Assembly: GCA_003598065.1 (NCBI GenBank)
Contig: QZKR01000152.1
Span: 124,001 to 188,000 of the forward strand
Reading direction: 5' to 3'
Source of the DNA: Myxococcales bacterium
Lineage (GTDB): Bacteria > Myxococcota_A > SURF-8
DNA: 64,000 nucleotides
Below, piece after piece: positions 1 to 64,000 of the stretch (the stretch's first letter is position 1; the number at the start of each line of letters is the position of its first letter). Below the pieces are notes generated by a model. That model saw nothing but the letters and a program-made list of their open reading frames with translations. It made no database searches and was not told the DNA's origin. The position numbers were made by a program, and so were the translations under genes.

Positions 1-1044
1 AGCTCAGCCAAAATCGGCCGGATCTTCTTCGCCGGGCTTGCCGTCGTTTTCGCCGCCGCTTGCGGCAGCGACACGGAGGTGATTTCCGGGGACTACCTCG
101 ACGCCATTCCCGATTGGGAGCAGTTGCGTCTCGACATCCCCGGCGGCGAAGCGCAAGGCCGGCTGCGCGCCGCCGAAGCGCCCATCGCCGAATATTACAA
201 AATCACCCGTCAGACGGTTCTGGACATCAACGGTTTCGTCTTCGCGATGCTGTCGGTCGTCGATGAAGTGCTTCAATACCCGCCGACCAGCGACAGCGGC
301 GATTCGCAGGTGTGGGCCCCGGAGCAGCCGCTTTCCGGCCTGTCGCCGGTTGTGCCGCGCTTCACCCTGACCGCCGTGGGCGAAAATAAATTCGACTTCC
401 TCTTCGAACTGCGGCCGAAAAACGAGGGCGAGGAAAGTTACGTCCGTGTCTGGGCCGGCGCGTTCGAGCGCGAGGCCGACACGGCCCGGCGCGGCCGGGG
501 CGAGATGACGATCGACTTCGACCAGGCGGCCGCCGTCGATCCGACGACCGAGGAGCGCGGCAAGATCATCATCGACTACGACATCCGCACCACTGTGGAT
601 CGCGTCATCAACCTTGCCTTTCAGTCCTTCCGCGGCGAAGACGACCCTGAAGACTGGCTTATCGACGCCGAATACAGCTACCGCGAAGCCGCCGACAACA
701 CGGGCGAGTTCTTCTTCACCGCTCAGGGCGACATCTTCCCCGCCGAGGATGGTTCGGCCAGCGAGGAAACGCTGTCCGTGTTCACCCGCTGGCAGGGCGA
801 CGGCGCGGGACAGGCGGTGGTCGAGGTTTCGGGCGAGGACATCGACGCGTCCGGGTTTTCGTCCGGCGAGGATCGGGAATGTTGGGACGACGGATTTCAC
901 CGCCGCTACTTCAGCCGCCTGGCCTATTGGGATGCGGAAGACCATCCTGACTGGCAGGCCAGCAATGTGGATAACCCGATCGAGGACGAGAGCGTCGCCT
1001 TCGGAGACGTCGCGGAATGCCCCTTCAGTTTCGAAAGCGATTGA
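1..1044 (+). CDS. Lipoprotein, 5' end cut off by window edge
   Basis: The reading frame is open from base 1, so the start codon lies outside the window. The first visible residues form a hydrophobic stretch ending in a lipobox (A-A-A-C-G, Cys about residue 21), followed by an acidic mature protein of about 325 residues. This is the pattern of a signal-peptidase-II lipoprotein exported across the inner membrane. The mature part is rich in Glu, Asp and aromatic residues and has no Cys cluster or repeat that I can assign to a family. The stop codon (TGA) is 99 bases before the start of the response regulator. Function is unknown; I am confident it is a real gene because the lipobox sits in frame near the start. 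Confidence 0.75.
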   Translation, partial: SSAKIGRIFFAGLAVVFAAACGSDTEVISGDYLDAIPDWEQLRLDIPGGEAQGRLRAAEAPIAEYYKITRQTVLDINGFVFAMLSVVDEVLQYPPTSDSGDSQVWAPEQPLSGLSPVVPRFTLTAVGENKFDFLFELRPKNEGEESYVRVWAGAFEREADTARRGRGEMTIDFDQAAAVDPTTEERGKIIIDYDIRTTVDRVINLAFQSFRGEDDPEDWLIDAEYSYREAADNTGEFFFTAQGDIFPAEDGSASEETLSVFTRWQGDGAGQAVVEVSGEDIDASGFSSGEDRECWDDGFHRRYFSRLAYWDAEDHPDWQASNVDNPIEDESVAFGDVAECPFSFESD

Positions 1045-1143
1045 CGTTCGCGTTCGAACCCGTGAAATATATTGAAGTTCCAGGCGGCGGACGGTACAAT
1101 CTTCGGACCTGCGTCTGTCGCATGGTTGGGGAAAAACGAACCG

Positions 1144-1524
1144 ATGGTTCACTCCAGCACAATTCTGATCGTCGAAGACAACGCCAAAACGATGAAGCTT
1201 TGCCGGGATCTTCTGGAACTTCGGGGCCATTCGATTCTTGAGGCGACCGACGGCGAAGAGGGGATCAACCTCGCGCGGCTGCATCGGCCCGATCTGATCC
1301 TGATGGACATTCAGCTTCCGGTCATGGACGGGCAGACGGCGGCGCGGCTGCTTAAAGAAAAAAAAGAGACGCGCAACATCCCGATCGTTGCGTTCACCGC
1401 GTTCGCCATGAAAGGCGACGAGGAGCGGTTTTTGACGGGAGGTTTCGACGGCTACGTCGCCAAACCGATCGACACCCGGCGGTTCGGCGAGCAGATCGAA
1501 GGCTTTCTGAAGCCGAAGCGCTAA
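1144..1524 (+). CDS. Single-domain CheY/DivK-like response regulator
   Basis: A 126-residue receiver domain with no output domain. It shows the acidic pair in ILIVEDN near the N-terminus, the phospho-acceptor Asp55 in LILMDIQLPVMDG, the conserved Thr/Ala region (VAFTAFAM) and the Lys of YVAKPID. The first four beta strands and the final helix fit one receiver of usual length. I chose the ATG at 1144 because the domain starts a few residues later; an in-frame ATG at 1072 would add 24 unrelated residues. The sensor kinase gene starts 43 bases downstream on the same strand, so the two probably form a phosphorelay, with this protein acting by protein-protein contact like DivK. Confidence 0.9.
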   Translation: MVHSSTILIVEDNAKTMKLCRDLLELRGHSILEATDGEEGINLARLHRPDLILMDIQLPVMDGQTAARLLKEKKETRNIPIVAFTAFAMKGDEERFLTGGFDGYVAKPIDTRRFGEQIEGFLKPKR

Positions 1525-1567
1525 AGTTGCGTCAACCTCCATCCGCTGAACCAAACAGGAAGAGCGC

Positions 1568-3214
1568 ATGTCGCGACGCGCCCTGACACCCGAGCAAACG
1601 GATCTCATGATCGAGCTGGCCCGCATCGGCGCCGGCGTCGTCGAGCTTGAGGACGCCGCGCACCGCATGCTTTCGGCGCTCATCGACCATCTGTCGTTCC
1701 AGCACGGCTCCATTCACCAGTTGAGCGATCGACTCGACGAATTCGAGGTCCTGGCGCAGATCGGCGAAGCCCGCCTCGCTTTGCCCGCTCCCGAAGAATT
1801 GATGGATCCCGAAACCGATTTCCAGAAGGCGATGCAGAGCGGCAAGGGACGGGTGGTGTACCGGACGATTCGCCAGAAAGGCACGCTGATCGAGGTCACC
1901 CGCTTCACTTTTCCGCTCTTGCACCAGAATCGCGCTTACGGCGTCGTGACGCTTTTGGCCACCGACGGTACGAACGCCAGCGAAGGATTGTTGGACACCG
2001 CCGACGTGCTGGGGCCCTGGATGGGCGAACTGCTGCGCAGAGTCGGCGAGGTCACGCAGCTCGTGCGGCGCGAGAACGAAATCCGCCGGCTTTCCAAATT
2101 TCCACGCGAAAATCCGAACCCGCTTTTCTGCTGCAACCGGCGCGGCGACGTCACCTACCTCAATCAGGCGATGCTGGACCTGCTGAAGGGCAACCGCCTG
2201 GGCAAGGTGAAGAACATCAAGGAACTGTTCAGCGACGGCGGCAAGAGCTTCTCTCACATCTGCCGCTCCGTCGGCGAAGACATCATTTCCAAAAACCGCG
2301 AGTTCCGCATCGGCAGCCGCATCCTTCTGGGCTCGGTGAGCTCCTACAAGGGCGCGGAGGATTCCTACGTCTACCTGCAGGACATCACCGAGCTCAAGAC
2401 GCTGGCCCAGGAGATGGCCCGCAAGAACATGGAGCTCACCGAAATCAAGGAAGAACTGGAGTACCAGACGCGCCGCGCGATGGACGCCAACCGCCACAAG
2501 TCGGAATTTCTGGCCAACATGAGCCACGAACTGCGCACGCCGTTGAACGCGGTGATCGGATTCTCCGAGGTGCTGCTGGACGAACTGTTCGGCCCGTTGA
2601 ATCCCAAGCAGCGCGAATATACGACGGACATCCTGGAATCGGGTCGGCACCTTTTGTCGCTCATCAACGACATCCTCGATCTTTCGAAGATCGAAGCGGG
2701 CAAGATGGAACTCGAGCTGTCGGAATTCGCGGTGCGCGACCTCGTGCAGATGTCCTCGAACCTGATGAAGGAAAAAGCCTCCAAACACGGCATCTCCGTC
2801 TCGATCGAAGTGGAGGAAGCCGTCGGCACGCTCGTCGCCGACGAACGGAAAATCAAGCAGGTGGTGTTCAATCTCATTTCCAATTCGCTCAAGTTCACGC
2901 CCGACCACGGCAAGATGGGCATCCGCGTTTCGCGCGACGGCGATTTCGTGAAATTTTGCGTCTGGGATTCCGGCATCGGCATTTCCATCGACGAACAGGA
3001 ACGCATTTTCGAGGAATTTCATCAGGTGGACGGCTCGCTGACCAAGCGTTACGAGGGCGCGGGCCTCGGCCTGGCCATCGTGAAGAAATTCGTCCAACTC
3101 CACGGCGGCAAGGTGTGGGTGGAGAGCAAACTCAATCTGGGGTCGCGCTTCTACTTCACGATCCCCCTGACGGCGCCCAAATGGCTGGCGACGCCTCAGC
3201 CCGCCGTCCAGTGA
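1568..3214 (+). CDS. Sensor histidine kinase (GAF-like, PAS, HisKA, HATPase)
   Basis: 548 residues with no membrane span, so probably a soluble sensor kinase. Residues about 1-170 look GAF-like, about 175-280 PAS-like (ending in YLQDITELK), followed by a short coiled coil. The dimerisation/phospho-acceptor domain carries His320 in the H-box MSHELRTPLNAVIGF. The ATPase domain follows, with an N-box (NLISNSLKF), a G1 box (DSGIGIS) and a G2 box (GAGLGLAIVKKF). An AGGAAG ribosome site precedes the ATG. It follows the single-domain receiver gene, its likely partner. The ligand sensed by the N-terminal domains cannot be told from the sequence. Confidence 0.92.
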   Translation: MSRRALTPEQTDLMIELARIGAGVVELEDAAHRMLSALIDHLSFQHGSIHQLSDRLDEFEVLAQIGEARLALPAPEELMDPETDFQKAMQSGKGRVVYRTIRQKGTLIEVTRFTFPLLHQNRAYGVVTLLATDGTNASEGLLDTADVLGPWMGELLRRVGEVTQLVRRENEIRRLSKFPRENPNPLFCCNRRGDVTYLNQAMLDLLKGNRLGKVKNIKELFSDGGKSFSHICRSVGEDIISKNREFRIGSRILLGSVSSYKGAEDSYVYLQDITELKTLAQEMARKNMELTEIKEELEYQTRRAMDANRHKSEFLANMSHELRTPLNAVIGFSEVLLDELFGPLNPKQREYTTDILESGRHLLSLINDILDLSKIEAGKMELELSEFAVRDLVQMSSNLMKEKASKHGISVSIEVEEAVGTLVADERKIKQVVFNLISNSLKFTPDHGKMGIRVSRDGDFVKFCVWDSGIGISIDEQERIFEEFHQVDGSLTKRYEGAGLGLAIVKKFVQLHGGKVWVESKLNLGSRFYFTIPLTAPKWLATPQPAVQ

Positions 3215-3278
3215 TTCATCCGCGACAGGGGGCCCGATGGATGCGACGGACCACGGCCGACCGGCCAAGGAGCGCAGC

Positions 3279-4931
3279 ATGAAAATCGCCATCCAGTTCA
3301 ACGGCCAGACCGTCGAGGCGCGGCCGGGGACAACCATTCTCAAGCTGCTGGAAACCTACCCCCATCCGGGCAAAAGCGCGCCTTTGGGAGCGATCGTCAA
3401 CAACCGCCTGATGGGGCTCTATCGCGTCCTGCGTTCCGATTGCACCGTCCAGACGATCGATTATCGCAGCAAGGAGGGCGCCAACATTTACCGGCGTTCG
3501 CTGACGATGATCCTCTGTGCGGCGTTCTCCGACCTTTTCCCCGAGGTTCGCCTGGAGATCGGTCAATCGCTGGCCAACGGTTACTACTATCACGTCACGC
3601 ACGGGCCCGCCTTGACCGAAACGATGCTCGCGGCGGTCGAGGCGCGGATGCGCGAGATCATCGCCGCCAACCGACCCTTGCGGCCGGTGCTGGTGACGAC
3701 CGAGGAAGCGGAGGAGTATTTCGCGAAAATCGGCTCGGAGGCCAAGGCGATGCTGCTGCACCAACGGCGGCAACCGGAGGTGCCGTGGGTGGTGATCGGC
3801 GAATTCCGCGATCTCGTCCATGGTCCGCTGGCGCCCAGCACCGGCGTCTGCCAGACTTTCGCCATCCTGCCGAAGCTGCCGGGGTTCGTGCTCACTTTTC
3901 CCGACCGCATCGGCCGCGTGCTGGTCGCCCTCCCCTCCCAACCGAAACTCTACGCCGCGTATCGCGACACGCGGATGTGGAACGAGCAGCTCGGCATTTG
4001 GAGCGTCGGCCACCTGAACCGCGCCTGCATCGACGGTACAATCTCCGAAATCGTCAAGGTGTCGGAAGGTCTGCAGGAGAAGAAAATAGTCGCCATCGCC
4101 GACCGCATCAAGGCGGCGGGAGGTGAAATCCGCGTCGTGCTCGTCGCCGGGCCGTCTTCATCGGGCAAGACGACCACCACCAAGCGGCTCGCCGTGCAAC
4201 TGATGGTCAACGGCATCCGCCCCGTGGCGTTGTCGATGGACAACTACTACATCGACCGCGCCGACACGCCCAGAAATCCGGACGGCTCCTACAACTTCGA
4301 AAGCCTGGAAGCGCTGGACCTGGACTTGTTCAACTCCCATCTGCACGACATTCTGGAAGGCAAGCTCGTCCAGATGCCGATGTACGACTTCGTCTCCGGC
4401 GCGCGCCGCAAGGATAAAACGATCCCCATTCAACTGCAACGGGACCAGGTGTTGATCGTCGAAGGCATTCACGGCATCAATCCGCGCCTCACGGAGGCCG
4501 CGCCGGCGAAGGCCAAGTTCAAGCTTTACGTTTCCGCGCTCACGCAACTCTGCCTCGACGAGCACAACCGCATTTTCACGTCGGACGCGCGCCTGCTGCG
4601 CCGCATCGTGCGCGACCGCCTCTATCGCGGCTATTCGGCGGCGCAGACGATCCACCAGTGGCCGCACGTACGCGCCGGCGAAAACAAGCACATCTTCCCC
4701 TACCAGGAAGAGGCGGACGTGCTTTTCGACACCTCGCTCGTTTACGAGCAGGCGGTGCTCAAGCCTTATTTACAGCGCTTTCTGCTGGAGGTGGACCAGC
4801 GCGACCCGGCTTACATCGAGGCGTATCGCCTCTTCAACTTCCTCTCCTGGTTCATCCCGATTTTTTCCCACGAGGTGCCCCATACCTCGATCTTGCGCGA
4901 GTTCATCGGCGGTTCGACGTTCAATTACTGA
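3279..4931 (+). CDS. Nucleoside (uridine-type) kinase with ThrRS-like TGS N-terminus
   Basis: 550 residues. The first 60 or so resemble a TGS domain (MKIAIQFNGQTVEARPGTTI), the next 130 the second additional domain of threonyl-tRNA synthetase (GYYYH segment), and the C-terminal half is a P-loop kinase of the uridine kinase/phosphoribulokinase family, with Walker A GPSSSGKTTTTKR near residues 290-302 and the substrate region DNYYIDR. This fusion is a known bacterial family annotated as nucleoside kinase; it phosphorylates nucleosides with ATP or GTP in salvage. I chose the ATG at 3279 because it has an AGGAG six bases upstream and begins the TGS fold; an ATG at 3237 is also possible. The 3' end overlaps the convergent membrane-protein gene by 7 bases. 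Confidence 0.85.
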   Translation: MKIAIQFNGQTVEARPGTTILKLLETYPHPGKSAPLGAIVNNRLMGLYRVLRSDCTVQTIDYRSKEGANIYRRSLTMILCAAFSDLFPEVRLEIGQSLANGYYYHVTHGPALTETMLAAVEARMREIIAANRPLRPVLVTTEEAEEYFAKIGSEAKAMLLHQRRQPEVPWVVIGEFRDLVHGPLAPSTGVCQTFAILPKLPGFVLTFPDRIGRVLVALPSQPKLYAAYRDTRMWNEQLGIWSVGHLNRACIDGTISEIVKVSEGLQEKKIVAIADRIKAAGGEIRVVLVAGPSSSGKTTTTKRLAVQLMVNGIRPVALSMDNYYIDRADTPRNPDGSYNFESLEALDLDLFNSHLHDILEGKLVQMPMYDFVSGARRKDKTIPIQLQRDQVLIVEGIHGINPRLTEAAPAKAKFKLYVSALTQLCLDEHNRIFTSDARLLRRIVRDRLYRGYSAAQTIHQWPHVRAGENKHIFPYQEEADVLFDTSLVYEQAVLKPYLQRFLLEVDQRDPAYIEAYRLFNFLSWFIPIFSHEVPHTSILREFIGGSTFNY

Positions 4932-7429
4932 GCGCCGACGACGTCCCCCGCAAAATAGAAGTGGCGTCGGGCCGGGTTGGCGGCGCGGATGCGGATGATG
5001 AGCGGCCGCGTTTGCCCGGCCAGCGACGAGGTGTCGAAGGCTTGGCGCGTCCAGACGGCGGCGTTGGGTTGCGTCAGCGTTCCGATGATCTCGTCGCCGG
5101 CGGCGGCCTCCAGCGTCACCGGCGCGCCGCCCTTCAGTTCGGCGGCGAAATCGGAAAGCCCCGCGCCCAAAAAAAGTTGGTCGCCGAACACGACGTCGGG
5201 GAACGAGAGAACGAGCGTTCCGTTCGTCGGATGCGCCCCAATAGCCTCGCGCTCGCCGCCGCCGAGGGCGGCCATGGCCGGACCGACCCAGTTCCACTCG
5301 GCGTCGCCGCAAATGAAGCGGTCGCCATCGGGCCGGCAATCGCGCCGCTCGCCGTTTTCTTCCACCCACGCCCTCGCTTTCGGAAGCTTCGCTCGCAGAT
5401 TGAAGCGGCTGGCCGAAGACGGCGTGAAGTCGAGGCGGACGACGGACACGGCAGAGCCATTATATTCAGTGGAAAGCGCCGCTTTCGGGCCGAGCGAATG
5501 CGGCCGCGCGGCGTAGCGGTCGGGATCGAAAGCGGTCCCGCTCCAGACGACGAACGCGCGGGCGTATGGGTAGAACGGCTCGTCCGACAGATGGTCCATG
5601 AACCGCGCCGGCGCGCCGGTTTCCGGAATCCATTCGGCCTGCGCGGCCGACGGGGTCACGATGAGCGCATCGCGCGCCGGGTCGTACTCGCCCCGGCGAA
5701 CGATTTTCATCGCTTCGCGCTGCCACGCCGGCGGTTCGAGGGACGTCAGGGCGACCCAAGCGCCGTATACGACAGCAGCACAAATTGCTGTAAGAAACAC
5801 CGCGCCGAGCGAAACGGCGAGGGGGGTTCGCCTAAAACCGTCCGCCAGCCTCCCCGCCTTCTCGCGCATCCAGATGCGCAAGGGGACGTCTTCGGCGATC
5901 AGCAGAGCATAAGCCAACGTCAGCGCACCGAGAATCAGTATGCCGATGACTCGGTTCTGCTCCTGTCCCCCCGCAATGACAAGATAGACGTCGTAGCTCG
6001 CCGCCATCGCCCAGGCGAAGGTCAGCCACATGAGGGCGTGGGTCCAGCGGCGCGGCTGGGCGAGGAAAAACAGCGCCATCACGCTGACCACGACGCAGTA
6101 ATACACCGTGAGCCCCATCGAGAGAAAAACCAGCGGATAGGAGAGCGCCACGGTTTCCCAGTCCGCGCGTCGTCGCGAAACCACGGCGATGGCCAGGGCG
6201 AACAGGGCCATCGCGCCCCAGGCGACGGCGTTGCGCCGCCCTTCCACCCGACGGTTGTGGCGCAACGCCTCGACGCGGAGGTCCGCGTCGGCGGCGCTAT
6301 CGACCGTGAACGTGCGGCCGATATGCATCGTGAGATACGGCAGGCCGAGGCGCGTGCTCGACACGACCTGCCGGTGCACGTCGAGCTTGGCCGCATACTC
6401 GCGCCAGTAATCGACGCCGAACATGGCCAGACTCAGCGACGCCAGCACGACGACCGTCGCGCCGTAGGCGATGAAAAATCTCATATGCCCGCGATCGAGG
6501 CGTTTCGTGCTTATCCAGCCATGCGCCGCCTTGACCAGCAGGCCGAAGAGAAGCGCAAAAGGAAAGAGCCGCACGAGCCCGGCGTAAGCCAAGGCGACGC
6601 CCGCCCGCGCCTGCCGGCCGCGCTTGAGCCAGGCGAGGCCGGCGATAAGCGCCGCCATCCAGTCGAAGCGCAAAAACGAGCCGATGATGAAGAGCTGGTG
6701 GTTGAAGAACACGGCGTAGTAGAAGGCCGCCGTCAAGAGGGCCGTCTCGGCGTCGAAAGCGCGCCAGAGCAGGACGAACGCGGCGAGAATGAGCACGATG
6801 TCCAGCAGCGCCAACAGCCGCATGCCCAGAGGCGTCACCGGCGTCAGCTCCGCGAGCGGCCGGGCCAGGACCCCCCACACGGGGCTGCCGTTGTAACCCA
6901 TGTCGTTGCAGCGGTCGTAATAGATACCGGCGTGCTGGACCTCGTAAAACGCCTCGATGTCGGCCCTGAATTCGGCCCAACGCTCGGGCGCAAATCGCCC
7001 TTTGCAGCGCTCCACTTCATCGGGGTCGGAGACGATATCCTCCAGCCGCTTCATCTGGTAGGTTTCCAGATCGCGGATTTCCCGGTCGCGCATGATCCGT
7101 GGCATCTTCCCGCCGGCTTCGGCCACGCCTTCCGCCTCGGCGATGACGATGCAACGGTAGAGGTTGAAATAGCCGAGTTCGGGGGCGTATTTCACGCCGA
7201 AGTAGTAATGGGAGATGTCATGATAGTGGAGCATCGAGCCATAGATGAAATCGCCGAAACGGAAAAAAGCGGCGATCGCCAGCACGGCCAGGAAGGCCGA
7301 AAGCGCCACGAATGGCCGCCGCCAGCGCGCATACAGCGCCTCCGGAGCGAGCAGCTTGAAACCGCCGGCCAGCCCGGCCAGGACGAGCACGGCGGCCTTG
7401 ATGTAAAGGCTGACCTCGTGGACGTTCAT
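4925..7429 (-). CDS. Large polytopic membrane protein, glycosyltransferase-like
   Basis: 834 residues with about ten or more hydrophobic segments spread over the first 560 residues, then a soluble C-terminal domain of about 270 residues. After the first two membrane segments there is a HYHDISHYYFGVKY motif of a kind I associate with GT-C-like (DUF2029/GT87-type) membrane proteins from deltaproteobacteria. Such proteins use polyprenyl-phosphate sugars on the periplasmic side, but no catalytic Asp-Asp pair can be assigned here with confidence. The C-terminal part is mostly beta-rich and may bind sugar or the protein partner. It faces the nucleoside kinase tail to tail and lies just downstream of the NHL gene. 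Function remains a guess; membrane location is clear. Confidence 0.6.
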   Translation of the reverse strand: MNVHEVSLYIKAAVLVLAGLAGGFKLLAPEALYARWRRPFVALSAFLAVLAIAAFFRFGDFIYGSMLHYHDISHYYFGVKYAPELGYFNLYRCIVIAEAEGVAEAGGKMPRIMRDREIRDLETYQMKRLEDIVSDPDEVERCKGRFAPERWAEFRADIEAFYEVQHAGIYYDRCNDMGYNGSPVWGVLARPLAELTPVTPLGMRLLALLDIVLILAAFVLLWRAFDAETALLTAAFYYAVFFNHQLFIIGSFLRFDWMAALIAGLAWLKRGRQARAGVALAYAGLVRLFPFALLFGLLVKAAHGWISTKRLDRGHMRFFIAYGATVVVLASLSLAMFGVDYWREYAAKLDVHRQVVSSTRLGLPYLTMHIGRTFTVDSAADADLRVEALRHNRRVEGRRNAVAWGAMALFALAIAVVSRRRADWETVALSYPLVFLSMGLTVYYCVVVSVMALFFLAQPRRWTHALMWLTFAWAMAASYDVYLVIAGGQEQNRVIGILILGALTLAYALLIAEDVPLRIWMREKAGRLADGFRRTPLAVSLGAVFLTAICAAVVYGAWVALTSLEPPAWQREAMKIVRRGEYDPARDALIVTPSAAQAEWIPETGAPARFMDHLSDEPFYPYARAFVVWSGTAFDPDRYAARPHSLGPKAALSTEYNGSAVSVVRLDFTPSSASRFNLRAKLPKARAWVEENGERRDCRPDGDRFICGDAEWNWVGPAMAALGGGEREAIGAHPTNGTLVLSFPDVVFGDQLFLGAGLSDFAAELKGGAPVTLEAAAGDEIIGTLTQPNAAVWTRQAFDTSSLAGQTRPLIIRIRAANPARRHFYFAGDVVGAQ

Positions 7430-7528
7430 CCGCTATTCTCTGACGTGATCGAGATTGATCCACCCGTGGCGAGCGAGCCTACTTTACCACATTCCGGTGA
7501 AAAAGCGGACACGCGCGCGAACGGAAAA

Positions 7529-8635
7529 TCATTCCGACTGAATGGAAAATTTCAGCAGCCGGTCCCGGTCGTCGAAAACGTAGACGACGCGGCTTGACGT
7601 GGCGGCTATGGCGTGGGGCGCGCCCATGTCGGCGGCCTCTGTCGGCGCGCCGTCGCCGGCGGCGATGAACAATCGGCGCTCCGCCGTGACGCCGATGAGG
7701 CGCTTTTTCGCGGGTTCGGCGATGTAGAGCACAGGCGCGCTGGCGGGGCCGGCGACAAGCAGGCGATAAGGGCGGTCGAAACGATAGAGCTGCGCCGCGC
7801 CCGGGGCATCGCGCCAGACGGCGGGGGCGTCCGAGCCGGCATAGTTGCTGACCAGCCAGGGGGCGACCGAGCCCGGCTGCAACCAACGGATCAACCCGTT
7901 ATCCGTGTCCGCCACGAATACGGCGGCGCGGCTTGCACTGTAGGCGAGGACGGTCACGTCGTGCGGCGCATCGAAACGCGCCTGGCGCGCCTCGCGCAGC
8001 TTGGAATCGTAGCCCGCCCCGACTCCGCCGGCGACGCGCGTCAGCACGCCGTCGGAAACGTACTCGTAAACGGCGTGGGCGCCTCGATCCGCGATGAACA
8101 AGCGGCTGTTTTCATCCACGCCGAGCCCCATGGGCTCGACCAGCGTTTCGCTTTTCCCCGGTTCGTCGCCGGGCTGTCCCGTGATCTCCGTGACGCCGGA
8201 ATCGGACAGGGCCAGCACGCGGCCGTTGCCGGCGTCGGCGACGTACACGACTCCCCGTCGAGCGTCCCAGGCGACATCCGTCGGATAACGCATCCGGACG
8301 TCGTCGCGGTCGATGGCGTCTTCCGCCGGCGCTTCGCGGCCCGCTTCGCCGCAGACGCCGAGCAGCGTGCTTACCGTCCGGTCCGTGAGATCCAGGGCGC
8401 GCAGGCAATGGTTGAACGTGTCGGCGATGTACAACGTCACGTTCGGCGCCGCATCCATGCCTTGCGGACGGTTGAAACGGGCTTCTTCGATCGGGCCCTC
8501 GGCGTAGCCCGGCTCCCAGGGGCCGTAAGTTTCCTCCAGGACGAGACGGGGCGGATCGGCGGCCTCAGCGAGCCCTGCCGCGAGCGCTATAGGGAGGCAG
8601 ACAAAAAGGGCGTGGATATGGCTGCGCCTTCCCAC
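7529..8635 (-). CDS. Secreted NHL-repeat beta-propeller protein
   Basis: 368 residues with an N-terminal signal peptide (hydrophobic core ending LAEAAD). The rest is a series of NHL-type blades: NRPQGMDAAPNVTLYIADTFNHCLR, YPTDVAWD...VYVADAGNGRV, EPMGLGVDENSRLFIADRGAHAV, APHDVTVL...VFVADTDNGLIRW and a last YRLLVAG...LYIAEP blade. NHL propellers usually act as binding scaffolds or, rarely, as lyases; no catalytic site is recognisable. The start is six bases after the stop of the LolA-like gene, so the two are very likely co-transcribed and may work together in the periplasm. Confidence 0.8.
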   Translation of the reverse strand: MGRRSHIHALFVCLPIALAAGLAEAADPPRLVLEETYGPWEPGYAEGPIEEARFNRPQGMDAAPNVTLYIADTFNHCLRALDLTDRTVSTLLGVCGEAGREAPAEDAIDRDDVRMRYPTDVAWDARRGVVYVADAGNGRVLALSDSGVTEITGQPGDEPGKSETLVEPMGLGVDENSRLFIADRGAHAVYEYVSDGVLTRVAGGVGAGYDSKLREARQARFDAPHDVTVLAYSASRAAVFVADTDNGLIRWLQPGSVAPWLVSNYAGSDAPAVWRDAPGAAQLYRFDRPYRLLVAGPASAPVLYIAEPAKKRLIGVTAERRLFIAAGDGAPTEAADMGAPHAIAATSSRVVYVFDDRDRLLKFSIQSE

Positions 8636-8641
8636 CGCCGC

Positions 8642-9403
8642 CTATTTCCCCCACTGGAGCTGGCGCACCGTGAACTGATCGTCCTTGAATCCCTGGTTGA
8701 CCTTGAAGGTTTTGACGTCGAGGATCGTTTTATGGCCGGTGATCGCGTCGCGGAGAACGACCTTCCGATGGCGGTGGAGGCCGCCCTCGAAGACGAACGG
8801 GTCCGAGTTTTCCATCACTTTCACCAGCTTGCCGTCCTTGTCATAATAATCGACTTGGCATTCCCAGAAGTTTTTCTTGTCCACTTTGAACGCGAGCCGC
8901 GCATAGTTCAGCTTCGCTTCCGGCTTGGCCGGGCAACTCAGGTAATAATAGCCTTCGTCCTCGCGCTCGATCGTCGGCGTGCACACATCCGCCCATTTCG
9001 TGGTCGCCATGTCGTCTTGAGTGAAGTCGCTGCCGGCGAAAGGCTGGCTCATGTTGTGCGCGGCGACGCGCCGCACCCGCTTGTAGCCGGGGAGGTACAC
9101 GTAATTGCGGTTGCGGTCCTCGATCAGCACGGCCATGCCTTTCAACTCACCCGTCGTGAAGCGGATCAGCCGCATGCGCTCGCCCTTCTGGCGGACGGTG
9201 AACTCGTAGGTTTTCTGCTCGCCGCTGACGTCAACGATCGTCATCAGGTTGTCCATCTCCTGATCTTGATAACCGCTGATCGAGGCGTCCATCTTTTGCA
9301 GGATTTCGAGGGCGGTCGGCCCTTCGGCGCGCGCCGAAACGGGCGGAGCAAGCATCAGAACGGCGAACAGGGAAAGGGCGCAGAACAAAGCGCAACGACG
9401 CAT
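8642..9403 (-). CDS. LolA-like outer membrane lipoprotein-sorting protein
   Basis: 253 residues. The signal peptide (MRRCALFCALSLFAVLML...VSARAEG) is followed by a fold typical of the LolA/LolB-like 'outer membrane lipoprotein-sorting' family (COG2834 type): EILQKMDASISGY at the start, then beta strands with KTYEFTVRQKGERMRLIRF, YVYLPGYKRVRRVA and a C-terminal TVRQL. Members bind lipid chains in the periplasm and are often linked to RND or MMPL transporters; none is present here. The ATG at 9403 is preceded by GGAGG six bases upstream and starts the signal peptide, so longer in-frame starts are rejected. The NHL gene follows after 6 bases. Confidence 0.82.
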   Translation of the reverse strand: MRRCALFCALSLFAVLMLAPPVSARAEGPTALEILQKMDASISGYQDQEMDNLMTIVDVSGEQKTYEFTVRQKGERMRLIRFTTGELKGMAVLIEDRNRNYVYLPGYKRVRRVAAHNMSQPFAGSDFTQDDMATTKWADVCTPTIEREDEGYYYLSCPAKPEAKLNYARLAFKVDKKNFWECQVDYYDKDGKLVKVMENSDPFVFEGGLHRHRKVVLRDAITGHKTILDVKTFKVNQGFKDDQFTVRQLQWGK

Positions 9404-9500
9404 GACAACCTCCGGGTGCGAGGGGTGAAAACCGGCGGCCCGCCGCCTAAGCGGGCTATGGGGCCAGTCTAGTGGGCCGACCGAGATTGTCAAGCCAAGC

Positions 9501-12500
9501 TTAGTCCCGCCCGCCCGTGCCCGTGGCGACGTAGCCTGCCGCTTCCCGCGCGGCGAGGATGTTGGCGAGGTAGGTGTCGATCAGGCGGTTCACGTCGCCC
9601 TCGCCGTCGTAGAAGAGGTTGGCCACGGGAACGCCGTACTCGGCCTGGATGCGCTGGAACACGCCGGCGGTGATCGCGCCGGGCATGCAGCCGAAGGGCG
9701 CGCAGTTGACCACGAGGTCCGCGCCGTTCCTCATGAACTCGATCGTCCGGCCCAGCGTGATGATGACCTCGCCCTCGAAATCCAGCGGCACGAAGCGCGA
9801 CCCCTCCTCCACCGCCGTCGAAACCGGCGGCTCGTGGCGGTCGTCGAGAATCGGCGAGGCCAGATCCATGTAGTGCCTCTCGTCGGCGGCGAGGAAGCGG
9901 TTCTTGAGGTAGACGGCCATCTTCTCGCGCATGCCGCCGTGCCGGTAGCCCTTCGTCCAGGCTTCCATATGGGCGGTATAGAGCACCCATTCGGAAATCG
10001 GCGCCATCCACGCCTCGCCGCCGGCCCGTTCGATGCGCCGCACCACGTCCTGGTTGGTGAAGCGGTTCTGGCGGACGTAGATTTCGCCGACGATGCCGAC
10101 CAGCGGTTTCTTGCCCGGCCGGCGCGGGATGCTCATGAAGTCGTCGCGGCATTCGGCGACGACCGGATCGAGCTTGGCGTTGGAGGCGATGGCGTCGGCC
10201 AATTTGCCGACCCATTTTTCATAGACCGCCTCCGTGCGGCCGGGGACGGTTTCGTAGGGCGTGATGCGGCAGCGCATCTTGAACAGCACGTCGCCGAGCA
10301 CCAGCCCCGTCCAGACGCGCTTGCGCAGCGTTTCGTCCGAGCCCTCGTAGGAATCGGTGGAATTCCACGACATCACCGGCACGTCCGACCAGCCCATGCG
10401 GTTGAAGACGATGCGGTCGAGCGTGCAATAATTGCCGAAGCGGCAGGGACCTTCAGCCGTCGGCATGAAAAGGGCGTGCTTCGAGGGATCGCCGCCCTGC
10501 CGCTCCACCGTGGCGATGAAGGTGCCCATCGTCGCCGGACAGGGCAGGCATTCGCCGCCGCGCGTGTTGGCGCGGCCCTTGAGAAACGAGGCGCGGTCCT
10601 CCAGGGGCAGGGGCTGCGCGTCGTAGCCGACGCTGCGCAAGGCCGCCGCGAGAAAGGCCGAGCTTTGCTCGCTCATCGGCGGCACCCACACCGTGCGGCC
10701 CTTCATCGACGCCTTGTCGGCCGGCGGCTTGACGAACGCATAGCGCTTCACGGCCTTCACGTCGTTGGCGGCCAGCACGTCGGCGAAGGCCTCCAGCCGC
10801 GTCAGGTAGCCGGCGTCCGCGCCGTGCTCGTCGAGTTCAAGCATCAGCATCGGCTTCTCGCCCATGATCTCCTCGGCGTAGGTCTGGATGAAGGAGTCGG
10901 GGCCGCAGGAGAAGTTGCTGAAGTAGACGGCGTAGAGGTTCGGCGTCCGGGCGACGAAGCGCGCCGCCTCCAGCATGCGCCGGCCGAAGTTCCAATACAT
11001 GTTGTGGAACTCCTTGCCGAGGTCCTCTTCATCCAGCGGCAGAAAATCCATCGGCACGACGGGAAGCCCGAGGCGGGCTATTTTCTCCGGCAGGGCCAGG
11101 TTCGCGCCGGGATCATTGACGTTGTACGGCCGGCCGAGGATGACGACCGCCGGACGATCGGCGGCCAGAATGTCGGGCAGTTTGTCCCGCCCGGCCTGAG
11201 CCAGGCTTTCGTCGTAGGCCTTCTGCGCCGTCTTCGCGGCCTTCCAGGCGGCGGCGACCTCGCGCTTCGAGCGCCCCAGCCGCTGGCCCAGGTCTTCGGT
11301 CAAACGGACGATCGCCGTGTCATCGTCCCAGCGGAAGTCCATCGTCGCCTTGATCAGCCGTTCCTCGGCGATGCCGTTGAGCGTCATCGCCGAAGCGATC
11401 AACGCCGGCAGGGCGATGTTGTAGGGGCAGAAGTAGCTCTCGCTCGTCTTGCCGTCCGTGTCCCCGGCCGAGACCATGTAGGGAACGAAAATATTTTCGA
11501 CGCCGTCCTTCTCCAGAAGCTGGCGCGCGTGGCCGTGGGCCAGTTTCACCGGGAAGCAGTAATCCGCGCCCACCCAGTCGGACGACTGCTCGATCACGGC
11601 GCGGTCGGTGGGCTTGGAAAGCTCCAGGTTGTAGCCAAGCTCGGCGAACAGCCGCCGCCAGAAGGGATAATAGTTGTGGGCCAAGAGCGCCCGGGGCATG
11701 CCGATCTTCGGCGCGTGCTCCGGCAGTTTGGGCTCGCTGGTGGCCTGCTTAAACAGACGGTCGCGCAAGCGGAAGAGATCGAATTCGCGAATGCGGCGCA
11801 TCTGGGCGTCCTCGGGGTCGCGGCCGCAGAGGTAGCCCCAGCTCGGCCGGCCGTCCAGCCCCTCCACGTCGGCATAGCTGATCGAGCAACGATTGGCGCA
11901 GAGCGGACAGGCTTCCTGGGACAGCTTCACCTCCTTGTCGGCGAAGGAGAGCCCCACGAATTTCGTCTTCTCGCCCCTGGCCTCCATCTGCCGCTTGGCC
12001 AAGAGCGCCACGCCCCACGAGCCCATGACGTGGCAATACGGCGAAACCACGACCTCGATGTTCAGAAGATTCTCGAACGCCGCGACCAGACCCGTGTTGC
12101 GCGCCGTCGCGCCCTGGAAGAAGACTTTCTTCTTCGAGTAGTAACGGCTGCCGACCACTTTGTTGAGATAGTTCTGGACGACGGAGTACATTACCGCGCC
12201 CATCGCTTCCTTCGGCTGATACCCCTTGCGCAAGAGCGCGCGAACATCCTGCTCCATGAAGACCGTGCAGCGATCGGACGTCACCGGCGGTTCGACGCCC
12301 ATCACCGCGCCGCCCAAGGCGAAAATGTCGAAGCCCATCTTGCGCGCCAGCTCTTCGACAAAAGAGCCCGTGCCGGCGGCGCAGACGTAGTTCATGTTCG
12401 AATTGTGCAGGTGGCCGCCGACGGTGTGGACGTATTTCGCGTCCTGGCCGCCGATCTCGAAGATCGTGTCGATCGTCGGGTCCACCTTCATCGCGCCGGC

Positions 12501-13739
12501 GACGTGCGCCGTGATTTCGTTGATCACGCGGTCCGCGCCGATGACGGCGCCGACGAGTTTGCGGCCCGAGCCGGTCGTCGCCGAGCCCAGCACCTCGATC
12601 CGCCCGCTTTTCTTGGCGATCAAGGCTGAAAGGGCGCGGAAGATCGATTTCGTCGCGCCGATCGGGTCGCCGCCCGTTTTGCGGTAGATGTCGAGGATCG
12701 GCTGCTCGTCCTCGCCGATCAGCAAGAGCTTGGTGGAAGTCGAACCGATGTCGATGCCGAGGTAGCCGCGCAGCAGGCCGCCGGCCGGCCAGCGGGTGAT
12801 GCGCACTTCGTTTTTCTCGGCGTCGATGTAGGATTCCATGACCTCGAAGGAGGGGTACGCCGAGCGCTTCAGCAGCAGCGGCGGGCGATGCGCCTCCCGC
12901 GCCGCTTCCTGCGGCACGCGCTCCAGGGCCGACCAGTCCACCGGCTGCGAGAGCGGCCGGGCGATCCTCGCCGCGCCGTAGGCGGCGGCCTCCTGCGGCG
13001 AGGGGGGGACGACGAGTTCGACCTTGAGTTCGCCGGCCAGCCAGCGCATGACTTCCTTGTTGCGCGCCACGCCGCCGACGACGGCCGTCCTGCCTTCCGG
13101 CGTGCGGCCCTTGAACAGCGTCATGACGATCGTGTGCGTCAGGCCGCGGCAGAGGCCGGACCACATCTCGGGCTTGCTGTGGCCTTCCTGCTGGCGGTGG
13201 ATGAGGTCGCTCTTGGCGAACACGGCGCAGCGCGCCGCGACGGACGGCGGCGAGGGAATGAAGGGCAGCGCGTCCAGCTTGCTGTACTCGATGCCCAAGC
13301 GCGAGGCCTGTTCGTCGAGGAAGGAGCCGGTGCCGGCGGCGCAAAGCGTGTTGGTGTGGTAGCCGACGAACGAACCGTCTTCGGCCAAGGCCACCATGGA
13401 GAGCGATCCGCCGCCGATGTCCACGATCTGGCGCACCTCGCCCACCGCCTCGTGCACGGCGCGGATCGTGGCGGCGACCGTGTTGCCGGGTTCGACGCCG
13501 AGCGCGCGCGCCACCGGTCCCGCGTTGACGCCGACGACGTTGACGGCCGAAATCGCCGCGCCGTTGAGCCGCTCATCAACCATCTGCCGCGTGACGCGGA
13601 AGATCTCGCCCAGATGCGGGCGGCTTTCGCGAACCACGGTCTCGCCGCTGGAGTCCAGCGCCACCAGTTTCACGTACAGCGCGCCGACGTCCAGCCCGAC
13701 GCGCAGCCCTTGAAAGCCCTTCTCCCCGTGCTCCGACAT
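9501..13739 (-). CDS. Giant acyl-CoA dehydratase activase (2-hydroxyglutaryl-CoA dehydratase activator family)
   Basis: 1412 residues. Two ASKHA-type ATPase modules of the BadF/BadG/BcrA/BcrD family come first: GLDVGALYVKLVAL with ARCAVFAKSD near residues 12-170, and GIDIGSTSTKLLLIG (about 325), EIGGQDAKYVH and DRCTVFMEQD. The two Cys would ligate the shared [4Fe-4S] cluster of the activator dimer. The C-terminal 750 residues are Cys-rich and resemble the DUF2229 and HgdB-like dehydratase-subunit families. Activators of this kind use ATP to push one electron into a radical 2-hydroxyacyl-CoA dehydratase in amino-acid fermentation or aromatic degradation; the substrate of this fused form is unknown. 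AAGGAG precedes the ATG. A TetR-family gene lies just upstream, and a palindrome sits between promoter and start. Confidence 0.9.
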   Translation of the reverse strand: MSEHGEKGFQGLRVGLDVGALYVKLVALDSSGETVVRESRPHLGEIFRVTRQMVDERLNGAAISAVNVVGVNAGPVARALGVEPGNTVAATIRAVHEAVGEVRQIVDIGGGSLSMVALAEDGSFVGYHTNTLCAAGTGSFLDEQASRLGIEYSKLDALPFIPSPPSVAARCAVFAKSDLIHRQQEGHSKPEMWSGLCRGLTHTIVMTLFKGRTPEGRTAVVGGVARNKEVMRWLAGELKVELVVPPSPQEAAAYGAARIARPLSQPVDWSALERVPQEAAREAHRPPLLLKRSAYPSFEVMESYIDAEKNEVRITRWPAGGLLRGYLGIDIGSTSTKLLLIGEDEQPILDIYRKTGGDPIGATKSIFRALSALIAKKSGRIEVLGSATTGSGRKLVGAVIGADRVINEITAHVAGAMKVDPTIDTIFEIGGQDAKYVHTVGGHLHNSNMNYVCAAGTGSFVEELARKMGFDIFALGGAVMGVEPPVTSDRCTVFMEQDVRALLRKGYQPKEAMGAVMYSVVQNYLNKVVGSRYYSKKKVFFQGATARNTGLVAAFENLLNIEVVVSPYCHVMGSWGVALLAKRQMEARGEKTKFVGLSFADKEVKLSQEACPLCANRCSISYADVEGLDGRPSWGYLCGRDPEDAQMRRIREFDLFRLRDRLFKQATSEPKLPEHAPKIGMPRALLAHNYYPFWRRLFAELGYNLELSKPTDRAVIEQSSDWVGADYCFPVKLAHGHARQLLEKDGVENIFVPYMVSAGDTDGKTSESYFCPYNIALPALIASAMTLNGIAEERLIKATMDFRWDDDTAIVRLTEDLGQRLGRSKREVAAAWKAAKTAQKAYDESLAQAGRDKLPDILAADRPAVVILGRPYNVNDPGANLALPEKIARLGLPVVPMDFLPLDEEDLGKEFHNMYWNFGRRMLEAARFVARTPNLYAVYFSNFSCGPDSFIQTYAEEIMGEKPMLMLELDEHGADAGYLTRLEAFADVLAANDVKAVKRYAFVKPPADKASMKGRTVWVPPMSEQSSAFLAAALRSVGYDAQPLPLEDRASFLKGRANTRGGECLPCPATMGTFIATVERQGGDPSKHALFMPTAEGPCRFGNYCTLDRIVFNRMGWSDVPVMSWNSTDSYEGSDETLRKRVWTGLVLGDVLFKMRCRITPYETVPGRTEAVYEKWVGKLADAIASNAKLDPVVAECRDDFMSIPRRPGKKPLVGIVGEIYVRQNRFTNQDVVRRIERAGGEAWMAPISEWVLYTAHMEAWTKGYRHGGMREKMAVYLKNRFLAADERHYMDLASPILDDRHEPPVSTAVEEGSRFVPLDFEGEVIITLGRTIEFMRNGADLVVNCAPFGCMPGAITAGVFQRIQAEYGVPVANLFYDGEGDVNRLIDTYLANILAAREAAGYVATGTGGRD

Positions 13740-13796
13740 TGCAACTCCTTGTCAGGAGGTTGTTTCGCTTGGCCCTGCGGCCGACCCCGAACCAAT

Positions 13797-13810
13797 TAAC
13801 TAATTAGTTA
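13797..13810. promoter_or_regulatory. Palindromic operator, likely for the adjacent TetR protein
   Basis: TAACTAATTAGTTA is a perfect 14-bp palindrome in the gap between the TetR gene and the activase gene. It starts about nine bases after the transcription start predicted from the promoter at 13826-13854 and lies 58 bases before the activase start codon. A bound repressor there would block initiation or elongation. TetR-family operators of this AT-rich, TTAGTTA-like type are well known. Confidence 0.65.
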
Positions 13811-13825
13811 GTTTAACCGGGAGAT

Positions 13826-13854
13826 AAGATAAACGGATCGCCGAAATCCGTCAA
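13826..13854 (-). promoter_or_regulatory. Sigma-70-type promoter for the activase gene
   Basis: Read on the minus strand: -35 TTGACG (13854-13849), a 17-base spacer, and -10 TATCTT (13831-13826). It points at the activase gene and its start site would fall next to the 13797-13810 palindrome. Confidence 0.6.
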
Positions 13855-13905
13855 GCTAAAACAGCATCAGTAATTCGTGATGATCGACGAGTTGCTTGAT
13901 ATTGT

Positions 13906-14577
13906 TTATTTTTTCTTTTTCCGAGGCGGCGGAGCATCGAGAACGGGCAGGCCTGCCGAATCCGGATCGCGCAGGAGCATGCGCAGGATCATGTCCATCA
14001 GCATCTCCCGACGCTTCCGAACCAGGTCGCGCTTCATCACCGTTTCGCCGATCAGCACCTCCAAAAACGGGCTGTCGGAAAAGTAGGCGGTGATCATGCC
14101 CCAGATCGCCGTCAGCAAATGATCGGGGTCCACCTGGCGGAAGACGCCGGCGGCCATGCCGCGCAAGAAGAAATCGCGGGCCAGATCATATTGCGGGCGG
14201 AAGTAGGTCCGCACCAGGTTGAGGAAGTAATCGCGGTTGTCGTGGCCCGTCTCCATCGAGGTGAGACGGCTGAAGTTGCGGTGGCGGGCGTTGTAGTCGA
14301 AGAAGCCCAGAAAGAAGCGTTGCAGTTTCTCCACCGGATCGATGGGCTTGGGCGCGATGCCGGCGACCAGCTCCAGCAGATCGGCCACCATGCGGTCGAG
14401 GACGGCGCGGTGCAGAACCTCCTTGGTGCCGAAGTAGTAATGGACCATCGCACCGGTGACGCCGGCGCGCTTGGCGATGCGGCTGATGCGCGCGCCGCCG
14501 AAACCGTCATCGGCGAACGCCGCCTCGGCGGAATCGAGGATGCGCTCCCGCGTCTCTTTGCCATTGATCTGCGCCAT
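13906..14577 (-). CDS. TetR/AcrR-family transcriptional regulator
   Basis: 223 residues. The N-terminus is a standard TetR helix-turn-helix (RERILDSAEAAFADDGFGGARISRIAKRAGVTGAMVHYYFGTKEVLHRAV), and the remaining 165 residues form an alpha-helical ligand-binding and dimerisation domain. The protein ends in a Lys run (KKKK). The gene has its own promoter upstream and lies directly before the activase gene on the same strand, with a palindromic operator in the gap, so it very likely represses the activase and answers to an acyl-CoA or related metabolite. The ligand is an inference from context only. Confidence 0.92.
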   Translation of the reverse strand: MAQINGKETRERILDSAEAAFADDGFGGARISRIAKRAGVTGAMVHYYFGTKEVLHRAVLDRMVADLLELVAGIAPKPIDPVEKLQRFFLGFFDYNARHRNFSRLTSMETGHDNRDYFLNLVRTYFRPQYDLARDFFLRGMAAGVFRQVDPDHLLTAIWGMITAYFSDSPFLEVLIGETVMKRDLVRKRREMLMDMILRMLLRDPDSAGLPVLDAPPPRKKKK

Positions 14578-14617
14578 GGATCCTTTTACATACGGTCGGA
14601 GGACTCCGTCCGCTGAG

Positions 14618-14646
14618 TCTGTACCGAGTCAAGGGGAGGATGTCAA
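14618..14646 (-). promoter_or_regulatory. Sigma-70-type promoter for the TetR gene
   Basis: On the minus strand: -35 TTGACA (14646-14641), 17-base spacer, -10 TACAGA (14623-14618), about 40 bases before the TetR ATG. No copy of the 13797-13810 palindrome is seen here, so autoregulation is not evident. Confidence 0.5.
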
Positions 14647-14707
14647 GCAATAACGCGCTGAAAGGGATAGATCGACGCCCTAAGCGGGGTATGGTTCCGC
14701 ATAGCCA

Positions 14708-16741
14708 TCACCAGATATAGGGTCTCGCCTGCTTGACGGCGAGCTGGCGACCCGGCAGCTCGAACTTGAATTCCACATCCATGGCGAAGGGTTCCGTGCG
14801 ACCGTAAATCGGTGCGAAGTGGTCGTGAATCGCCTTCAAAGCCTGAACCAGCTCGCGGATTTCCTCGAAGCTCAGGACCGGATCGCTCTGCGTGAGACTG
14901 GAGCGGGAAAAATAGGTCATCTCACCCTGCCCGGCCGGAGGTTTATAGTACAGGAAACATTCCGGCGTAACGCCCGGCTCGGGATTGGCGACGCTCACCG
15001 CGCCGACCTGCACGTTCACGTAATAGGCGGCCTGGCCGTTGGGGGGCGGGTCGAAGGGATTGGCGGTGATCGCCACGCCGTTGGCCGCTTCGATCTCGTC
15101 GGGAAACGAGCGATGCACCAGCACGCCCATCGCCACGGCGGCATGATCCACGCGCGCCCATTCGCGTTCCTCGAAGGCCGCATGATTCCACAGACTCGCC
15201 CAGACTTTGAGCAGAGCGTGCGGGATCGTTTTCTCCGGATCGCCCGGCTTGTAGGAGACGGAATCGTACAAACCCGCGCCGTTGAATTCCAGCAGATCCT
15301 CGGCATTCGAACTGGAGCGGAAGCGAATCGGCCCCGAGCCGAGACGCGCCTCGATCTTGTCCTCAATGGCCTCGATCAGCAGCGGGTCCGGCGCGGCGGC
15401 GCGGATCTTGTCCCTGAAATCCGCGAGCGCCTGCATGCGGTACAACCCGTCTTCCCGGAAGCGTTCCTCCGCCCGCAGCGCGTCGATTTCATCCTGCAGC
15501 CCCGTCTCCTGCATAAAGCGAACATAGGCGGAAACCGGAATGGCGAAGGCGTCGGGCACGGGCAGGGGCGGTTCGATGTTTTTCAACTCGCCGAAATTGG
15601 CGGCCTTGCCGCCTACCGCCGGTGTGAAACTAGAGTCGATATCCTCGATATCGATGAGTTCGGTGAAGCTGAGGTCCAGCCTCGGCGTCTGCGGCTCCAA
15701 GGGCCGGCGGGCGTCCCAGAATTGCAGGGCGTCCTCATAGCTCGAAGGTTGCAGCGAAAAGCCGTCGGCGCGCACCGACAGGCGCACCCATTTCCCCTCG
15801 TTGGCGACGAAGTCAGGATGGGATTCGGCGTCGATCAGCGCCATGTTCGGAGTGCCGCGGCTTTCCGCCAGCAGATTCACGTGCGCCAGCGGAGTCTGGA
15901 ATTCGCCCGTCACGAGGCCGGCCACCGCCGCGATGTCGTTGGGAACACGATCGACGACGACAATATCCAAGCGCGAGATGTATTCGTCTTCGAGCGCCTC
16001 GAGCGACAGAATGCGGATCTGTCCCACGCTCTCGCCAAGGTGCATTCCCTGATAGGTCGCGCCCTCGTACAGCTCGGCGGTGGTCACGATGGCAACCCCA
16101 TCGGGCAGGCGCGACTCCATTTCCAGGGCGTTCGAGGTCGGGTGGTACCGCAGATCGGCTTCAAAGCCGAGGGCCGACTCCACGCTGCGGAAAAGCTCCT
16201 CGATCATCTCCGGCGAGGCCTTGTCGATCGGCGCGATTTCGACGGCGTAAATATCCGGACCGAGATAGTAGACGAGGGTTCCGAGCAGCAGACGCCGCGA
16301 GGGCTGGTAATACATCTCGGCGTTGAAGGCGCCCATGTCCATGAAGCCCGAAAGTTTCTCTGCGGCATAGGTGAAGTGACGCCAGCGCTCGGAATCGAAG
16401 AAATGCACCTTCTGGCCGTCGCGGCGATCGATGAGGAAAAGCACCGAGCGGTTGGCCGGCAGAGCGGAGGATTCGGGAACGCCGGAGAGCGCCTCGTGAT
16501 CGGCCGGGCATCCGAGCCGGAACAGGCGTTCGGGGCGAGCGTCTTCCTGCCAAACGCAGACGCCGTCTTTCGGGAGATCCTCTTCTTGTTCGAACTCGAC
16601 ATCGTCCTCGCCCGCCGTATCTGCGTCGCCGTCGGTCTCGGGCGAAGCATCCGAGCAGGCGGCAAAAAACCAGGCCGCGAGGAAGGCCAACAGCAGCGTC
16701 GCCGCCAGTCGGAGTCGAGTCGTGTCGAGGATCGTGCTCAT
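14708..16741 (-). CDS. Lipoprotein with PEP/pyruvate-binding and swivel-like domains
   Basis: 677 residues. An N-terminal signal sequence with lipobox (F-F-A-A-C, Cys 29) is followed by a short acidic linker containing DGD. Around residues 270-300 is TPLAHVNLLAESRGTPNMAL, which resembles the phosphohistidine swivel domain of PEP synthase and PPDK, with His287 at the active-site position. The C-terminal 300 residues match the PEP/pyruvate-binding (PPDK N-terminal) domain: GGKAANFGEL, RFRSSSNAEDLLEFNGAGLYDSV and GVLVHRSF. In cytoplasmic enzymes the order is the reverse and ATP is needed; here the protein is predicted to sit outside the inner membrane, so catalysis is doubtful and ligand binding or another transfer is possible. 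The next gene downstream on this strand is the TetR gene. Confidence 0.8.
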   Translation of the reverse strand: MSTILDTTRLRLAATLLLAFLAAWFFAACSDASPETDGDADTAGEDDVEFEQEEDLPKDGVCVWQEDARPERLFRLGCPADHEALSGVPESSALPANRSVLFLIDRRDGQKVHFFDSERWRHFTYAAEKLSGFMDMGAFNAEMYYQPSRRLLLGTLVYYLGPDIYAVEIAPIDKASPEMIEELFRSVESALGFEADLRYHPTSNALEMESRLPDGVAIVTTAELYEGATYQGMHLGESVGQIRILSLEALEDEYISRLDIVVVDRVPNDIAAVAGLVTGEFQTPLAHVNLLAESRGTPNMALIDAESHPDFVANEGKWVRLSVRADGFSLQPSSYEDALQFWDARRPLEPQTPRLDLSFTELIDIEDIDSSFTPAVGGKAANFGELKNIEPPLPVPDAFAIPVSAYVRFMQETGLQDEIDALRAEERFREDGLYRMQALADFRDKIRAAAPDPLLIEAIEDKIEARLGSGPIRFRSSSNAEDLLEFNGAGLYDSVSYKPGDPEKTIPHALLKVWASLWNHAAFEEREWARVDHAAVAMGVLVHRSFPDEIEAANGVAITANPFDPPPNGQAAYYVNVQVGAVSVANPEPGVTPECFLYYKPPAGQGEMTYFSRSSLTQSDPVLSFEEIRELVQALKAIHDHFAPIYGRTEPFAMDVEFKFELPGRQLAVKQARPYIW

Positions 16742-16764
16742 GGCGCTCGCCTCGCCCGCGCGGC

Positions 16765-17781
16765 CTATTCGATGCCGCCTTCGGCGTTATGCCGCGGGTA
16801 GATTCCGTAGCGCCATCCGACGGAGAATTCCACCTCGCCGCCGGGGAGACTGGCGCGGACGCGGCGCGCCACTCCGATGTAGGACATATGCGGCTCCAAC
16901 CCAATGCCGCCCGTCGACGGGAAGCCCTCGACCACCGCTTGCGGGATCACCAGACGGCCTCGGGACGCCGGGGCCTCGCAATACATCGTGGCCTCGGGCG
17001 GCGCGCCGTGCCAGCCGGAGTTGAGGATCATCTGCACGAGGCCGCCGTTCTCGATCGGCTCCCAGGCGACTTCGTTGTCTTGACCGTCCGTGAGCGTGAT
17101 GGAGTTGCTCTGCAGATCGATGTCGAAGGCGGCCGGTTCGACGCCCGTCGTCTGCAACGAAAAGCCGGGGAAATCGTCGCCCGCCGCTTCCACGGCGAAA
17201 GCCGTATCGGGCGCGATCAGGTCGGCGCTTAGGGGGTCGGAATAATAATCGCCCGCTGCGCCTGGATCGGCCGAGACCTCCTGATCTCCGGCGGTAAGGG
17301 TCACCTTCCCGGCGGATTGCCGAATCGGCGCGTCCTGGCAGGTGTTCTCGGCGTCGCAATATTCGTCCCAGTCGCAGGGCGGATTGCAGGCCGAGTCGTT
17401 GCCGAGGTAGAGCACGCAATCCCCTCCGCGCGCGGCGACATGATGCAGCTCCGGCGGGAAGGCGGCAAAGGCGTCCATGCGCACAAGCCCGGTATAGAAT
17501 TCGATGGAAACATTTGCATCGCTGGACGGGACTCCTCCCCAGGCGAAAGCATTCACGGACACGCGGCCGATCAAGGTCGGTTGCTCGATGACGTTGTCCC
17601 CGTCAGCGGTGTCGCCATCGGCGCCGTCGCCATCGGGGCTATCGTCGCCATCCGCTTCCGCTTCGTTGTCGCCATCGTTGTCTCCGTCGGTATTTCCAGC
17701 ACCCTCATCTGTGCTGCCGCAAGCCGCTAACAGCATCACGGCAACAAGGATACTTGCAAGGCTATCTGTGATTTTCCGCAT
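16765..17781 (-). CDS. DGD-linker lipoprotein of unknown function
   Basis: 338 residues. Signal peptide with lipobox L-L-A-A-C-G, then an acidic, repetitive DGD linker of about 45 residues, then a beta-rich domain with one CNPPCDWDEYCD Cys pattern near its middle. The linker probably keeps the domain away from the membrane. I chose the ATG at 17781 since it starts the signal peptide and has AAAGG upstream; the upstream in-frame ATG would put 18 charged residues ahead of it. It lies 23 bases before the PEP-binding lipoprotein gene on the same strand, so both are probably one operon and may form one surface complex. Confidence 0.75.
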   Translation of the reverse strand: MRKITDSLASILVAVMLLAACGSTDEGAGNTDGDNDGDNEAEADGDDSPDGDGADGDTADGDNVIEQPTLIGRVSVNAFAWGGVPSSDANVSIEFYTGLVRMDAFAAFPPELHHVAARGGDCVLYLGNDSACNPPCDWDEYCDAENTCQDAPIRQSAGKVTLTAGDQEVSADPGAAGDYYSDPLSADLIAPDTAFAVEAAGDDFPGFSLQTTGVEPAAFDIDLQSNSITLTDGQDNEVAWEPIENGGLVQMILNSGWHGAPPEATMYCEAPASRGRLVIPQAVVEGFPSTGGIGLEPHMSYIGVARRVRASLPGGEVEFSVGWRYGIYPRHNAEGGIE

Positions 17782-18527
17782 GGTATGCCTTTCGTTTTCG
17801 AAGCTGCTTTCAATCCGCAAAACCCACTCCCGCAAGGACAGAAAATGAGCTTCAGGCTGATGCCCGGCCTGCGGTGTTTCAAGGTGTTAAGCAATACTTG
17901 CGCCAAGAAAAGGGGGGCGTTTCGCACTCCGACAGGCCGGCAAGAAAAATGTAATTGTTAAATGATTTCATATAAGTATGACGTCGCCTAACTTGCCTTT
18001 TATTTTCCCCGTTCTCGTCGATTGAGTCTGGTGAGTGTCAATTTTAGTTAACAGTTGACCGAAAGAGGCGCAGAGCAGGCACGAATTGGGCGCAAGAATT
18101 CCCTCGCCCGATTTCCGCCTATTATTTGCAGCCAGCCCTGGTCGTAGGACGGTTCCGCGCGTGTTTCGTCCGCCTCCGCGCCCCTCCGACGGCCTCGATT
18201 TCGACGTTTTCCCGTTTCCCGCCGTTTCAAAACGTTCAACGATGTTTCAACGCTTGACCGCAAACGCCCTTTGACTATTCTGGACTCGTGCACAAGGTGT
18301 GTTCGGCGTCGGCCGCCGTCGCGCAACACGCAAGCTTCTCCGTTCCGATTCCCTTTTAATTCGTCTCGCGACATCGACCTCCCCTGCGGCGGCGGTCGGA
18401 CGCAAGCGGCCCGATGCGGCCCTGCGCGATAAATAAGATCCGTCCTTCCATTCCGGTCCGGCGGTTTGCCCGTTCGTAGGGAGCGGGCCGCCGCTGTGGC
18501 CGAAACAGAAACGAACAAGGAGTGCAC
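17782..18527. other. 746-base gap, no gene seen
   Basis: No open frame here has a convincing start, ribosome site and codon pattern. The left part is AT-rich and holds a possible plus-strand promoter (TTGTTA at 17955, TATGAC at 17977, 16-base spacer), which is weak. The right part contains repeated GTTTCAA motifs around 18226-18255. The gap separates minus-strand lipoprotein genes from the plus-strand tail cluster and must hold that cluster's control region. Confidence 0.4.
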
Positions 18528-18914
18528 ATGCCCGCCCAGCTGACGGTGAGTGGAACGGTCGAGGTGTCGGCGGCGACGCTGGGTGATTTGCCGCAGGGCG
18601 AAATCACCATGCCGCTGCAGATGAAAGACGCGCTGCCCCTGACGGTGACGCAACAGACGCACGGCACGATGACGGTGGCGAGCACGGATTTCGTCGCCGT
18701 TCCCCTGGGCGGCGTGACCGCCGGGCTGTTTTTGGCCCTACAGGTCGATGGCGGCGCCGTCAAATTGCGATTCAACGGCGCCGGGGAATTGTACGTCGAC
18801 GGCTTGCTGGTCACCCAGTTTCCCAGCGGCGATCACGCCCTGACGGAACTGGCGGCGGCCCTCCCCATTTCCACGTCCCCCAACGTCGACCTTGAGTTTC
18901 TGGCGGCCCAATAA
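18528..18914 (+). CDS. Small first gene of the tail cluster, unknown
   Basis: 128 residues, no Cys, no signal peptide, rich in Thr, Val and Gly in alternating hydrophobic patterns that suggest a beta fold. It starts at an ATG five bases after AAGGAG; a GTG six bases earlier is in frame but too close to the ribosome site. It leads a set of same-strand phage tail genes with short gaps, so it is probably a structural part such as a head-tail or tail decoration protein. I do not recognise the family. Confidence 0.6.
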   Translation: MPAQLTVSGTVEVSAATLGDLPQGEITMPLQMKDALPLTVTQQTHGTMTVASTDFVAVPLGGVTAGLFLALQVDGGAVKLRFNGAGELYVDGLLVTQFPSGDHALTELAAALPISTSPNVDLEFLAAQ

Positions 18915-18964
18915 CAGGCGCAGCCGTTCCGTCAAACGGGACCCGAAAAAGGAAGCAGCAGACA

Positions 18965-19531
18965 ATGAAGTATCTGGACGCCGATGCGGCGGTGCGCGGG
19001 TTCATCGCCGAGACATTGAGCGCGGTCGATGTGCCGGCCGAGGGCGGGGGCACGTTCAACGTCGAGGTGCTGCCGTGCCGCCCGCGAGCAGCGACGACAC
19101 CGCCGTATGCCTTCGTCGCCGACAGCATCGTGGACGAGCAGGCGAGCCTCGGCTACGGCCTCGAACTGGACGATACGGTGAACGGGTACGAAGCCGGCAT
19201 GGTGCTGTTCGACATGGGCGCGACCGAGATCCCCGTTTCGATCCGGATCGTCGCCCAGACCGACGAGACGCGCAGCCGCATTCTGGCGGCCTTCCGCGCC
19301 GCGCTCCACGGCCTCGCCGAGAACGAGACCGTCTGCGCCGACTACTTCGATCAGATCATGGTGATCCACGTTTTGTCGTTCCGGCGGATGGAGACCGAGG
19401 AGGAGACCGAGGACGGCCTCTACTCCTGCCTGATCGCCTGCCGCGCGGAAACGCACGACGTGGAATTGAGGCCCTATATCGCCGTGCAGATTCGCTACGG
19501 CGAGGACGAATCACTGCAAATGGAGGATTGA
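18965..19531 (+). CDS. Tail terminator/completion-like protein
   Basis: 188 residues, mixed alpha/beta, acidic, with FIAETLSAVDVP at the start and repeated Val-Ile strands such as VIHVLSFRRMETEEETEDGLYSC. Position directly before the sheath gene (one base apart), size and acidic character fit a tail terminator or completion protein that caps the tail tube and sheath. The assignment rests on position and size rather than a specific motif. An AAGGA precedes the ATG. Confidence 0.55.
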   Translation: MKYLDADAAVRGFIAETLSAVDVPAEGGGTFNVEVLPCRPRAATTPPYAFVADSIVDEQASLGYGLELDDTVNGYEAGMVLFDMGATEIPVSIRIVAQTDETRSRILAAFRAALHGLAENETVCADYFDQIMVIHVLSFRRMETEEETEDGLYSCLIACRAETHDVELRPYIAVQIRYGEDESLQMED

Positions 19532-19532
19532 C

Positions 19533-21497
19533 ATGAGTGGAATGCTGGTGGAATTGCGGCGGGCGTTTCCCGGATGGGACGAAATCGCCTCTCTCGAACG
19601 AATCACGATCATCGACCAGGTGCCGGCCGCGACCATCAAGGGCGTCGGCACGGGCCGCGTCGTCGTCGTCGCCGAGACGACGAAGGGGCCGGTCAACAAG
19701 ACGATCAAGGTCGGCGACGTCTCGGAGATCGTTTCCCTCTTCGGCGACATCGACAAGACGATCACTACGGACCTCGAAGCGACCCCCGACACGCTGGGCG
19801 CTGCGCCAACCAAAGGCTGGGAGGGCAACCTCTGGTGGGCAGTGATGAACAAGCGCTTCGCCGAACTCTGCATCACGCGCGCCGATACGGCAATTCGGGA
19901 AAATACTAATAAAGAAAAAGTATCGTTCGCGCTCGCCCGCACAGCGGTTTCGACGACGGCAACCGAGGCCAGCGTCGGTGATGAGGACGTGACCTTGAAA
20001 GTGACCGATCGGACCGGCTTCGAGAAGGTCATGTTCAACGGCAGCCTCGTCGATGTGAGCGCTGAACACCCGATCGAAATCACCATCGCCGGGACGGCGG
20101 CTTATGTCGTGGGAGTGGAGGCAACCACGGACCTAACTGGCACCTTGACCTTGAGCGCTCCCGCGACATGGCTCATAAGCGCGGCGGTCGTCCGTGTCCT
20201 CGATGCTTACACGCTGCCGGGCGGTGCGCTCGTCACCGGCAAAAATGATGACGGCACAGCAATTGTTGCTGCCATGACCGATGACGTGAGTTTCGCTAAG
20301 GGGGTACTGACGGCAACCATCTACCTGAGGCCGGTGTCCGACCTTATCTGTAACAAAGCGATTGGTGGAGCAACATACCACGGCTTTACTGATGTCGAAA
20401 CTGAGACAATTGATGGCCGAATCTGCCCGAAAACGACGCTAGTTCTTAGTGGTGATTCGGCCATGCCTTACCCACCGGGAATGACGATGGGTCCCGATTC
20501 GGTGACAACAGCAAGCCTCTTCACCTGTGACACGTGGGCCAATATCGTCAACGACGCCTATACCGCAGCGATTGGCAACCTGGACAATCTCGGCGGATCC
20601 TTCGCTTCGGCGGGCGACGCCGCGTCGCGGAACGTCCTCGTTTCCGCCCGCCATTGGGCCGGCGGGACGAGCCTCAACGAATGCAATTTTATCCGCACAG
20701 CGATGAAAAAACATGCAGATGACTCCGAGGCCACTGGCGTCTTCGTAGTCTGTCCGATTCGGCCGCCGATCGGTTGCGACAAGGAGACGGCCTTGAAAGC
20801 CGCCTCCACCGATCCGAGCGTGGTGACGTATCGCTCCGACCGCATCCTGTACGCCTACCCGCACTTCATGATGAAGCTTTCGCCGTTCTCCTCCGAGGAA
20901 ATCGCCGTCGGGGCGGACGTCTGGCTGGCCTCCGTGCTCAGCCAGCTCGCGGCGGAGGAAAGCCCCGCCCAGTATCACCACCTGATGGACGGGCGCGGCA
21001 TCACCGGCCTCGGCCAGCTCAAAAGCCTCTCCACTTCCACGGCGGCTCGCGATTTGACGTTCCAGGACTACAAGGACTTCAAGAACTCCGGCGTCATCGC
21101 CCCGATGTTCAGCGCCGATCACGGCTACACCTTCTACAGCGCCATCACCAGCACGCTGGAGTCCGGCCGCGAATACATCGCCCGCCGGCGCTTCGCCGAC
21201 TTCGTCAACGGCACGGTGGCGCGCTACATCGAGCAGCACAAATCGGCCACGCCGAAGACCAAACGGATCGACGCGATCCGCACGTCGCTGACCACCTTCT
21301 TCAGCGAGTTGAAGTCCGAAAACAACCCCGACGCGCAGCGCATCGACAATTTCATGCTGGACATCACCTCGAAGAACACGGCCACGACGCGGGCCAAGAA
21401 GATCTTCGTCGTCGCCTGGAAGGTGAAGATGCTGCCGGAGATGGGCAGCTTCGCCTTGTTCTCGGAAATCGGCGACACCGTCGAAATCGCTGAATAA
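19533..21497 (+). CDS. Contractile tail sheath protein
   Basis: 654 residues. The N-terminus (ATIKGVGTGRVVVVAETTKGPVNKTIKVGDVSEIVSLFG) is the characteristic opening of phage tail sheath proteins, and the C-terminal domain (YTFYSAITSTLESGREYIARRRFADFVNGTVARYI, then a basic helix and a final beta strand) is the conserved sheath interlocking domain. Residues about 125-340 form an insertion with visibly higher AT content than the flanks (bases about 19895-20540), probably the outward-facing protrusion domain. Sheath subunits form the outer tube that contracts to drive the inner tube through a target envelope. The tail-tube gene follows. Confidence 0.92.
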   Translation: MSGMLVELRRAFPGWDEIASLERITIIDQVPAATIKGVGTGRVVVVAETTKGPVNKTIKVGDVSEIVSLFGDIDKTITTDLEATPDTLGAAPTKGWEGNLWWAVMNKRFAELCITRADTAIRENTNKEKVSFALARTAVSTTATEASVGDEDVTLKVTDRTGFEKVMFNGSLVDVSAEHPIEITIAGTAAYVVGVEATTDLTGTLTLSAPATWLISAAVVRVLDAYTLPGGALVTGKNDDGTAIVAAMTDDVSFAKGVLTATIYLRPVSDLICNKAIGGATYHGFTDVETETIDGRICPKTTLVLSGDSAMPYPPGMTMGPDSVTTASLFTCDTWANIVNDAYTAAIGNLDNLGGSFASAGDAASRNVLVSARHWAGGTSLNECNFIRTAMKKHADDSEATGVFVVCPIRPPIGCDKETALKAASTDPSVVTYRSDRILYAYPHFMMKLSPFSSEEIAVGADVWLASVLSQLAAEESPAQYHHLMDGRGITGLGQLKSLSTSTAARDLTFQDYKDFKNSGVIAPMFSADHGYTFYSAITSTLESGREYIARRRFADFVNGTVARYIEQHKSATPKTKRIDAIRTSLTTFFSELKSENNPDAQRIDNFMLDITSKNTATTRAKKIFVVAWKVKMLPEMGSFALFSEIGDTVEIAE

Positions 21498-21532
21498 CCG
21501 GCGCGGCCGCGCCAGGAAAGGAAAAAACGACC

Positions 21533-21967
21533 ATGTCCGTTTTAACGCTCAGAGGCGACGCCGTGGACATCAGCGTGGAGGTCAACGGCCAGACGAAAGA
21601 GGTGTTCACCTGCGCCAAGTCGATCGACACCACCTTCAACGTCGATACGGAGCAGGTGGGCTATCTCGGCCAGTCCACCGACCGGACCGAGGAGGTTTTC
21701 AACGGCGCGAACGCCACCATCGAACTCGATCAGAACACGCCGGAGTACCTGAAGCTGATCAGCTTCTTCGTGGGCCGCGCCCGCCAGCGCCTTCCCGGCG
21801 TGAAGGTCAACGTCAGCGCGAAGTACACCTTCCCGACGGGCGAGACGCAGACGGTCATCCTGCAGGACGTCAAGGCGCGCAATCCGCAGCTCACGGCGAA
21901 AAGCCGCCGCGAGCGCGTCGGCGGCAAGCTGGAGGTCCATTCCGACGAGCCGCTGATCGTCGGCTGA
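21533..21967 (+). CDS. Tail tube protein
   Basis: 144 residues, beta-rich, size typical of contractile tail tubes (P2 FII and relatives). The pattern SVLTLRGDAVDISVEVNGQTKEVFTCAKSIDTTFNVDTEQVGYLG, later NATIELD and FFVGRARQRLPGVKVNVSAKYTFPTGETQTVILQDVK, matches the tube fold that opens with a description of self-interaction and closes with a purine-rich strand end. It lies between sheath and the frameshifting chaperone, the canonical order. A GGAAAGGA stretch precedes the ATG. Confidence 0.85.
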   Translation: MSVLTLRGDAVDISVEVNGQTKEVFTCAKSIDTTFNVDTEQVGYLGQSTDRTEEVFNGANATIELDQNTPEYLKLISFFVGRARQRLPGVKVNVSAKYTFPTGETQTVILQDVKARNPQLTAKSRRERVGGKLEVHSDEPLIVG

Positions 21968-22070
21968 CGCCGTTTTCCCCGCCGCCGCGCTCTCCGATGC
22001 GGCTTTCCCCCGGCCGCATCGGGGAGCCGGCGGCATTTGGACCCATCCGCCAACTTTCGAGGAGACCGCC

Positions 22071-22454
22071 ATGAGCGAACCGAACCCGACCGACAACGGC
22101 CGCCGCGAGCCGGTCCATACCTTCACCTTCCCCGAGTCGGTCCGCCAGTCCTGGAAGGAGAAGCACGGCGAGGACGGACCGACGACGATCGGCCTCGTCG
22201 AGAACAACCTGGAACGCGACGCGCTGGCCATCAAGCGTTCCCAGGCGCGCCGGACGCCCCCCAGCGAGGAGATGGTGCGCATCGCGCTTGTCGAACTGGA
22301 CGGCGCGCCGCTGGACGACACGGAGCGCGAGCAGTTTTTCAACAAGGCGACGCGCAAGATGCGCGAGCTGATCGCCGACGCCTGGGCGGTGGTCAACCTG
22401 CCCCGCCAGGAGGAAACGCGGGATTTTTTATCGAGCAGGCAGGTCGTCTACTAG
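22071..22454 (+). CDS. Tail assembly chaperone, short (gpG/E-like) form
   Basis: 127 residues, charged and mostly helical, translated when no frameshift occurs. Position between tube and tape measure, small size and an overlapping -1 frame extension are the hallmarks of the tail assembly chaperone pairs (lambda G/GT, P2 E/E+E'). The short form coats the tape-measure protein during tail assembly. The last eight residues (SSRQVVY and the residue before) follow the slippery site and are replaced in the long form. Confidence 0.82.
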   Translation: MSEPNPTDNGRREPVHTFTFPESVRQSWKEKHGEDGPTTIGLVENNLERDALAIKRSQARRTPPSEEMVRIALVELDGAPLDDTEREQFFNKATRKMRELIADAWAVVNLPRQEETRDFLSSRQVVY

Positions 22455-22744
22455 GCCAGCGACGGCGAACCGCCGGCGAGGCGGCGATCGACCAGTATGT
22501 CCGCGGTTTCGCCGACATCGCCGAGGACGACCCGCTCGACGAGCGCTTTCTGGGCCAGTTTCTCCAGGCGGCCGAAGATATGGCGACGGGTCTGGCCATC
22601 GCCTCGATGGCCGTCGAGACGCGGCGGACGCTCTATCGCATGCCGCATTCCGAGCGGCGGCGCTTCCGGGCGGCCGTCGAGGAGCATTCGCCCCTGATCG
22701 CCAGAAGCCAGAACCAAACCTCAACCTCAGACTACGAGTTTTAA
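22071..22744 (+). CDS. Tail assembly chaperone, long (gpGT/E+E'-like) form by -1 frameshift
   Basis: Ribosomes that slip back one base at 22424-22430 leave the short frame and continue through 104 more codons to the TAA at 22742-22744, giving about 224 residues. The -1 frame has no start codon or ribosome site of its own at the junction and carries a well-formed helical C-terminal domain (IDQYVRGFADIAEDDPLDERFLGQF, then METRRTLYRMPHSERRRF-like), so it is expressed only by frameshifting. In phages the extension joins the chaperone to the tube protein. The stop abuts the next ATG (TAAATG), so translation is likely coupled. Confidence 0.8.
22408..22430 (+). promoter_or_regulatory. Programmed -1 ribosomal frameshift site with internal Shine-Dalgarno
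   Basis: The slippery heptamer T-TTT-TTA (22424-22430) is in the correct zero-frame phase (GAT TTT TTA) for tandem slippage to TTT TTT. AGGAGG (22408-22413) lies ten bases before it, the distance at which an internal Shine-Dalgarno stimulates -1 slippage in dnaX. A small hairpin (CGGCG/CGCCG, 22463-22475) and an alternative six-base stem (22443-22448 with 22461-22466) lie downstream. Confidence 0.8.
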
Positions 22745-23962
22745 ATGGCAAACGCTAACGACGACACCGAGAGACTGTACTCGTCGCCGGATGACGACCA
22801 AAGCAGCGAATGGCCGCAAAGCGCCATCGGCAACGTCAGCGAACAAATCGACGCTAGTACGCCGAATCAGCTCATGAGCGTCGGCCCGGAGGAAAGAGCA
22901 TCAGAAAACCAACGTCCTCAGGTGCATCGTGGAATTCCGATATACCAGCCGAATCCAGAGGCATTAGCAATAAATCCTACATATCCTCCGCTTTTGCCTT
23001 CTCCTATCCACGCACTTAATTTGCCAAAATACCTGGAGGCGATTCATCTACTCGAAATAGGTCATAAAGGTTATGAGGGGTATGAAACACTAGAGGAAAC
23101 CAAATCGGAGTTCACACCCAATTGGAGTGGTGTGGTAGACACACAGCCCCCTCCATATTCGCCGGAAGAAATGCCATATGTACCTCGAGCGGTAATTGCA
23201 CCTCTCCCTGAAGAAAACCTTAAAGATCTTCGCAAACCATCACCTCCGATCATGGATCGCCAGTCAGAACCGGGTTCGTTCAGGGAAAAGCACACACAGA
23301 ATATTACAGCTAGCGATTTCTCGTCAGAGGAAGGGGGGGGTCCAGAAGGCATTTCTGAGACTTCAAAGATAGCAGGACTGACTCTCGCTGAACCGGCTCT
23401 GGAACTTGCAAAACACGCCATTCCCCAATTAGCCGGGGTTGCCAAGTTAGCTTCTAAAGTGCTTCCAATAGCAGAATTTGCTGAAATAGCATCTTTTATG
23501 TTTGTACAAACTGCGAAGGCAGCAGAACGCTATGTTGAGTGGGGAGAGAAGCATCCGGATGTTCGAAACGACGGGCTGAGACTCCTTGGACGGTTGCCTC
23601 CAGAGGGAGAAGGAAAAAAGGTGAATCAGGATATCGACTTAGAAAAACAACCATCCTCCTCTTATGACACAATCGCACCTTTCCCAGAGGACAGGCTGAG
23701 AAATTTCTTCAATGAACCACAAGTTTCCCCGACTAGTGATCCCGGACTGCAAAGGTTAAATGATTCCCGAATGTGGCCGCCTAAGCAGACGGGAGAAAAG
23801 ACGTCGATGAATCAAACCCAGCACATCGGCTCGATGTCGGTGGCGGTGTATGTCAACAATCCGACCTCGGAAGAAGTCGCGGCAGCCGTTGCGGCCTCCT
23901 TGGGCGAAGGAGCGGCCAGCGGCGTATCGACGCTCTTAGGCTCATCGACGGCCGTAGGTTAG
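22745..23962 (+). CDS. Short chimeric protein in the tape-measure position
   Basis: 405 residues. The first 350 are Pro- and Ser-rich and encoded by AT-richer DNA than every neighbour; near residues 215-275 there is a helical hydrophobic stretch (LAEPALELAKHAIPQLAGVAKLASKVLPIAEFAEIA). The last 50 residues are GC-rich again, and SVAVYVNNPTSEEVAAAVAASL resembles the C-terminal end of many tape-measure proteins. It sits where the tape measure always lies, directly after the chaperone pair and before the LysM gene. It may be a degenerate or replaced tape measure; if it sets length at about 1.5 angstrom per residue the tail would be near 60 nm. A second possible start at 23808 has GGGAGA upstream. 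Confidence 0.5.
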   Translation: MANANDDTERLYSSPDDDQSSEWPQSAIGNVSEQIDASTPNQLMSVGPEERASENQRPQVHRGIPIYQPNPEALAINPTYPPLLPSPIHALNLPKYLEAIHLLEIGHKGYEGYETLEETKSEFTPNWSGVVDTQPPPYSPEEMPYVPRAVIAPLPEENLKDLRKPSPPIMDRQSEPGSFREKHTQNITASDFSSEEGGGPEGISETSKIAGLTLAEPALELAKHAIPQLAGVAKLASKVLPIAEFAEIASFMFVQTAKAAERYVEWGEKHPDVRNDGLRLLGRLPPEGEGKKVNQDIDLEKQPSSSYDTIAPFPEDRLRNFFNEPQVSPTSDPGLQRLNDSRMWPPKQTGEKTSMNQTQHIGSMSVAVYVNNPTSEEVAAAVAASLGEGAASGVSTLLGSSTAVG

Positions 23963-23976
23963 GAGAGCTACAAGCC

Positions 23977-25317
23977 ATGCCCGCAAGTCTGATCGGCGAG
24001 CGCAAGCTCATCATCCAGGAGATGACGGGGCAAAAGCGCGAACTCGTGCTGACCGGCCGCAGCATGCCGCATGCCCCGGCGGCCTTCGGCGGCGGCGACC
24101 AGCGCAAGAACGTCACCTTCTACCCCGGCAATCCCAACGCCTCCGTGCAGCTTTACGGCGTGGAGGAGAAGCAATCCTCGTGGAAAGGGAAATGGTCCGA
24201 CCGTTTCCTGACCCTCGACGGCAAGGTGCTTCTGGACAATTACCCTCTCGTCCGGGCGAAAGAGGTATTCGAGACGTTCGACAGCTTCCGTTACTCGCTG
24301 CAGCAACTCCGCGTCAACTGGGCGGGGATCGAGCGTTACGGATTTCTCGATTCGTTCGCGGCCGAGTGGCGCACCCTCGCCGAATGCTACTGGTCGGCGC
24401 AGTTCTCCTGGATCAGCCGTGTCGAAACGGCCGACCCGCCGTTCCTCCTGGCCGTAAGCGAATCCGACGCGGGGCCGAGCCTCCTGGATTTCACGAAAAA
24501 GATGATCACCAAGGCGATCGAACTGTTGCGAAAGGTTTTCGAGACCGAGGACAAGTACATCATGGAAACCGTTCGCGAGCTGGAGGACGTCATCCGCATC
24601 GCCGAGGTGATCGCCTCGCTCGGCGTCGAGGTAGGCGAGGCGGGCGCGGAGGCCGCCGAACGCGCCGCCGAACTGGCTTTCACCGGCTATCAGTCGGCGA
24701 TGAATATCGCCTGTCAGGCCCGCGCCATCGCCCTCCTTGACAACGCCAGCTACATGGGCTGGCTGTTCGGCCTGGGCTCGCGGCACGAAGCGCCGCCGGG
24801 CCCGACGGCGCTGTCCGGCGCGGCCAGCCAGGCCGGCCTGCACGCGGGCCGGATGGGCTCGGGCTTGACGGCGGCGGACGTGGCCGGCGCGAAGGACATC
24901 GGCGACCGTTCCCGCTTCCCGGGACAGGGAGGCATCAGCCGGCCGGGCAAGACGCAGCGCGCCTGGCATCGGCCGGAGGATTCCGGCATGACCTTCGGGC
25001 GGTTGACGGACGTGAATCCGCAGATGTCGCGCGAGGGGCAGAATCCGGCGGCGTATCTCCGCAAGCTCGTCGACAAGGACGAGGCGGCGGAAAGCATCCT
25101 GCAGGTGGCGCACCGGCTGAAGCAGACCTCGAACCGCCTGAACGCCCTCGTCAAGCCGAAAACGAAAAACTATCACGTCGTGCAGCAAGGAGAAGACCTG
25201 CGGCACATCAGCGTGAAATATTACGGCACGGCCAACCGCTGGAGCGACATCGCCAAGCAAAACGGCTTGGCCGACAGCGCCCCGCCCGCCGGCACGCGCC
25301 TGGTGATCGTGCAATGA
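23977..25317 (+). CDS. LysM-containing baseplate protein
   Basis: 446 residues. The N-terminal 110 residues form a beta domain with PGNPNASVQLYGVEEKQSSWKGKWSDRFL, like the tube-binding gp53/gpX-type baseplate proteins; a helical middle of about 200 residues follows; and a C-terminal LysM domain (residues about 400-446, YHVVQQGEDLRHISVKYYG...RWSDIAKQNGL) would bind peptidoglycan or, as in T4 gp53 and eCIS Afp7, join baseplate parts. The stop overlaps the next gene in ATGA. Confidence 0.8.
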   Translation: MPASLIGERKLIIQEMTGQKRELVLTGRSMPHAPAAFGGGDQRKNVTFYPGNPNASVQLYGVEEKQSSWKGKWSDRFLTLDGKVLLDNYPLVRAKEVFETFDSFRYSLQQLRVNWAGIERYGFLDSFAAEWRTLAECYWSAQFSWISRVETADPPFLLAVSESDAGPSLLDFTKKMITKAIELLRKVFETEDKYIMETVRELEDVIRIAEVIASLGVEVGEAGAEAAERAAELAFTGYQSAMNIACQARAIALLDNASYMGWLFGLGSRHEAPPGPTALSGAASQAGLHAGRMGSGLTAADVAGAKDIGDRSRFPGQGGISRPGKTQRAWHRPEDSGMTFGRLTDVNPQMSREGQNPAAYLRKLVDKDEAAESILQVAHRLKQTSNRLNALVKPKTKNYHVVQQGEDLRHISVKYYGTANRWSDIAKQNGLADSAPPAGTRLVIVQ

Positions 25318-26915
25318 CGACGACTTTTTCTCCGCCGGTTTACGCCTTCGCGCCCTCCGTGCGCCTGACGCTGCGCCTGGAGGGAGAAGGCGGTAAAAAC
25401 GACGCAAAAAACGAGCAGACGCTGCAACTGGGGGCGGAGCCGACGGTGGAGACGCCGACGCCGATCTCGATCATCGTCCCCAAGCGGTTCCGTCTGGAGC
25501 GCCGGGACTGTTTCGAATCCGACTCGTTGGAGTTGACCATCCCCTTCGACGCCTGCCCGTTGGATCCACGCATCGTCCGCGCGGTGCGGGTGGAGCTGTA
25601 CGGCGGGCTGGTGGATCTGAAGGCCTTCGGCGCGGCGATGGAAACCGGGAAAGGACGCCCGACAGCGGCGCAGATTCCGGAAAACCTCCTGTTCGTCGGT
25701 TACGTGGACGACATGGAGGCGGACGTCTACGGTCGCAAAGGCGACTTGACGCTGCATGCCCAGTCCTATCAGTCGCTGATCCAGGATACACCGATGTCGA
25801 TGCGGGTGGCCGATCTGCTCTCCGGAACGCCCGCCATGCTAGGTGCGCTGAGCAGTTTTTCGCCGATGTTCCGGATGCTCTTCGGCGGCGTCGCGACGGC
25901 TTGGAAACCATCGCAGGTGGTCAGCCTCGTGGTGCAGAGCATTCCGACTTTGTCCGGAATAAAAGTCAAGGTAGCCGACGCCAATACCGAAAAAGTCGGC
26001 GAAATTGATAAGACTCGCCTGAATCCCGCGACGGCGGCGCTGGAGTACGAAAAAGAAAGCGTCTGGAATTATCTGCAGCGCCGGCTGACGCTGGACGGCG
26101 TGATCCCGTACCTGTGGCTCGACACGATCTATCTGGTAAAGACGGCCAACCTCACGAAGAACCGGCCGTTCGGCTGGATGGCAAGGCACTATGGCGTCAT
26201 CAATCCGATTCCCAATCCCAAGCGGCCCACGGAGGGGCCGCTGTTCATCGTCGGACACAACATCACCGCGCCGCGCATCCGGCGCAAGCTGACGCGTCAG
26301 GCCGCGCCGCCGATCGAGGCGCGGATGTACGATCCGACGCAAGGCCGCACGCATTCGGCCGCCTTTCCCTCGGCGAGCGAGCGGGAGGCGCATCCCGAAA
26401 TGTGGACGGCGACCGGCGGCTACAGCGCTCCGCAGGTGGTGAAATTGCCATTCCACCCGGGGCACATCGACAAGCTGGGCGAAGCGGCTCAGACTCTCTA
26501 TCTGGCCAACCGGCGTGCGCCCTTGGAAATCGAATTCGAAACCGGGGATTTCTCCAGCGCCGGCCTGCCCGCCGCCGTTCCGGACGTTCTCTCGCTGGCC
26601 GGCGGAGATCCGATCGAGGTGATGGAACGCAAAGCCGGCGAGCCGAATCCGGAGGACGCCGACAAGGGAAAGCTCTCGGACTCCCTTTCGCACCTGAATG
26701 GAATGAGCGTAACGGAACTGATCGATTATCTGAAAGCTTACGGCTACGAGGCCAAGGCCGCCGAGAGGCTGGCCGGCAAGCTGAAATCGGAATTGCCCGC
26801 AACGTACAAATTGCAGCGAATGACCGTGGACTACGATGGCGAAGCGCCGCGAACGACGGTCTCGCTGACAGCCGTGTCCTACGTAAACGTGAATCTCGAC
26901 ACTCTTCCGGCCTGA
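25314..26915 (+). CDS. Baseplate hub protein (gpD/gp27-like)
   Basis: 533 residues. After a variable lead, PKRFRLERRDCFESDSLELTIPFDACPLDPR and VELYGG are typical of phage late-control protein D, followed by FVGYVDDMEADVYGRKGDLTLHAQSYQSLIQDTPM and a large beta-rich region. The hub closes the distal end of the tube and carries the spike, whose gene follows 31 bases later. It shares the overlap ATGA with the LysM gene, so translation is coupled. Length is within the usual range. Confidence 0.78.
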   Translation: MTTTFSPPVYAFAPSVRLTLRLEGEGGKNDAKNEQTLQLGAEPTVETPTPISIIVPKRFRLERRDCFESDSLELTIPFDACPLDPRIVRAVRVELYGGLVDLKAFGAAMETGKGRPTAAQIPENLLFVGYVDDMEADVYGRKGDLTLHAQSYQSLIQDTPMSMRVADLLSGTPAMLGALSSFSPMFRMLFGGVATAWKPSQVVSLVVQSIPTLSGIKVKVADANTEKVGEIDKTRLNPATAALEYEKESVWNYLQRRLTLDGVIPYLWLDTIYLVKTANLTKNRPFGWMARHYGVINPIPNPKRPTEGPLFIVGHNITAPRIRRKLTRQAAPPIEARMYDPTQGRTHSAAFPSASEREAHPEMWTATGGYSAPQVVKLPFHPGHIDKLGEAAQTLYLANRRAPLEIEFETGDFSSAGLPAAVPDVLSLAGGDPIEVMERKAGEPNPEDADKGKLSDSLSHLNGMSVTELIDYLKAYGYEAKAAERLAGKLKSELPATYKLQRMTVDYDGEAPRTTVSLTAVSYVNVNLDTLPA

Positions 26916-26946
26916 GCGCCAGCCAGGTCTTAAACAGGAGTTGCCT

Positions 26947-27753
26947 ATGCCTCGACGCCTGCGGATTCCCCCCCGCCCCACGCCGCCCGGACCGCCGGAA
27001 TGGGTGAGCTACGCCATCGTCGGCTGGATCGACCAAAACGGCGTTCTGATCACCGACGACGGCGACAACCCGACGATGTTCGTCGTCGAAGACAAGGATC
27101 TCGGCGTGCTGGTGGACGTGGTCAAGATGCCCGCGATGGAGCACTGCCGGGCGCGGCTGGGGACGGGCTTCGCGCACAACAAGCGATGCAAGAAAGGCTC
27201 GCCGACGATCAAGGTGCCGATCCGGGGCGGCGATGAAGTGCTGATCGAGCAGCCCGGCGGCTCGGCCAACTACCTGCCGGTCATCACCCGGCGTCTGCAC
27301 AACACGCAGGCCGAACCGCAGAAACCTTGGAACAACGACTGCATTCTGATAAGCCTCGGCGACTACCCGGTGACGCTCGTGAACGAGAAGGGGATGGTCC
27401 TGACGGTGGATCGATCGGGAGTGGTGAATTATCGGAACTCCACCATTACTTTGAACTTGGGAAGCGATGGGACATTCTCAATTAAGGATAAGAAAGACAA
27501 CGAAATATCATCCAATGGCAAAGATATTCATATTTTCGCCGATACCATCTATGCCGGGAACATAATGAGGGTGGGAGTGTCGGGTGGGCAAGCGCTAGTA
27601 ATGGCTGGTGGCGAATTGGGTCCAGGGCTAGAAAAAGCTTTGAAGGATGTGGCACTGGATCTTCTCACCTCAGAACCGGCTATTAGTGCTGCACTGTCAT
27701 CGTTGGCAGGTAAGATAGACGATGCCTCAACGCAATTCCTCTTTTCGGGCTAG
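26947..27753 (+). CDS. Baseplate spike protein (gpV/gp45-like)
   Basis: 268 residues. An OB-fold-like part (residues about 20-130: WVSYAIVGWIDQNGVLITDDG, PMFVVEDKDLGVLVDVVKMP, GGDEVLIEQPGG) is followed by GIVNYRNSTITLNLGSDGTFSIKDKKDNEISSNGKDIHIFADTIYAG, a repetitive beta-helix/needle region like the triple-stranded spikes of P2 gpV. The last 110 codons (about 27420-27753) are AT-rich, unlike the start. The ATG at 26947 has AGGAG seven bases upstream; the upstream TTG in frame is not needed. A PAAR tip gene is not seen. Confidence 0.72.
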   Translation: MPRRLRIPPRPTPPGPPEWVSYAIVGWIDQNGVLITDDGDNPTMFVVEDKDLGVLVDVVKMPAMEHCRARLGTGFAHNKRCKKGSPTIKVPIRGGDEVLIEQPGGSANYLPVITRRLHNTQAEPQKPWNNDCILISLGDYPVTLVNEKGMVLTVDRSGVVNYRNSTITLNLGSDGTFSIKDKKDNEISSNGKDIHIFADTIYAGNIMRVGVSGGQALVMAGGELGPGLEKALKDVALDLLTSEPAISAALSSLAGKIDDASTQFLFSG

Positions 27754-27899
27754 CCGATGAACGCACGCGTTTTATAGAAATACCGAGTTTGGTGGACATC
27801 AAAACACCTACGTCCAGCATCCCCGGTTTCAAGCTGCCGACGCTGGGCCTTTCGATACCCAAAATCGACATCGACCGCCCGTTTACGGACGCCGCTTAA
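27754..27899 (+). pseudogene. Remnant C-terminus in front of the beta-helix gene
   Basis: One frame stays open through the spike stop and reads about 48 residues, IEIPSLVDIKTPTS then IPGFKLPTLGLSIPKIDIDRP and FTDAA, without a start codon or ribosome site. The last part matches the sequence in front of the second beta-helix gene (DIDIPCPFADAA), so it is the left-over end of an older gene, probably the native spike tail. It could also be a very small expressed gene starting at TTG 27789. Confidence 0.4.
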
Positions 27900-28340
27900 A
27901 GAGGTCGCCATGGCTCCGATTTACGATCTGCTGCCGAAAATCACCGGCCCCACCGGACGCACCGAAGGCGTTTATACGACGATCGACGAGCCGGTCCTGC
28001 CCGGCCCGCCGCAGTCGCTCGTGAGCGTCGTCGTCGCCGATGCCATGCAATTGCCGCCGGGCGGCGCGGACTGCCCCTGCGAGCTGTGCGTCGTGGACGC
28101 GGCGAACCCGCTTATGGTTAAAGAAGTCTTCTCCAACTGGTCCTCGATCGACGTCAACACGCTGGTGGACTGCGTGCGACGCTACGGCGCCCCCGTTTCG
28201 GCCGGCGACATCGCCCATATCGGCCCGACCGGCAGCGCCTACAACCTGCTTTGCGACAGCGTGAAGGCGCTGGGCGGCGTGGCCCGCATCGTCGCCAAGA
28301 CGCCCGGGCATTACGCCACCTTCGCCGAGGCCCAGGCCGT
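27864..28340 (+). repeat. Direct repeat, first copy (5' part of beta-helix gene and leader)
   Basis: Begins 46 bases before the ATG of the first beta-helix gene and runs through about 430 bases of coding sequence. Large blocks are identical to 30360-30822, including the leader TTAAAGAGGTCGCC and the codons for APIYDLLPKI and GPTGSAYNLLCDSVKALGG; the variable blocks are shorter. Confidence 0.8.
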
Positions 28341-30135
28341 CTGCCAGCCGGGGGACGTGATCGTCGCCTATCCAGGTGTTTATGAAGAGTACATCTTCGA
28401 CCTTCGCCATTCCCTGTTCTGCATCGGCTCCGTGAGCGTCTATGGGCTTTCGATCGCCGCCGACGCCGGCGATATCGAAATCGTCGGGCTCGCGACGCAT
28501 TCCTTCGGCGCCGCAGCCATCTCCATCCCCCCAGCCCACACTGGCCAGGCGACCTTCTCGCGCTGCCTGCTGACCACCGACAATACGGGCTGGTCCCCCC
28601 TGGATAACTCCGTCCTCCGCAACGAAGGCGACGGCCGGATCAACCTGATCGACTGCCAGTTGCTGCTCGTCGCCGGGACAAATCAGCCGGCCGTCGGCCT
28701 GCATCAATTGGGCGACGGCGGCGTCATCATGCAAGGCGGTTCGCTCCTCGTTACCCAGGATGACGACCAGGATACGGCGGCCGCAAAATGCGACTCCGAT
28801 GGAGGCGGATCGATTACGATGATGGGCGTGTTCATCGACGTCGAGGTGCAGCACAACGCCTATACGCATACGGCGCGCGGCGTCTGGCGCCTCGCCGGCG
28901 ACGACACGCTGGTCACGAATTGCTGCATCCTCGTCCGGAATTTCGTCGCCGACGGCGGTGCGATGTACGGCCTTGACTCGGGCGAGGAAGGCCCGGGAGA
29001 AATCAAATCGCGCGCCAATTGGATGGAGATAACCGGCTACACAATCGGCGGCAAGCTCCATGTGGAGACCACGCGCATCGATCTGTCGCAGGAGGGCGCG
29101 CTCGACTCCTCCATCCAAATGAGCATTGGCGCGGGGAGCCTGAACGCCGCTTTAGCCAAGCTGCCGCCGGTCATCAGCGGCACGGTGCGCATCGAGATGA
29201 ACGGCACGCGCCAGACCGGCGGCTGCGTCGTCACGGAAAACGTGGTCCTGCGGAAACTCGTCGTGCGCCCGGAAAACCTCACCCTGACCTACGCGACCGG
29301 CGTCGCCCGCGCCGACGCCGTCTCCGACGTCCTCACCAACGCCGACGACTCCGGCCTCAACTCCGATTTCGTGACGGTCGCCGAGGGCGCGCTCGGCTGG
29401 GCCGCCGGAAACTGGGAGGCCTGCTATCTCTTCTGCGTCGCCGGGCCGAACGCCGGCAAGGCGATGGTGCTGTCGGCCGGAATCACGGCCTCCGACAAGA
29501 ACGGCGCGGCCGGCTCGGGATACTGGAAGATTCCTTTCGCGGCCACGGGCACGCCGTTCACGACGGCCTCCAAGTTCGTGCTCTTCGCCAACGTCATCGC
29601 CCCCGCGGCGGGAGTCGCCCTGACGATCGAGGGCGATTCGAACTGCGTCCTGCGCGGCATCCTCGCGATGCGCCGCGTCGATATTCTCGGGACGTCGCTG
29701 GTCAAGGTCCCGTATTGCGGATTCAACACCTCCGCCGAGATGGCGCTGTTCATGGGCAGCCGCGCCGAAATCAACGACGAGCTCGCCGTCGCCTACATCG
29801 GCGTGCGCTCCGGGTCCGTCCTCGGTCTGGGAATGAACGGCATCGCCAACGCCTACTTCACGAACGTTTATTTCGCGGGCTGCTTGATCGGCCTGCTGCT
29901 CGGGCAGGACGGCTCGCCCTGCTCGGCGAATATCACCATCGTCAGCGGAAAGTGGGAAGGCAACACGGGCGGCGCGGTGCAGAATTACGGCGGCCGGGCC
30001 TACATCCAGGCGGCGACCTGCGCCGGCGCGAACAACCTCGAAAGCAACTTCCAAGGCGAAATCAAGATATCGGCCGCCGCCGCCGCCGTTTTCAATCAGG
30101 TGCCGCTCAACGGCGGCCTGATCCACACCTACTAG
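27910..30135 (+). CDS. Beta-helix tail protein 1, likely receptor-binding
   Basis: 741 residues. A conserved N-terminal 145-residue module (MAPIYDLLPKITGPTGRTEGVYTTI ... GPTGSAYNLLCDSVKALGG) leads into right-handed beta-helix-like turns (many VxGxxxI/VxxCxL repeats, for example FCIGSVSVYGLSIAADAGDIEIVG and TNCCILVRNFVADGG). Fibre or spike proteins of this build bind cell-surface polysaccharides. The C-terminus ends in NGGLIHTY without the shared end domain of its paralogue. It lies between spike and gp25, not at the usual fibre position. Frame and codon use are normal. Confidence 0.75.
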   Translation: MAPIYDLLPKITGPTGRTEGVYTTIDEPVLPGPPQSLVSVVVADAMQLPPGGADCPCELCVVDAANPLMVKEVFSNWSSIDVNTLVDCVRRYGAPVSAGDIAHIGPTGSAYNLLCDSVKALGGVARIVAKTPGHYATFAEAQAVCQPGDVIVAYPGVYEEYIFDLRHSLFCIGSVSVYGLSIAADAGDIEIVGLATHSFGAAAISIPPAHTGQATFSRCLLTTDNTGWSPLDNSVLRNEGDGRINLIDCQLLLVAGTNQPAVGLHQLGDGGVIMQGGSLLVTQDDDQDTAAAKCDSDGGGSITMMGVFIDVEVQHNAYTHTARGVWRLAGDDTLVTNCCILVRNFVADGGAMYGLDSGEEGPGEIKSRANWMEITGYTIGGKLHVETTRIDLSQEGALDSSIQMSIGAGSLNAALAKLPPVISGTVRIEMNGTRQTGGCVVTENVVLRKLVVRPENLTLTYATGVARADAVSDVLTNADDSGLNSDFVTVAEGALGWAAGNWEACYLFCVAGPNAGKAMVLSAGITASDKNGAAGSGYWKIPFAATGTPFTTASKFVLFANVIAPAAGVALTIEGDSNCVLRGILAMRRVDILGTSLVKVPYCGFNTSAEMALFMGSRAEINDELAVAYIGVRSGSVLGLGMNGIANAYFTNVYFAGCLIGLLLGQDGSPCSANITIVSGKWEGNTGGAVQNYGGRAYIQAATCAGANNLESNFQGEIKISAAAAAVFNQVPLNGGLIHTY

Positions 30136-30405
30136 GAGAGGGGGACCTCTCGGCACACACGGCCTCGGCGCGGCGCCCGGATTCACGGCAATTCCGCCGA
30201 CTCCGGAGACAGCCGGCCCGACCCTGGAAGAACTGTTCGGCTTCCCGATACTCAGAAGTGGAATAAGCATTTGTCGATTTGAAGCCGCTAAGTTGGCCTG
30301 GAATTAGCGTCTCGACATCCAAGGTTTAATCGTCGGAGCTTGCCTTGAAGCTTCCGGACATCGACATCCCTTGTCCGTTCGCGGACGCCGCTTAAAGAGG
30401 TCGCC
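30136..30405 (+). other. Spacer with degenerate coding remnants between the two beta-helix genes
   Basis: 270 bases with no complete gene. One frame reads a Pro-rich segment (PGFTAIPPTPETAGPTLEELFG) with no start codon and stops at 30307, and the end (30360-30405) repeats the leader of the first copy including ADAA and the stop codon. It looks like debris from recombination that duplicated the tail-protein gene. Confidence 0.5.
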
Positions 30406-30822
30406 ATGGCTCCGATTTACGATCTGCTGCCGAAAATCAACCGCACTCTCGGACGCACCGAAGGCGTTTATACGACGATCGACAACGTGGCTTCGGGGGA
30501 CCCGGGCCTTTTCAACGTCACGGTCGCCGACGCCTCGAATCTGCCCGAGGGCGGCTCGGACGGCCCCTGCGAGCTGTGCGTCGTGGACGCGGCGAACCCG
30601 CTGAACGTGAAAGAGGTTTTCTCCAACTGGACAGGGATCAGCGGAAATGTACTGCAAAACTGCGCAAGGCGTTACGGCCAAACCGTCGCCGCCGGCGACA
30701 TCGCCCACGTCGGCCCGACCGGCAGCGCCTACAACCTGCTTTGCGACAGCGTGAAGGCGCTGGGCGGCGTGGCGCGCATCGTCTCCAAGACGCCTGGGCA
30801 TTACGCCACCTTCGCCGAAGCC
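30360..30822 (+). repeat. Direct repeat, second copy (5' part of beta-helix gene and leader)
   Basis: Matches 27864-28340; the distance from repeat start to ATG is 46 bases in both copies. After the repeat, the two genes diverge strongly, as expected if the 5' module is the shared anchor and the 3' module is swapped. Confidence 0.8.
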
Positions 30823-32994
30823 ATCGACGCCATTGCGGCGGACGGCGAGGCGGGCGTCAATGATGTCATCGTCGCCTTTCCAGGCGTCTATTTGGAGCGG
30901 CTGACCAATCTGCGAAACTCCGTCGTCTGCATGGGGAACGTCACCGCGCAGGGAATCGATTTTGCAGACCCATCCGTAACGACGGGTTTCGACGTCATGA
31001 TCGACAATCTCGAACTCTCGACGAGCCTGGGCGGCGGGGCGGAAGACTATGCCATAACGACGACTACCGCCGACCAGTATGCGTGCCAAATTCGCCTGCG
31101 ACGTTGCCTGATATCGGGCGGCGGCGGCGCGATAGAGAGCGCGATCCTGCACCGGGGCGGATTTCTTGCGATCGACTCGGAGTGCGGCGTCGCCAATGGC
31201 GCCCCCTCGCCGGCCGGGCCGTCCATGGCCATCCGCCTGGACGGATCGGTGGGCTACCCGCACCTGCTCTTGCGCGGCGGCCACATCATCGTCAACCAGT
31301 CTTCCGACGCCGGCGAGGACGCGGCGGCCATCGTCGCCTTCGGTGCGGGCGCGGTGGTCGATGTCGAGAGCGCGCAGTTCTCGGCGATTATCGACGGCGC
31401 TACGGAATTCGGCGCGCGCGTCGCCGGCGTGCTCTGCGGCGACGGCGCGGCCAGTAGCGTGCGCGACGTGCGGCTGCGCGTGCGCACGACGGGCGGCGCG
31501 ACCTTCGGCGCCGACAGCTACGCCTCCGGCATCATCGCGGAGGAAGCCGCCGAGATCCCGAACTTCGACGGCCTGACGGTCGAGATCGACGAGGGCGTAA
31601 CGCTCGCCGACGTCCGCGAGGCGACGATAGAGGCCGACAACGAGGAAATTTCCTCCATCGCGGCCAAACTCCCGGCCGTCGTGCGCCGGCCGGTCCACAT
31701 CCTCCTCAGCGGCGACAAGGACACTCCCAATCTCCATCTCGGCGACGCCGCATTCGCCACGGCCTGCCTCGGTTTGGGGAAAATCGTTCTGGAACCGGCC
31801 GGCGTGGCCTGTTCGGGAATTCTGGCCGTCGTCGAGGCGGGCGCGGCCTGGTTTACGGCCCTCAAAAACGATCTGCCGGGCACGGCCCCCAACGAGTGGG
31901 ACGGCGCGAAGCTGTTCGTCGCCTACGATCCCTACAGCGCCGGCGACATCCTGATCGTTACGTCCGGGGCCATAAGCGCCGACCCCGACGGAACCCCGAA
32001 CGAAGCTGGGACCTGCTGGAAATTCGGCGTCTCGCCGGATTTCACCGGCGGGGCGCTGAATCCGCCGACGAGCGACAGCCGCGTCCTGCTTTCCGCCTGC
32101 GGCCTCGTGGACGGGCAGACGAGGATCGTCGCCGGCGTCGTGGAGATCGGCGCGATCAACGTCTTCGACACCTCGATCGTCGTCGAGCCGGGCGCGGAGC
32201 TGCGCCCGAGAGACGACATGAGCCTATGCTATCCGAGCGGCGCCGCCCCCGCCGCCATCCGGCTGCGCGGCGTGCTGCGCGTGGCCGGCCGCTGGCACAT
32301 GATCGGCCTCAACGGCATCGGCATCCTCCACGAGGGGGGCGAGTTCGTCACCGAAATTGACGACGATTACGAGTGTAACTTTACGGCGATCGCACTCGGC
32401 GCATTCGCCTGTTCGACGTTTTTCGTCGGCGGGTCGGCGTTCTTCATCAATATAACCTGTAGCTTCTGCGGCGAGGCATCCGGGCAGCCGGCCTTCGATT
32501 TTTCCGGCCTGCGCGGCGGGCTGCGCACCTCGGTGCTGATCGGCGCCGGCGACCAGGTCGTCGTGCGCGTGCGCGACAACGCCGCCGTGGATTTCACGGG
32601 CGTTTACGATTTAACGGCCGAGCCGGCCGTGCCGATCGTCCCGACGCTCCTCAACGGCGGCGTCATGATTCCGAGCATATCCGTGCAGTCGCTCGCCTCG
32701 GCGGCGACCATCACCCCCCTGGCCGCGAACGACGTGGTGAGCGTGTCCGCCCTGGCCGAAGCCGCCACCATCGCCGCCCCCAGCGGAACGGCGGAAGACG
32801 GCCACAAGCTGGTCATCCGCATCAAGGACAACGGAACGGCGCGCGCCCTGACCTGGAACGCAGCCTACGTGCTGGCCATCTCCGGCGTCGCCTTGCCGGT
32901 GGCGACAACGGCTGGCAAGTGGCACCATGTCAACTGCATATACAACGCCACGGCGTCCGAATGGCAGGTCGTCGCCATCGAGGTCGAGCCATGA
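30406..32994 (+). CDS. Beta-helix tail protein 2, likely receptor-binding
   Basis: 862 residues, paralogue of the gene at 27910. The first 140 residues are closely similar; the middle is divergent beta-helix (DVESAQFSAIIDGATEFGARVAG, VRDVRLRVRTTGG) and keeps the same domain order, as in the MVLSAGITASDKNG/LIVTSGAISADPDG region. Its last 95 residues (ITPLAANDVVSVSALAEAATIAAPSGTAEDGHKL and RALTWNAAYVLAI then VATTAGKWHHVNCIYNATASEWQVVA) are a C-terminal domain shared by many phage tail proteins, absent from the first copy. The stop overlaps the next ATG (ATGA). The pair probably gives a second host-range specificity. Confidence 0.75.
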   Translation: MAPIYDLLPKINRTLGRTEGVYTTIDNVASGDPGLFNVTVADASNLPEGGSDGPCELCVVDAANPLNVKEVFSNWTGISGNVLQNCARRYGQTVAAGDIAHVGPTGSAYNLLCDSVKALGGVARIVSKTPGHYATFAEAIDAIAADGEAGVNDVIVAFPGVYLERLTNLRNSVVCMGNVTAQGIDFADPSVTTGFDVMIDNLELSTSLGGGAEDYAITTTTADQYACQIRLRRCLISGGGGAIESAILHRGGFLAIDSECGVANGAPSPAGPSMAIRLDGSVGYPHLLLRGGHIIVNQSSDAGEDAAAIVAFGAGAVVDVESAQFSAIIDGATEFGARVAGVLCGDGAASSVRDVRLRVRTTGGATFGADSYASGIIAEEAAEIPNFDGLTVEIDEGVTLADVREATIEADNEEISSIAAKLPAVVRRPVHILLSGDKDTPNLHLGDAAFATACLGLGKIVLEPAGVACSGILAVVEAGAAWFTALKNDLPGTAPNEWDGAKLFVAYDPYSAGDILIVTSGAISADPDGTPNEAGTCWKFGVSPDFTGGALNPPTSDSRVLLSACGLVDGQTRIVAGVVEIGAINVFDTSIVVEPGAELRPRDDMSLCYPSGAAPAAIRLRGVLRVAGRWHMIGLNGIGILHEGGEFVTEIDDDYECNFTAIALGAFACSTFFVGGSAFFINITCSFCGEASGQPAFDFSGLRGGLRTSVLIGAGDQVVVRVRDNAAVDFTGVYDLTAEPAVPIVPTLLNGGVMIPSISVQSLASAATITPLAANDVVSVSALAEAATIAAPSGTAEDGHKLVIRIKDNGTARALTWNAAYVLAISGVALPVATTAGKWHHVNCIYNATASEWQVVAIEVEP

Positions 32995-33110
32995 ACACCC
33001 GGAGCTTGATTTCCGAAGTTCGTCAGTCCAACGGCTGTCTGGCGGCCATAAGGCGGCCGAGAAGCGAACGAGTTTCGATAAACGAATCGGTCGGCGGCGC
33101 GGCCGCCTAG
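32991..33110 (+). CDS. Possible 39-residue protein between beta-helix gene and gp25
   Basis: ATG overlapping the stop of the beta-helix gene opens a frame of 39 codons (MNTRSLISEVRQSNGCLAAIRR ...) ending ten bases before the gp25 ATG. It is basic and has no recognisable domain. Translational coupling would be possible because of the ATGA overlap, but there is no strong ribosome site. It may be a real small peptide or a leftover of a gene end; support is weak. Confidence 0.35.
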   Translation: MNTRSLISEVRQSNGCLAAIRRPRSERVSINESVGGAAA

Positions 33111-33118
33111 GAGTCCCC

Positions 33119-33952
33119 ATGTTCGGTTCCATGCCATACGGCGGCGTGCCGTTCGGCTCGCTGCGAGGCGGCGCTCTCGAGCCGCCGACGCTCGATTTCG
33201 TGTACGCCGCCGCCCAGAACCGCCTCGTGCTGCGGTTCTCGACCGCCCTGCGCGAGGACGATCCCGTCGATCTCGCCGACGCCCTCAACCCCCGCTATTA
33301 CGGCGTCGAGGAAAACGGCGAAAAAACGCTGGAGGTGGTCGAGGCGCGGCTCTGCGAGCGGGAAGACGAAGTGGAGCTGTGGCTCGTGCCGTCGATGAGC
33401 GAGGGCGCGGACATCGATGTCTCCGTCGCCGCCGGCATAAGCACCGGGTCCGGCCAGATGGTGGGCGAGCAAAGCGCCTCCATTGTCGCGCCCGTGCGGA
33501 TGCGCGACCGGGCGCGCGGTCCCAAGCAGATCGACTTCGCCTCGCCGCAGCCGACGGCCGAGCGGTCGCCGGGGGCCATGGCGCCGGACATCGGCACCTA
33601 CCAGACCAGCGGCACGGGCGACTACGCCGTCGAAAGCCGCCGCGCCAACCTGCGCAAGCGCATCTATCGGCAGCTGATCGTCTCGCCGGGGTCGCTGCCG
33701 TCCAGCCCCGATTACGGCATCGGCATCGAGCGCCACCGCGCCCAGGCCGTCACCGACGCGCTGAAGCAGACCATCGCCGGCGACATCCGCCGCGGCCTGC
33801 TGCGCGAGCCGGACATCGCCCAGGTGCGGGTCAAGTTCGAGGAGCAGCGCACCAGGCAGGGGCTGGTGCTGGTCGTCCGCATCGGCGTCACCGCCACCGA
33901 CGGCTTCGCCGACGAATCCGAACACGCCTTCGACTGGGAGGTCCTCCGATGA
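33119..33952 (+). CDS. Baseplate wedge protein, gp25-like
   Basis: 277 residues. The C-terminal half is a gp25/gpW-like domain: LRKRIYRQLIVSPGSLPSSPDYGIGIERH, then ALKQTIAGDIRRGLLREPDIAQVRVKFEE, with the SPDYG motif of baseplate wedges. The N-terminal half (residues 1-140) is an extra beta domain that links to other baseplate parts. The ATG at 33119 is preceded by AGGAG; longer in-frame starts lie inside the previous gene and were rejected. It overlaps the gpJ start by four bases. Confidence 0.82.
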   Translation: MFGSMPYGGVPFGSLRGGALEPPTLDFVYAAAQNRLVLRFSTALREDDPVDLADALNPRYYGVEENGEKTLEVVEARLCEREDEVELWLVPSMSEGADIDVSVAAGISTGSGQMVGEQSASIVAPVRMRDRARGPKQIDFASPQPTAERSPGAMAPDIGTYQTSGTGDYAVESRRANLRKRIYRQLIVSPGSLPSSPDYGIGIERHRAQAVTDALKQTIAGDIRRGLLREPDIAQVRVKFEEQRTRQGLVLVVRIGVTATDGFADESEHAFDWEVLR

Positions 33953-35364
33953 CGATGCCCACCTTCGACGATTTCTTCGACCTCGCCGAGCGCGAGATCG
34001 TGCTCAACAACCCGCAGATCGATCCGGCGGAAATTCGCCGCCCCGGCTCCGACGCCAATCTGGTCGTCACCGCCGCCGCGACGATGGCCGACCAGATCGC
34101 CCAGGAAGCGAAACGGCGCTTCGCGGCGCTGTTCTTCGAAAGCGCCACGGGCGACGATCTGCGGGTGCTGGGCCGCGACCGCTACCGGCTGGCGGCCTAC
34201 GACGCCTCCGCCGCCCGCGGACACCTGACCTTCTACCGCAACGACGAGACGGCCGGCGACGTGGAAATCCCGCCGGGGACGCTCGTCGGCGACGTCGAGG
34301 GCCGGCAGATCCAGCTCACCTCCGGCGTGACGATCACCGGCCTCGTCCCGGTCAACGCGCCGGGCGTGACGCTGCAGACGGGCTCGCTGTCCAACGTCCG
34401 GCTCGGGCAAGCGCGCAAGATCGTCACCCGGCTTAGCGACCCGGCCCTCCGCGTCACCAACGCGGCGGCGCTGGCCGAATTTTCGCGGTCGGCCGGCGGG
34501 GACGCGGGGACCATTCCGGCCGGCTTCCGCGTCCGCGACGCCTACGGCCGCGTCTACCGGACGATGGAATCCCTGAGCTTCGAGAGCGGCCAGGCCGTCG
34601 GATTCGTGCCGCTGGAAATCGAGGCCGGCCACGGCTTCAACGCCCCGGTGGAAGCCGAGACGATCACGACGATGGTCGATGCGCCCTTCGCTTCGGGCTT
34701 CACCGTGGACAACCCCGTGCAGACCGGCGGGGCCTTCTCCGGCGGCGACGACGCCGAGCAGGACGGCGCGTTCGTCGAGCGCTGCCAGAAGTTCTTCGCC
34801 GCCGCGCGGCGCGGCACCCTGCCCGCCATCGACTACGGCGCGAAAAACACCCCCGGCGTCCGCTTCTCGCAGACCTACGAGGAGGAAATGAGCGGCGGCG
34901 TGCCGGCGCGCGCCGTGCGCGTGACCGTCGCCGACGTCAACGGCATCGGCAACGAGGCGCTCTGCGAGGACGTGCGGACGGCGCTGGCGGACTACCGCGC
35001 GGCCGGCATCCCGACTTTCGTCACCGGCGGCGATTTGCAGCCGGTGGACGTCAAATACCGTCTCGGCGCGCTGGCCGGCTGGGACCGGGAAATTCTGCAC
35101 AACGAAGTCGTCAACATGACCCGCGCGACGCTGGCGGAGCTGCCGCCCTCGACGGGAGAGGACCTGCCGACCAACGAGGGCGCGATCCGCATCGCGACCT
35201 TGATCGCCAGGCTCAAGGAGATTCCGGGCTTGTTCGTGCCCAGCGAGGCCGTGACGCTCGTTGTGGTTCCCGGCGACCCGGATTCGGAGACGGATTCCGA
35301 TTACATCCCCCTGCGCGGCAAAAGCGTCCGCGCCGGCGGCGTCGAGATCGACGAGTGGGTCTAA
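33949..35364 (+). CDS. Baseplate J-like protein
   Basis: 471 residues. Features of the gpJ/gp6 family: an N-terminal helix with FFDLAEREIVLNNP, ALFFESATGDDLRVLGRDRYRL, and GTLVGDVEGRQIQLTSGVTI, then GAFSGGDDAEQDGAFVERCQKFFAAARRGTLPAIDYGAKNTPGVR and a C-terminal alpha/beta domain (VEVKYRL-like). Baseplate J proteins link the wedge to the hub and the fibres. ATG overlaps the gp25 stop, so expression is coupled. The next gene is separated by a 261-base gap full of hairpins. Confidence 0.85.
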   Translation: MTMPTFDDFFDLAEREIVLNNPQIDPAEIRRPGSDANLVVTAAATMADQIAQEAKRRFAALFFESATGDDLRVLGRDRYRLAAYDASAARGHLTFYRNDETAGDVEIPPGTLVGDVEGRQIQLTSGVTITGLVPVNAPGVTLQTGSLSNVRLGQARKIVTRLSDPALRVTNAAALAEFSRSAGGDAGTIPAGFRVRDAYGRVYRTMESLSFESGQAVGFVPLEIEAGHGFNAPVEAETITTMVDAPFASGFTVDNPVQTGGAFSGGDDAEQDGAFVERCQKFFAAARRGTLPAIDYGAKNTPGVRFSQTYEEEMSGGVPARAVRVTVADVNGIGNEALCEDVRTALADYRAAGIPTFVTGGDLQPVDVKYRLGALAGWDREILHNEVVNMTRATLAELPPSTGEDLPTNEGAIRIATLIARLKEIPGLFVPSEAVTLVVVPGDPDSETDSDYIPLRGKSVRAGGVEIDEWV

Positions 35365-35398
35365 CACCTTTTGCTGGCATACATAGCAGTAGGCGTAG

Positions 35399-35420
35399 GA
35401 TGGGTAACTTGTTACCCATC
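35399..35420. repeat. Hairpin repeat GATGGGTAAC/GTTACCCATC
   Basis: Two ten-base arms (35399-35408 and 35411-35420) are perfect inverted repeats around TT. It could be a terminator-like or mobile hairpin; it stands 35 bases after the gpJ stop. Confidence 0.6.
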
Positions 35421-35434
35421 ATGCCTTGTGTTTC

Positions 35435-35464
35435 GTTGGAGCAGGTTTTCCAACCTGCTCCAAC
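35435..35464. repeat. Hairpin repeat, 13-bp perfect stem
   Basis: Arms GTTGGAGCAGGTT (35435-35447) and AACCTGCTCCAAC (35452-35464) with loop TTCC. The same unit recurs with a 12-bp stem at 36876-36903. It belongs to a family of GGAGCA...TGCTCC hairpins. Confidence 0.8.
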
Positions 35465-35474
35465 TCCTGGGGTT

Positions 35475-35544
35475 GTGTGCCATGGCTTGCTTGCAAGCCA
35501 TGCGTCTTCACCCTCTCATGCTTTGCCAGCAAAGCATGGCACAC
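35475..35544. repeat. Compound inverted repeats, two hairpins inside a longer pairing
   Basis: CATGGCTTGC/GCAAGCCATG (35481-35502) and CATGCTTTGC/GCAAAGCATG (35517-35538) are ten-base hairpins. GTGTGCCATG (35475-35484) can also pair with CATGGCACAC (35535-35544), giving an alternative cruciform-like structure. Confidence 0.65.
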
Positions 35545-35579
35545 ACCTCTCCACCTCTCCGCTACGCTCTCAGATGTGT

Positions 35580-35602
35580 GGAGCACGGTGCAACCGCGCT
35601 CC
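35580..35602. repeat. Hairpin repeat, GGAGCA family, imperfect
   Basis: GGAGCACGG and CCGCGCTCC flank TGCAA; one A-C mismatch in an otherwise complete stem. It ends 23 bases before the next tail gene start. Confidence 0.7.
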
Positions 35603-35625
35603 ATCCGGGAGACAGGTTTTAAGCC

Positions 35626-36852
35626 ATGCCTTTCCCCACCAAGGAAGAACTGCTGGCGCTCTGGCGGCGCACGACGCCCAGGCCGATCCTCGACAGCATC
35701 GCCGGAAAGCCGGGCGAGGAGGTGTATTTCGTCCCCGCCGCCGTGATGGCCTACCTCGGCCTCAAGCTCGACTCGGCCCTGCGGCAGCTGTATTTCTCCA
35801 CCGCCCAGGGGCCGTCCTTCGCCCTGGGCGAGCTGACGCTCTATTGGGACGCCGACCTGCCCTGCCGGCTCAGGTTCGAGGCCTTCCAGCTGACCTGGTG
35901 GGGCCTCAAGCACGGCGGCAAGACGCTCGTCCCCTACTTGAACACGAACCCCGAGCCCATCGAGATCGACCCCGGCGCGGTGGAGAAGTCGCTGACCCTC
36001 CCCGTGCGCGCGGCGCGGGCCGGCGCGGACCAGGACGTCTGGGCGAAGTGCCTTACCGTGCCCTTCCATCATGGCGTTCATACGGGCGAGGGGGCGTCGG
36101 TAAGCGAATTCACGATCACGGCCGGCGAGGAGAAATTCACGGCGCGCGATCTCTTCCGCATCGTGCAGGTCTATCCCACCCCCGGCGGGAACCCGATTTC
36201 GCGCCAGATAACGGAGGTGGACGAGGACGGCAATGCGACCGTCCTGGACGCCTTCCCGGCGCTGCCCGGCATCGTCTCCTGGGAAGTGATCGACCTCGCC
36301 GAGGCGGGCCTTTACGGCGAGAACGAGGCCGACATCGTCGGCGGCAACTTCTACAACCTCGACCTGCTCTCGCGCGACCGCTTCGCGCGGCGCAAGTTCG
36401 GCGAATCGGACGAGCTGTTGCGGCTGCGCTCCCGGCAGCTGGCCGACTCGGTGAGCCCGGCGGCGATTACGCGCGCCCTCAAGCGGCTTTTGCAGACCCT
36501 CGCCCCCGGCTACGCCGCCACGTTCAAGGACTGCCTGGGCGATCCGGAGATGGCCGGCTTCGGCAGTCTGACGGCGGACACGACCGAAGGGCTGGCCCCA
36601 AACAAGTACTGGATGTTCGGCCCCGATCCGCGCGCCAACCCGGCGCTGATAATCTCGCGCCAAAACTACCGGGCCTATTTCCGCGTCGTCGTCCCGGCCT
36701 TCGATCCGCCGCCGCCTAGCTGGGAAGACGAAGAGGCCGACCGGGCGCGCGCCTACAAGATCATCGGCGACACCCTCCAGGCGCTCGTCGCCGGCGGCGT
36801 CCGCTGGACCATGCGCCCCGACGTCTGGCCGTCCGGAAGCCAGATCGAGTAA
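35626..36852 (+). CDS. Baseplate/tail-associated protein, unassigned
   Basis: 408 residues. The C-terminal 160 residues carry FGESDELLRLRSRQLADSVSPAAITRALKRLLQTLAPG, a helical region of the kind seen near the end of baseplate wedge proteins, and the protein ends in a Pro-rich segment. Residues 1-200 are beta-rich (YFVPAAVMAYLGLKLDSAL, LTLYWDADLPCRLRFEAFQLTWW). Place after gpJ fits the gpI position in P2-like tails, but I see no clear gpI motif. Hairpin repeat clusters flank both ends. Function: probably a wedge or fibre-attachment part. Confidence 0.55.
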   Translation: MPFPTKEELLALWRRTTPRPILDSIAGKPGEEVYFVPAAVMAYLGLKLDSALRQLYFSTAQGPSFALGELTLYWDADLPCRLRFEAFQLTWWGLKHGGKTLVPYLNTNPEPIEIDPGAVEKSLTLPVRAARAGADQDVWAKCLTVPFHHGVHTGEGASVSEFTITAGEEKFTARDLFRIVQVYPTPGGNPISRQITEVDEDGNATVLDAFPALPGIVSWEVIDLAEAGLYGENEADIVGGNFYNLDLLSRDRFARRKFGESDELLRLRSRQLADSVSPAAITRALKRLLQTLAPGYAATFKDCLGDPEMAGFGSLTADTTEGLAPNKYWMFGPDPRANPALIISRQNYRAYFRVVVPAFDPPPPSWEDEEADRARAYKIIGDTLQALVAGGVRWTMRPDVWPSGSQIE

Positions 36853-36858
36853 CGCTCT

Positions 36859-36903
36859 GTTGGAGCAGGCCTCCGTTGGAGCAGGTTTTCCAACCTGCTC
36901 CAA
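36859..36903. repeat. Hairpin repeat with truncated tandem copy
   Basis: TGTTGGAGCAGGC (from 36859) is a half copy directly before the perfect 12-bp hairpin TTGGAGCAGGTT/AACCTGCTCCAA (36876-36903, loop TTCC), the same unit as at 35435-35464. Confidence 0.75.
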
Positions 36904-36936
36904 GCATTTTGCATTTGTTAAAAGAAGAAAACGTGC

Positions 36937-36959
36937 GGAGCAGGATGCAATCCTGCTCC
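36937..36959. repeat. Hairpin repeat, GGAGCA family
   Basis: GGAGCAGGA and TCCTGCTCC (nine-base perfect stem) flank TGCAA. Compared with the copies at 35580 and 36977 the upper stem bases differ but stay paired. Confidence 0.8.
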
Positions 36960-36974
36960 AACCAAGAAAAACGC

Positions 36975-37001
36975 ATGGAGCACAGCGCAACTGTGCTCCA
37001 T
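36975..37001. repeat. Hairpin repeat, GGAGCA family
   Basis: ATGGAGCACAG (36975-36985) and CTGTGCTCCAT (36991-37001) form an eleven-base stem around CGCAA. It ends 22 bases before the next tail gene, so it would sit at the ribosome site of the transcript. Confidence 0.8.
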
Positions 37002-37023
37002 CACAGGGAGCAAGGGGTGAGAG

Positions 37024-38814
37024 ATGTCCGACAACGGCAACACCAACAAAGTTCGCTGGGACGACCACGAGCAGCTGCTTTTCGACGACCTGGCCCGCAT
37101 GCAGACCGACGCCGGCAGACACCTGATGGACCTGCTCTTGACCATGCACCAGGGGTTTTACAGCGACTCCGAGCCGATTCCGGCGGTGCTGGGCGGCTTC
37201 GATGTCATCGACACGCCGACCATGGATCGGAGCATCACCATCGGCGAGGGCATCGGCTTCTGCTTCGAGAGAGTTTCCGGCGACGACGACGGCGAGAGCC
37301 GGGCCCGGCTGATCCAGATCCCGCCCGCGCGAGTGGAAGGCGAGACGGCCGGCAAGACCATCGCCATCCCCGAGAATACGGGCGAACAACCTTGCCTCGT
37401 GTTGATCTATGCCACGCCGGCGCGAGAAACCGTGATGCAGGAACCGCGCCATCGCCTTAACCCCACTACGGGCGTAATCGAGTCGTTCAACGCCGAGAAA
37501 TGGACCATCGCCTCGGCGGAGCTGCACACCGAAACCGGCGAGAGCAATCCGATACCGACGCTGCCGAGTGCCTGGAACCCGCTGGTGGGTCCTGTTGAGA
37601 CTAACCGCTTGCTGCTCTATGCAGTCTACTGTCCGCCGGCGTTCAGTACGCTGGAGCGCGCGTTGGTCCTCGATTTGCGCTTTCGGTTCAATCCGGCGAG
37701 CGGCTATTGGAGAACGTCGGAGGGCGTTGGAAATATCGCGAAAAGCTGGTTAGACCCCAATCCCTGTTTACAGACGCCTTACCTGAGTTCGCAGGACGCC
37801 GGCTCCGATCAAATAGAGTGGCGGAATACCTGGGCGGAGGTAGACGGCCAGCGGTTTTACATTTTTGGTCTCTCTGCCTACAATCCCTGGGCATCTTTGG
37901 GTGGGTACTATTGCCCGGATGAGACGATACTTGACGATAACAACCGTTTCAGCCGGCCGATCTATTGGTATGCCCTGCCGCCGATCGGTCTACCTATTTT
38001 CGCACACCTCTTTTCACCCACGAATCCGCCTCTGGCAGCCAGATATGGCATTGTGACTTGTCTGGGCAGCGCGCCGGACATTGGAAATGTCATTTCTCAC
38101 ACGTTCACGCTCCGCTGCGGTAATGACATGGATAAAAAATATAAAGTGCGGACCAACGGCCTATTCATGGGCTCGCTGGTCGTGGGGCAGAATATCAGCA
38201 GCCAGCAGCGAATCTACGGCTGCCGGCGCGACGGCGACAAGGTGATGTTCACTGAACGGAAGCCGATGCCGGACGATGTGGAATTCATCTTGGGTTTTGT
38301 CTACGAGCAGAGTGGTTACGGCATTCCGTTAGGCGTTCGCTCCCGGTCGAATGAGCAGGAAGTGTCGGGTTGGGATCATACGACCCCTTATCAGTTTAAC
38401 CTTCACAAGACGCCGCTTGAGGGCGAGGCAGCATGTGTGCTATCCACCACGGCAAGGGAGATCACATTGGGGGCGTTGCTGAAAGTAGATTGGGTTCCAC
38501 CCCAGCCACCTGAAGGACACAAAGAGGTACGATGCACCCTTCTCCTATTCTTCGACGATAGTATGGATGAGGGCAGTGGTGTTTTCTTCAACAACGGGTG
38601 GAGTCTTTGCAACGTAAGGCATCTTTGCCGTGAATATAACGAAACAAGTTTTAATAATGCCAATCTATCCGACTCGGGTGTTGTCCATTTTCCGTTTCCT
38701 CTGCAACTTGGGCGAAAACTTGTTGTGAGAACCAAGGGTGGATGGATAAATGGCATGAGGATATCCTGGGGAATCCGGATTCTAGGCTACAGCGAGCCAT
38801 TAACGGCTATTTAA
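37024..38814 (+). CDS. Large tail protein, probably fibre or collar type
   Basis: 596 residues. The first 180 (MSDNGNTNKVRWDDHEQLLFDDL, VIDTPTMDRSITIGEGIGFCFE, AGKTIAIPENTGEQPCLVLIYATPARE) are the kind of N-terminal baseplate-attachment module found in tail fibres that describe 'reference values' of a structure; the rest is beta-rich, Trp/Tyr-rich and encoded by AT-richer DNA (about 37700-38760). It is the last gene of the cluster; the strand changes after it, with a 15-base overlap of the two 3' ends. Role probably target binding, by position and composition only. Confidence 0.5.
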   Translation: MSDNGNTNKVRWDDHEQLLFDDLARMQTDAGRHLMDLLLTMHQGFYSDSEPIPAVLGGFDVIDTPTMDRSITIGEGIGFCFERVSGDDDGESRARLIQIPPARVEGETAGKTIAIPENTGEQPCLVLIYATPARETVMQEPRHRLNPTTGVIESFNAEKWTIASAELHTETGESNPIPTLPSAWNPLVGPVETNRLLLYAVYCPPAFSTLERALVLDLRFRFNPASGYWRTSEGVGNIAKSWLDPNPCLQTPYLSSQDAGSDQIEWRNTWAEVDGQRFYIFGLSAYNPWASLGGYYCPDETILDDNNRFSRPIYWYALPPIGLPIFAHLFSPTNPPLAARYGIVTCLGSAPDIGNVISHTFTLRCGNDMDKKYKVRTNGLFMGSLVVGQNISSQQRIYGCRRDGDKVMFTERKPMPDDVEFILGFVYEQSGYGIPLGVRSRSNEQEVSGWDHTTPYQFNLHKTPLEGEAACVLSTTAREITLGALLKVDWVPPQPPEGHKEVRCTLLLFFDDSMDEGSGVFFNNGWSLCNVRHLCREYNETSFNNANLSDSGVVHFPFPLQLGRKLVVRTKGGWINGMRISWGIRILGYSEPLTAI

Positions 38815-39669
38815 GTCACTGTCCTTGACATTCTCACAACATCCTCCTGACATTACATTGCCGCAAAACCCATAGTTGGTATCGCAGCAATAGCACCACC
38901 CTTCTTCGTTGCTGAAGCTAGCACAGTCGGTGTTGAGTTCGCACCGATGCGTGCACATTATCCCACCATCGTTTCTCTGGCACTCCAAATCCAACCGACA
39001 AGGTGGCCTTTCAGGGTGTTCCTCAGTGCGGCAAGGCTGGGCGTAATCCGCAAACTCCACCACCGGACACATCGCCGTGGGCCGGCACCAGCCGTCATGC
39101 GTCTTGGCGTAGCCGGCGGGGCAGGGATCCTGCGAGGTCAGGCAGACCTTGTAGCCATCCTGCGCCGCCCGGTCGTCCTGGCAGGAAAAAGTAAGGGGGC
39201 AGTTATCGTCCGTCAGACAGAGCGTGCAGGCGATCGTCTGGCAGGCGGCGCCGTCGCAATACTGGCCGGCGTCGGCGTCGCAGGCCCCGTTGCAGGGGGC
39301 GTCGCTATCGCCGTCCGGGGCGTCGCCGTCTGAAATATCTCCATCCGGCGGGTTGTCGCCGTCGGTCGGACTGTCGCCGTCGCCCGAATCGCCGTCCAAG
39401 TCGCCATCGGAAACGTCCCCGTCTCCCCCGTCCCCATCCTCACCCGAGCAAACGCCTTCCAAACAGCGCAGGCCATCGGTCGAGCAATCGCGGTAGAAGA
39501 CCCACTCGCCCGACTCGCAACGGAGCACCTCGCTCTCGCCCCGGCAGGAAAACGCGCCGTCCTCGCAAGGGCCCGAATCGCCGTCGCCGTCGGACGACAC
39601 CTCCGCGCTCTCGCAGGAAAGAAAAACCAGCCCCGCCGCCGCGACCAGCACCCACCACTTCACGTTCAT
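38800..39669 (-). CDS. DGD-linker, Cys-rich lipoprotein
   Basis: 289 residues. The lipobox is V-F-L-S-C; a short Cys-containing domain (CEDGAFSCRGES...CESGEW...CSTDGLRCLEGVC) is followed by a 65-residue DGD repeat linker (SDGDLDGDSGDGDSPTDGDNPP) and a second Cys-rich part (CNGACDADAGQYC, CTLCLTDDNCPLTFSC, CCDTNYGFCG). The Cys pairs suggest disulfides, so export to an oxidising place. The gene was started at the second of two adjacent ATGs because GGAGG is only two bases from the first. It shares no tail-gene features and belongs to the host lipoprotein set. Confidence 0.72.
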   Translation of the reverse strand: MNVKWWVLVAAAGLVFLSCESAEVSSDGDGDSGPCEDGAFSCRGESEVLRCESGEWVFYRDCSTDGLRCLEGVCSGEDGDGGDGDVSDGDLDGDSGDGDSPTDGDNPPDGDISDGDAPDGDSDAPCNGACDADAGQYCDGAACQTIACTLCLTDDNCPLTFSCQDDRAAQDGYKVCLTSQDPCPAGYAKTHDGWCRPTAMCPVVEFADYAQPCRTEEHPERPPCRLDLECQRNDGGIMCTHRCELNTDCASFSNEEGWCYCCDTNYGFCGNVMSGGCCENVKDSDLNSR

Positions 39670-39834
39670 CATCGCCTCCGATCCTGAATTTGGATTAATT
39701 CAACACCGAAATAAGCAAAAAGTCAAGGCCGATCTTCCTTTCCCTGTATCCCCTCCGGTTACTCTGTCCCGGGGCGACGCGGTGCGTTGGGCGCAAAATG
39801 GGCACAAGAGGAAATTTTTCCGGTAGAAAAATGC

Positions 39835-39863
39835 TTGCGATTGCAGAGAAAGCTGAGTAGTAT
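39835..39863 (+). promoter_or_regulatory. Promoter of tRNA-Leu
   Basis: -35 TTGCGA (39835-39840), 17-base spacer, -10 TAGTAT (39858-39863), ten bases before the tRNA. The GC-rich discriminator (CCGCCCC) after the -10 box is typical of stable-RNA promoters under stringent control. Confidence 0.65.
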
Positions 39864-39873
39864 CCGCCCCGAT

Positions 39874-39960
39874 GCCGGAGTGGCGGAATGGCAGACGCGC
39901 TAGACTCAAAATCTGGTGTACCTTGCGTACGTGAGGGTTCAAGTCCCTCCTCCGGCACCA
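39874..39960 (+). tRNA. tRNA-Leu (anticodon CAA)
   Basis: Full cloverleaf of 87 bases with encoded CCA. Acceptor GCCGGAG pairs with CTCCGGC; the anticodon stem CTAGA/TCTGG (one U-G pair) encloses loop CTCAAAA with anticodon CAA; the long variable arm (GTACCTTGCGTAC) is typical of leucine tRNAs; the T arm is GAGGG-TTCAAGT-CCCTC. Confidence 0.95.
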
Positions 39961-39967
39961 ACAACAA

Positions 39968-39996
39968 AAAAGGGCCTGGCGGCGCGCCGGGCCTTT
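39968..39996 (+). terminator. Rho-independent terminator after tRNA-Leu
   Basis: AAAGGGCCTGGCG and CGCCGGGCCTTT are near-perfect inverted arms around a short GCG loop, with A-rich sequence before and TTT after. It follows the tRNA 3' end by about eight bases. From here to 40276 nothing else is seen. Confidence 0.7.
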
Positions 39997-40276
39997 CGCA
40001 TTCGAAGGAAAAACCCTCCATTTAGGCCGTTGCGGAACCGTTTTCCGCTCACCCTTCCCGGCAACGAGCCGATAATCCTACAAGAGACCGTGGAAATGGG
40101 CATCTCGAAATCTGTCCCGAAGGCGCCGAAGGGCAGCTCGCCGTCTCGAAAGGACGAACGAGGCGCGAGCGGGCGATGTTGGCTATAAAATGATGCCTTT
40201 TGAGGCGTTTCTGATACGTTTTATAAAGGATTTTCAGGCATGACCTAGCAAAGATCACCATCGTGACGGTCTGAAA

Positions 40277-43102
40277 ATGCTCGATTTCTCCATCTTGGAC
40301 AGCTTGGACGAGGGAGTCGCGGTAATTGACGCCCGGTTCCGCGTCACTTTTTGGAATCCGTCCGCCGAACGGCTCTATGGCTTCTCGGTTGCAGAGGCGC
40401 TCCAGAAACCGCTGTATGACCTGATCTCGCTCGGAGCAGGCGAATCCATCGACGAGACCCTTCGGGAAGCTTTCAATCGGCCGGGGGAATGGCGCAGAGA
40501 AGTGACGCACGAGTCGTCAGCCACCGGGCGGGCGGTGTGGGTGGATTGGACTCTGCGTCCTTTCACGGCGCAGACGGGAGAACCCGCGGGACTGATTTCC
40601 ATTTCCCGAGACATCACGGGAGAGCGAAACCGCCGCATGGTGGCGCCCGGCGAGCGGGATATTTTCAAACGGGCGATCGATGAAATCCGCGCCCTTTTCC
40701 TGGTTGTCGGCCCCGACCGACGCATCAAGCACGCCAGCCCGGCGTTCCTGGAAATCATCGGCGGCGCTTTTGAAGACATTCAGACAAAGGATCTGTCTTC
40801 GCTCCTGCTGCCGGTCGAAGCGTTGGCGACGATCGACGCCTTGGCCGAGCGTCTCAAGAAAGCGCCGGACTCCGGACCGTACAAAACCGAGTTCGACCTG
40901 GAAACTCCCGACGGCGAGCGCCGGCGATTCAAAGCCAGCGCCTGGGCTGCGCCCGGCGTGCGCGGCGAGTTGAAGGAAATGGTCGTCGTTGCGACGGAGA
41001 TCGTCGTCGCAAAAACCATCGAGACGGACGAAAGCCGCCTTTTGCTCATCAACCAGGCCATCCTCGACATGGTGACTTTGCCCGCCAGCCGGGATCTCTA
41101 CCAATATATCGCCGCCAAACTCGCCGAGGTGACGGATTCGGTTTTCGTCTCGGCCAGCGAATACGATGAAATCAACCGTCGCCTCATCTGCCGGGCTTTC
41201 GCGGGCGTAGGGAACGTGACCCGGAGAGCCCTCGAGATTTTCGGCCAGCATCCGGTGGGCGTCAGCTTCGAACCCGCCGACGACGCCTTGGCCGAGATCG
41301 GAGAAGGGAAAATGATCCGCCTGCCGGGCGGCCTGTATGACGTCATGTTCCGCAAAGTTCCAAGATCGGTATGCGTCGTATTGGAAACCATCCTCGGCAT
41401 CGGCGACATCTACGGCATCGGCTTCACGTGGAAAGGGAAAGTCTTAGGCGACGCCGTCGTCGCCTTCCGGCGCGGGGCCATCGTTGACGTCGCCCTGGTG
41501 GAAACGATGGTCCAGCAAGCCTCGACCGTTCTGCAACGCATGGCCGCCGAAGAGGCGCTGAAACGCTCGGAGGAGCGCTACCGAAACCTGCTGAACAGTT
41601 CGCGGGACATGGTTTACACCCTGGACGATCTGGGAAACGTGACGTTCATCAGCGCGCAGGTGACCGCCTACGGTTTCAAACCCGAAGACGCCATCGGCAG
41701 AAATTTTCTGGAATTCATTGCGCCTGAAGACCGCGAGCGGATTATGGCGGAGTTCGAGAAGGCCAGCCGCGAAAAAACGAGCTTCCCCTCGGAATTCAGA
41801 ATGATGGATTCGACCGGCAAAATCTGCTGGTTGGAGGACCTCGGGGTTCCCATCCTCGACCCGTCCGGCCAGCCCACCGGCCAGATCGGGATTCTGCGCG
41901 ACATTACGGAGCGCAAACGGGCCGAACGAGAGAAAGCACGGCTGGAGGAACAGCTCCAGCAGGCGATGAAAATGGAAGCGGTGGGGAGGCTGGCCGGCGG
42001 CATCGCGCACGACTTCAACAACCTGCTTACCGGCATCACGGGCAATATCGCCGTGGCGCAGATGGATCTCGCGCCCAACAGTCCTCTCGCCGGCGTTCTG
42101 TCCGAGGCCAACAAGGCGGCGGAAAGCGCGATGGCCTTGACAAGACAATTGCTGGCTTTCTCCCGCAAGCAGATCATCGAACCGAAGGTGGTCAATCTAA
42201 GCGAGCTGATTTCCAGCCTTCATAAAATGCTGGCGCGACTGATCGGCGAAGATATCGAGCTGCAAACCATCCCGGGGGGAAACCTCGGCTCGGCGAAGAT
42301 CGATCCAGGGCAGTTCGAGCAGATCCTGGTGAATCTGGCCGTCAACGCCCGCGACGCCATGCCGGAGGGAGGGAAGCTCGTCATCGAAACGGCGAATGCC
42401 GAACTGGACGAGGCGTACTGCCGGAAGCATTCGCAGCTCCGGCCGGGCGGGTTCGTGATGCTCGCCGTAAGCGACACGGGCCTCGGCATGAGCGAAGAAG
42501 TGAAGCAGCATCTGTTCGAACCCTTCTTCACGACCAAGCCGCCGGGACAAGGGACGGGCCTCGGCCTGGCGACGATCTACGGCGCGGTGCAACAGGCGAA
42601 CGGGGCCATCGAGGTTCATTCCGACCCGGGCAAGGGAACGACCTTTAAACTCTATCTGCCGCGCGTCGCGGAAAAAGCCGAGAGGCTGAAAAGGGAGGAA
42701 CCCGCCCGGGTTCCTCAGGCCAACGACATGCCCGGAGGAAACGAAACCGTCCTTTTGGTCGAGGACGAGGCCGTCGTGCGGGAACTCGGAATCCTTATTT
42801 TGAAACGCCTGGGATACAAGGTCCTCCACGCGGAAAACGGCGGCGAGGCGATCATGCTGGTGGAGGAGTTCAAAAACCCGATCGACCTGCTGATCACCGA
42901 CGTGGTGATGCCGGGGATGAACGGCCGCGACCTGGCGGAGCGACTGACCCACATGAAACCGGAGATGAAAGTGCTTTATGCCTCGGGCTACACGGCCGAC
43001 GTGATTGCTCAGCACGGCGTTCTCGAAGCGGGCTTGAATTTTATAGGGAAACCCTATACTCCGCAGGGGCTGGCGAAGAAGATTCGAAACACGCTCGGCT
43101 GA
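40277..43102 (+). CDS. Hybrid histidine kinase (PAS-PAS-GAF-like-PAS-HisKA-HATPase-REC)
   Basis: 941 residues, no membrane span. A PAS domain (residues about 1-120, ending ISISRDITGER), a second PAS-like region (about 125-240), a GAF-like region (about 250-420), a third PAS (about 425-555, YRNLLNSSRDMVYTLDDLGNVTFIS and GILRDITERKRAEREK), the phospho-acceptor domain with His578 (GRLAGGIAHDFNNLLTGI), the ATPase domain (VNLAVNARDAMPEGG; DTGLGMS; GTGLGLATIYGAV) and a C-terminal receiver with Asp875 (DLLITDVVMPGMNG). The HDFNN H-box is typical of NtrB-like and cell-cycle kinases. The start codon has a weak ribosome site. There is no obvious paired regulator next to it. Confidence 0.9.
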   Translation: MLDFSILDSLDEGVAVIDARFRVTFWNPSAERLYGFSVAEALQKPLYDLISLGAGESIDETLREAFNRPGEWRREVTHESSATGRAVWVDWTLRPFTAQTGEPAGLISISRDITGERNRRMVAPGERDIFKRAIDEIRALFLVVGPDRRIKHASPAFLEIIGGAFEDIQTKDLSSLLLPVEALATIDALAERLKKAPDSGPYKTEFDLETPDGERRRFKASAWAAPGVRGELKEMVVVATEIVVAKTIETDESRLLLINQAILDMVTLPASRDLYQYIAAKLAEVTDSVFVSASEYDEINRRLICRAFAGVGNVTRRALEIFGQHPVGVSFEPADDALAEIGEGKMIRLPGGLYDVMFRKVPRSVCVVLETILGIGDIYGIGFTWKGKVLGDAVVAFRRGAIVDVALVETMVQQASTVLQRMAAEEALKRSEERYRNLLNSSRDMVYTLDDLGNVTFISAQVTAYGFKPEDAIGRNFLEFIAPEDRERIMAEFEKASREKTSFPSEFRMMDSTGKICWLEDLGVPILDPSGQPTGQIGILRDITERKRAEREKARLEEQLQQAMKMEAVGRLAGGIAHDFNNLLTGITGNIAVAQMDLAPNSPLAGVLSEANKAAESAMALTRQLLAFSRKQIIEPKVVNLSELISSLHKMLARLIGEDIELQTIPGGNLGSAKIDPGQFEQILVNLAVNARDAMPEGGKLVIETANAELDEAYCRKHSQLRPGGFVMLAVSDTGLGMSEEVKQHLFEPFFTTKPPGQGTGLGLATIYGAVQQANGAIEVHSDPGKGTTFKLYLPRVAEKAERLKREEPARVPQANDMPGGNETVLLVEDEAVVRELGILILKRLGYKVLHAENGGEAIMLVEEFKNPIDLLITDVVMPGMNGRDLAERLTHMKPEMKVLYASGYTADVIAQHGVLEAGLNFIGKPYTPQGLAKKIRNTLG

Positions 43103-43116
43103 AGCCCTGGCGTATC

Positions 43117-44616
43117 TTATACTTCCTCGGGTTTCTCCGAGGAAATTTCCTGCATCGACTGTTCCCGACCGTCGTAGCGCATCAGCACGATCTTTTCGTT
43201 GAAAATTGTGATGATGCCCACCGGCCTCGTCCAGATGCGCTGCAGGTTCTGCAGCGTGTGCTGGGCGTAGTCGAGTTTCAGATCCACGCCTTCGTGGCGA
43301 TGCTGCAAAACGAGTTCGCCGCGGTTGTCGAAGTTGGCGTCAATCACGTAGATGAAGGGGCTGCCGGCGTTGGTGAGGCTCATCAACAGCTGCTGCTTTA
43401 CTTTCTCGAAGTTGCGCGAGAAAATCTCCCAGCGCTCGCGCTGCTTGTTGTAGCCGAAGGTGTAGAGCTTCTGCTCCACCACGAACTCCGGGGTGAGAAA
43501 CTCGTCGATGAACGTCACGTCGTTGTAAAGCCGGCGCACCTGGAATATTTTTTCCTTGCCCAGGCCCAGCTTCATGTCCCACTCGGCCTTGGCGGTCATA
43601 TTTTCGCAATTCACGTATTCGGGACCGAACTTGCCCTTGTTCCAACGGTCCTCGACGTCGCGGAAAAGCTCGACGCCGAGCTTGTAAGGGTTGAACTGGC
43701 CGGGGCCCGCGGCGACGACGCCGGCGTAGTGATCGGCGTAGTCCACCAGTTCGCTGTCGAGCAACGCCCGTTCGGTCATGATCTTCGAGTGCCAGTAGGT
43801 CGCCCAGCCCTCGTTCATCACCTTGGTCATCCACTGCGGGGCGAAGTAGTACGCTTCTTCGCGGATGATGGAAAGCACGTCCTGCTGCCAGTCCTTCAAC
43901 GGCGCATGCTCGATCAGAAACTGCAGCACGTCGCGCACCGGTTCGGGCGGGAAGCGCCGCTCCAGCCGCTCCTCTTCCTCCTTCATCTTCTGGCGCTGCT
44001 CTTCGACGTATTCCTGCGGGTTGATGTAGCGCTCCATGTACTTTTTGGCTTTCATTTTCGGCACTTCGCGCGACTGCCGCTTTTCCTCCTCCGTCATCGG
44101 CTTCGCCTTGCGCTGGATGTAAGGCGAGTGCGGATCGACGAGGTTCTCCAACGAGAGCGCCATGTCCGCAAATTCCTCCACCACGTCCAGGCCGAAGCGA
44201 TCGATGTAGCTGCGGATGCGCGAGGAGTGGTTGGCGATCTCGTCCATCATCTTGCGATTGGTGTGGGCGAACCAGAGGTTGTTTTTGAAGAAATCGGAGT
44301 GGGCGTAGACGTGGGCCATCACCGTCTTCTGGTCGAAATCGGGGTTGGAGGCCAGAAGATAGGCGTAGCAGGGATCGTTGTTGATGACCATTTCATAGAT
44401 CCGCTGCATGCCGTACGTATAGCCTTTGTCCAGCCGGTCGAACTCCATGCCGAAGCGCCAGTGCGGGTAGCGCGTGGGAAACCCCCCGTAGGCGGCCACG
44501 GCGCTGATCTGCTTGTAATCGAGGATTTCGAAAATCACTTCGAAGGGTTCCAGGCAGAATTCCCTCACGTACCCCCGGATCTGTTGACGAAGCGCCTCCA
44601 GGCGCGGCGGCAGCAT
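43117..44616 (-). CDS. spoVR: SpoVR/YcgB family protein
   Basis: 499 residues, the usual length. The motif string IFEILDYKQISAVAAYGGFPTRYPHWRFGMEF near residues 25-60, YAYLLASNPDFDQKTVMAHVYAHSDFFKNN, and FAPQWMTKVMNEGWATYWHSKIM identify the SpoVR family (E. coli YcgB). In Bacillus it is a stage V sporulation protein; in Gram-negatives it is a stress gene. It closes the three-gene prkA operon, starting four bases after the yeaH-type gene. The exact biochemistry of the family is unknown. Confidence 0.95.
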   Translation of the reverse strand: MLPPRLEALRQQIRGYVREFCLEPFEVIFEILDYKQISAVAAYGGFPTRYPHWRFGMEFDRLDKGYTYGMQRIYEMVINNDPCYAYLLASNPDFDQKTVMAHVYAHSDFFKNNLWFAHTNRKMMDEIANHSSRIRSYIDRFGLDVVEEFADMALSLENLVDPHSPYIQRKAKPMTEEEKRQSREVPKMKAKKYMERYINPQEYVEEQRQKMKEEEERLERRFPPEPVRDVLQFLIEHAPLKDWQQDVLSIIREEAYYFAPQWMTKVMNEGWATYWHSKIMTERALLDSELVDYADHYAGVVAAGPGQFNPYKLGVELFRDVEDRWNKGKFGPEYVNCENMTAKAEWDMKLGLGKEKIFQVRRLYNDVTFIDEFLTPEFVVEQKLYTFGYNKQRERWEIFSRNFEKVKQQLLMSLTNAGSPFIYVIDANFDNRGELVLQHRHEGVDLKLDYAQHTLQNLQRIWTRPVGIITIFNEKIVLMRYDGREQSMQEISSEKPEEV

Positions 44617-44620
44617 CGTT

Positions 44621-45745
<1,125 letters not shown>

Positions 45746-45778
45746 GCGATCGACTCCTTTGCCTCGCGGCCCGCGGGA

Positions 45779-47833
<2,055 letters not shown>

Positions 47834-47931
47834 GTCCCCATATCCTCCTCAGCTTCGTAAAAAGACTGGCTGCGTGTCTCATACAACAGGTTGCCCTGGC
47901 GCGGCGTTCTACGCTAAGATGGCGGTCGTCA

Positions 47932-47949
47932 ACGACCGCTTCACCTCAT
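47932..47949. repeat. Inverted repeat between divergent prkA and amidase genes
   Basis: GCGGTCGTC and AACGACCGC form an 18-base near-palindrome (eight paired bases each side). It lies 100 bases upstream of prkA and 89 upstream of the amidase start and could be an operator for either divergent gene. Confidence 0.35.
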
Positions 47950-48037
47950 TGAGGTAGTGTACCACACGCGGAAGGGAACGCCAGTGAAATTGCCGTGTCC
48001 CCTGGGCCGCCTTGATAGGAAAATCGGATGGTCCGGC

Positions 48038-51013
48038 ATGCGCCTTAACCGTTTCGCAAAATCCCTGCTGTTGTTGCTCGCCTTGATCGCCAGTCCGGCG
48101 GAAGCGGCGGAGAATGACCCCTCATTCATTCTCGCCGAAGCCAAGCGAATCCTGGCCGGAAACCAGGCCGCCTTCGGCCCGACGACGACCGTCGTCAAGG
48201 CGGAGGTCCGAGGCGATACGGTAAACTTGACGCTTTCCGCGGCCTTCGCACCGCTGGCGAAAAACCCCGCCCGCACCGACGAGGCCGTACGCCTTTTGCT
48301 CTGGGCCGCGCCGAAAGCCAAAACGCTGCATTTGTTCGTCGAGACGCCCGACGGCCCGCGCCCATTGGACGATTTCGTCCGTGCAAAACGGCCCAAGACG
48401 GTCCCGGTCTCCCGCTTGGACGAAGGCGAAATCCGCCCCGCCAACGAGCGTTCGCTTTTCCCCCTGCCCGGCCCCCTGGCGGGTAAAACGATTTTCGTCA
48501 GCCCCGGGCACGGCTGGTACTGGGTGGAAGACTTGGAAGGCTGGCATACGCAGCGCGGCGAAATAAATAGCATCATTGAGGATTTCACAAACTGGCGGAT
48601 GGCTTCGCACGTCATCGAGGCGCTGGAGCACACCGGAGCTTATGTTTTTTCGTGCCGCGAACGCGACATCAATCCCTACGAACTCATCGTCGATAACGAT
48701 CAGGGCGGCTCGGGCTATAGCGACGGACCGCTGTGGTGGACCAGCGACTACCCCGGCTGGGACGGCGGAACCTACCGCGCCGCCGAAACGATCACCGACC
48801 CGGACGCCGCCAGCGTGGCCGAATGGACGCCCGTTTTCCCCATCGCCGCGCGCTATGCCGTTTACGTGGCCTACAAGGCCGGCGACAACCGCGTCGGCGC
48901 GGCGCGCTATCTCGTCCGGCACGCCTACGGCGTAAGCGAAGTGCTGGTGAATCAGCGGGTCAACGACCTGCGCTGGCTGTACATCGGCAGTTACGATTTC
49001 AACGCCGGAGGCGGGCGCGGCGAGGGCCTGCGGCTCTCCACCTATTCCGCCGACGGCGCGGTGGTGATCGCCGACGCGGTGAAGTTCGGCGGCGGCATGG
49101 GTTCGACGCTCCGCGACGGCGCGCCATCGGGCAAGCCGCGCTGGCAGGAGGCCGCGCGCTACTGGGCGCCTTACGTCGGCGCGCCCGAATGGGCCTACAA
49201 CGCCGATCTGGCCGACGACGCCGGCGACGTGACGACGCGGCCCTTCTACGCCAACTGGCAGGGCGGCGACGCCTACCTTTCGCTGCATTCCAACGCCTAC
49301 GGCGCGGGCGACGTCGGCACGGGCACGGAAACTTATATGTACTCCGGCATACCCACTTCCGGCAGCGAGAACTGGCGCGACGCCATACACGAGCACATCG
49401 TGACCGCCATCCGCGCCCAATGGGACCCGGAATGGACGGACCGAGGCGTGAAGTCGGCCAACTTCGGCGAGGTGCGCGAACTGGATGCGATGCCCGGCTG
49501 CCTGACGGAGATCGGCTTTCACGACACGGCGTACGACGCGGAATTTTTGCGGCGGCCGCCGTTCCGCGCCACGGTGGCCCGCGCCATCGCCCGCGCCGCC
49601 TTGCAATTTTTCAACACCAACAAACCCGTCTATCCCCTCCCCGTGCGCTACGTCCGCGCGCAGCAGCCCAGCCCCGGCCGGCTGATGCTGCAATGGGAGC
49701 CGAGCGGCGATCCCGTCTGGGGCGACGAAGCCGCGCCGAGCGGCTACAAAATCTATCGTCTCGCCATGGACGGCGAAGAACCGGCGGTCTATCTCACCGC
49801 CGAGACGCGCTACCTCTTCGACGACCTCGCGCCGGGGCGGCTTTACGTTTTCCGCATCGCCGCGACCAACGGCGGCGGCGAGAGCCTGTGGTCGGAGCCG
49901 CTCGCGGCTCGGCTGCACGCCGTGGACGCGCCGCAGATCCTGATCGTCAACGGCTTCGACCGCCTCGACCGCAGCGTGCAGGAGGAGGGCAACACGCGCG
50001 ACTACGCGATCCGCCACGCGCGCCTGATGTCACAAATCGGCAATTATTATTTCGTGTCGGCCTCCAACGAAGCCGTGGCCGAGGGGCTGGTCAATCTGAC
50101 CGCCTTCGAGATGGTCGATTGGATCGCCGGCGAGGAAGCCCGGCTCGCCAACGAACAAGCGGCGTTCGCCGCCTTGTCGGGCGATGAGCAGAGAAAACTC
50201 GCCGTCTATCTCGACCGGGGCGGGCATCTGTTCATCTCCGGCAGCGAAATCGGCTGGGACTTCGCCGAAAACGGCGGCGAGGAGGTTCTCGATTTCTATG
50301 CGGGATATTTACGCGCGCGCTATCTCGGCGACGACGCGGAAACGTATGCCTTCAAGGGCGTCGATAACTCGCTTTTCGACGGTCTGGCGGGTTTTTTCGA
50401 CAACGGCGCGCACGGCGTCTACGACGTCGATTTTCCCGACCTCCTCGCCGCCGGCGAGGAAGCCGAACTGTGCCTGACCTACGGCGAAACCTCGCAGGGC
50501 GCGGCCGTCTGCTACGACGGCGATTACCGTCTGATCTACAGCGCCATTCCTTACGAAACGATTTACGACGACGCTTTCGCCTCGGCCTTCATGGATCGGG
50601 CGCTGGACTTTCTCGCCACCGCCGGCCGCGATCCGGACGACGTGGACGAAGAGGGTGACGGCGACTGGGAGCTTGACCTCGACGTCGATGCGGAGATCCC
50701 GCCCGACGGCGACCCTGAATTCGTCGATCTTGCCGACGACGAACCCGACAACGAATCGCGACCGGACGGCGACGCTGCGCCCGACGGCGACGCGCCTGGC
50801 AGCGACGGCGATGCGGACGACGGCGCGGACGGCGACGGCGCGCCGCTCGAATGTCCCGCCGGCGCACAACGGCAGGGCGGAAGCTGCATTCCGATCGACG
50901 ACGATTCGGGCGGCGGCTGCGCGGCCGAAAACGCCGACGCCTCGGCGTTTATCTTCTGTGTCCTTTTATGGAGTCTTCTCCGGCGGCGCGAGGAATGGGG
51001 CGTTCGCCGCTGA
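48038..51013 (+). CDS. N-acetylmuramoyl-L-alanine amidase with inserted domain, DGD linker and C-terminal anchor
   Basis: 991 residues. Signal peptide MRLNRFAKSLLLLLALIASPAEA; then a zinc amidase (Amidase_3) in two parts: SPGHG (His158) and GEINSIIEDF (Glu175), then after about 240 residues LSLHSN (His417) and CLTEIGFHD (Glu491). The insert (residues about 225-400) resembles the golvesin C-terminal domain. A fibronectin type III-like unit (about 550-630), an unassigned alpha/beta domain with LFISGSEIGWDF, a DGD linker (about 870-940) and a MYXO-CTERM-like end (Cys, hydrophobic helix, LLRRREE) follow. It would cleave peptidoglycan stem peptides outside the inner membrane and be attached to the surface. 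A longer in-frame start at 47957 lacks a signal peptide at its N-terminus. Confidence 0.85.
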   Translation: MRLNRFAKSLLLLLALIASPAEAAENDPSFILAEAKRILAGNQAAFGPTTTVVKAEVRGDTVNLTLSAAFAPLAKNPARTDEAVRLLLWAAPKAKTLHLFVETPDGPRPLDDFVRAKRPKTVPVSRLDEGEIRPANERSLFPLPGPLAGKTIFVSPGHGWYWVEDLEGWHTQRGEINSIIEDFTNWRMASHVIEALEHTGAYVFSCRERDINPYELIVDNDQGGSGYSDGPLWWTSDYPGWDGGTYRAAETITDPDAASVAEWTPVFPIAARYAVYVAYKAGDNRVGAARYLVRHAYGVSEVLVNQRVNDLRWLYIGSYDFNAGGGRGEGLRLSTYSADGAVVIADAVKFGGGMGSTLRDGAPSGKPRWQEAARYWAPYVGAPEWAYNADLADDAGDVTTRPFYANWQGGDAYLSLHSNAYGAGDVGTGTETYMYSGIPTSGSENWRDAIHEHIVTAIRAQWDPEWTDRGVKSANFGEVRELDAMPGCLTEIGFHDTAYDAEFLRRPPFRATVARAIARAALQFFNTNKPVYPLPVRYVRAQQPSPGRLMLQWEPSGDPVWGDEAAPSGYKIYRLAMDGEEPAVYLTAETRYLFDDLAPGRLYVFRIAATNGGGESLWSEPLAARLHAVDAPQILIVNGFDRLDRSVQEEGNTRDYAIRHARLMSQIGNYYFVSASNEAVAEGLVNLTAFEMVDWIAGEEARLANEQAAFAALSGDEQRKLAVYLDRGGHLFISGSEIGWDFAENGGEEVLDFYAGYLRARYLGDDAETYAFKGVDNSLFDGLAGFFDNGAHGVYDVDFPDLLAAGEEAELCLTYGETSQGAAVCYDGDYRLIYSAIPYETIYDDAFASAFMDRALDFLATAGRDPDDVDEEGDGDWELDLDVDAEIPPDGDPEFVDLADDEPDNESRPDGDAAPDGDAPGSDGDADDGADGDGAPLECPAGAQRQGGSCIPIDDDSGGGCAAENADASAFIFCVLLWSLLRRREEWGVRR

Positions 51014-51040
51014 AAAATGCACAAATCCGCGAAAAACAGG

Positions 51041-51070
51041 TTGACGGAGACTTATTTAAGAGCTTACAAT
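51041..51070 (+). promoter_or_regulatory. Sigma-70-type promoter for the lipoprotein array
   Basis: -35 TTGACG (51041-51046), 18-base spacer, -10 TACAAT (51065-51070), just after the amidase stop. Its transcript would start near 51077. Confidence 0.6.
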
Positions 51071-51330
51071 TCACGGTAGGCGTCAGCAGTGATTTTCCCC
51101 TCCTAGATTCCGACCAGTCGTTGTTCGATCTTTGCAAGCCCGGCTCGGGAGCAGTCCCATGTTGACCGCTCGCTTTGTACCGTTGGCTGTGGGGTGGAAG
51201 TGGACCGTGATTTCGACGGCTGCCGCATCGTTCCACCTCGGCCGGCTTGAGCTTTGCCTCGACTCCCTGCCTTTTTCCCAAATCCCAATCGAACTGTTTG
51301 GCCGCCATAGGCCGAAGGGAAGGCGACGCC
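51071..51330 (+). other. Long 5' leader, no gene seen
   Basis: About 255 bases between the predicted start site and the first lipoprotein ATG. Some short frames exist but none has a ribosome site. The leader may hold control elements; I see no clear riboswitch. Confidence 0.4.
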
Positions 51331-54300
51331 ATGACCGCGAAACGCTGGGTCCCGCTGGTTGAAGAATGGACGTGGCTTGTTCTTTTTCTGGTTTTCTGCG
51401 CTGCATGCGCCAGTGAGAGCGCGCCGCCCAGCAGCGCGGACAATGACTCCGATGAACAATCCCGAAACGGCGAGTCCGATTGTGCCTGCGTGTCAGATTT
51501 CGACTGCCAACTAGGCGATATCTGCATCGATTGCCACTGCATCGGAGGCGGCGCCGGCCCCTGCTCAGAATCCAATAATCCCGAAGCTGAATGCAGGCAA
51601 GACAGGGATTGCCTCATCGACGAGTATTGCGACGAGAATACCTGCAAATGTTTGCCAATCGGCGGCGACCTCGACGGCGAGGTTCCTTATTACGAATGGG
51701 ACTGCGACAAGCTGCCCTGCATCCAGATCGCCCCGACGGTTCTCGGTTACGGCGCCGTGCAATATCTGGAAACGGCCCGCAATACGTTCAACATCCGCAA
51801 CCGTGGCGGCGCTACGCTCGACATTCTTTCGATGGAGTTCACGGCGCTCAGCTCGCAAGACTTCAAATGGCCGGACAACCAAGAACCCGATGTGCCTATC
51901 CATCTCGAACCCGGCCAAACCATGCAGTTCGAGGTGGATCTCACACCCACCGATCTGGGCGTCGATTCGGCCACGATACAGATCATTTGCAATGATTTGT
52001 CCAACGATACCGGAAAATACAGAGTGCTTTTGCAAAGCGAGTGCAAAGGCAGCGCACAAATCGACGTCATGCCGATCGAGTACGACTTCGGCCCGGTGGA
52101 GGTGGGCGAGAGCGCCCCTCTGCAGATCACGATCCGCAATCTCAACCCCGACCATCCGAACGAGCCCGATCCCATACCCCCCGAACGCTGCAAGCTGTTG
52201 GCGATCCAGGGCATCCAGCTCGACCCGGAAACGACGCGGCATTTCCGTCTGCAAAACGACCTCTCGTTCCCGGTGTACATCCCCCCCTCGGATACATTCC
52301 AGTTCAGGGTATTTTACGAACCCAAAGCCAACGGGGTGCACGATGCGAAAGTCCGCATCCTTCACGATGCAGACCGCAACCCTTACTCGCCCGATGCGCC
52401 TTCCATGCCGGTGGAGGTTGACCTCACCGGTATGGGCGCCATCCCTTGCCTGAGCGTCGAGCCGGACCCGGTGGACTTCGGCAAGGTGACGATCGGCTAT
52501 CAGATTTCTATACCCGTGAAGCTGCGCAGCGTTTGCGGCGGCACGGTGCGGATGTGCGGCTGCGACTGGCGCGCGCCGCTTGAGCCGGCCTTCACCATTC
52601 AGGATCCAACCGCCGCTTGCCATTCCGAGATCCCGGTCAACAGCTCGCGCACGTTCTGGCTTGACTTCCTGCCAACCTCACGACGCTTTTACGGCGTTGT
52701 CATGAAACTGTGTTCCAACGATTCCGAGAAGCCGACGTGGCTGCTGGGCGTCGAAGGCGAAGGCGCCGAAGGCGGTCCCCATGTCGAACCCAATCCGATT
52801 CTCTTCGGCAGCGTGCTCGTGGGAACCGACGAGACATTTATTTACAAGATCATCAACAGCGGCACAGGCGAAGTGATGCTGCAGGGTGTGGATTTCCAAT
52901 ACGAAGGTCCGCAGCCGGGCACGCCTTCGCCGTTCTCCCTGGATTCGGAAGATGTGTCGGCGCTGCCTATCGTTATCCCCGGAGCTACACCTGGAGGCGA
53001 ACCGGGTACGGTTGACATAACTATTCACTATCAGCCCGTCGCCCAAGCCCAAGGCTGGGAGGACGTGGCGACGATGGTTTTGCAAACCAACAATCATTCT
53101 CAACCTACCTATGAAGTGATTTTGCGCGGCTCGCCGATATGGCCTATTTGCGAGTTCTCCTTGATCAACGAAAACACCGAAGTCGTCCCGGATTTCAACG
53201 GCATCATCGATTTCGGCGAGGTCAATCTCAGCACCAGCAAAACCCAGAAATTGCGAATCGCCAACGAAGGCGAGTACGTCTGCAAAGTGCTTTCGGTGGC
53301 CCTGGGACCGAACACGTCCTCGGAGTTCGACGCCTTTCCGCGCCTGCCGGTGGACATTCAGCCCGGCGACCATCACGACATTCTTGTCTCCTATGCTCCG
53401 GTGTACTACCCCGGTCGCGATTCCGGCTCCATCTTCGTCGAAACCAACGACCTGCGTTCCGACAATCAATATTTCGAGGCCCGGCTCGCCGGCTTCGGCG
53501 TCAACCCGACGATCTGCGTCACACCGGAAACCTCGCTATCTGACCCTTATGATTTCGGCGAGGCGCCTCTCAACACCTGCAGCGAACCGCAGGAATTCAT
53601 CATTCGCAACTGCGGCGTGGGAACATTGGAGGTCGAGTGCGACAACGGCCAGCCCAATATCGCCGGCTGCAACGGTTCACCGGCCGTTGGTCCCTGCCAG
53701 CTGCGCCCTTACACGCCTCAGACGCCGGACGAAATCACGTTCACGGAGCAATTCTGCCCCGGGCCGTATATGGCGACTCAACTTTGCGAGATACGCATTA
53801 AAAGCAACGACACCCATCATCCTGGCTATGTAATTCACGTAAAGGGAAAGGGAACGTTCTGCTTGCCCGATCCGCCAGGCGATCCGACATGCACGGACCC
53901 ATGCGCGTCGGGTCAATCGACACACGAGGTTTGCGACGGTTACGACAATAACTGCGATGGCCAGACCGACGAAGGTTTCGGTCGGGGAGAACCCTGCGAA
54001 GCTCCCTCCGGCTGTGGCGCGGGCGCTGTCCAATGCAATCCCAACGACCCTTTGCGGCAGCCAACCATCTGCTCCACCGAACCCGGCGGCACGGATTATC
54101 AGGGCAGCCCGGAGTTGTGCGACGGCCTCGACAACGACTGCAACGATCTGACCGACGAGTACGTCGATAGCCAGGGCGTACTCCGCGAGATCGGCGAGCC
54201 CTGCGTTTACGCGGTAGGGATCTGCGGCGCGCAGATCAGCAAGACCGAGTGCAACCCGCGAGATCCCTCGATGAGCGCTATTTTCTGCTCCACGCAGCCC

Positions 54301-54633
54301 GGCGGCTCGCAGAGCCTCGCCACCGAGGAAATCTGCAACGGCCTGGACGACGATTGCGACGGCTATGTAGACGAAGGTTTCGTACTTACGGGCCCCGACG
54401 CCGTCGATCTGCTCAACTGCGGCGGATGCAACCGCGTCTGCACCGTCGAAACGAACGGCGAGCAGACCGGCACGCCGGAATGCGTCGCCGGCCGATGCCG
54501 CATCCAAAGCTGTTTTCCCGGTCTCATTGACGCGGACGGCAGAATAGAAACCGGCTGCGAATGCCCGGTGGACGATCCCTGCAACGGCGCCCGCCGGATA
54601 GGCGGCGGTGTTGAAGAGGAGGCGACGCCATGA
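51331..54633 (+). CDS. Lipoprotein 1 of array: Cys-rich, ASH-type repeats, 3 calcium-binding-type repeats
   Basis: 1100 residues. Lipobox F-C-A-A-C (Cys 25), a Cys-rich N-terminal part (CVSDFDCQLGDICIDCHC), six ASH/choice-of-anchor-D-type units (each begins like VEPDPVDFGKVTIGYQ or PNPILFGSVLVG), then three MopE-type units with acidic Asp/Asn loops (CDGYDNNCDGQTDEGF, CDGLDNDCNDLTDE, CNGLDDDCDGYVDEGF) that probably bind calcium and are tied by disulfides. The C-terminus stops soon after CECPVDDPCNGARRIG, where paralogue 3 continues with a further domain, so it looks truncated. The ATG at 51331 starts the signal peptide. The stop overlaps the next gene (ATGA). Confidence 0.85.
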   Translation: MTAKRWVPLVEEWTWLVLFLVFCAACASESAPPSSADNDSDEQSRNGESDCACVSDFDCQLGDICIDCHCIGGGAGPCSESNNPEAECRQDRDCLIDEYCDENTCKCLPIGGDLDGEVPYYEWDCDKLPCIQIAPTVLGYGAVQYLETARNTFNIRNRGGATLDILSMEFTALSSQDFKWPDNQEPDVPIHLEPGQTMQFEVDLTPTDLGVDSATIQIICNDLSNDTGKYRVLLQSECKGSAQIDVMPIEYDFGPVEVGESAPLQITIRNLNPDHPNEPDPIPPERCKLLAIQGIQLDPETTRHFRLQNDLSFPVYIPPSDTFQFRVFYEPKANGVHDAKVRILHDADRNPYSPDAPSMPVEVDLTGMGAIPCLSVEPDPVDFGKVTIGYQISIPVKLRSVCGGTVRMCGCDWRAPLEPAFTIQDPTAACHSEIPVNSSRTFWLDFLPTSRRFYGVVMKLCSNDSEKPTWLLGVEGEGAEGGPHVEPNPILFGSVLVGTDETFIYKIINSGTGEVMLQGVDFQYEGPQPGTPSPFSLDSEDVSALPIVIPGATPGGEPGTVDITIHYQPVAQAQGWEDVATMVLQTNNHSQPTYEVILRGSPIWPICEFSLINENTEVVPDFNGIIDFGEVNLSTSKTQKLRIANEGEYVCKVLSVALGPNTSSEFDAFPRLPVDIQPGDHHDILVSYAPVYYPGRDSGSIFVETNDLRSDNQYFEARLAGFGVNPTICVTPETSLSDPYDFGEAPLNTCSEPQEFIIRNCGVGTLEVECDNGQPNIAGCNGSPAVGPCQLRPYTPQTPDEITFTEQFCPGPYMATQLCEIRIKSNDTHHPGYVIHVKGKGTFCLPDPPGDPTCTDPCASGQSTHEVCDGYDNNCDGQTDEGFGRGEPCEAPSGCGAGAVQCNPNDPLRQPTICSTEPGGTDYQGSPELCDGLDNDCNDLTDEYVDSQGVLREIGEPCVYAVGICGAQISKTECNPRDPSMSAIFCSTQPGGSQSLATEEICNGLDDDCDGYVDEGFVLTGPDAVDLLNCGGCNRVCTVETNGEQTGTPECVAGRCRIQSCFPGLIDADGRIETGCECPVDDPCNGARRIGGGVEEEATP

Positions 54634-56876
54634 AAACGAAGCGATTTGTTCCGTCGATGTTGGAATGGATGTGGATTGCTGTTGTAGCCGTGGCTTTATG
54701 CGCCGCTTGCGGCAAGGGAGAATCGTGCGTCGGTTGCCTTGAGGACGGCGACATTCCGGAAGGCCCGAGCGACGGGGACACACTTCTTTGCGTAAAGGAT
54801 GCAGACTGCTATGAAGCAGGGAAAATATGTGCTTACGACACCTGCATTCCCCGCGACGAGAACCCTTGCGAGGGCAATCCCACAGCCGAATGCCAGCGAG
54901 ACACGAACTGCGCCGTGGACAGATACTGCGACGAGAACACCTGCACCTGCGAGTTGATCGGCGGCGATTACGAGGACGGCGATGGCCCTGGGGATCCATG
55001 CGATCATTTCACCTGGTGCAGTTGCGATAAACTGCCCTGCATCCAGATCGAACCGACTGTCCTCGGATACGGTTGCGCTCAATACCTCGAATCGGTCCGA
55101 AATACCTTCAACATCCGTAATCGCGGCAACGGCACGCTTGAGATCCTCTCAATGGAGTTCGCGCCGCTCAGCTCGCCGGATTTCAAATGGGCGGACAATC
55201 AGGCTCCCGACGCACCCATCCTTCTCGAACCCGGAGAAACCCTTCAGTTCGAGGTGGAACTCACGCCAACCGATCCGGGCGTCGATCAGGCCACGATCCA
55301 GATCATCTGCAATGACCTCTCCCGCGAAAGCGGCAAATTCGAGGTTCTTTTACAAAGCGAGTACAAAGGCGGCTCGCGAATTGATGTCGCGCCGATCGAT
55401 CACAACTTCGGATCGGCGGCGGCCGGGCAAAGCGTTCCGCTGCGGGTGGCCGTATCCAACCTCAATCCCGACGACCGGAACGGGATCGACCCCACCCCGC
55501 CGGAGCGCTGCAAGCTGTTGACGATCTCCGACATCGAATTCGATCCGCCGACGACCCACTACCGGCTGGGCGTTCATCCTCCGTTTCCCATTTTTGTCCC
55601 GCCTGCCGGTTCCTTCCAGTTCACTCTTTTCTACGAACCGCGGGGCGGCGGCGCCCAAGAAACATGGGTCCGCATTTTTCACGACGCCGACCGCAATCCC
55701 TACAATCCCCTGGCGCCCTCCATGCCGGTGGAGGTGCATCTGGAAGGCTGGGGCGTCGCTCCCTTATTGAACATCGAGCCGGACCCGGTGGACTTCGGCA
55801 GGGTGGCGGTCGGGTATCGGATCTCGATACCCGTGACGCTGCGCGGCGCCGCCGGAGGCACGATAAGGATGTGCGGTTGCGAATGGCGCGGGGCGCGCGA
55901 ATGGGTTTTCACCATGGAGGACCCGACCGACGCCTGCCACGCCGAGATTCCCCCCAACGGCGCGCGCACGTTCTGGATCGATTGTCAGCCGACCGACGAG
56001 CGTTTTTACGGCGGCGTCCTGGAGTTGTGCTCGAACGACTTGGAGGAACCTAAAAAACTGCTGCCGATCGAATGTGAAGGCGTCGAGGCGTCGCTTTTGG
56101 GCTGCGCGAACTCCAACCCTATCCTCTTCGGCGAAGTCCCGGTGGGAGAGGAGGCGACGCGGACATTCGAAATCGTCAACGACAGCCCGCTCGAAGTAGT
56201 GCTGCAAGGCGTGGGATTCGAATATGAAGGTCCGCGTCCGGGCGCGACTTCGCCGTTCTACCTGGATTCCGGGGATTCGGCATTGCTGCCACTCACCATT
56301 CCCAGCGTGAGGCCGGACGGCAGTCCGGGCGTCGTGTCGTTGACCATCCATTACATACCCGTCGCCCAGACACCGGGCTGGCTAGACGAGGCGACGCTGG
56401 TTTTGAGCACCAACAATCCTTCCCAGCCCACGTGCGAAGTCAGCCTGAGCGGCACACCTAAGTGGCCGAAATGCGATTTCGGCGTCGTCGATTACCCCGA
56501 TTTCGACGGCGTCATCGACTTCGGCGAGGTGCGGCTCGGCTCCAGCCTGACGCACCGGCTTCGCGTCAGCAGCACCAGCAATGCGCCGTGCGAGGTCATT
56601 TCCGTAAATCTGCTGGGCTCTCCTTATGAGTTCTCCCTGCTTCCCCGGGAAATACCGCCCATCCCGCCCGCTGGCCACACGGACATCCTGATCACCTATG
56701 CCCCGGTGTCTTCTCCGGGCACCGATGTCAGCGCGATTCTTGTCGAGACCAACGATTTACGGCCAGGTAATCGGCGCTTCGAAGCGCAATTGCGAGGCCA
56801 GGCAATAGCGCCGCTAGATGGAGATTTAGAAATTATCGCAAATGAAGAAGGAGATAGTGATGAAACGCCGGAATAA
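54630..56876 (+). CDS. Lipoprotein 2 of array: Cys-rich, five ASH-type repeats, no calcium-type repeats
   Basis: 748 residues. Signal peptide with lipobox L-C-A-A-C-G, Cys-rich N-terminal part (CVKDADCYEAGKIC, CQRDTNCAVDRYCDENTCTC) with DGD pieces, then five ASH-type units (IQIEPTVLGYGCAQYLE, IDVAPIDHNFGSAAAG, LNIEPDPVDFGRVAVG, SNPILFGEVPVG, and DGVIDFGEVRLG). The protein ends after an acidic tail (ANEEGDSDETPE) where the paralogues have a sixth unit and the calcium-type repeats, so it is a shortened copy. It is probably translated by coupling with gene 1. Confidence 0.85.
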   Translation: MKTKRFVPSMLEWMWIAVVAVALCAACGKGESCVGCLEDGDIPEGPSDGDTLLCVKDADCYEAGKICAYDTCIPRDENPCEGNPTAECQRDTNCAVDRYCDENTCTCELIGGDYEDGDGPGDPCDHFTWCSCDKLPCIQIEPTVLGYGCAQYLESVRNTFNIRNRGNGTLEILSMEFAPLSSPDFKWADNQAPDAPILLEPGETLQFEVELTPTDPGVDQATIQIICNDLSRESGKFEVLLQSEYKGGSRIDVAPIDHNFGSAAAGQSVPLRVAVSNLNPDDRNGIDPTPPERCKLLTISDIEFDPPTTHYRLGVHPPFPIFVPPAGSFQFTLFYEPRGGGAQETWVRIFHDADRNPYNPLAPSMPVEVHLEGWGVAPLLNIEPDPVDFGRVAVGYRISIPVTLRGAAGGTIRMCGCEWRGAREWVFTMEDPTDACHAEIPPNGARTFWIDCQPTDERFYGGVLELCSNDLEEPKKLLPIECEGVEASLLGCANSNPILFGEVPVGEEATRTFEIVNDSPLEVVLQGVGFEYEGPRPGATSPFYLDSGDSALLPLTIPSVRPDGSPGVVSLTIHYIPVAQTPGWLDEATLVLSTNNPSQPTCEVSLSGTPKWPKCDFGVVDYPDFDGVIDFGEVRLGSSLTHRLRVSSTSNAPCEVISVNLLGSPYEFSLLPREIPPIPPAGHTDILITYAPVSSPGTDVSAILVETNDLRPGNRRFEAQLRGQAIAPLDGDLEIIANEEGDSDETPE

Positions 56877-57090
56877 CCAGCCATCGGTAAAAATGAAAAT
56901 GGCAACCGAAATGCGAAGCGCTCGGCGTCAGTTTTCTGACGCGCCGCATCAGCAAATTCCCTTGACTTATATAGTGTTATGCCTTAAGAATCAGGGAGAG
57001 GCAGAGGCTTGCGAGAGAGCCTTCAGAATAGCCGAATTGCAAAATGATCCAACCCTATCGAGTGTGTCCATACCAGTAAGGAGCAGTCTC
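56877..57090 (+). other. Gap with vestigial start and possible promoter
   Basis: Frame-open sequence before lipoprotein 3. A good ribosome site and ATG (AAGGAG, ATG at 56860) sit inside the end of gene 2 and would add 77 residues without a signal peptide, so this start looks like debris of an older copy. TTGACT (56962) and TAAGAA (56985), 17 bases apart, are a weak promoter for gene 3. Confidence 0.4.
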
Positions 57091-60000
57091 ATGAAGGCGC
57101 GACGATTCTGGCAGTATTGCAGTTTTGTCTCTATCGGTATTTTGGCGGTCCTTCTGGGCCTCGTCGCCTGCGACGGAACCAGCGCTAAACCTGTGCCGGG
57201 CGATGGCGAAGGCGATGAAATTGTCACGGATGGGGACAACGGCGGATGCTTATGGGACAGCGACTGCCTACAAGTCGATTATATTTGCGCCAACAACATC
57301 TGCATTCCCGGCGACGGCGGCCCCTGCTCTGTATCGAATAACCCCGAGGCTGAATGCAGGGAAGACGCGGGTTGCAGCAGTGGCCGATACTGCTCCGAGC
57401 AGACTTGCACTTGCAAGCTGATCGACGGCGACGGCGACGCCGACGGCGCCGACGGCGACGGCGGCGGCGACTGGCCCTGCGACAAACTGCCCTGCATTCA
57501 GATCGAACCGACGGTCCTCGGCTACGGCGCCGTGCAGTATCTGGAAGCGGCCCGCAACACGTTCAACATCCGCAATCGCGGCGGCGCTACGCTCGATATC
57601 CTCTCGATGGAATTCTCCGCGCTCAGTTCGCAGGACTTCAAATGGGCGGACAACCAGGCGCCCCAACTGCCCCTTCATCTCGAACCGGGCCAGGCCATGG
57701 AATTCGAGGTGGAACTGACGCCCACCGATCCGGGCGTCGATCAGGCCACGATCCAGATCATCTGCAACGACCTCTCCCGCGAAACCGGCAAATTCGATGT
57801 TCTTCTGCAGAGCGAGTACAAAGGCGGCACCTACATCGAAGTCTCGCCGATCGATTACAACTTCGGTCCGGTGGAGATGGGTCAGAGCATTCCGCTGCAG
57901 ATCACGATCCGCAACCTCAACCCCGACAACCCGGCCGAGCCCGATCCCATCCCGCCGGAACGCAACAAACTGTTGACGATCCAGGGCATCCAGCTCGATC
58001 CGGCGACGACCATTCATTACCGGTTGCAGGAAAACCTGCCGCCCCTGGTCTACATTCCGCCTTCGGACTCGTTCCAGTTCAGAGTTTTTTACGAACCGAA
58101 AGCCAACGGCGTGCATGATGCGAAAGTCCGCATTCTCCACGATGCGGACCGCAACCCCTACTCGCCCGACACGCCCGCCGAGGAGGTGGAGGTCGATCTG
58201 ACCGGCATGGGCGTCATCCCCTGCCTGAGCATCGAGCCGGACCCGGTGGACTTCGGCAAGGTGACGATCGGCTACCAGATCTCGGTGCCCGTGAAGCTGC
58301 GCAGCGTTTGCGGCGGCACGGTGCGGTTGTGCGGCTGCGAATGGCGCGCGCCGATCGAGCCGGCCTTCACCATCCAGGACCCGACCGACGCCTGTCACGC
58401 CGAGATTCCGCCCAACGGTTCGCGCACCCTCTGGATCGATTTTCTGCCCACGTCGCGGCGTTTTTACGGCGCCGTCCTGAAGCTGTGCTCCAACGACAGC
58501 GAAAAGCCGACGTGGCTGCTGGGCGTCGAGGGCGAAGGTTCCGAGGCCAGCCTGCACGTCGAGCCCAATCCGATTCTCTTCGACCGCGTGCTCGTGGGCG
58601 CCGACGAAACCCTGACGTTCAAGATCATCAATAGCGGTACGGGCGAAGTGGTGCTGCAAGGCGTGCAATTCGAATACGAAGGTCCGCAGCCGGGCGCGCT
58701 CTCGCCGTTTTTCCTGGATTCGGGCGATTCGGCTTTGCTGCCGCTCACCATCCCCGGGGCCACGCCGGGAGGCGATCCGGGCGAGATCGAAATGACCGTC
58801 CATTACATCCCCGTCGCCCAGACCCTGGGCTGGCTGGACGAAGCAACGATGGTTTTGAGCACCAACAATCCCTCTCAACCCACCTACGACGTCACGGTGC
58901 GGGGCATCCCCGTCTGGCCGATTTGCGAGTTCTCGGTGGTCAACTATCCCGATTTCAACGGCATCATCGACTTCGGCGAAGTCAACCTCAGCACGAGCGA
59001 AACCCAGAAGCTGCGCATCACCAACGAAGGCGAGTACGTTTGCAAAGTCTCCTCGGTGGCGCTGGGGCCGAACACCTCCTCGGAGTTCGACGCCTTCCCG
59101 CGCCTGCCGGTGGATATCGAGCCCGGCGACTACCACGACATTCACATCACCTATGCCCCGGTGTTCTACACCGGTCCCGACGCCGGCTCCGTTCTCATCG
59201 AGACCAACGATCTGCGTCCGAGCAACCAGCACTTCGAGGCCCAGCTTGTCGGCGTCGGCGTCAACCCGACGATCTGCATCACTCCGGACACCTCGATGTC
59301 CAATCCCTACAATTTCGGCGAAATCCTCCTGGGTTGCTGCAGCGATGCGGTGGAGTTCACGCTCCGCAACTGCGACGTGGGCACCTTGGAAATGGATTGC
59401 CCGCCGGAAGTCATCGGCATCCAGGGCAGCTGGATCGTTTCGCCCTGGAGCGTTCCGCCTCTGGGCCCGTGCAAGCTGCGCAAATATTCGCCGCAGACGC
59501 CGGACGAGATCAAATTCACGGTGCAGTTCTGCCCGCAGGTCTACACCCAGACCCAGAACCTCGAAATCCGCATCAAATCCAACGACATCAACCATGCCGT
59601 CGAAGTGGTTCACGCCAAGGGCAAGGGCGCTCCCTGCGACGAGCACTGGTACAACATCGACACCAGCGTCTGCGATTGCGAGTACTACTGCGCCCCGAAT
59701 CCGGCGCGGCCGAACGTCCCGTTCGAGATCTGCGACGGCTACGACAACAACTGCGACGGCAACACGGACGAAGGCTTCGACCTCGGACAGCCCTGCGACG
59801 GCGTGGGCGAATGCGGCATCGGCATCGTACAATGCAATCCGGCCGACCCGCAGCAGTATTCGACCATCTGCTCCACCGAACCCGGCGGCCAGGAATACCA
59901 GGCGGTCTCCGACCTTTGCGACAGCAAAGACAACGACTGCGACGGCAGGACCGACGAAGACTACAAGATCGGCGATCCTTGCATCGGCGAAGGCGAATGC

Positions 60001-62139
60001 GGCGTCGGCGAATGGGCCTGCGCGCCGGGCGACATTTACTCCCGTTACTGCGACGCCAACGATTCGGGCGAACCGGAGATCTGCGACAACAGGGACAACG
60101 ACTGCGACGGCCAGACCGACAACGGCCAATTCAAGATCGCCAATCTTGGCGATCCGGCGCCGGTCTGCAACGACTGTCTGGGCGTCATCTGCCAGGGCCA
60201 GGGCGAATGCGACGTCGGTTACTACCAATGTCTCAACAAACTCGCCTACCCGGAAATCACCGACCCGAACAACTGGGTCCAGTGCAGCACCGACCCCGGC
60301 GGCGCTTCGACCGGGGGTTACGTTGAAATCTGCGACGACAAGGACAACGACTGCGACGGTCAGACCGACGAGGGCTACAACATCGCTCAGCCCTGCGACG
60401 GCCTGGGCGAATGCGGCGTGGGCGTGACCATCTGCGATCCCGACTTCTATCTCGGCACGATCTGCTCCACGGATCGCGGCGGCCCCGACTACGATCCGGC
60501 CGAGGATGTATGCGACGGCAAGGACAACGACTGCGACGGCCAGACCGACGAAGATTACGATCTGGGCGGCATCTGCGACGGCGTCGGCGAATGCGGCACG
60601 GGCGAGTGGGAGTGCAAACCCGGCGACGCCAACAACCGCATCTGCTCCACCGATCGCGGCGGCAGCGAATACTCCGGCCTGGTCGATGAAATTCTTTGCG
60701 ATGGCAAGGACGACGACTGCGACGGAGAAACCGACGAGAACTTCAATATCGGCGATCCGTGCATCGGCGCCGGCGCCTGCGGCCAGGGTTTCATCGAATG
60801 CGAAGGATTGTACACCACCGTTTGCAGCACCGACCTTGGCGGCTCCAATTACCTCCCGCAACCCGAAGTCTGCGACGGTTTCGACAACAACTGCGATCAC
60901 CAGACGGACGAGATCTTCAACGTCGGCATGCCCTGCGAAGGCAAGGGCGAATGCGGCCCGAGCTTCATCATCTGCTCCACGTCCACAAGCTCCTGCTGCG
61001 AGGGCGATCTCGGCTGCGGCCTGTGGCGCGGCGTTGACGAACTCTGCGACAGCAAGGACAACGACTGCGATGGGCTGACCGACGAGTACGTCGATGGTTC
61101 GGGTACGGTCCGCGAAATCGGAGCGTCTTGCGTTTACCCCGTCGGCATCTGCGGCTCGGAGGCCGGCGTGACCGAGTGCAATCCGCAGAATCCCGCGATG
61201 AGCGCGGTCCGCTGCTCCACGCAGCCCGGCGGTTCGCAGAGCCTCGCCACCGAGGAAATCTGCAACGGCCTGGACGACGACTGCAACGGCACGGTGGACG
61301 ATCCCTTCAATGTCATGAACGGCGACGAGTTCAACTGCGGCGCCTGCAATCGCGTCTGCACCGTCGAAACGAACGGCCAGCAGACCGGTACGCCGGAATG
61401 CCTGTCGGGTCAATGCCACATCCAAAGCTGCTTCCCCGGTTACGCCGACGTGGACGGCAGCATCGACACCGGCTGCGAATGCCCGGTGGACGATCACGAT
61501 CTGGCCAGCAGGGGCAACGCCTGCAACGACGCCCGCCAGATCGGCTCGGGCAGCATTATCGATTCGCAGGCGCTCGATCCGATCAACGTGGTCGGCAACA
61601 TCGCCTCCGCGGACGGCGGCGCCAACGACAGCGACTGGTTCTACTTCCAGGCCAAGGACGACACCGACCAGAGCCTGGGCGGCCGCGGGCTTCGGCACGA
61701 ACAGTTCAATACGCGGATCGCGCTGGTGCCCAGCGACGAATTCGCGTTCGAGGTGTTCCTGAGCACCGCTCCCAAGGATTGCAGCATCAGCAATTGCAAC
61801 ACCGTCGTTCCCGGCATGGCTTGCTGCCACGACAACAATCTGAACTCCTACTTCTGGGAGTTGGACGGCTATTACACCCGCACGCCCAACGAGGCGACGC
61901 ATCCGCCGGCATACAAGCATTGCGCGGGACAGAAGGAGTGCCGCGAGACGAACCCGACGTGGGACGAAATCAAAACGGATCCGGGCCTTCAGAGCTACAA
62001 CCTCTGCTATGATTTTTCGAAGTACGTCATGATCCGGGTGTTCCGTCGGCCGGATTCGCCGCAGAAGACCTGCCGTCCCTACACGCTGACGGTGTCGAAC
62101 GGCAAATACACTTCCGCCAGCCAGAACTGCGCCCTGTAA
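57091..62139 (+). CDS. Lipoprotein 3 of array: giant Cys-rich protein with six ASH-type and nine calcium-type repeats
   Basis: 1682 residues. Lipobox G-L-V-A-C-D (Cys 27), DGD linker, Cys-rich part (CLWDSDCLQVDYIC, CREDAGCSSGRYC), six ASH-type units, nine MopE-type units (CDGYDNNCDGNTDEGF, CDSKDNDCDGRTDE, CDNRDNDCDGQTDN, CDDKDNDCDGQTDE, CDGKDNDCDGQTDE, CDGKDDDCDGETDE, CDGFDNNCDHQTDE, CDSKDNDCDGLTDE, CNGLDDDCNGTVDD) and a C-terminal domain (residues about 1500-1682) like the secreted pre-peptidase type. The ATG at 57091 is preceded by AAGGAG and starts the signal peptide. Function: probably a long surface scaffold or metal-binding adhesin. Nucleotide blocks are near identical to gene 1. Confidence 0.87.
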   Translation: MKARRFWQYCSFVSIGILAVLLGLVACDGTSAKPVPGDGEGDEIVTDGDNGGCLWDSDCLQVDYICANNICIPGDGGPCSVSNNPEAECREDAGCSSGRYCSEQTCTCKLIDGDGDADGADGDGGGDWPCDKLPCIQIEPTVLGYGAVQYLEAARNTFNIRNRGGATLDILSMEFSALSSQDFKWADNQAPQLPLHLEPGQAMEFEVELTPTDPGVDQATIQIICNDLSRETGKFDVLLQSEYKGGTYIEVSPIDYNFGPVEMGQSIPLQITIRNLNPDNPAEPDPIPPERNKLLTIQGIQLDPATTIHYRLQENLPPLVYIPPSDSFQFRVFYEPKANGVHDAKVRILHDADRNPYSPDTPAEEVEVDLTGMGVIPCLSIEPDPVDFGKVTIGYQISVPVKLRSVCGGTVRLCGCEWRAPIEPAFTIQDPTDACHAEIPPNGSRTLWIDFLPTSRRFYGAVLKLCSNDSEKPTWLLGVEGEGSEASLHVEPNPILFDRVLVGADETLTFKIINSGTGEVVLQGVQFEYEGPQPGALSPFFLDSGDSALLPLTIPGATPGGDPGEIEMTVHYIPVAQTLGWLDEATMVLSTNNPSQPTYDVTVRGIPVWPICEFSVVNYPDFNGIIDFGEVNLSTSETQKLRITNEGEYVCKVSSVALGPNTSSEFDAFPRLPVDIEPGDYHDIHITYAPVFYTGPDAGSVLIETNDLRPSNQHFEAQLVGVGVNPTICITPDTSMSNPYNFGEILLGCCSDAVEFTLRNCDVGTLEMDCPPEVIGIQGSWIVSPWSVPPLGPCKLRKYSPQTPDEIKFTVQFCPQVYTQTQNLEIRIKSNDINHAVEVVHAKGKGAPCDEHWYNIDTSVCDCEYYCAPNPARPNVPFEICDGYDNNCDGNTDEGFDLGQPCDGVGECGIGIVQCNPADPQQYSTICSTEPGGQEYQAVSDLCDSKDNDCDGRTDEDYKIGDPCIGEGECGVGEWACAPGDIYSRYCDANDSGEPEICDNRDNDCDGQTDNGQFKIANLGDPAPVCNDCLGVICQGQGECDVGYYQCLNKLAYPEITDPNNWVQCSTDPGGASTGGYVEICDDKDNDCDGQTDEGYNIAQPCDGLGECGVGVTICDPDFYLGTICSTDRGGPDYDPAEDVCDGKDNDCDGQTDEDYDLGGICDGVGECGTGEWECKPGDANNRICSTDRGGSEYSGLVDEILCDGKDDDCDGETDENFNIGDPCIGAGACGQGFIECEGLYTTVCSTDLGGSNYLPQPEVCDGFDNNCDHQTDEIFNVGMPCEGKGECGPSFIICSTSTSSCCEGDLGCGLWRGVDELCDSKDNDCDGLTDEYVDGSGTVREIGASCVYPVGICGSEAGVTECNPQNPAMSAVRCSTQPGGSQSLATEEICNGLDDDCNGTVDDPFNVMNGDEFNCGACNRVCTVETNGQQTGTPECLSGQCHIQSCFPGYADVDGSIDTGCECPVDDHDLASRGNACNDARQIGSGSIIDSQALDPINVVGNIASADGGANDSDWFYFQAKDDTDQSLGGRGLRHEQFNTRIALVPSDEFAFEVFLSTAPKDCSISNCNTVVPGMACCHDNNLNSYFWELDGYYTRTPNEATHPPAYKHCAGQKECRETNPTWDEIKTDPGLQSYNLCYDFSKYVMIRVFRRPDSPQKTCRPYTLTVSNGKYTSASQNCAL

Positions 62140-62172
62140 TCGGCGGCCCGGACCCGGAAAAGTCATTGTCAA

Positions 62173-62203
62173 ACGGGTGGGAGGGAGTTACCCTCCCACC
62201 CGT
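62173..62203 (+). terminator. Perfect 13-bp hairpin before the HxsD-like gene
   Basis: ACGGGTGGGAGGG (62173-62185) and CCCTCCCACCCGT (62191-62203) flank AGTTA. There is no U-run after it, so it may be a terminator for the lipoprotein array, or an attenuator ahead of the next gene, whose ATG lies 15 bases further. Confidence 0.55.
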
Positions 62204-62217
62204 ATTATGAGGGGGCC

Positions 62218-62433
62218 ATGAAAACGCAATTCAACCGAGCGCTGTACAGCGAGCAAGGGGTGCAGGAAGCCGTCGCGGCTTTTGCGCACCTGGGGAAGAT
62301 CGCCGTGGAAACGACGGACGCCTATTTCGTCGTCGCTTTCGACGGTCTCGATCCGGACTCCTCCGAGAACGTGATCGACGAGTTCCGGAATTACGCGTTG
62401 CACGGCACGATCGCGGGGAGCAAGACATGGTAG
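62218..62433 (+). CDS. HxsD-like small protein of a His-Xaa-Ser-type system
   Basis: 71 residues (MKTQFNRALYSEQGVQEAVAAF, then KIAVETTDAYFVVAFDGLDPDSSENVIDEFRNYALHG). Small alpha/beta protein of about the size of HxsD, the small partner of the HxsB and HxsC radical SAM maturases. A GAGGGGG ribosome site precedes the ATG, and the stop overlaps the HxsB start by seven bases. It may be a maturase chaperone or a modified peptide. Assignment rests on neighbourhood and moderate resemblance, not on a clear motif. Confidence 0.6.
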   Translation: MKTQFNRALYSEQGVQEAVAAFAHLGKIAVETTDAYFVVAFDGLDPDSSENVIDEFRNYALHGTIAGSKTW

Positions 62434-63911
62434 CCGTCAAGCCCCAGGCCCTGAACAAAAACCTTACCTACATCCGTTTCCGCAAGCTGGACGACGGCGT
62501 GCTCGTCACCAACGACGTCGGCCGCTTTCTCTATCTTTCGGAAGAGCAGTTCAAAAACGTGGTGCAAGGCAAGGTGGGGCTGAACCCGGATCTCGTGGAT
62601 CGGCTTTTCCAGAACCATTTTCTCTACGGGCGCGGCTACGCCGAGAGCATGGCGGCGATCTTCCGCACCCGCCACGCGTTTCTGAACTCCGGACCCAACC
62701 TGCACATCGTCATTCTCACGCTGCGCTGCAACCATACCTGCCAGTACTGCCACGCCAGCCGCGAACCGATGACGCGGACCGAGTTCGACATGTCCGTGGA
62801 GCGGGCCAGGACGGTGGTGGATACGATTTTCCAGGCCACCTCCCCCACGATCAACGTCGAATTCCAGGGCGGCGAGCCGTTGGCCAACTGGGAGGCGCTC
62901 AAGGCCGTCGTCGAATACGCGGAAGAGAAAAACAAGGAAGCCCGGAAAGATCTCGCCTTCACCCTCGTTTCCAACCTGTCGCTGATGGACGAGGACAAGC
63001 TGGCTTTCCTGATCGCGCACAACGTCTACGTCTGCACCTCGCTGGACGGTCCGAAGGAACTGCACGAAAAAAATCGCATCTGCTCCCATGCCTCTTCCTT
63101 CGATGCGACGCAGCACTGGATCGGCCGTTTCCACGAGGAATACAAGGCGCGCGGCTACGATCTGGACGTTTTCCACGTCGATGCGCTGATGACGACGACG
63201 CGCTATTCCCTGCCGTTCTGGAAAGAGGTCATCGACACCTACGTGGCGCTCGGCCTGAAAACGATCCACCTGCGTCCGCTCAACCCCTTCGGTTTCGCCG
63301 CCAAAACGTGGGAGCGGATCGGCTATGCGAATCAGGAATTCATCGATTTCTACAAGCGGGCGTTCGATTACGTCGTCGAACTGAATCTCGGCGGCACGGA
63401 ACTGATCGAGCGGATGGCGGCGATCTACCTCACCCGCATCCTCACCGACCGCGATCCGAACTACATGGAACTGCGCTCGCCCTGCGGCGCGGGAATCGGC
63501 CAGGTGGCCTACAACTACGACGGCCGCACCTTCACCTGCGACGAGGGCCGGATGATGGCCCAGATGGGCGACACGATGTTCCAGATGGGCGAGGCGGGGC
63601 AGGACGACCTCACGACGATGCTGGAATCCGATCCGGTGCGGACGCTCGTCGTCGCTTCGACGCAGGACGGCCTGCCGCATTGCTCGACCTGCGCCTACAA
63701 GCCCTATTGCGGCGTCTGTCCGATCTACAACTACATGACGCAGGGCGACCTGATGGGCCAGATGCCGACGAACGGCCGCTGTCAGCTGGCTTTGGCGACG
63801 TGCGATCACCTCTTCCGTTACCTCAACAAAGACAACGAGGCGGTGCTGCGCATCTTCAACCGCTGGGTGGCGGTGAAGCAGCGGCAGATTTCGGCCTGCG
63901 AGCCCTACTGA
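62427..63911 (+). CDS. hxsB: Radical SAM maturase, HxsB type
   Basis: 494 residues. The radical SAM core has CNHTCQYC with Cys101, Cys105 and Cys108 that bind the catalytic [4Fe-4S] cluster and SAM, then FQGGEPLANWEALK and TSLDGPKELHEKNRI. The N-terminal 90 residues (FRKLDDGVLVTNDVGRFLYLSEEQF) fit the PqqD/RRE-like recognition part of HxsB. The C-terminus has the Cys pattern of a SPASM-type extra cluster (CGAGIGQ, CDEGRMM, HCSTCAYKPYCGVCPIYN, CQLALATCD). HxsB-type enzymes modify peptides in the His-Xaa-Ser system. Follows the small HxsD-like gene directly. Confidence 0.85.
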   Translation: MVAVKPQALNKNLTYIRFRKLDDGVLVTNDVGRFLYLSEEQFKNVVQGKVGLNPDLVDRLFQNHFLYGRGYAESMAAIFRTRHAFLNSGPNLHIVILTLRCNHTCQYCHASREPMTRTEFDMSVERARTVVDTIFQATSPTINVEFQGGEPLANWEALKAVVEYAEEKNKEARKDLAFTLVSNLSLMDEDKLAFLIAHNVYVCTSLDGPKELHEKNRICSHASSFDATQHWIGRFHEEYKARGYDLDVFHVDALMTTTRYSLPFWKEVIDTYVALGLKTIHLRPLNPFGFAAKTWERIGYANQEFIDFYKRAFDYVVELNLGGTELIERMAAIYLTRILTDRDPNYMELRSPCGAGIGQVAYNYDGRTFTCDEGRMMAQMGDTMFQMGEAGQDDLTTMLESDPVRTLVVASTQDGLPHCSTCAYKPYCGVCPIYNYMTQGDLMGQMPTNGRCQLALATCDHLFRYLNKDNEAVLRIFNRWVAVKQRQISACEPY

Positions 63912-63943
63912 TCCGATCGGCGCCGGATCGGCGCGAGGCGGCG

Positions 63944-64000
63944 ATGCCGGACCCGGCCTACACCACGCTCGCCCTTGTCCTCACCTATCGTTGCGCGTTG
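63944..64000 (+). CDS. Start of a radical SAM protein, HxsC-like, cut off by window end
   Basis: Only 19 codons are seen, reading MPDPAYTTLALVLTYRCAL, which is the typical start of a radical SAM core before CxxxCxxC. It follows the HxsB-type gene by 32 bases, as HxsC does in hxs clusters. A GAGGCGG stretch lies upstream. The rest is outside the window. Confidence 0.6.
   Translation, partial: MPDPAYTTLALVLTYRCAL

Follow-up and report, generated by a model that had tools for sequence, protein, structure and literature searches.

A probable −1 programmed frameshift at T TTT TTA in the tail-chaperone position of a bacterial contractile-tail-like gene cluster

Tail-assembly chaperones made in two lengths are best known from phages. 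Phage P2 produces E+E' by a −1 frameshift at T TTT TTG (PMC3091744, PMC3931495), and phage lambda produces G and GT, a short and a long form with a common N-terminus, by a low-level −1 shift that gives a ratio of 30:1 (PMC5009743). The E. coli dnaX gene carries a Shine-Dalgarno (SD)-like element upstream of a tandem slippery heptamer (PMC3711429), and SD-like GAGG, GGAG, AGGA, GGNGG and AGGKG are reported to have been stimulatory in experiments at 6–17 nt (PMC4066793). The heptamer U UUU UUA is that of HIV-1 gag-pol (PMC5009743, PMC4373837); tandem slippage on it is established, the residue at the slip codon of the HIV product being Leu in 70–80% and Phe in 20–30%; in E. coli the heptamer is less slippery than A_AAA_AAG (PMC5009743). 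Here we describe a bacterial tail-like cluster that very probably makes a short and a long tail-assembly chaperone by −1 programmed frameshifting at TTTTTTA.

The cluster spans approximately 18.5 to 38.8 kb of the window, that is, of the whole 64,000-nucleotide stretch that was analysed. The tail sheath gene (19533..21497, on the + strand like all features given below) was recognized by phrog_23 (6.5e-5), weakly by PF17482 (0.0035), and by tblastn to the sheath of genome G024 (2.4e-10). It is followed by a 144-aa ORF in the tail-tube position (21533..21967), the frameshift gene, a 405-aa ORF in the tape-measure position (22745..23962), a LysM protein, a baseplate wedge gp25-like protein (32927..33952; PF04965, 2.2e-6) and a baseplate J-like protein (33949..35364; PF04865, 1.9e-14; phrog_6, 7.8e-30). 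Position was the only guide to the tube and the tape measure, the former being assigned from its place after the sheath and the latter from its start directly after the −1 stop; the 144-aa ORF had no family match in Pfam or PHROG, and the 405-aa ORF had no family match either. The window ORFs that were scanned included no member of a capsid, portal or terminase family, and the flanks tested were chromosomal on both sides (TetR, PPDK_N, BcrAD ATPase, LolA-like, histidine kinases, SpoVR, DUF444, PrkA). Judged from the ORFs scanned, the cluster is likely to be tailocin-like or a domesticated tail.

Two further features of the cluster were observed. The 405-aa ORF has a GC content of 0.51 and a GC3 of 0.48, most of its neighbours having a GC3 of 0.7–0.9, and its start codon, in frame with the −1 stop, follows it with 0 nt in between and has no evident Shine-Dalgarno sequence. 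In the regions 27890–28200 and 30386–30700, two large ORFs of 741 and 862 aa share an identical 20-nt upstream stretch and their first ~100 residues are closely similar (MAPIYDLLPKI...), which suggests a duplicated tail-fibre-like gene with diverged distal parts.

The frameshift gene begins with a zero-frame ORF of 127 aa (22071..22454), preceded by GAGGAG (22059..22064), its likely ribosome-binding site. From its codon log-odds and position, this ORF is the putative short chaperone form (G- or E-like). A preliminary description had noted a T TTT TTA heptamer in zero-frame phase with AGGAGG ten bases upstream, and both readings were correct: positions 22424–22430 read GAT-TTT-TTA in ORF 22071–22454 (X_XXY_YYZ), and exactly 10 nt separate the heptamer from AGGAGG (22408..22413), a candidate internal SD stimulator. 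The SD-to-heptamer spacing of dnaX is also 10 nt. The zero-frame stop TAG (22452..22454) comes 9 codons past the slip codon by the count of the heptamer screen. The −1 frame extension (22430..22744), a putative long-form domain (T- or E'-like), comprises 104 aa after the slip and 96 aa past the zero-frame stop; conceptual translation of the slipped product gives 224 aa, with RDFL-IEQAG at the junction. As had been described, this long −1 frame ends with TAA (22742–22744) immediately before ATG 22745; the additional statement that it opens only at the heptamer was wrong, the window sequence being without −1 stops from 21968 to 22742. The openness of the frame is weak evidence because the DNA is 62% GC, and long open frames are common in GC-rich DNA.

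Codon usage was more telling. With log-odds built from the codon usage of 17 other window ORFs, the region 22071–22421 scored +48.8 in the zero frame and −51.3 in the −1 frame, and the region 22430–22742 scored +17.9 in the −1 frame, where the zero frame, continued beyond its stop, reached −29.3 and the +1 frame −56.2. As a function of position, the likelihood of a switch formed a near-flat plateau at ~22410–22452, which contains the heptamer, with a steep drop upstream. The codon statistics thus place the coding-frame switch independently of the heptamer, and two coding segments in adjacent frames therefore meet at it.

We then estimated how often such signals arise by chance, using synonymous recodings of the real protein drawn from local codon usage. 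Within the last 45 codons, a classical heptamer of any kind (Y = A or T) had P=0.0065, a TTTTTTN heptamer (T6N) P=0.005, and TTTTTTA (T6A) at exactly 22424–22430 P=0.0004. The TTA codon is rare (8 of 10052 codons, 0.08%; 8 of 900 Leu codons), and the arrangement AGGAGG-N7-14-TTTTTT occurs once in the window, where 0.02 were expected from shuffles. As to AGGAGG at 22408, it appeared in 44% of the synonymous recodings of RQEE (P=0.44), and its presence is weak evidence because Gln-Glu-Glu at this place makes AGGAGG nearly automatic. Given the protein, the heptamer is the informative element and the SD is suggestive only. Over the whole window and both strands AGGAGG occurred 40 times, against 26 expected, and 0 of 100 shuffles reached 40. 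The small downstream hairpin that had also been proposed did not hold up, its stability being no better than that of shuffles (z from −0.33 to −1.65 over four folding windows and −0.68 in another folding); folding against shuffles gave no significant stimulatory RNA structure downstream of the heptamer such as the dnaX hairpin.

We looked for relatives of the proteins. The short form and the extension had no Pfam or PHROG family match, their hhalign probability against the aligned T6N chaperones was 0.3%, and, single-sequence structure models of both being of low confidence, a fold search with that of the extension only gave no match. Since sequence comparison did not link the proteins to known chaperones, the locus was assigned to a functional kind and to no chaperone protein family. 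The chaperone and the sheath matched their own genome only, among 96 and 284 genomes, and no homologue of the sheath, tube or fused chaperone was found in the phages, viral contigs and genome contigs searched. A search of the phylum with baseplate J yielded two distant relatives, G024 and G229, whose chaperones differ from that of the window; G024 has a C CCC CCG candidate. In contig G229:C207 (L010/L011) the chaperone parts seem to be joined by an ATGA overlap, with no clear slippery heptamer.

Since direct homologues were not found, other contractile-tail clusters were surveyed. As a sheath query, a 3-sequence alignment worked, an 8-sequence one being too diverse. Phage P2 (AF063097), read directly, has GG-T TTT TTG-TCG with the zero-frame stop 8 codons on by the count of the screen, and TTTTTTG was present in 68 of 80 P2-like viral contigs, with AGGTG 5' of each. 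Among the Mu-type sheath loci of at least 6.5 kb, 38 of 120 gave a heptamer candidate. The T6N heptamers formed the largest class in this Mu-type survey, with 18 of 46 distinct contexts (TTTTTTG 12, TTTTTTA 4, TTTTTTC 2), some of the other contexts being probably due to chance. The T6A cases are L142, L158, L248 and L273, the last of which appears to be the same as L013 (G093:C2), a prophage of the same phylum in the Deltaproteobacteria MAG OFTM73 with the order sheath, tube, T TTT TTA chaperone, tape measure. Other chaperone candidates of the same phylum use G GGA AAG or G GGA AAA. In the surveyed T6N sites the zero-frame stop falls 6–15 codons past the slip, and in most of these chaperones the tape-measure start is −14 to +9 nt from the −1 stop. 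The extension past the zero-frame stop is 31–50 aa in the other listed T6N sites, except for L013/L273 with 97 aa, where we also observed a WPPSEI-type motif.

The heptamer search in tail clusters that had been suggested thus gave a divided answer: no close homologue was found in the collections searched, and T6A was present in four other contractile-tail clusters. Two claims of the preliminary description are not supported. Tail chaperones had been said to use mostly A- or G-rich heptamers, whereas T6N was the commonest class surveyed and P2 itself uses T TTT TTG; and the locus had been presented as an unusual combination of HIV and dnaX elements, whereas T6A occurs in the four other clusters and an SD-like element ~10 nt upstream recurs.

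This recurrence was quantified. At 13 of the 25 T6N sites, an SD-like match of at least 4 nt ended 8–12 nt upstream; control draws from the remaining in-phase positions in these genes averaged 3.8, and 0 of 2000 draws reached 13. The 25 sites include L108 and L139, which lie outside the tube-to-tape-measure interval; a test in which the amino acids were fixed drops both (23 sites). There, the summed SD score had P values from 0.011 (23 sites) to 0.10 (13 less related sites), and the SD count from 0.07 to 0.20. Because the excess is weak once amino acids are fixed, selection for the SD is not claimed; shared residues (Glu/Lys-Val-Val-Gly) may lie behind much of the excess at T6N sites. Individual cases are nevertheless close to the window's arrangement: GGAGG stands exactly 10 nt upstream of T6N in L151, L156, L171 and L224, and in the viral contig L142 GAGG precedes T6A at the same distance. 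In the P2-like contigs (L054–L133), AGGTGGT or AGGTGAT was consistently seen 5' of T6G, mostly encoding Lys-Val-Val/Ile; it fits the SD-like class AGGKG, yet it is also a conserved peptide.

Among these systems, the window locus resembles P2 E/E+E' in layout. As far as position tells, the window gene lies, like the P2 gene, between tube and tape measure; both carry T6N in the same phase with a stop 8–9 codons on, have the start of the gene in the tape-measure position touching the −1 stop and lack a clear hairpin. They differ in the last heptamer codon (TTG in P2, TTA here), in the SD-like element (AGGTGG closer in, against AGGAGG at 10 nt) and in the extension past the zero-frame stop (50 against 96 aa), and no protein sequence similarity was found. 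The putative products resemble lambda G and GT in their two forms with a common N-terminus, although the window cluster is of the contractile type and the proteins are unrelated. The Mu-type chaperones (L013/L273, L142, L151, L156, L158, L171, L224, L248) share T6N, several of them with GAGG or GGAGG 10 nt upstream, but have in common a WPPSEL-type −1 domain that is absent here. With dnaX the locus shares the upstream SD-like element, whereas dnaX slips on A AAA AAG, has a hairpin and makes a short product by the shift; in the window the heptamer is T6A, the hairpin is not significant and the frameshift product would be a longer one. The heptamer is identical to that of HIV-1, which acts on eukaryotic ribosomes and needs a stem-loop; the match is a coincidence and implies no relation.

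A single-base indel in the T run, whether a true mutation or an error of assembly, could also have split one continuous gene. One extra T, making seven, would fuse both frames into a single ORF, the adjoining 405-aa ORF is of unusual composition, and no homologue is at hand for comparing the site. We nevertheless consider this improbable, as six T is a short run, as independent tail clusters, the same-phylum prophage among them, also combine a T6N heptamer with an early zero-frame stop, and as the indel would have had to hit an in-phase X_XXY_YYZ by coincidence, and this in precisely the gene for which frameshifting is the norm. Still less credible is transcriptional slippage, in which RNA polymerase would add a base in the T run of some transcripts to give the same long protein: a six-T run is present and homopolymer runs are known to allow such slippage (PMC3711429, PMC5009743), but the T runs cited for transcriptional realignment exceed 8 (PMC3711429) and the phase of the heptamer is exactly that required for two tRNAs to slip in tandem. 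Equally hard to sustain are two overlapping genes translated separately, the −1 ORF from a start of its own and with no slip, for although AGGAGG could act as a ribosome-binding site and an ATGA overlap seems to connect the two parts of the G229 chaperone, the −1 frame has no ATG, GTG or TTG before 22580, so that no separate start suits AGGAGG, the sole start-like −1 codon near it is ATC 22430, 16 nt after AGGAGG, and a start at 22580 would lose ~50 residues, yet codon statistics support coding well upstream.

A −1 frameshift of the G/GT or E/E+E' type is thus the best reading because the gene sits between the tube and tape-measure positions, and a frameshift in this position, as first proposed, is well supported by the gene order, the heptamer phase, the codon switch, the distance to the stop and the abutting start of the ORF in the tape-measure position. 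Points against it are the lack of recognisable protein relatives, a heptamer that is weaker than A_AAA_AAG in E. coli and the lack of a significant downstream structure.

From the sequence elements, their phase, the frame switch and the gene order, all observed directly, we infer slippage in this gene, its rate, the part of the SD and the chaperone function as follows. Most ribosomes would read 22071–22454 and release the 127-aa short form. A minority would stall while tRNA-Phe occupies TTT and tRNA-Leu TTA, which base pairing between AGGAGG and the 16S anti-SD may favour. These ribosomes would move back by one base to TTT TTT and translate as far as 22742, producing the 224-aa long form; some of the long product would have Phe, not Leu, at the slip codon. 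Reasoning from lambda G/GT and P2 E/E+E', we would expect the short form to coat the tape-measure protein and the long form to recruit tube subunits. A low ratio like that of lambda G/GT would be in keeping with a weak heptamer plus an SD. We also considered a wider proposal, which seems to us rather unlikely: that T6N with an SD-like element ~10 nt upstream is a recurrent two-part signal of contractile-tail chaperones, undescribed as a class in the literature found, that the window has its strongest form in a new protein family with a long −1 domain, and that the ORF at 22745 is translated mainly by frameshifted ribosomes, one slip setting both ratios.

Altogether, the window site is a sound and mostly ordinary example of the known tail-chaperone frameshift device, and the novelty of its combination of elements is not upheld. 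As the survey shows, U-rich heptamers are not the exception in phage tail genes that they had seemed to be, and T6N tail-chaperone sites seem commonly to have an SD-like element about 10 nt upstream. These results also indicate that gene order and a slippery site can flag a chaperone whose protein sequence is beyond recognition, and they very probably extend the conserved tail-chaperone frameshift to a poorly sampled bacterial lineage, in a tail-like cluster that apparently lacks head genes.
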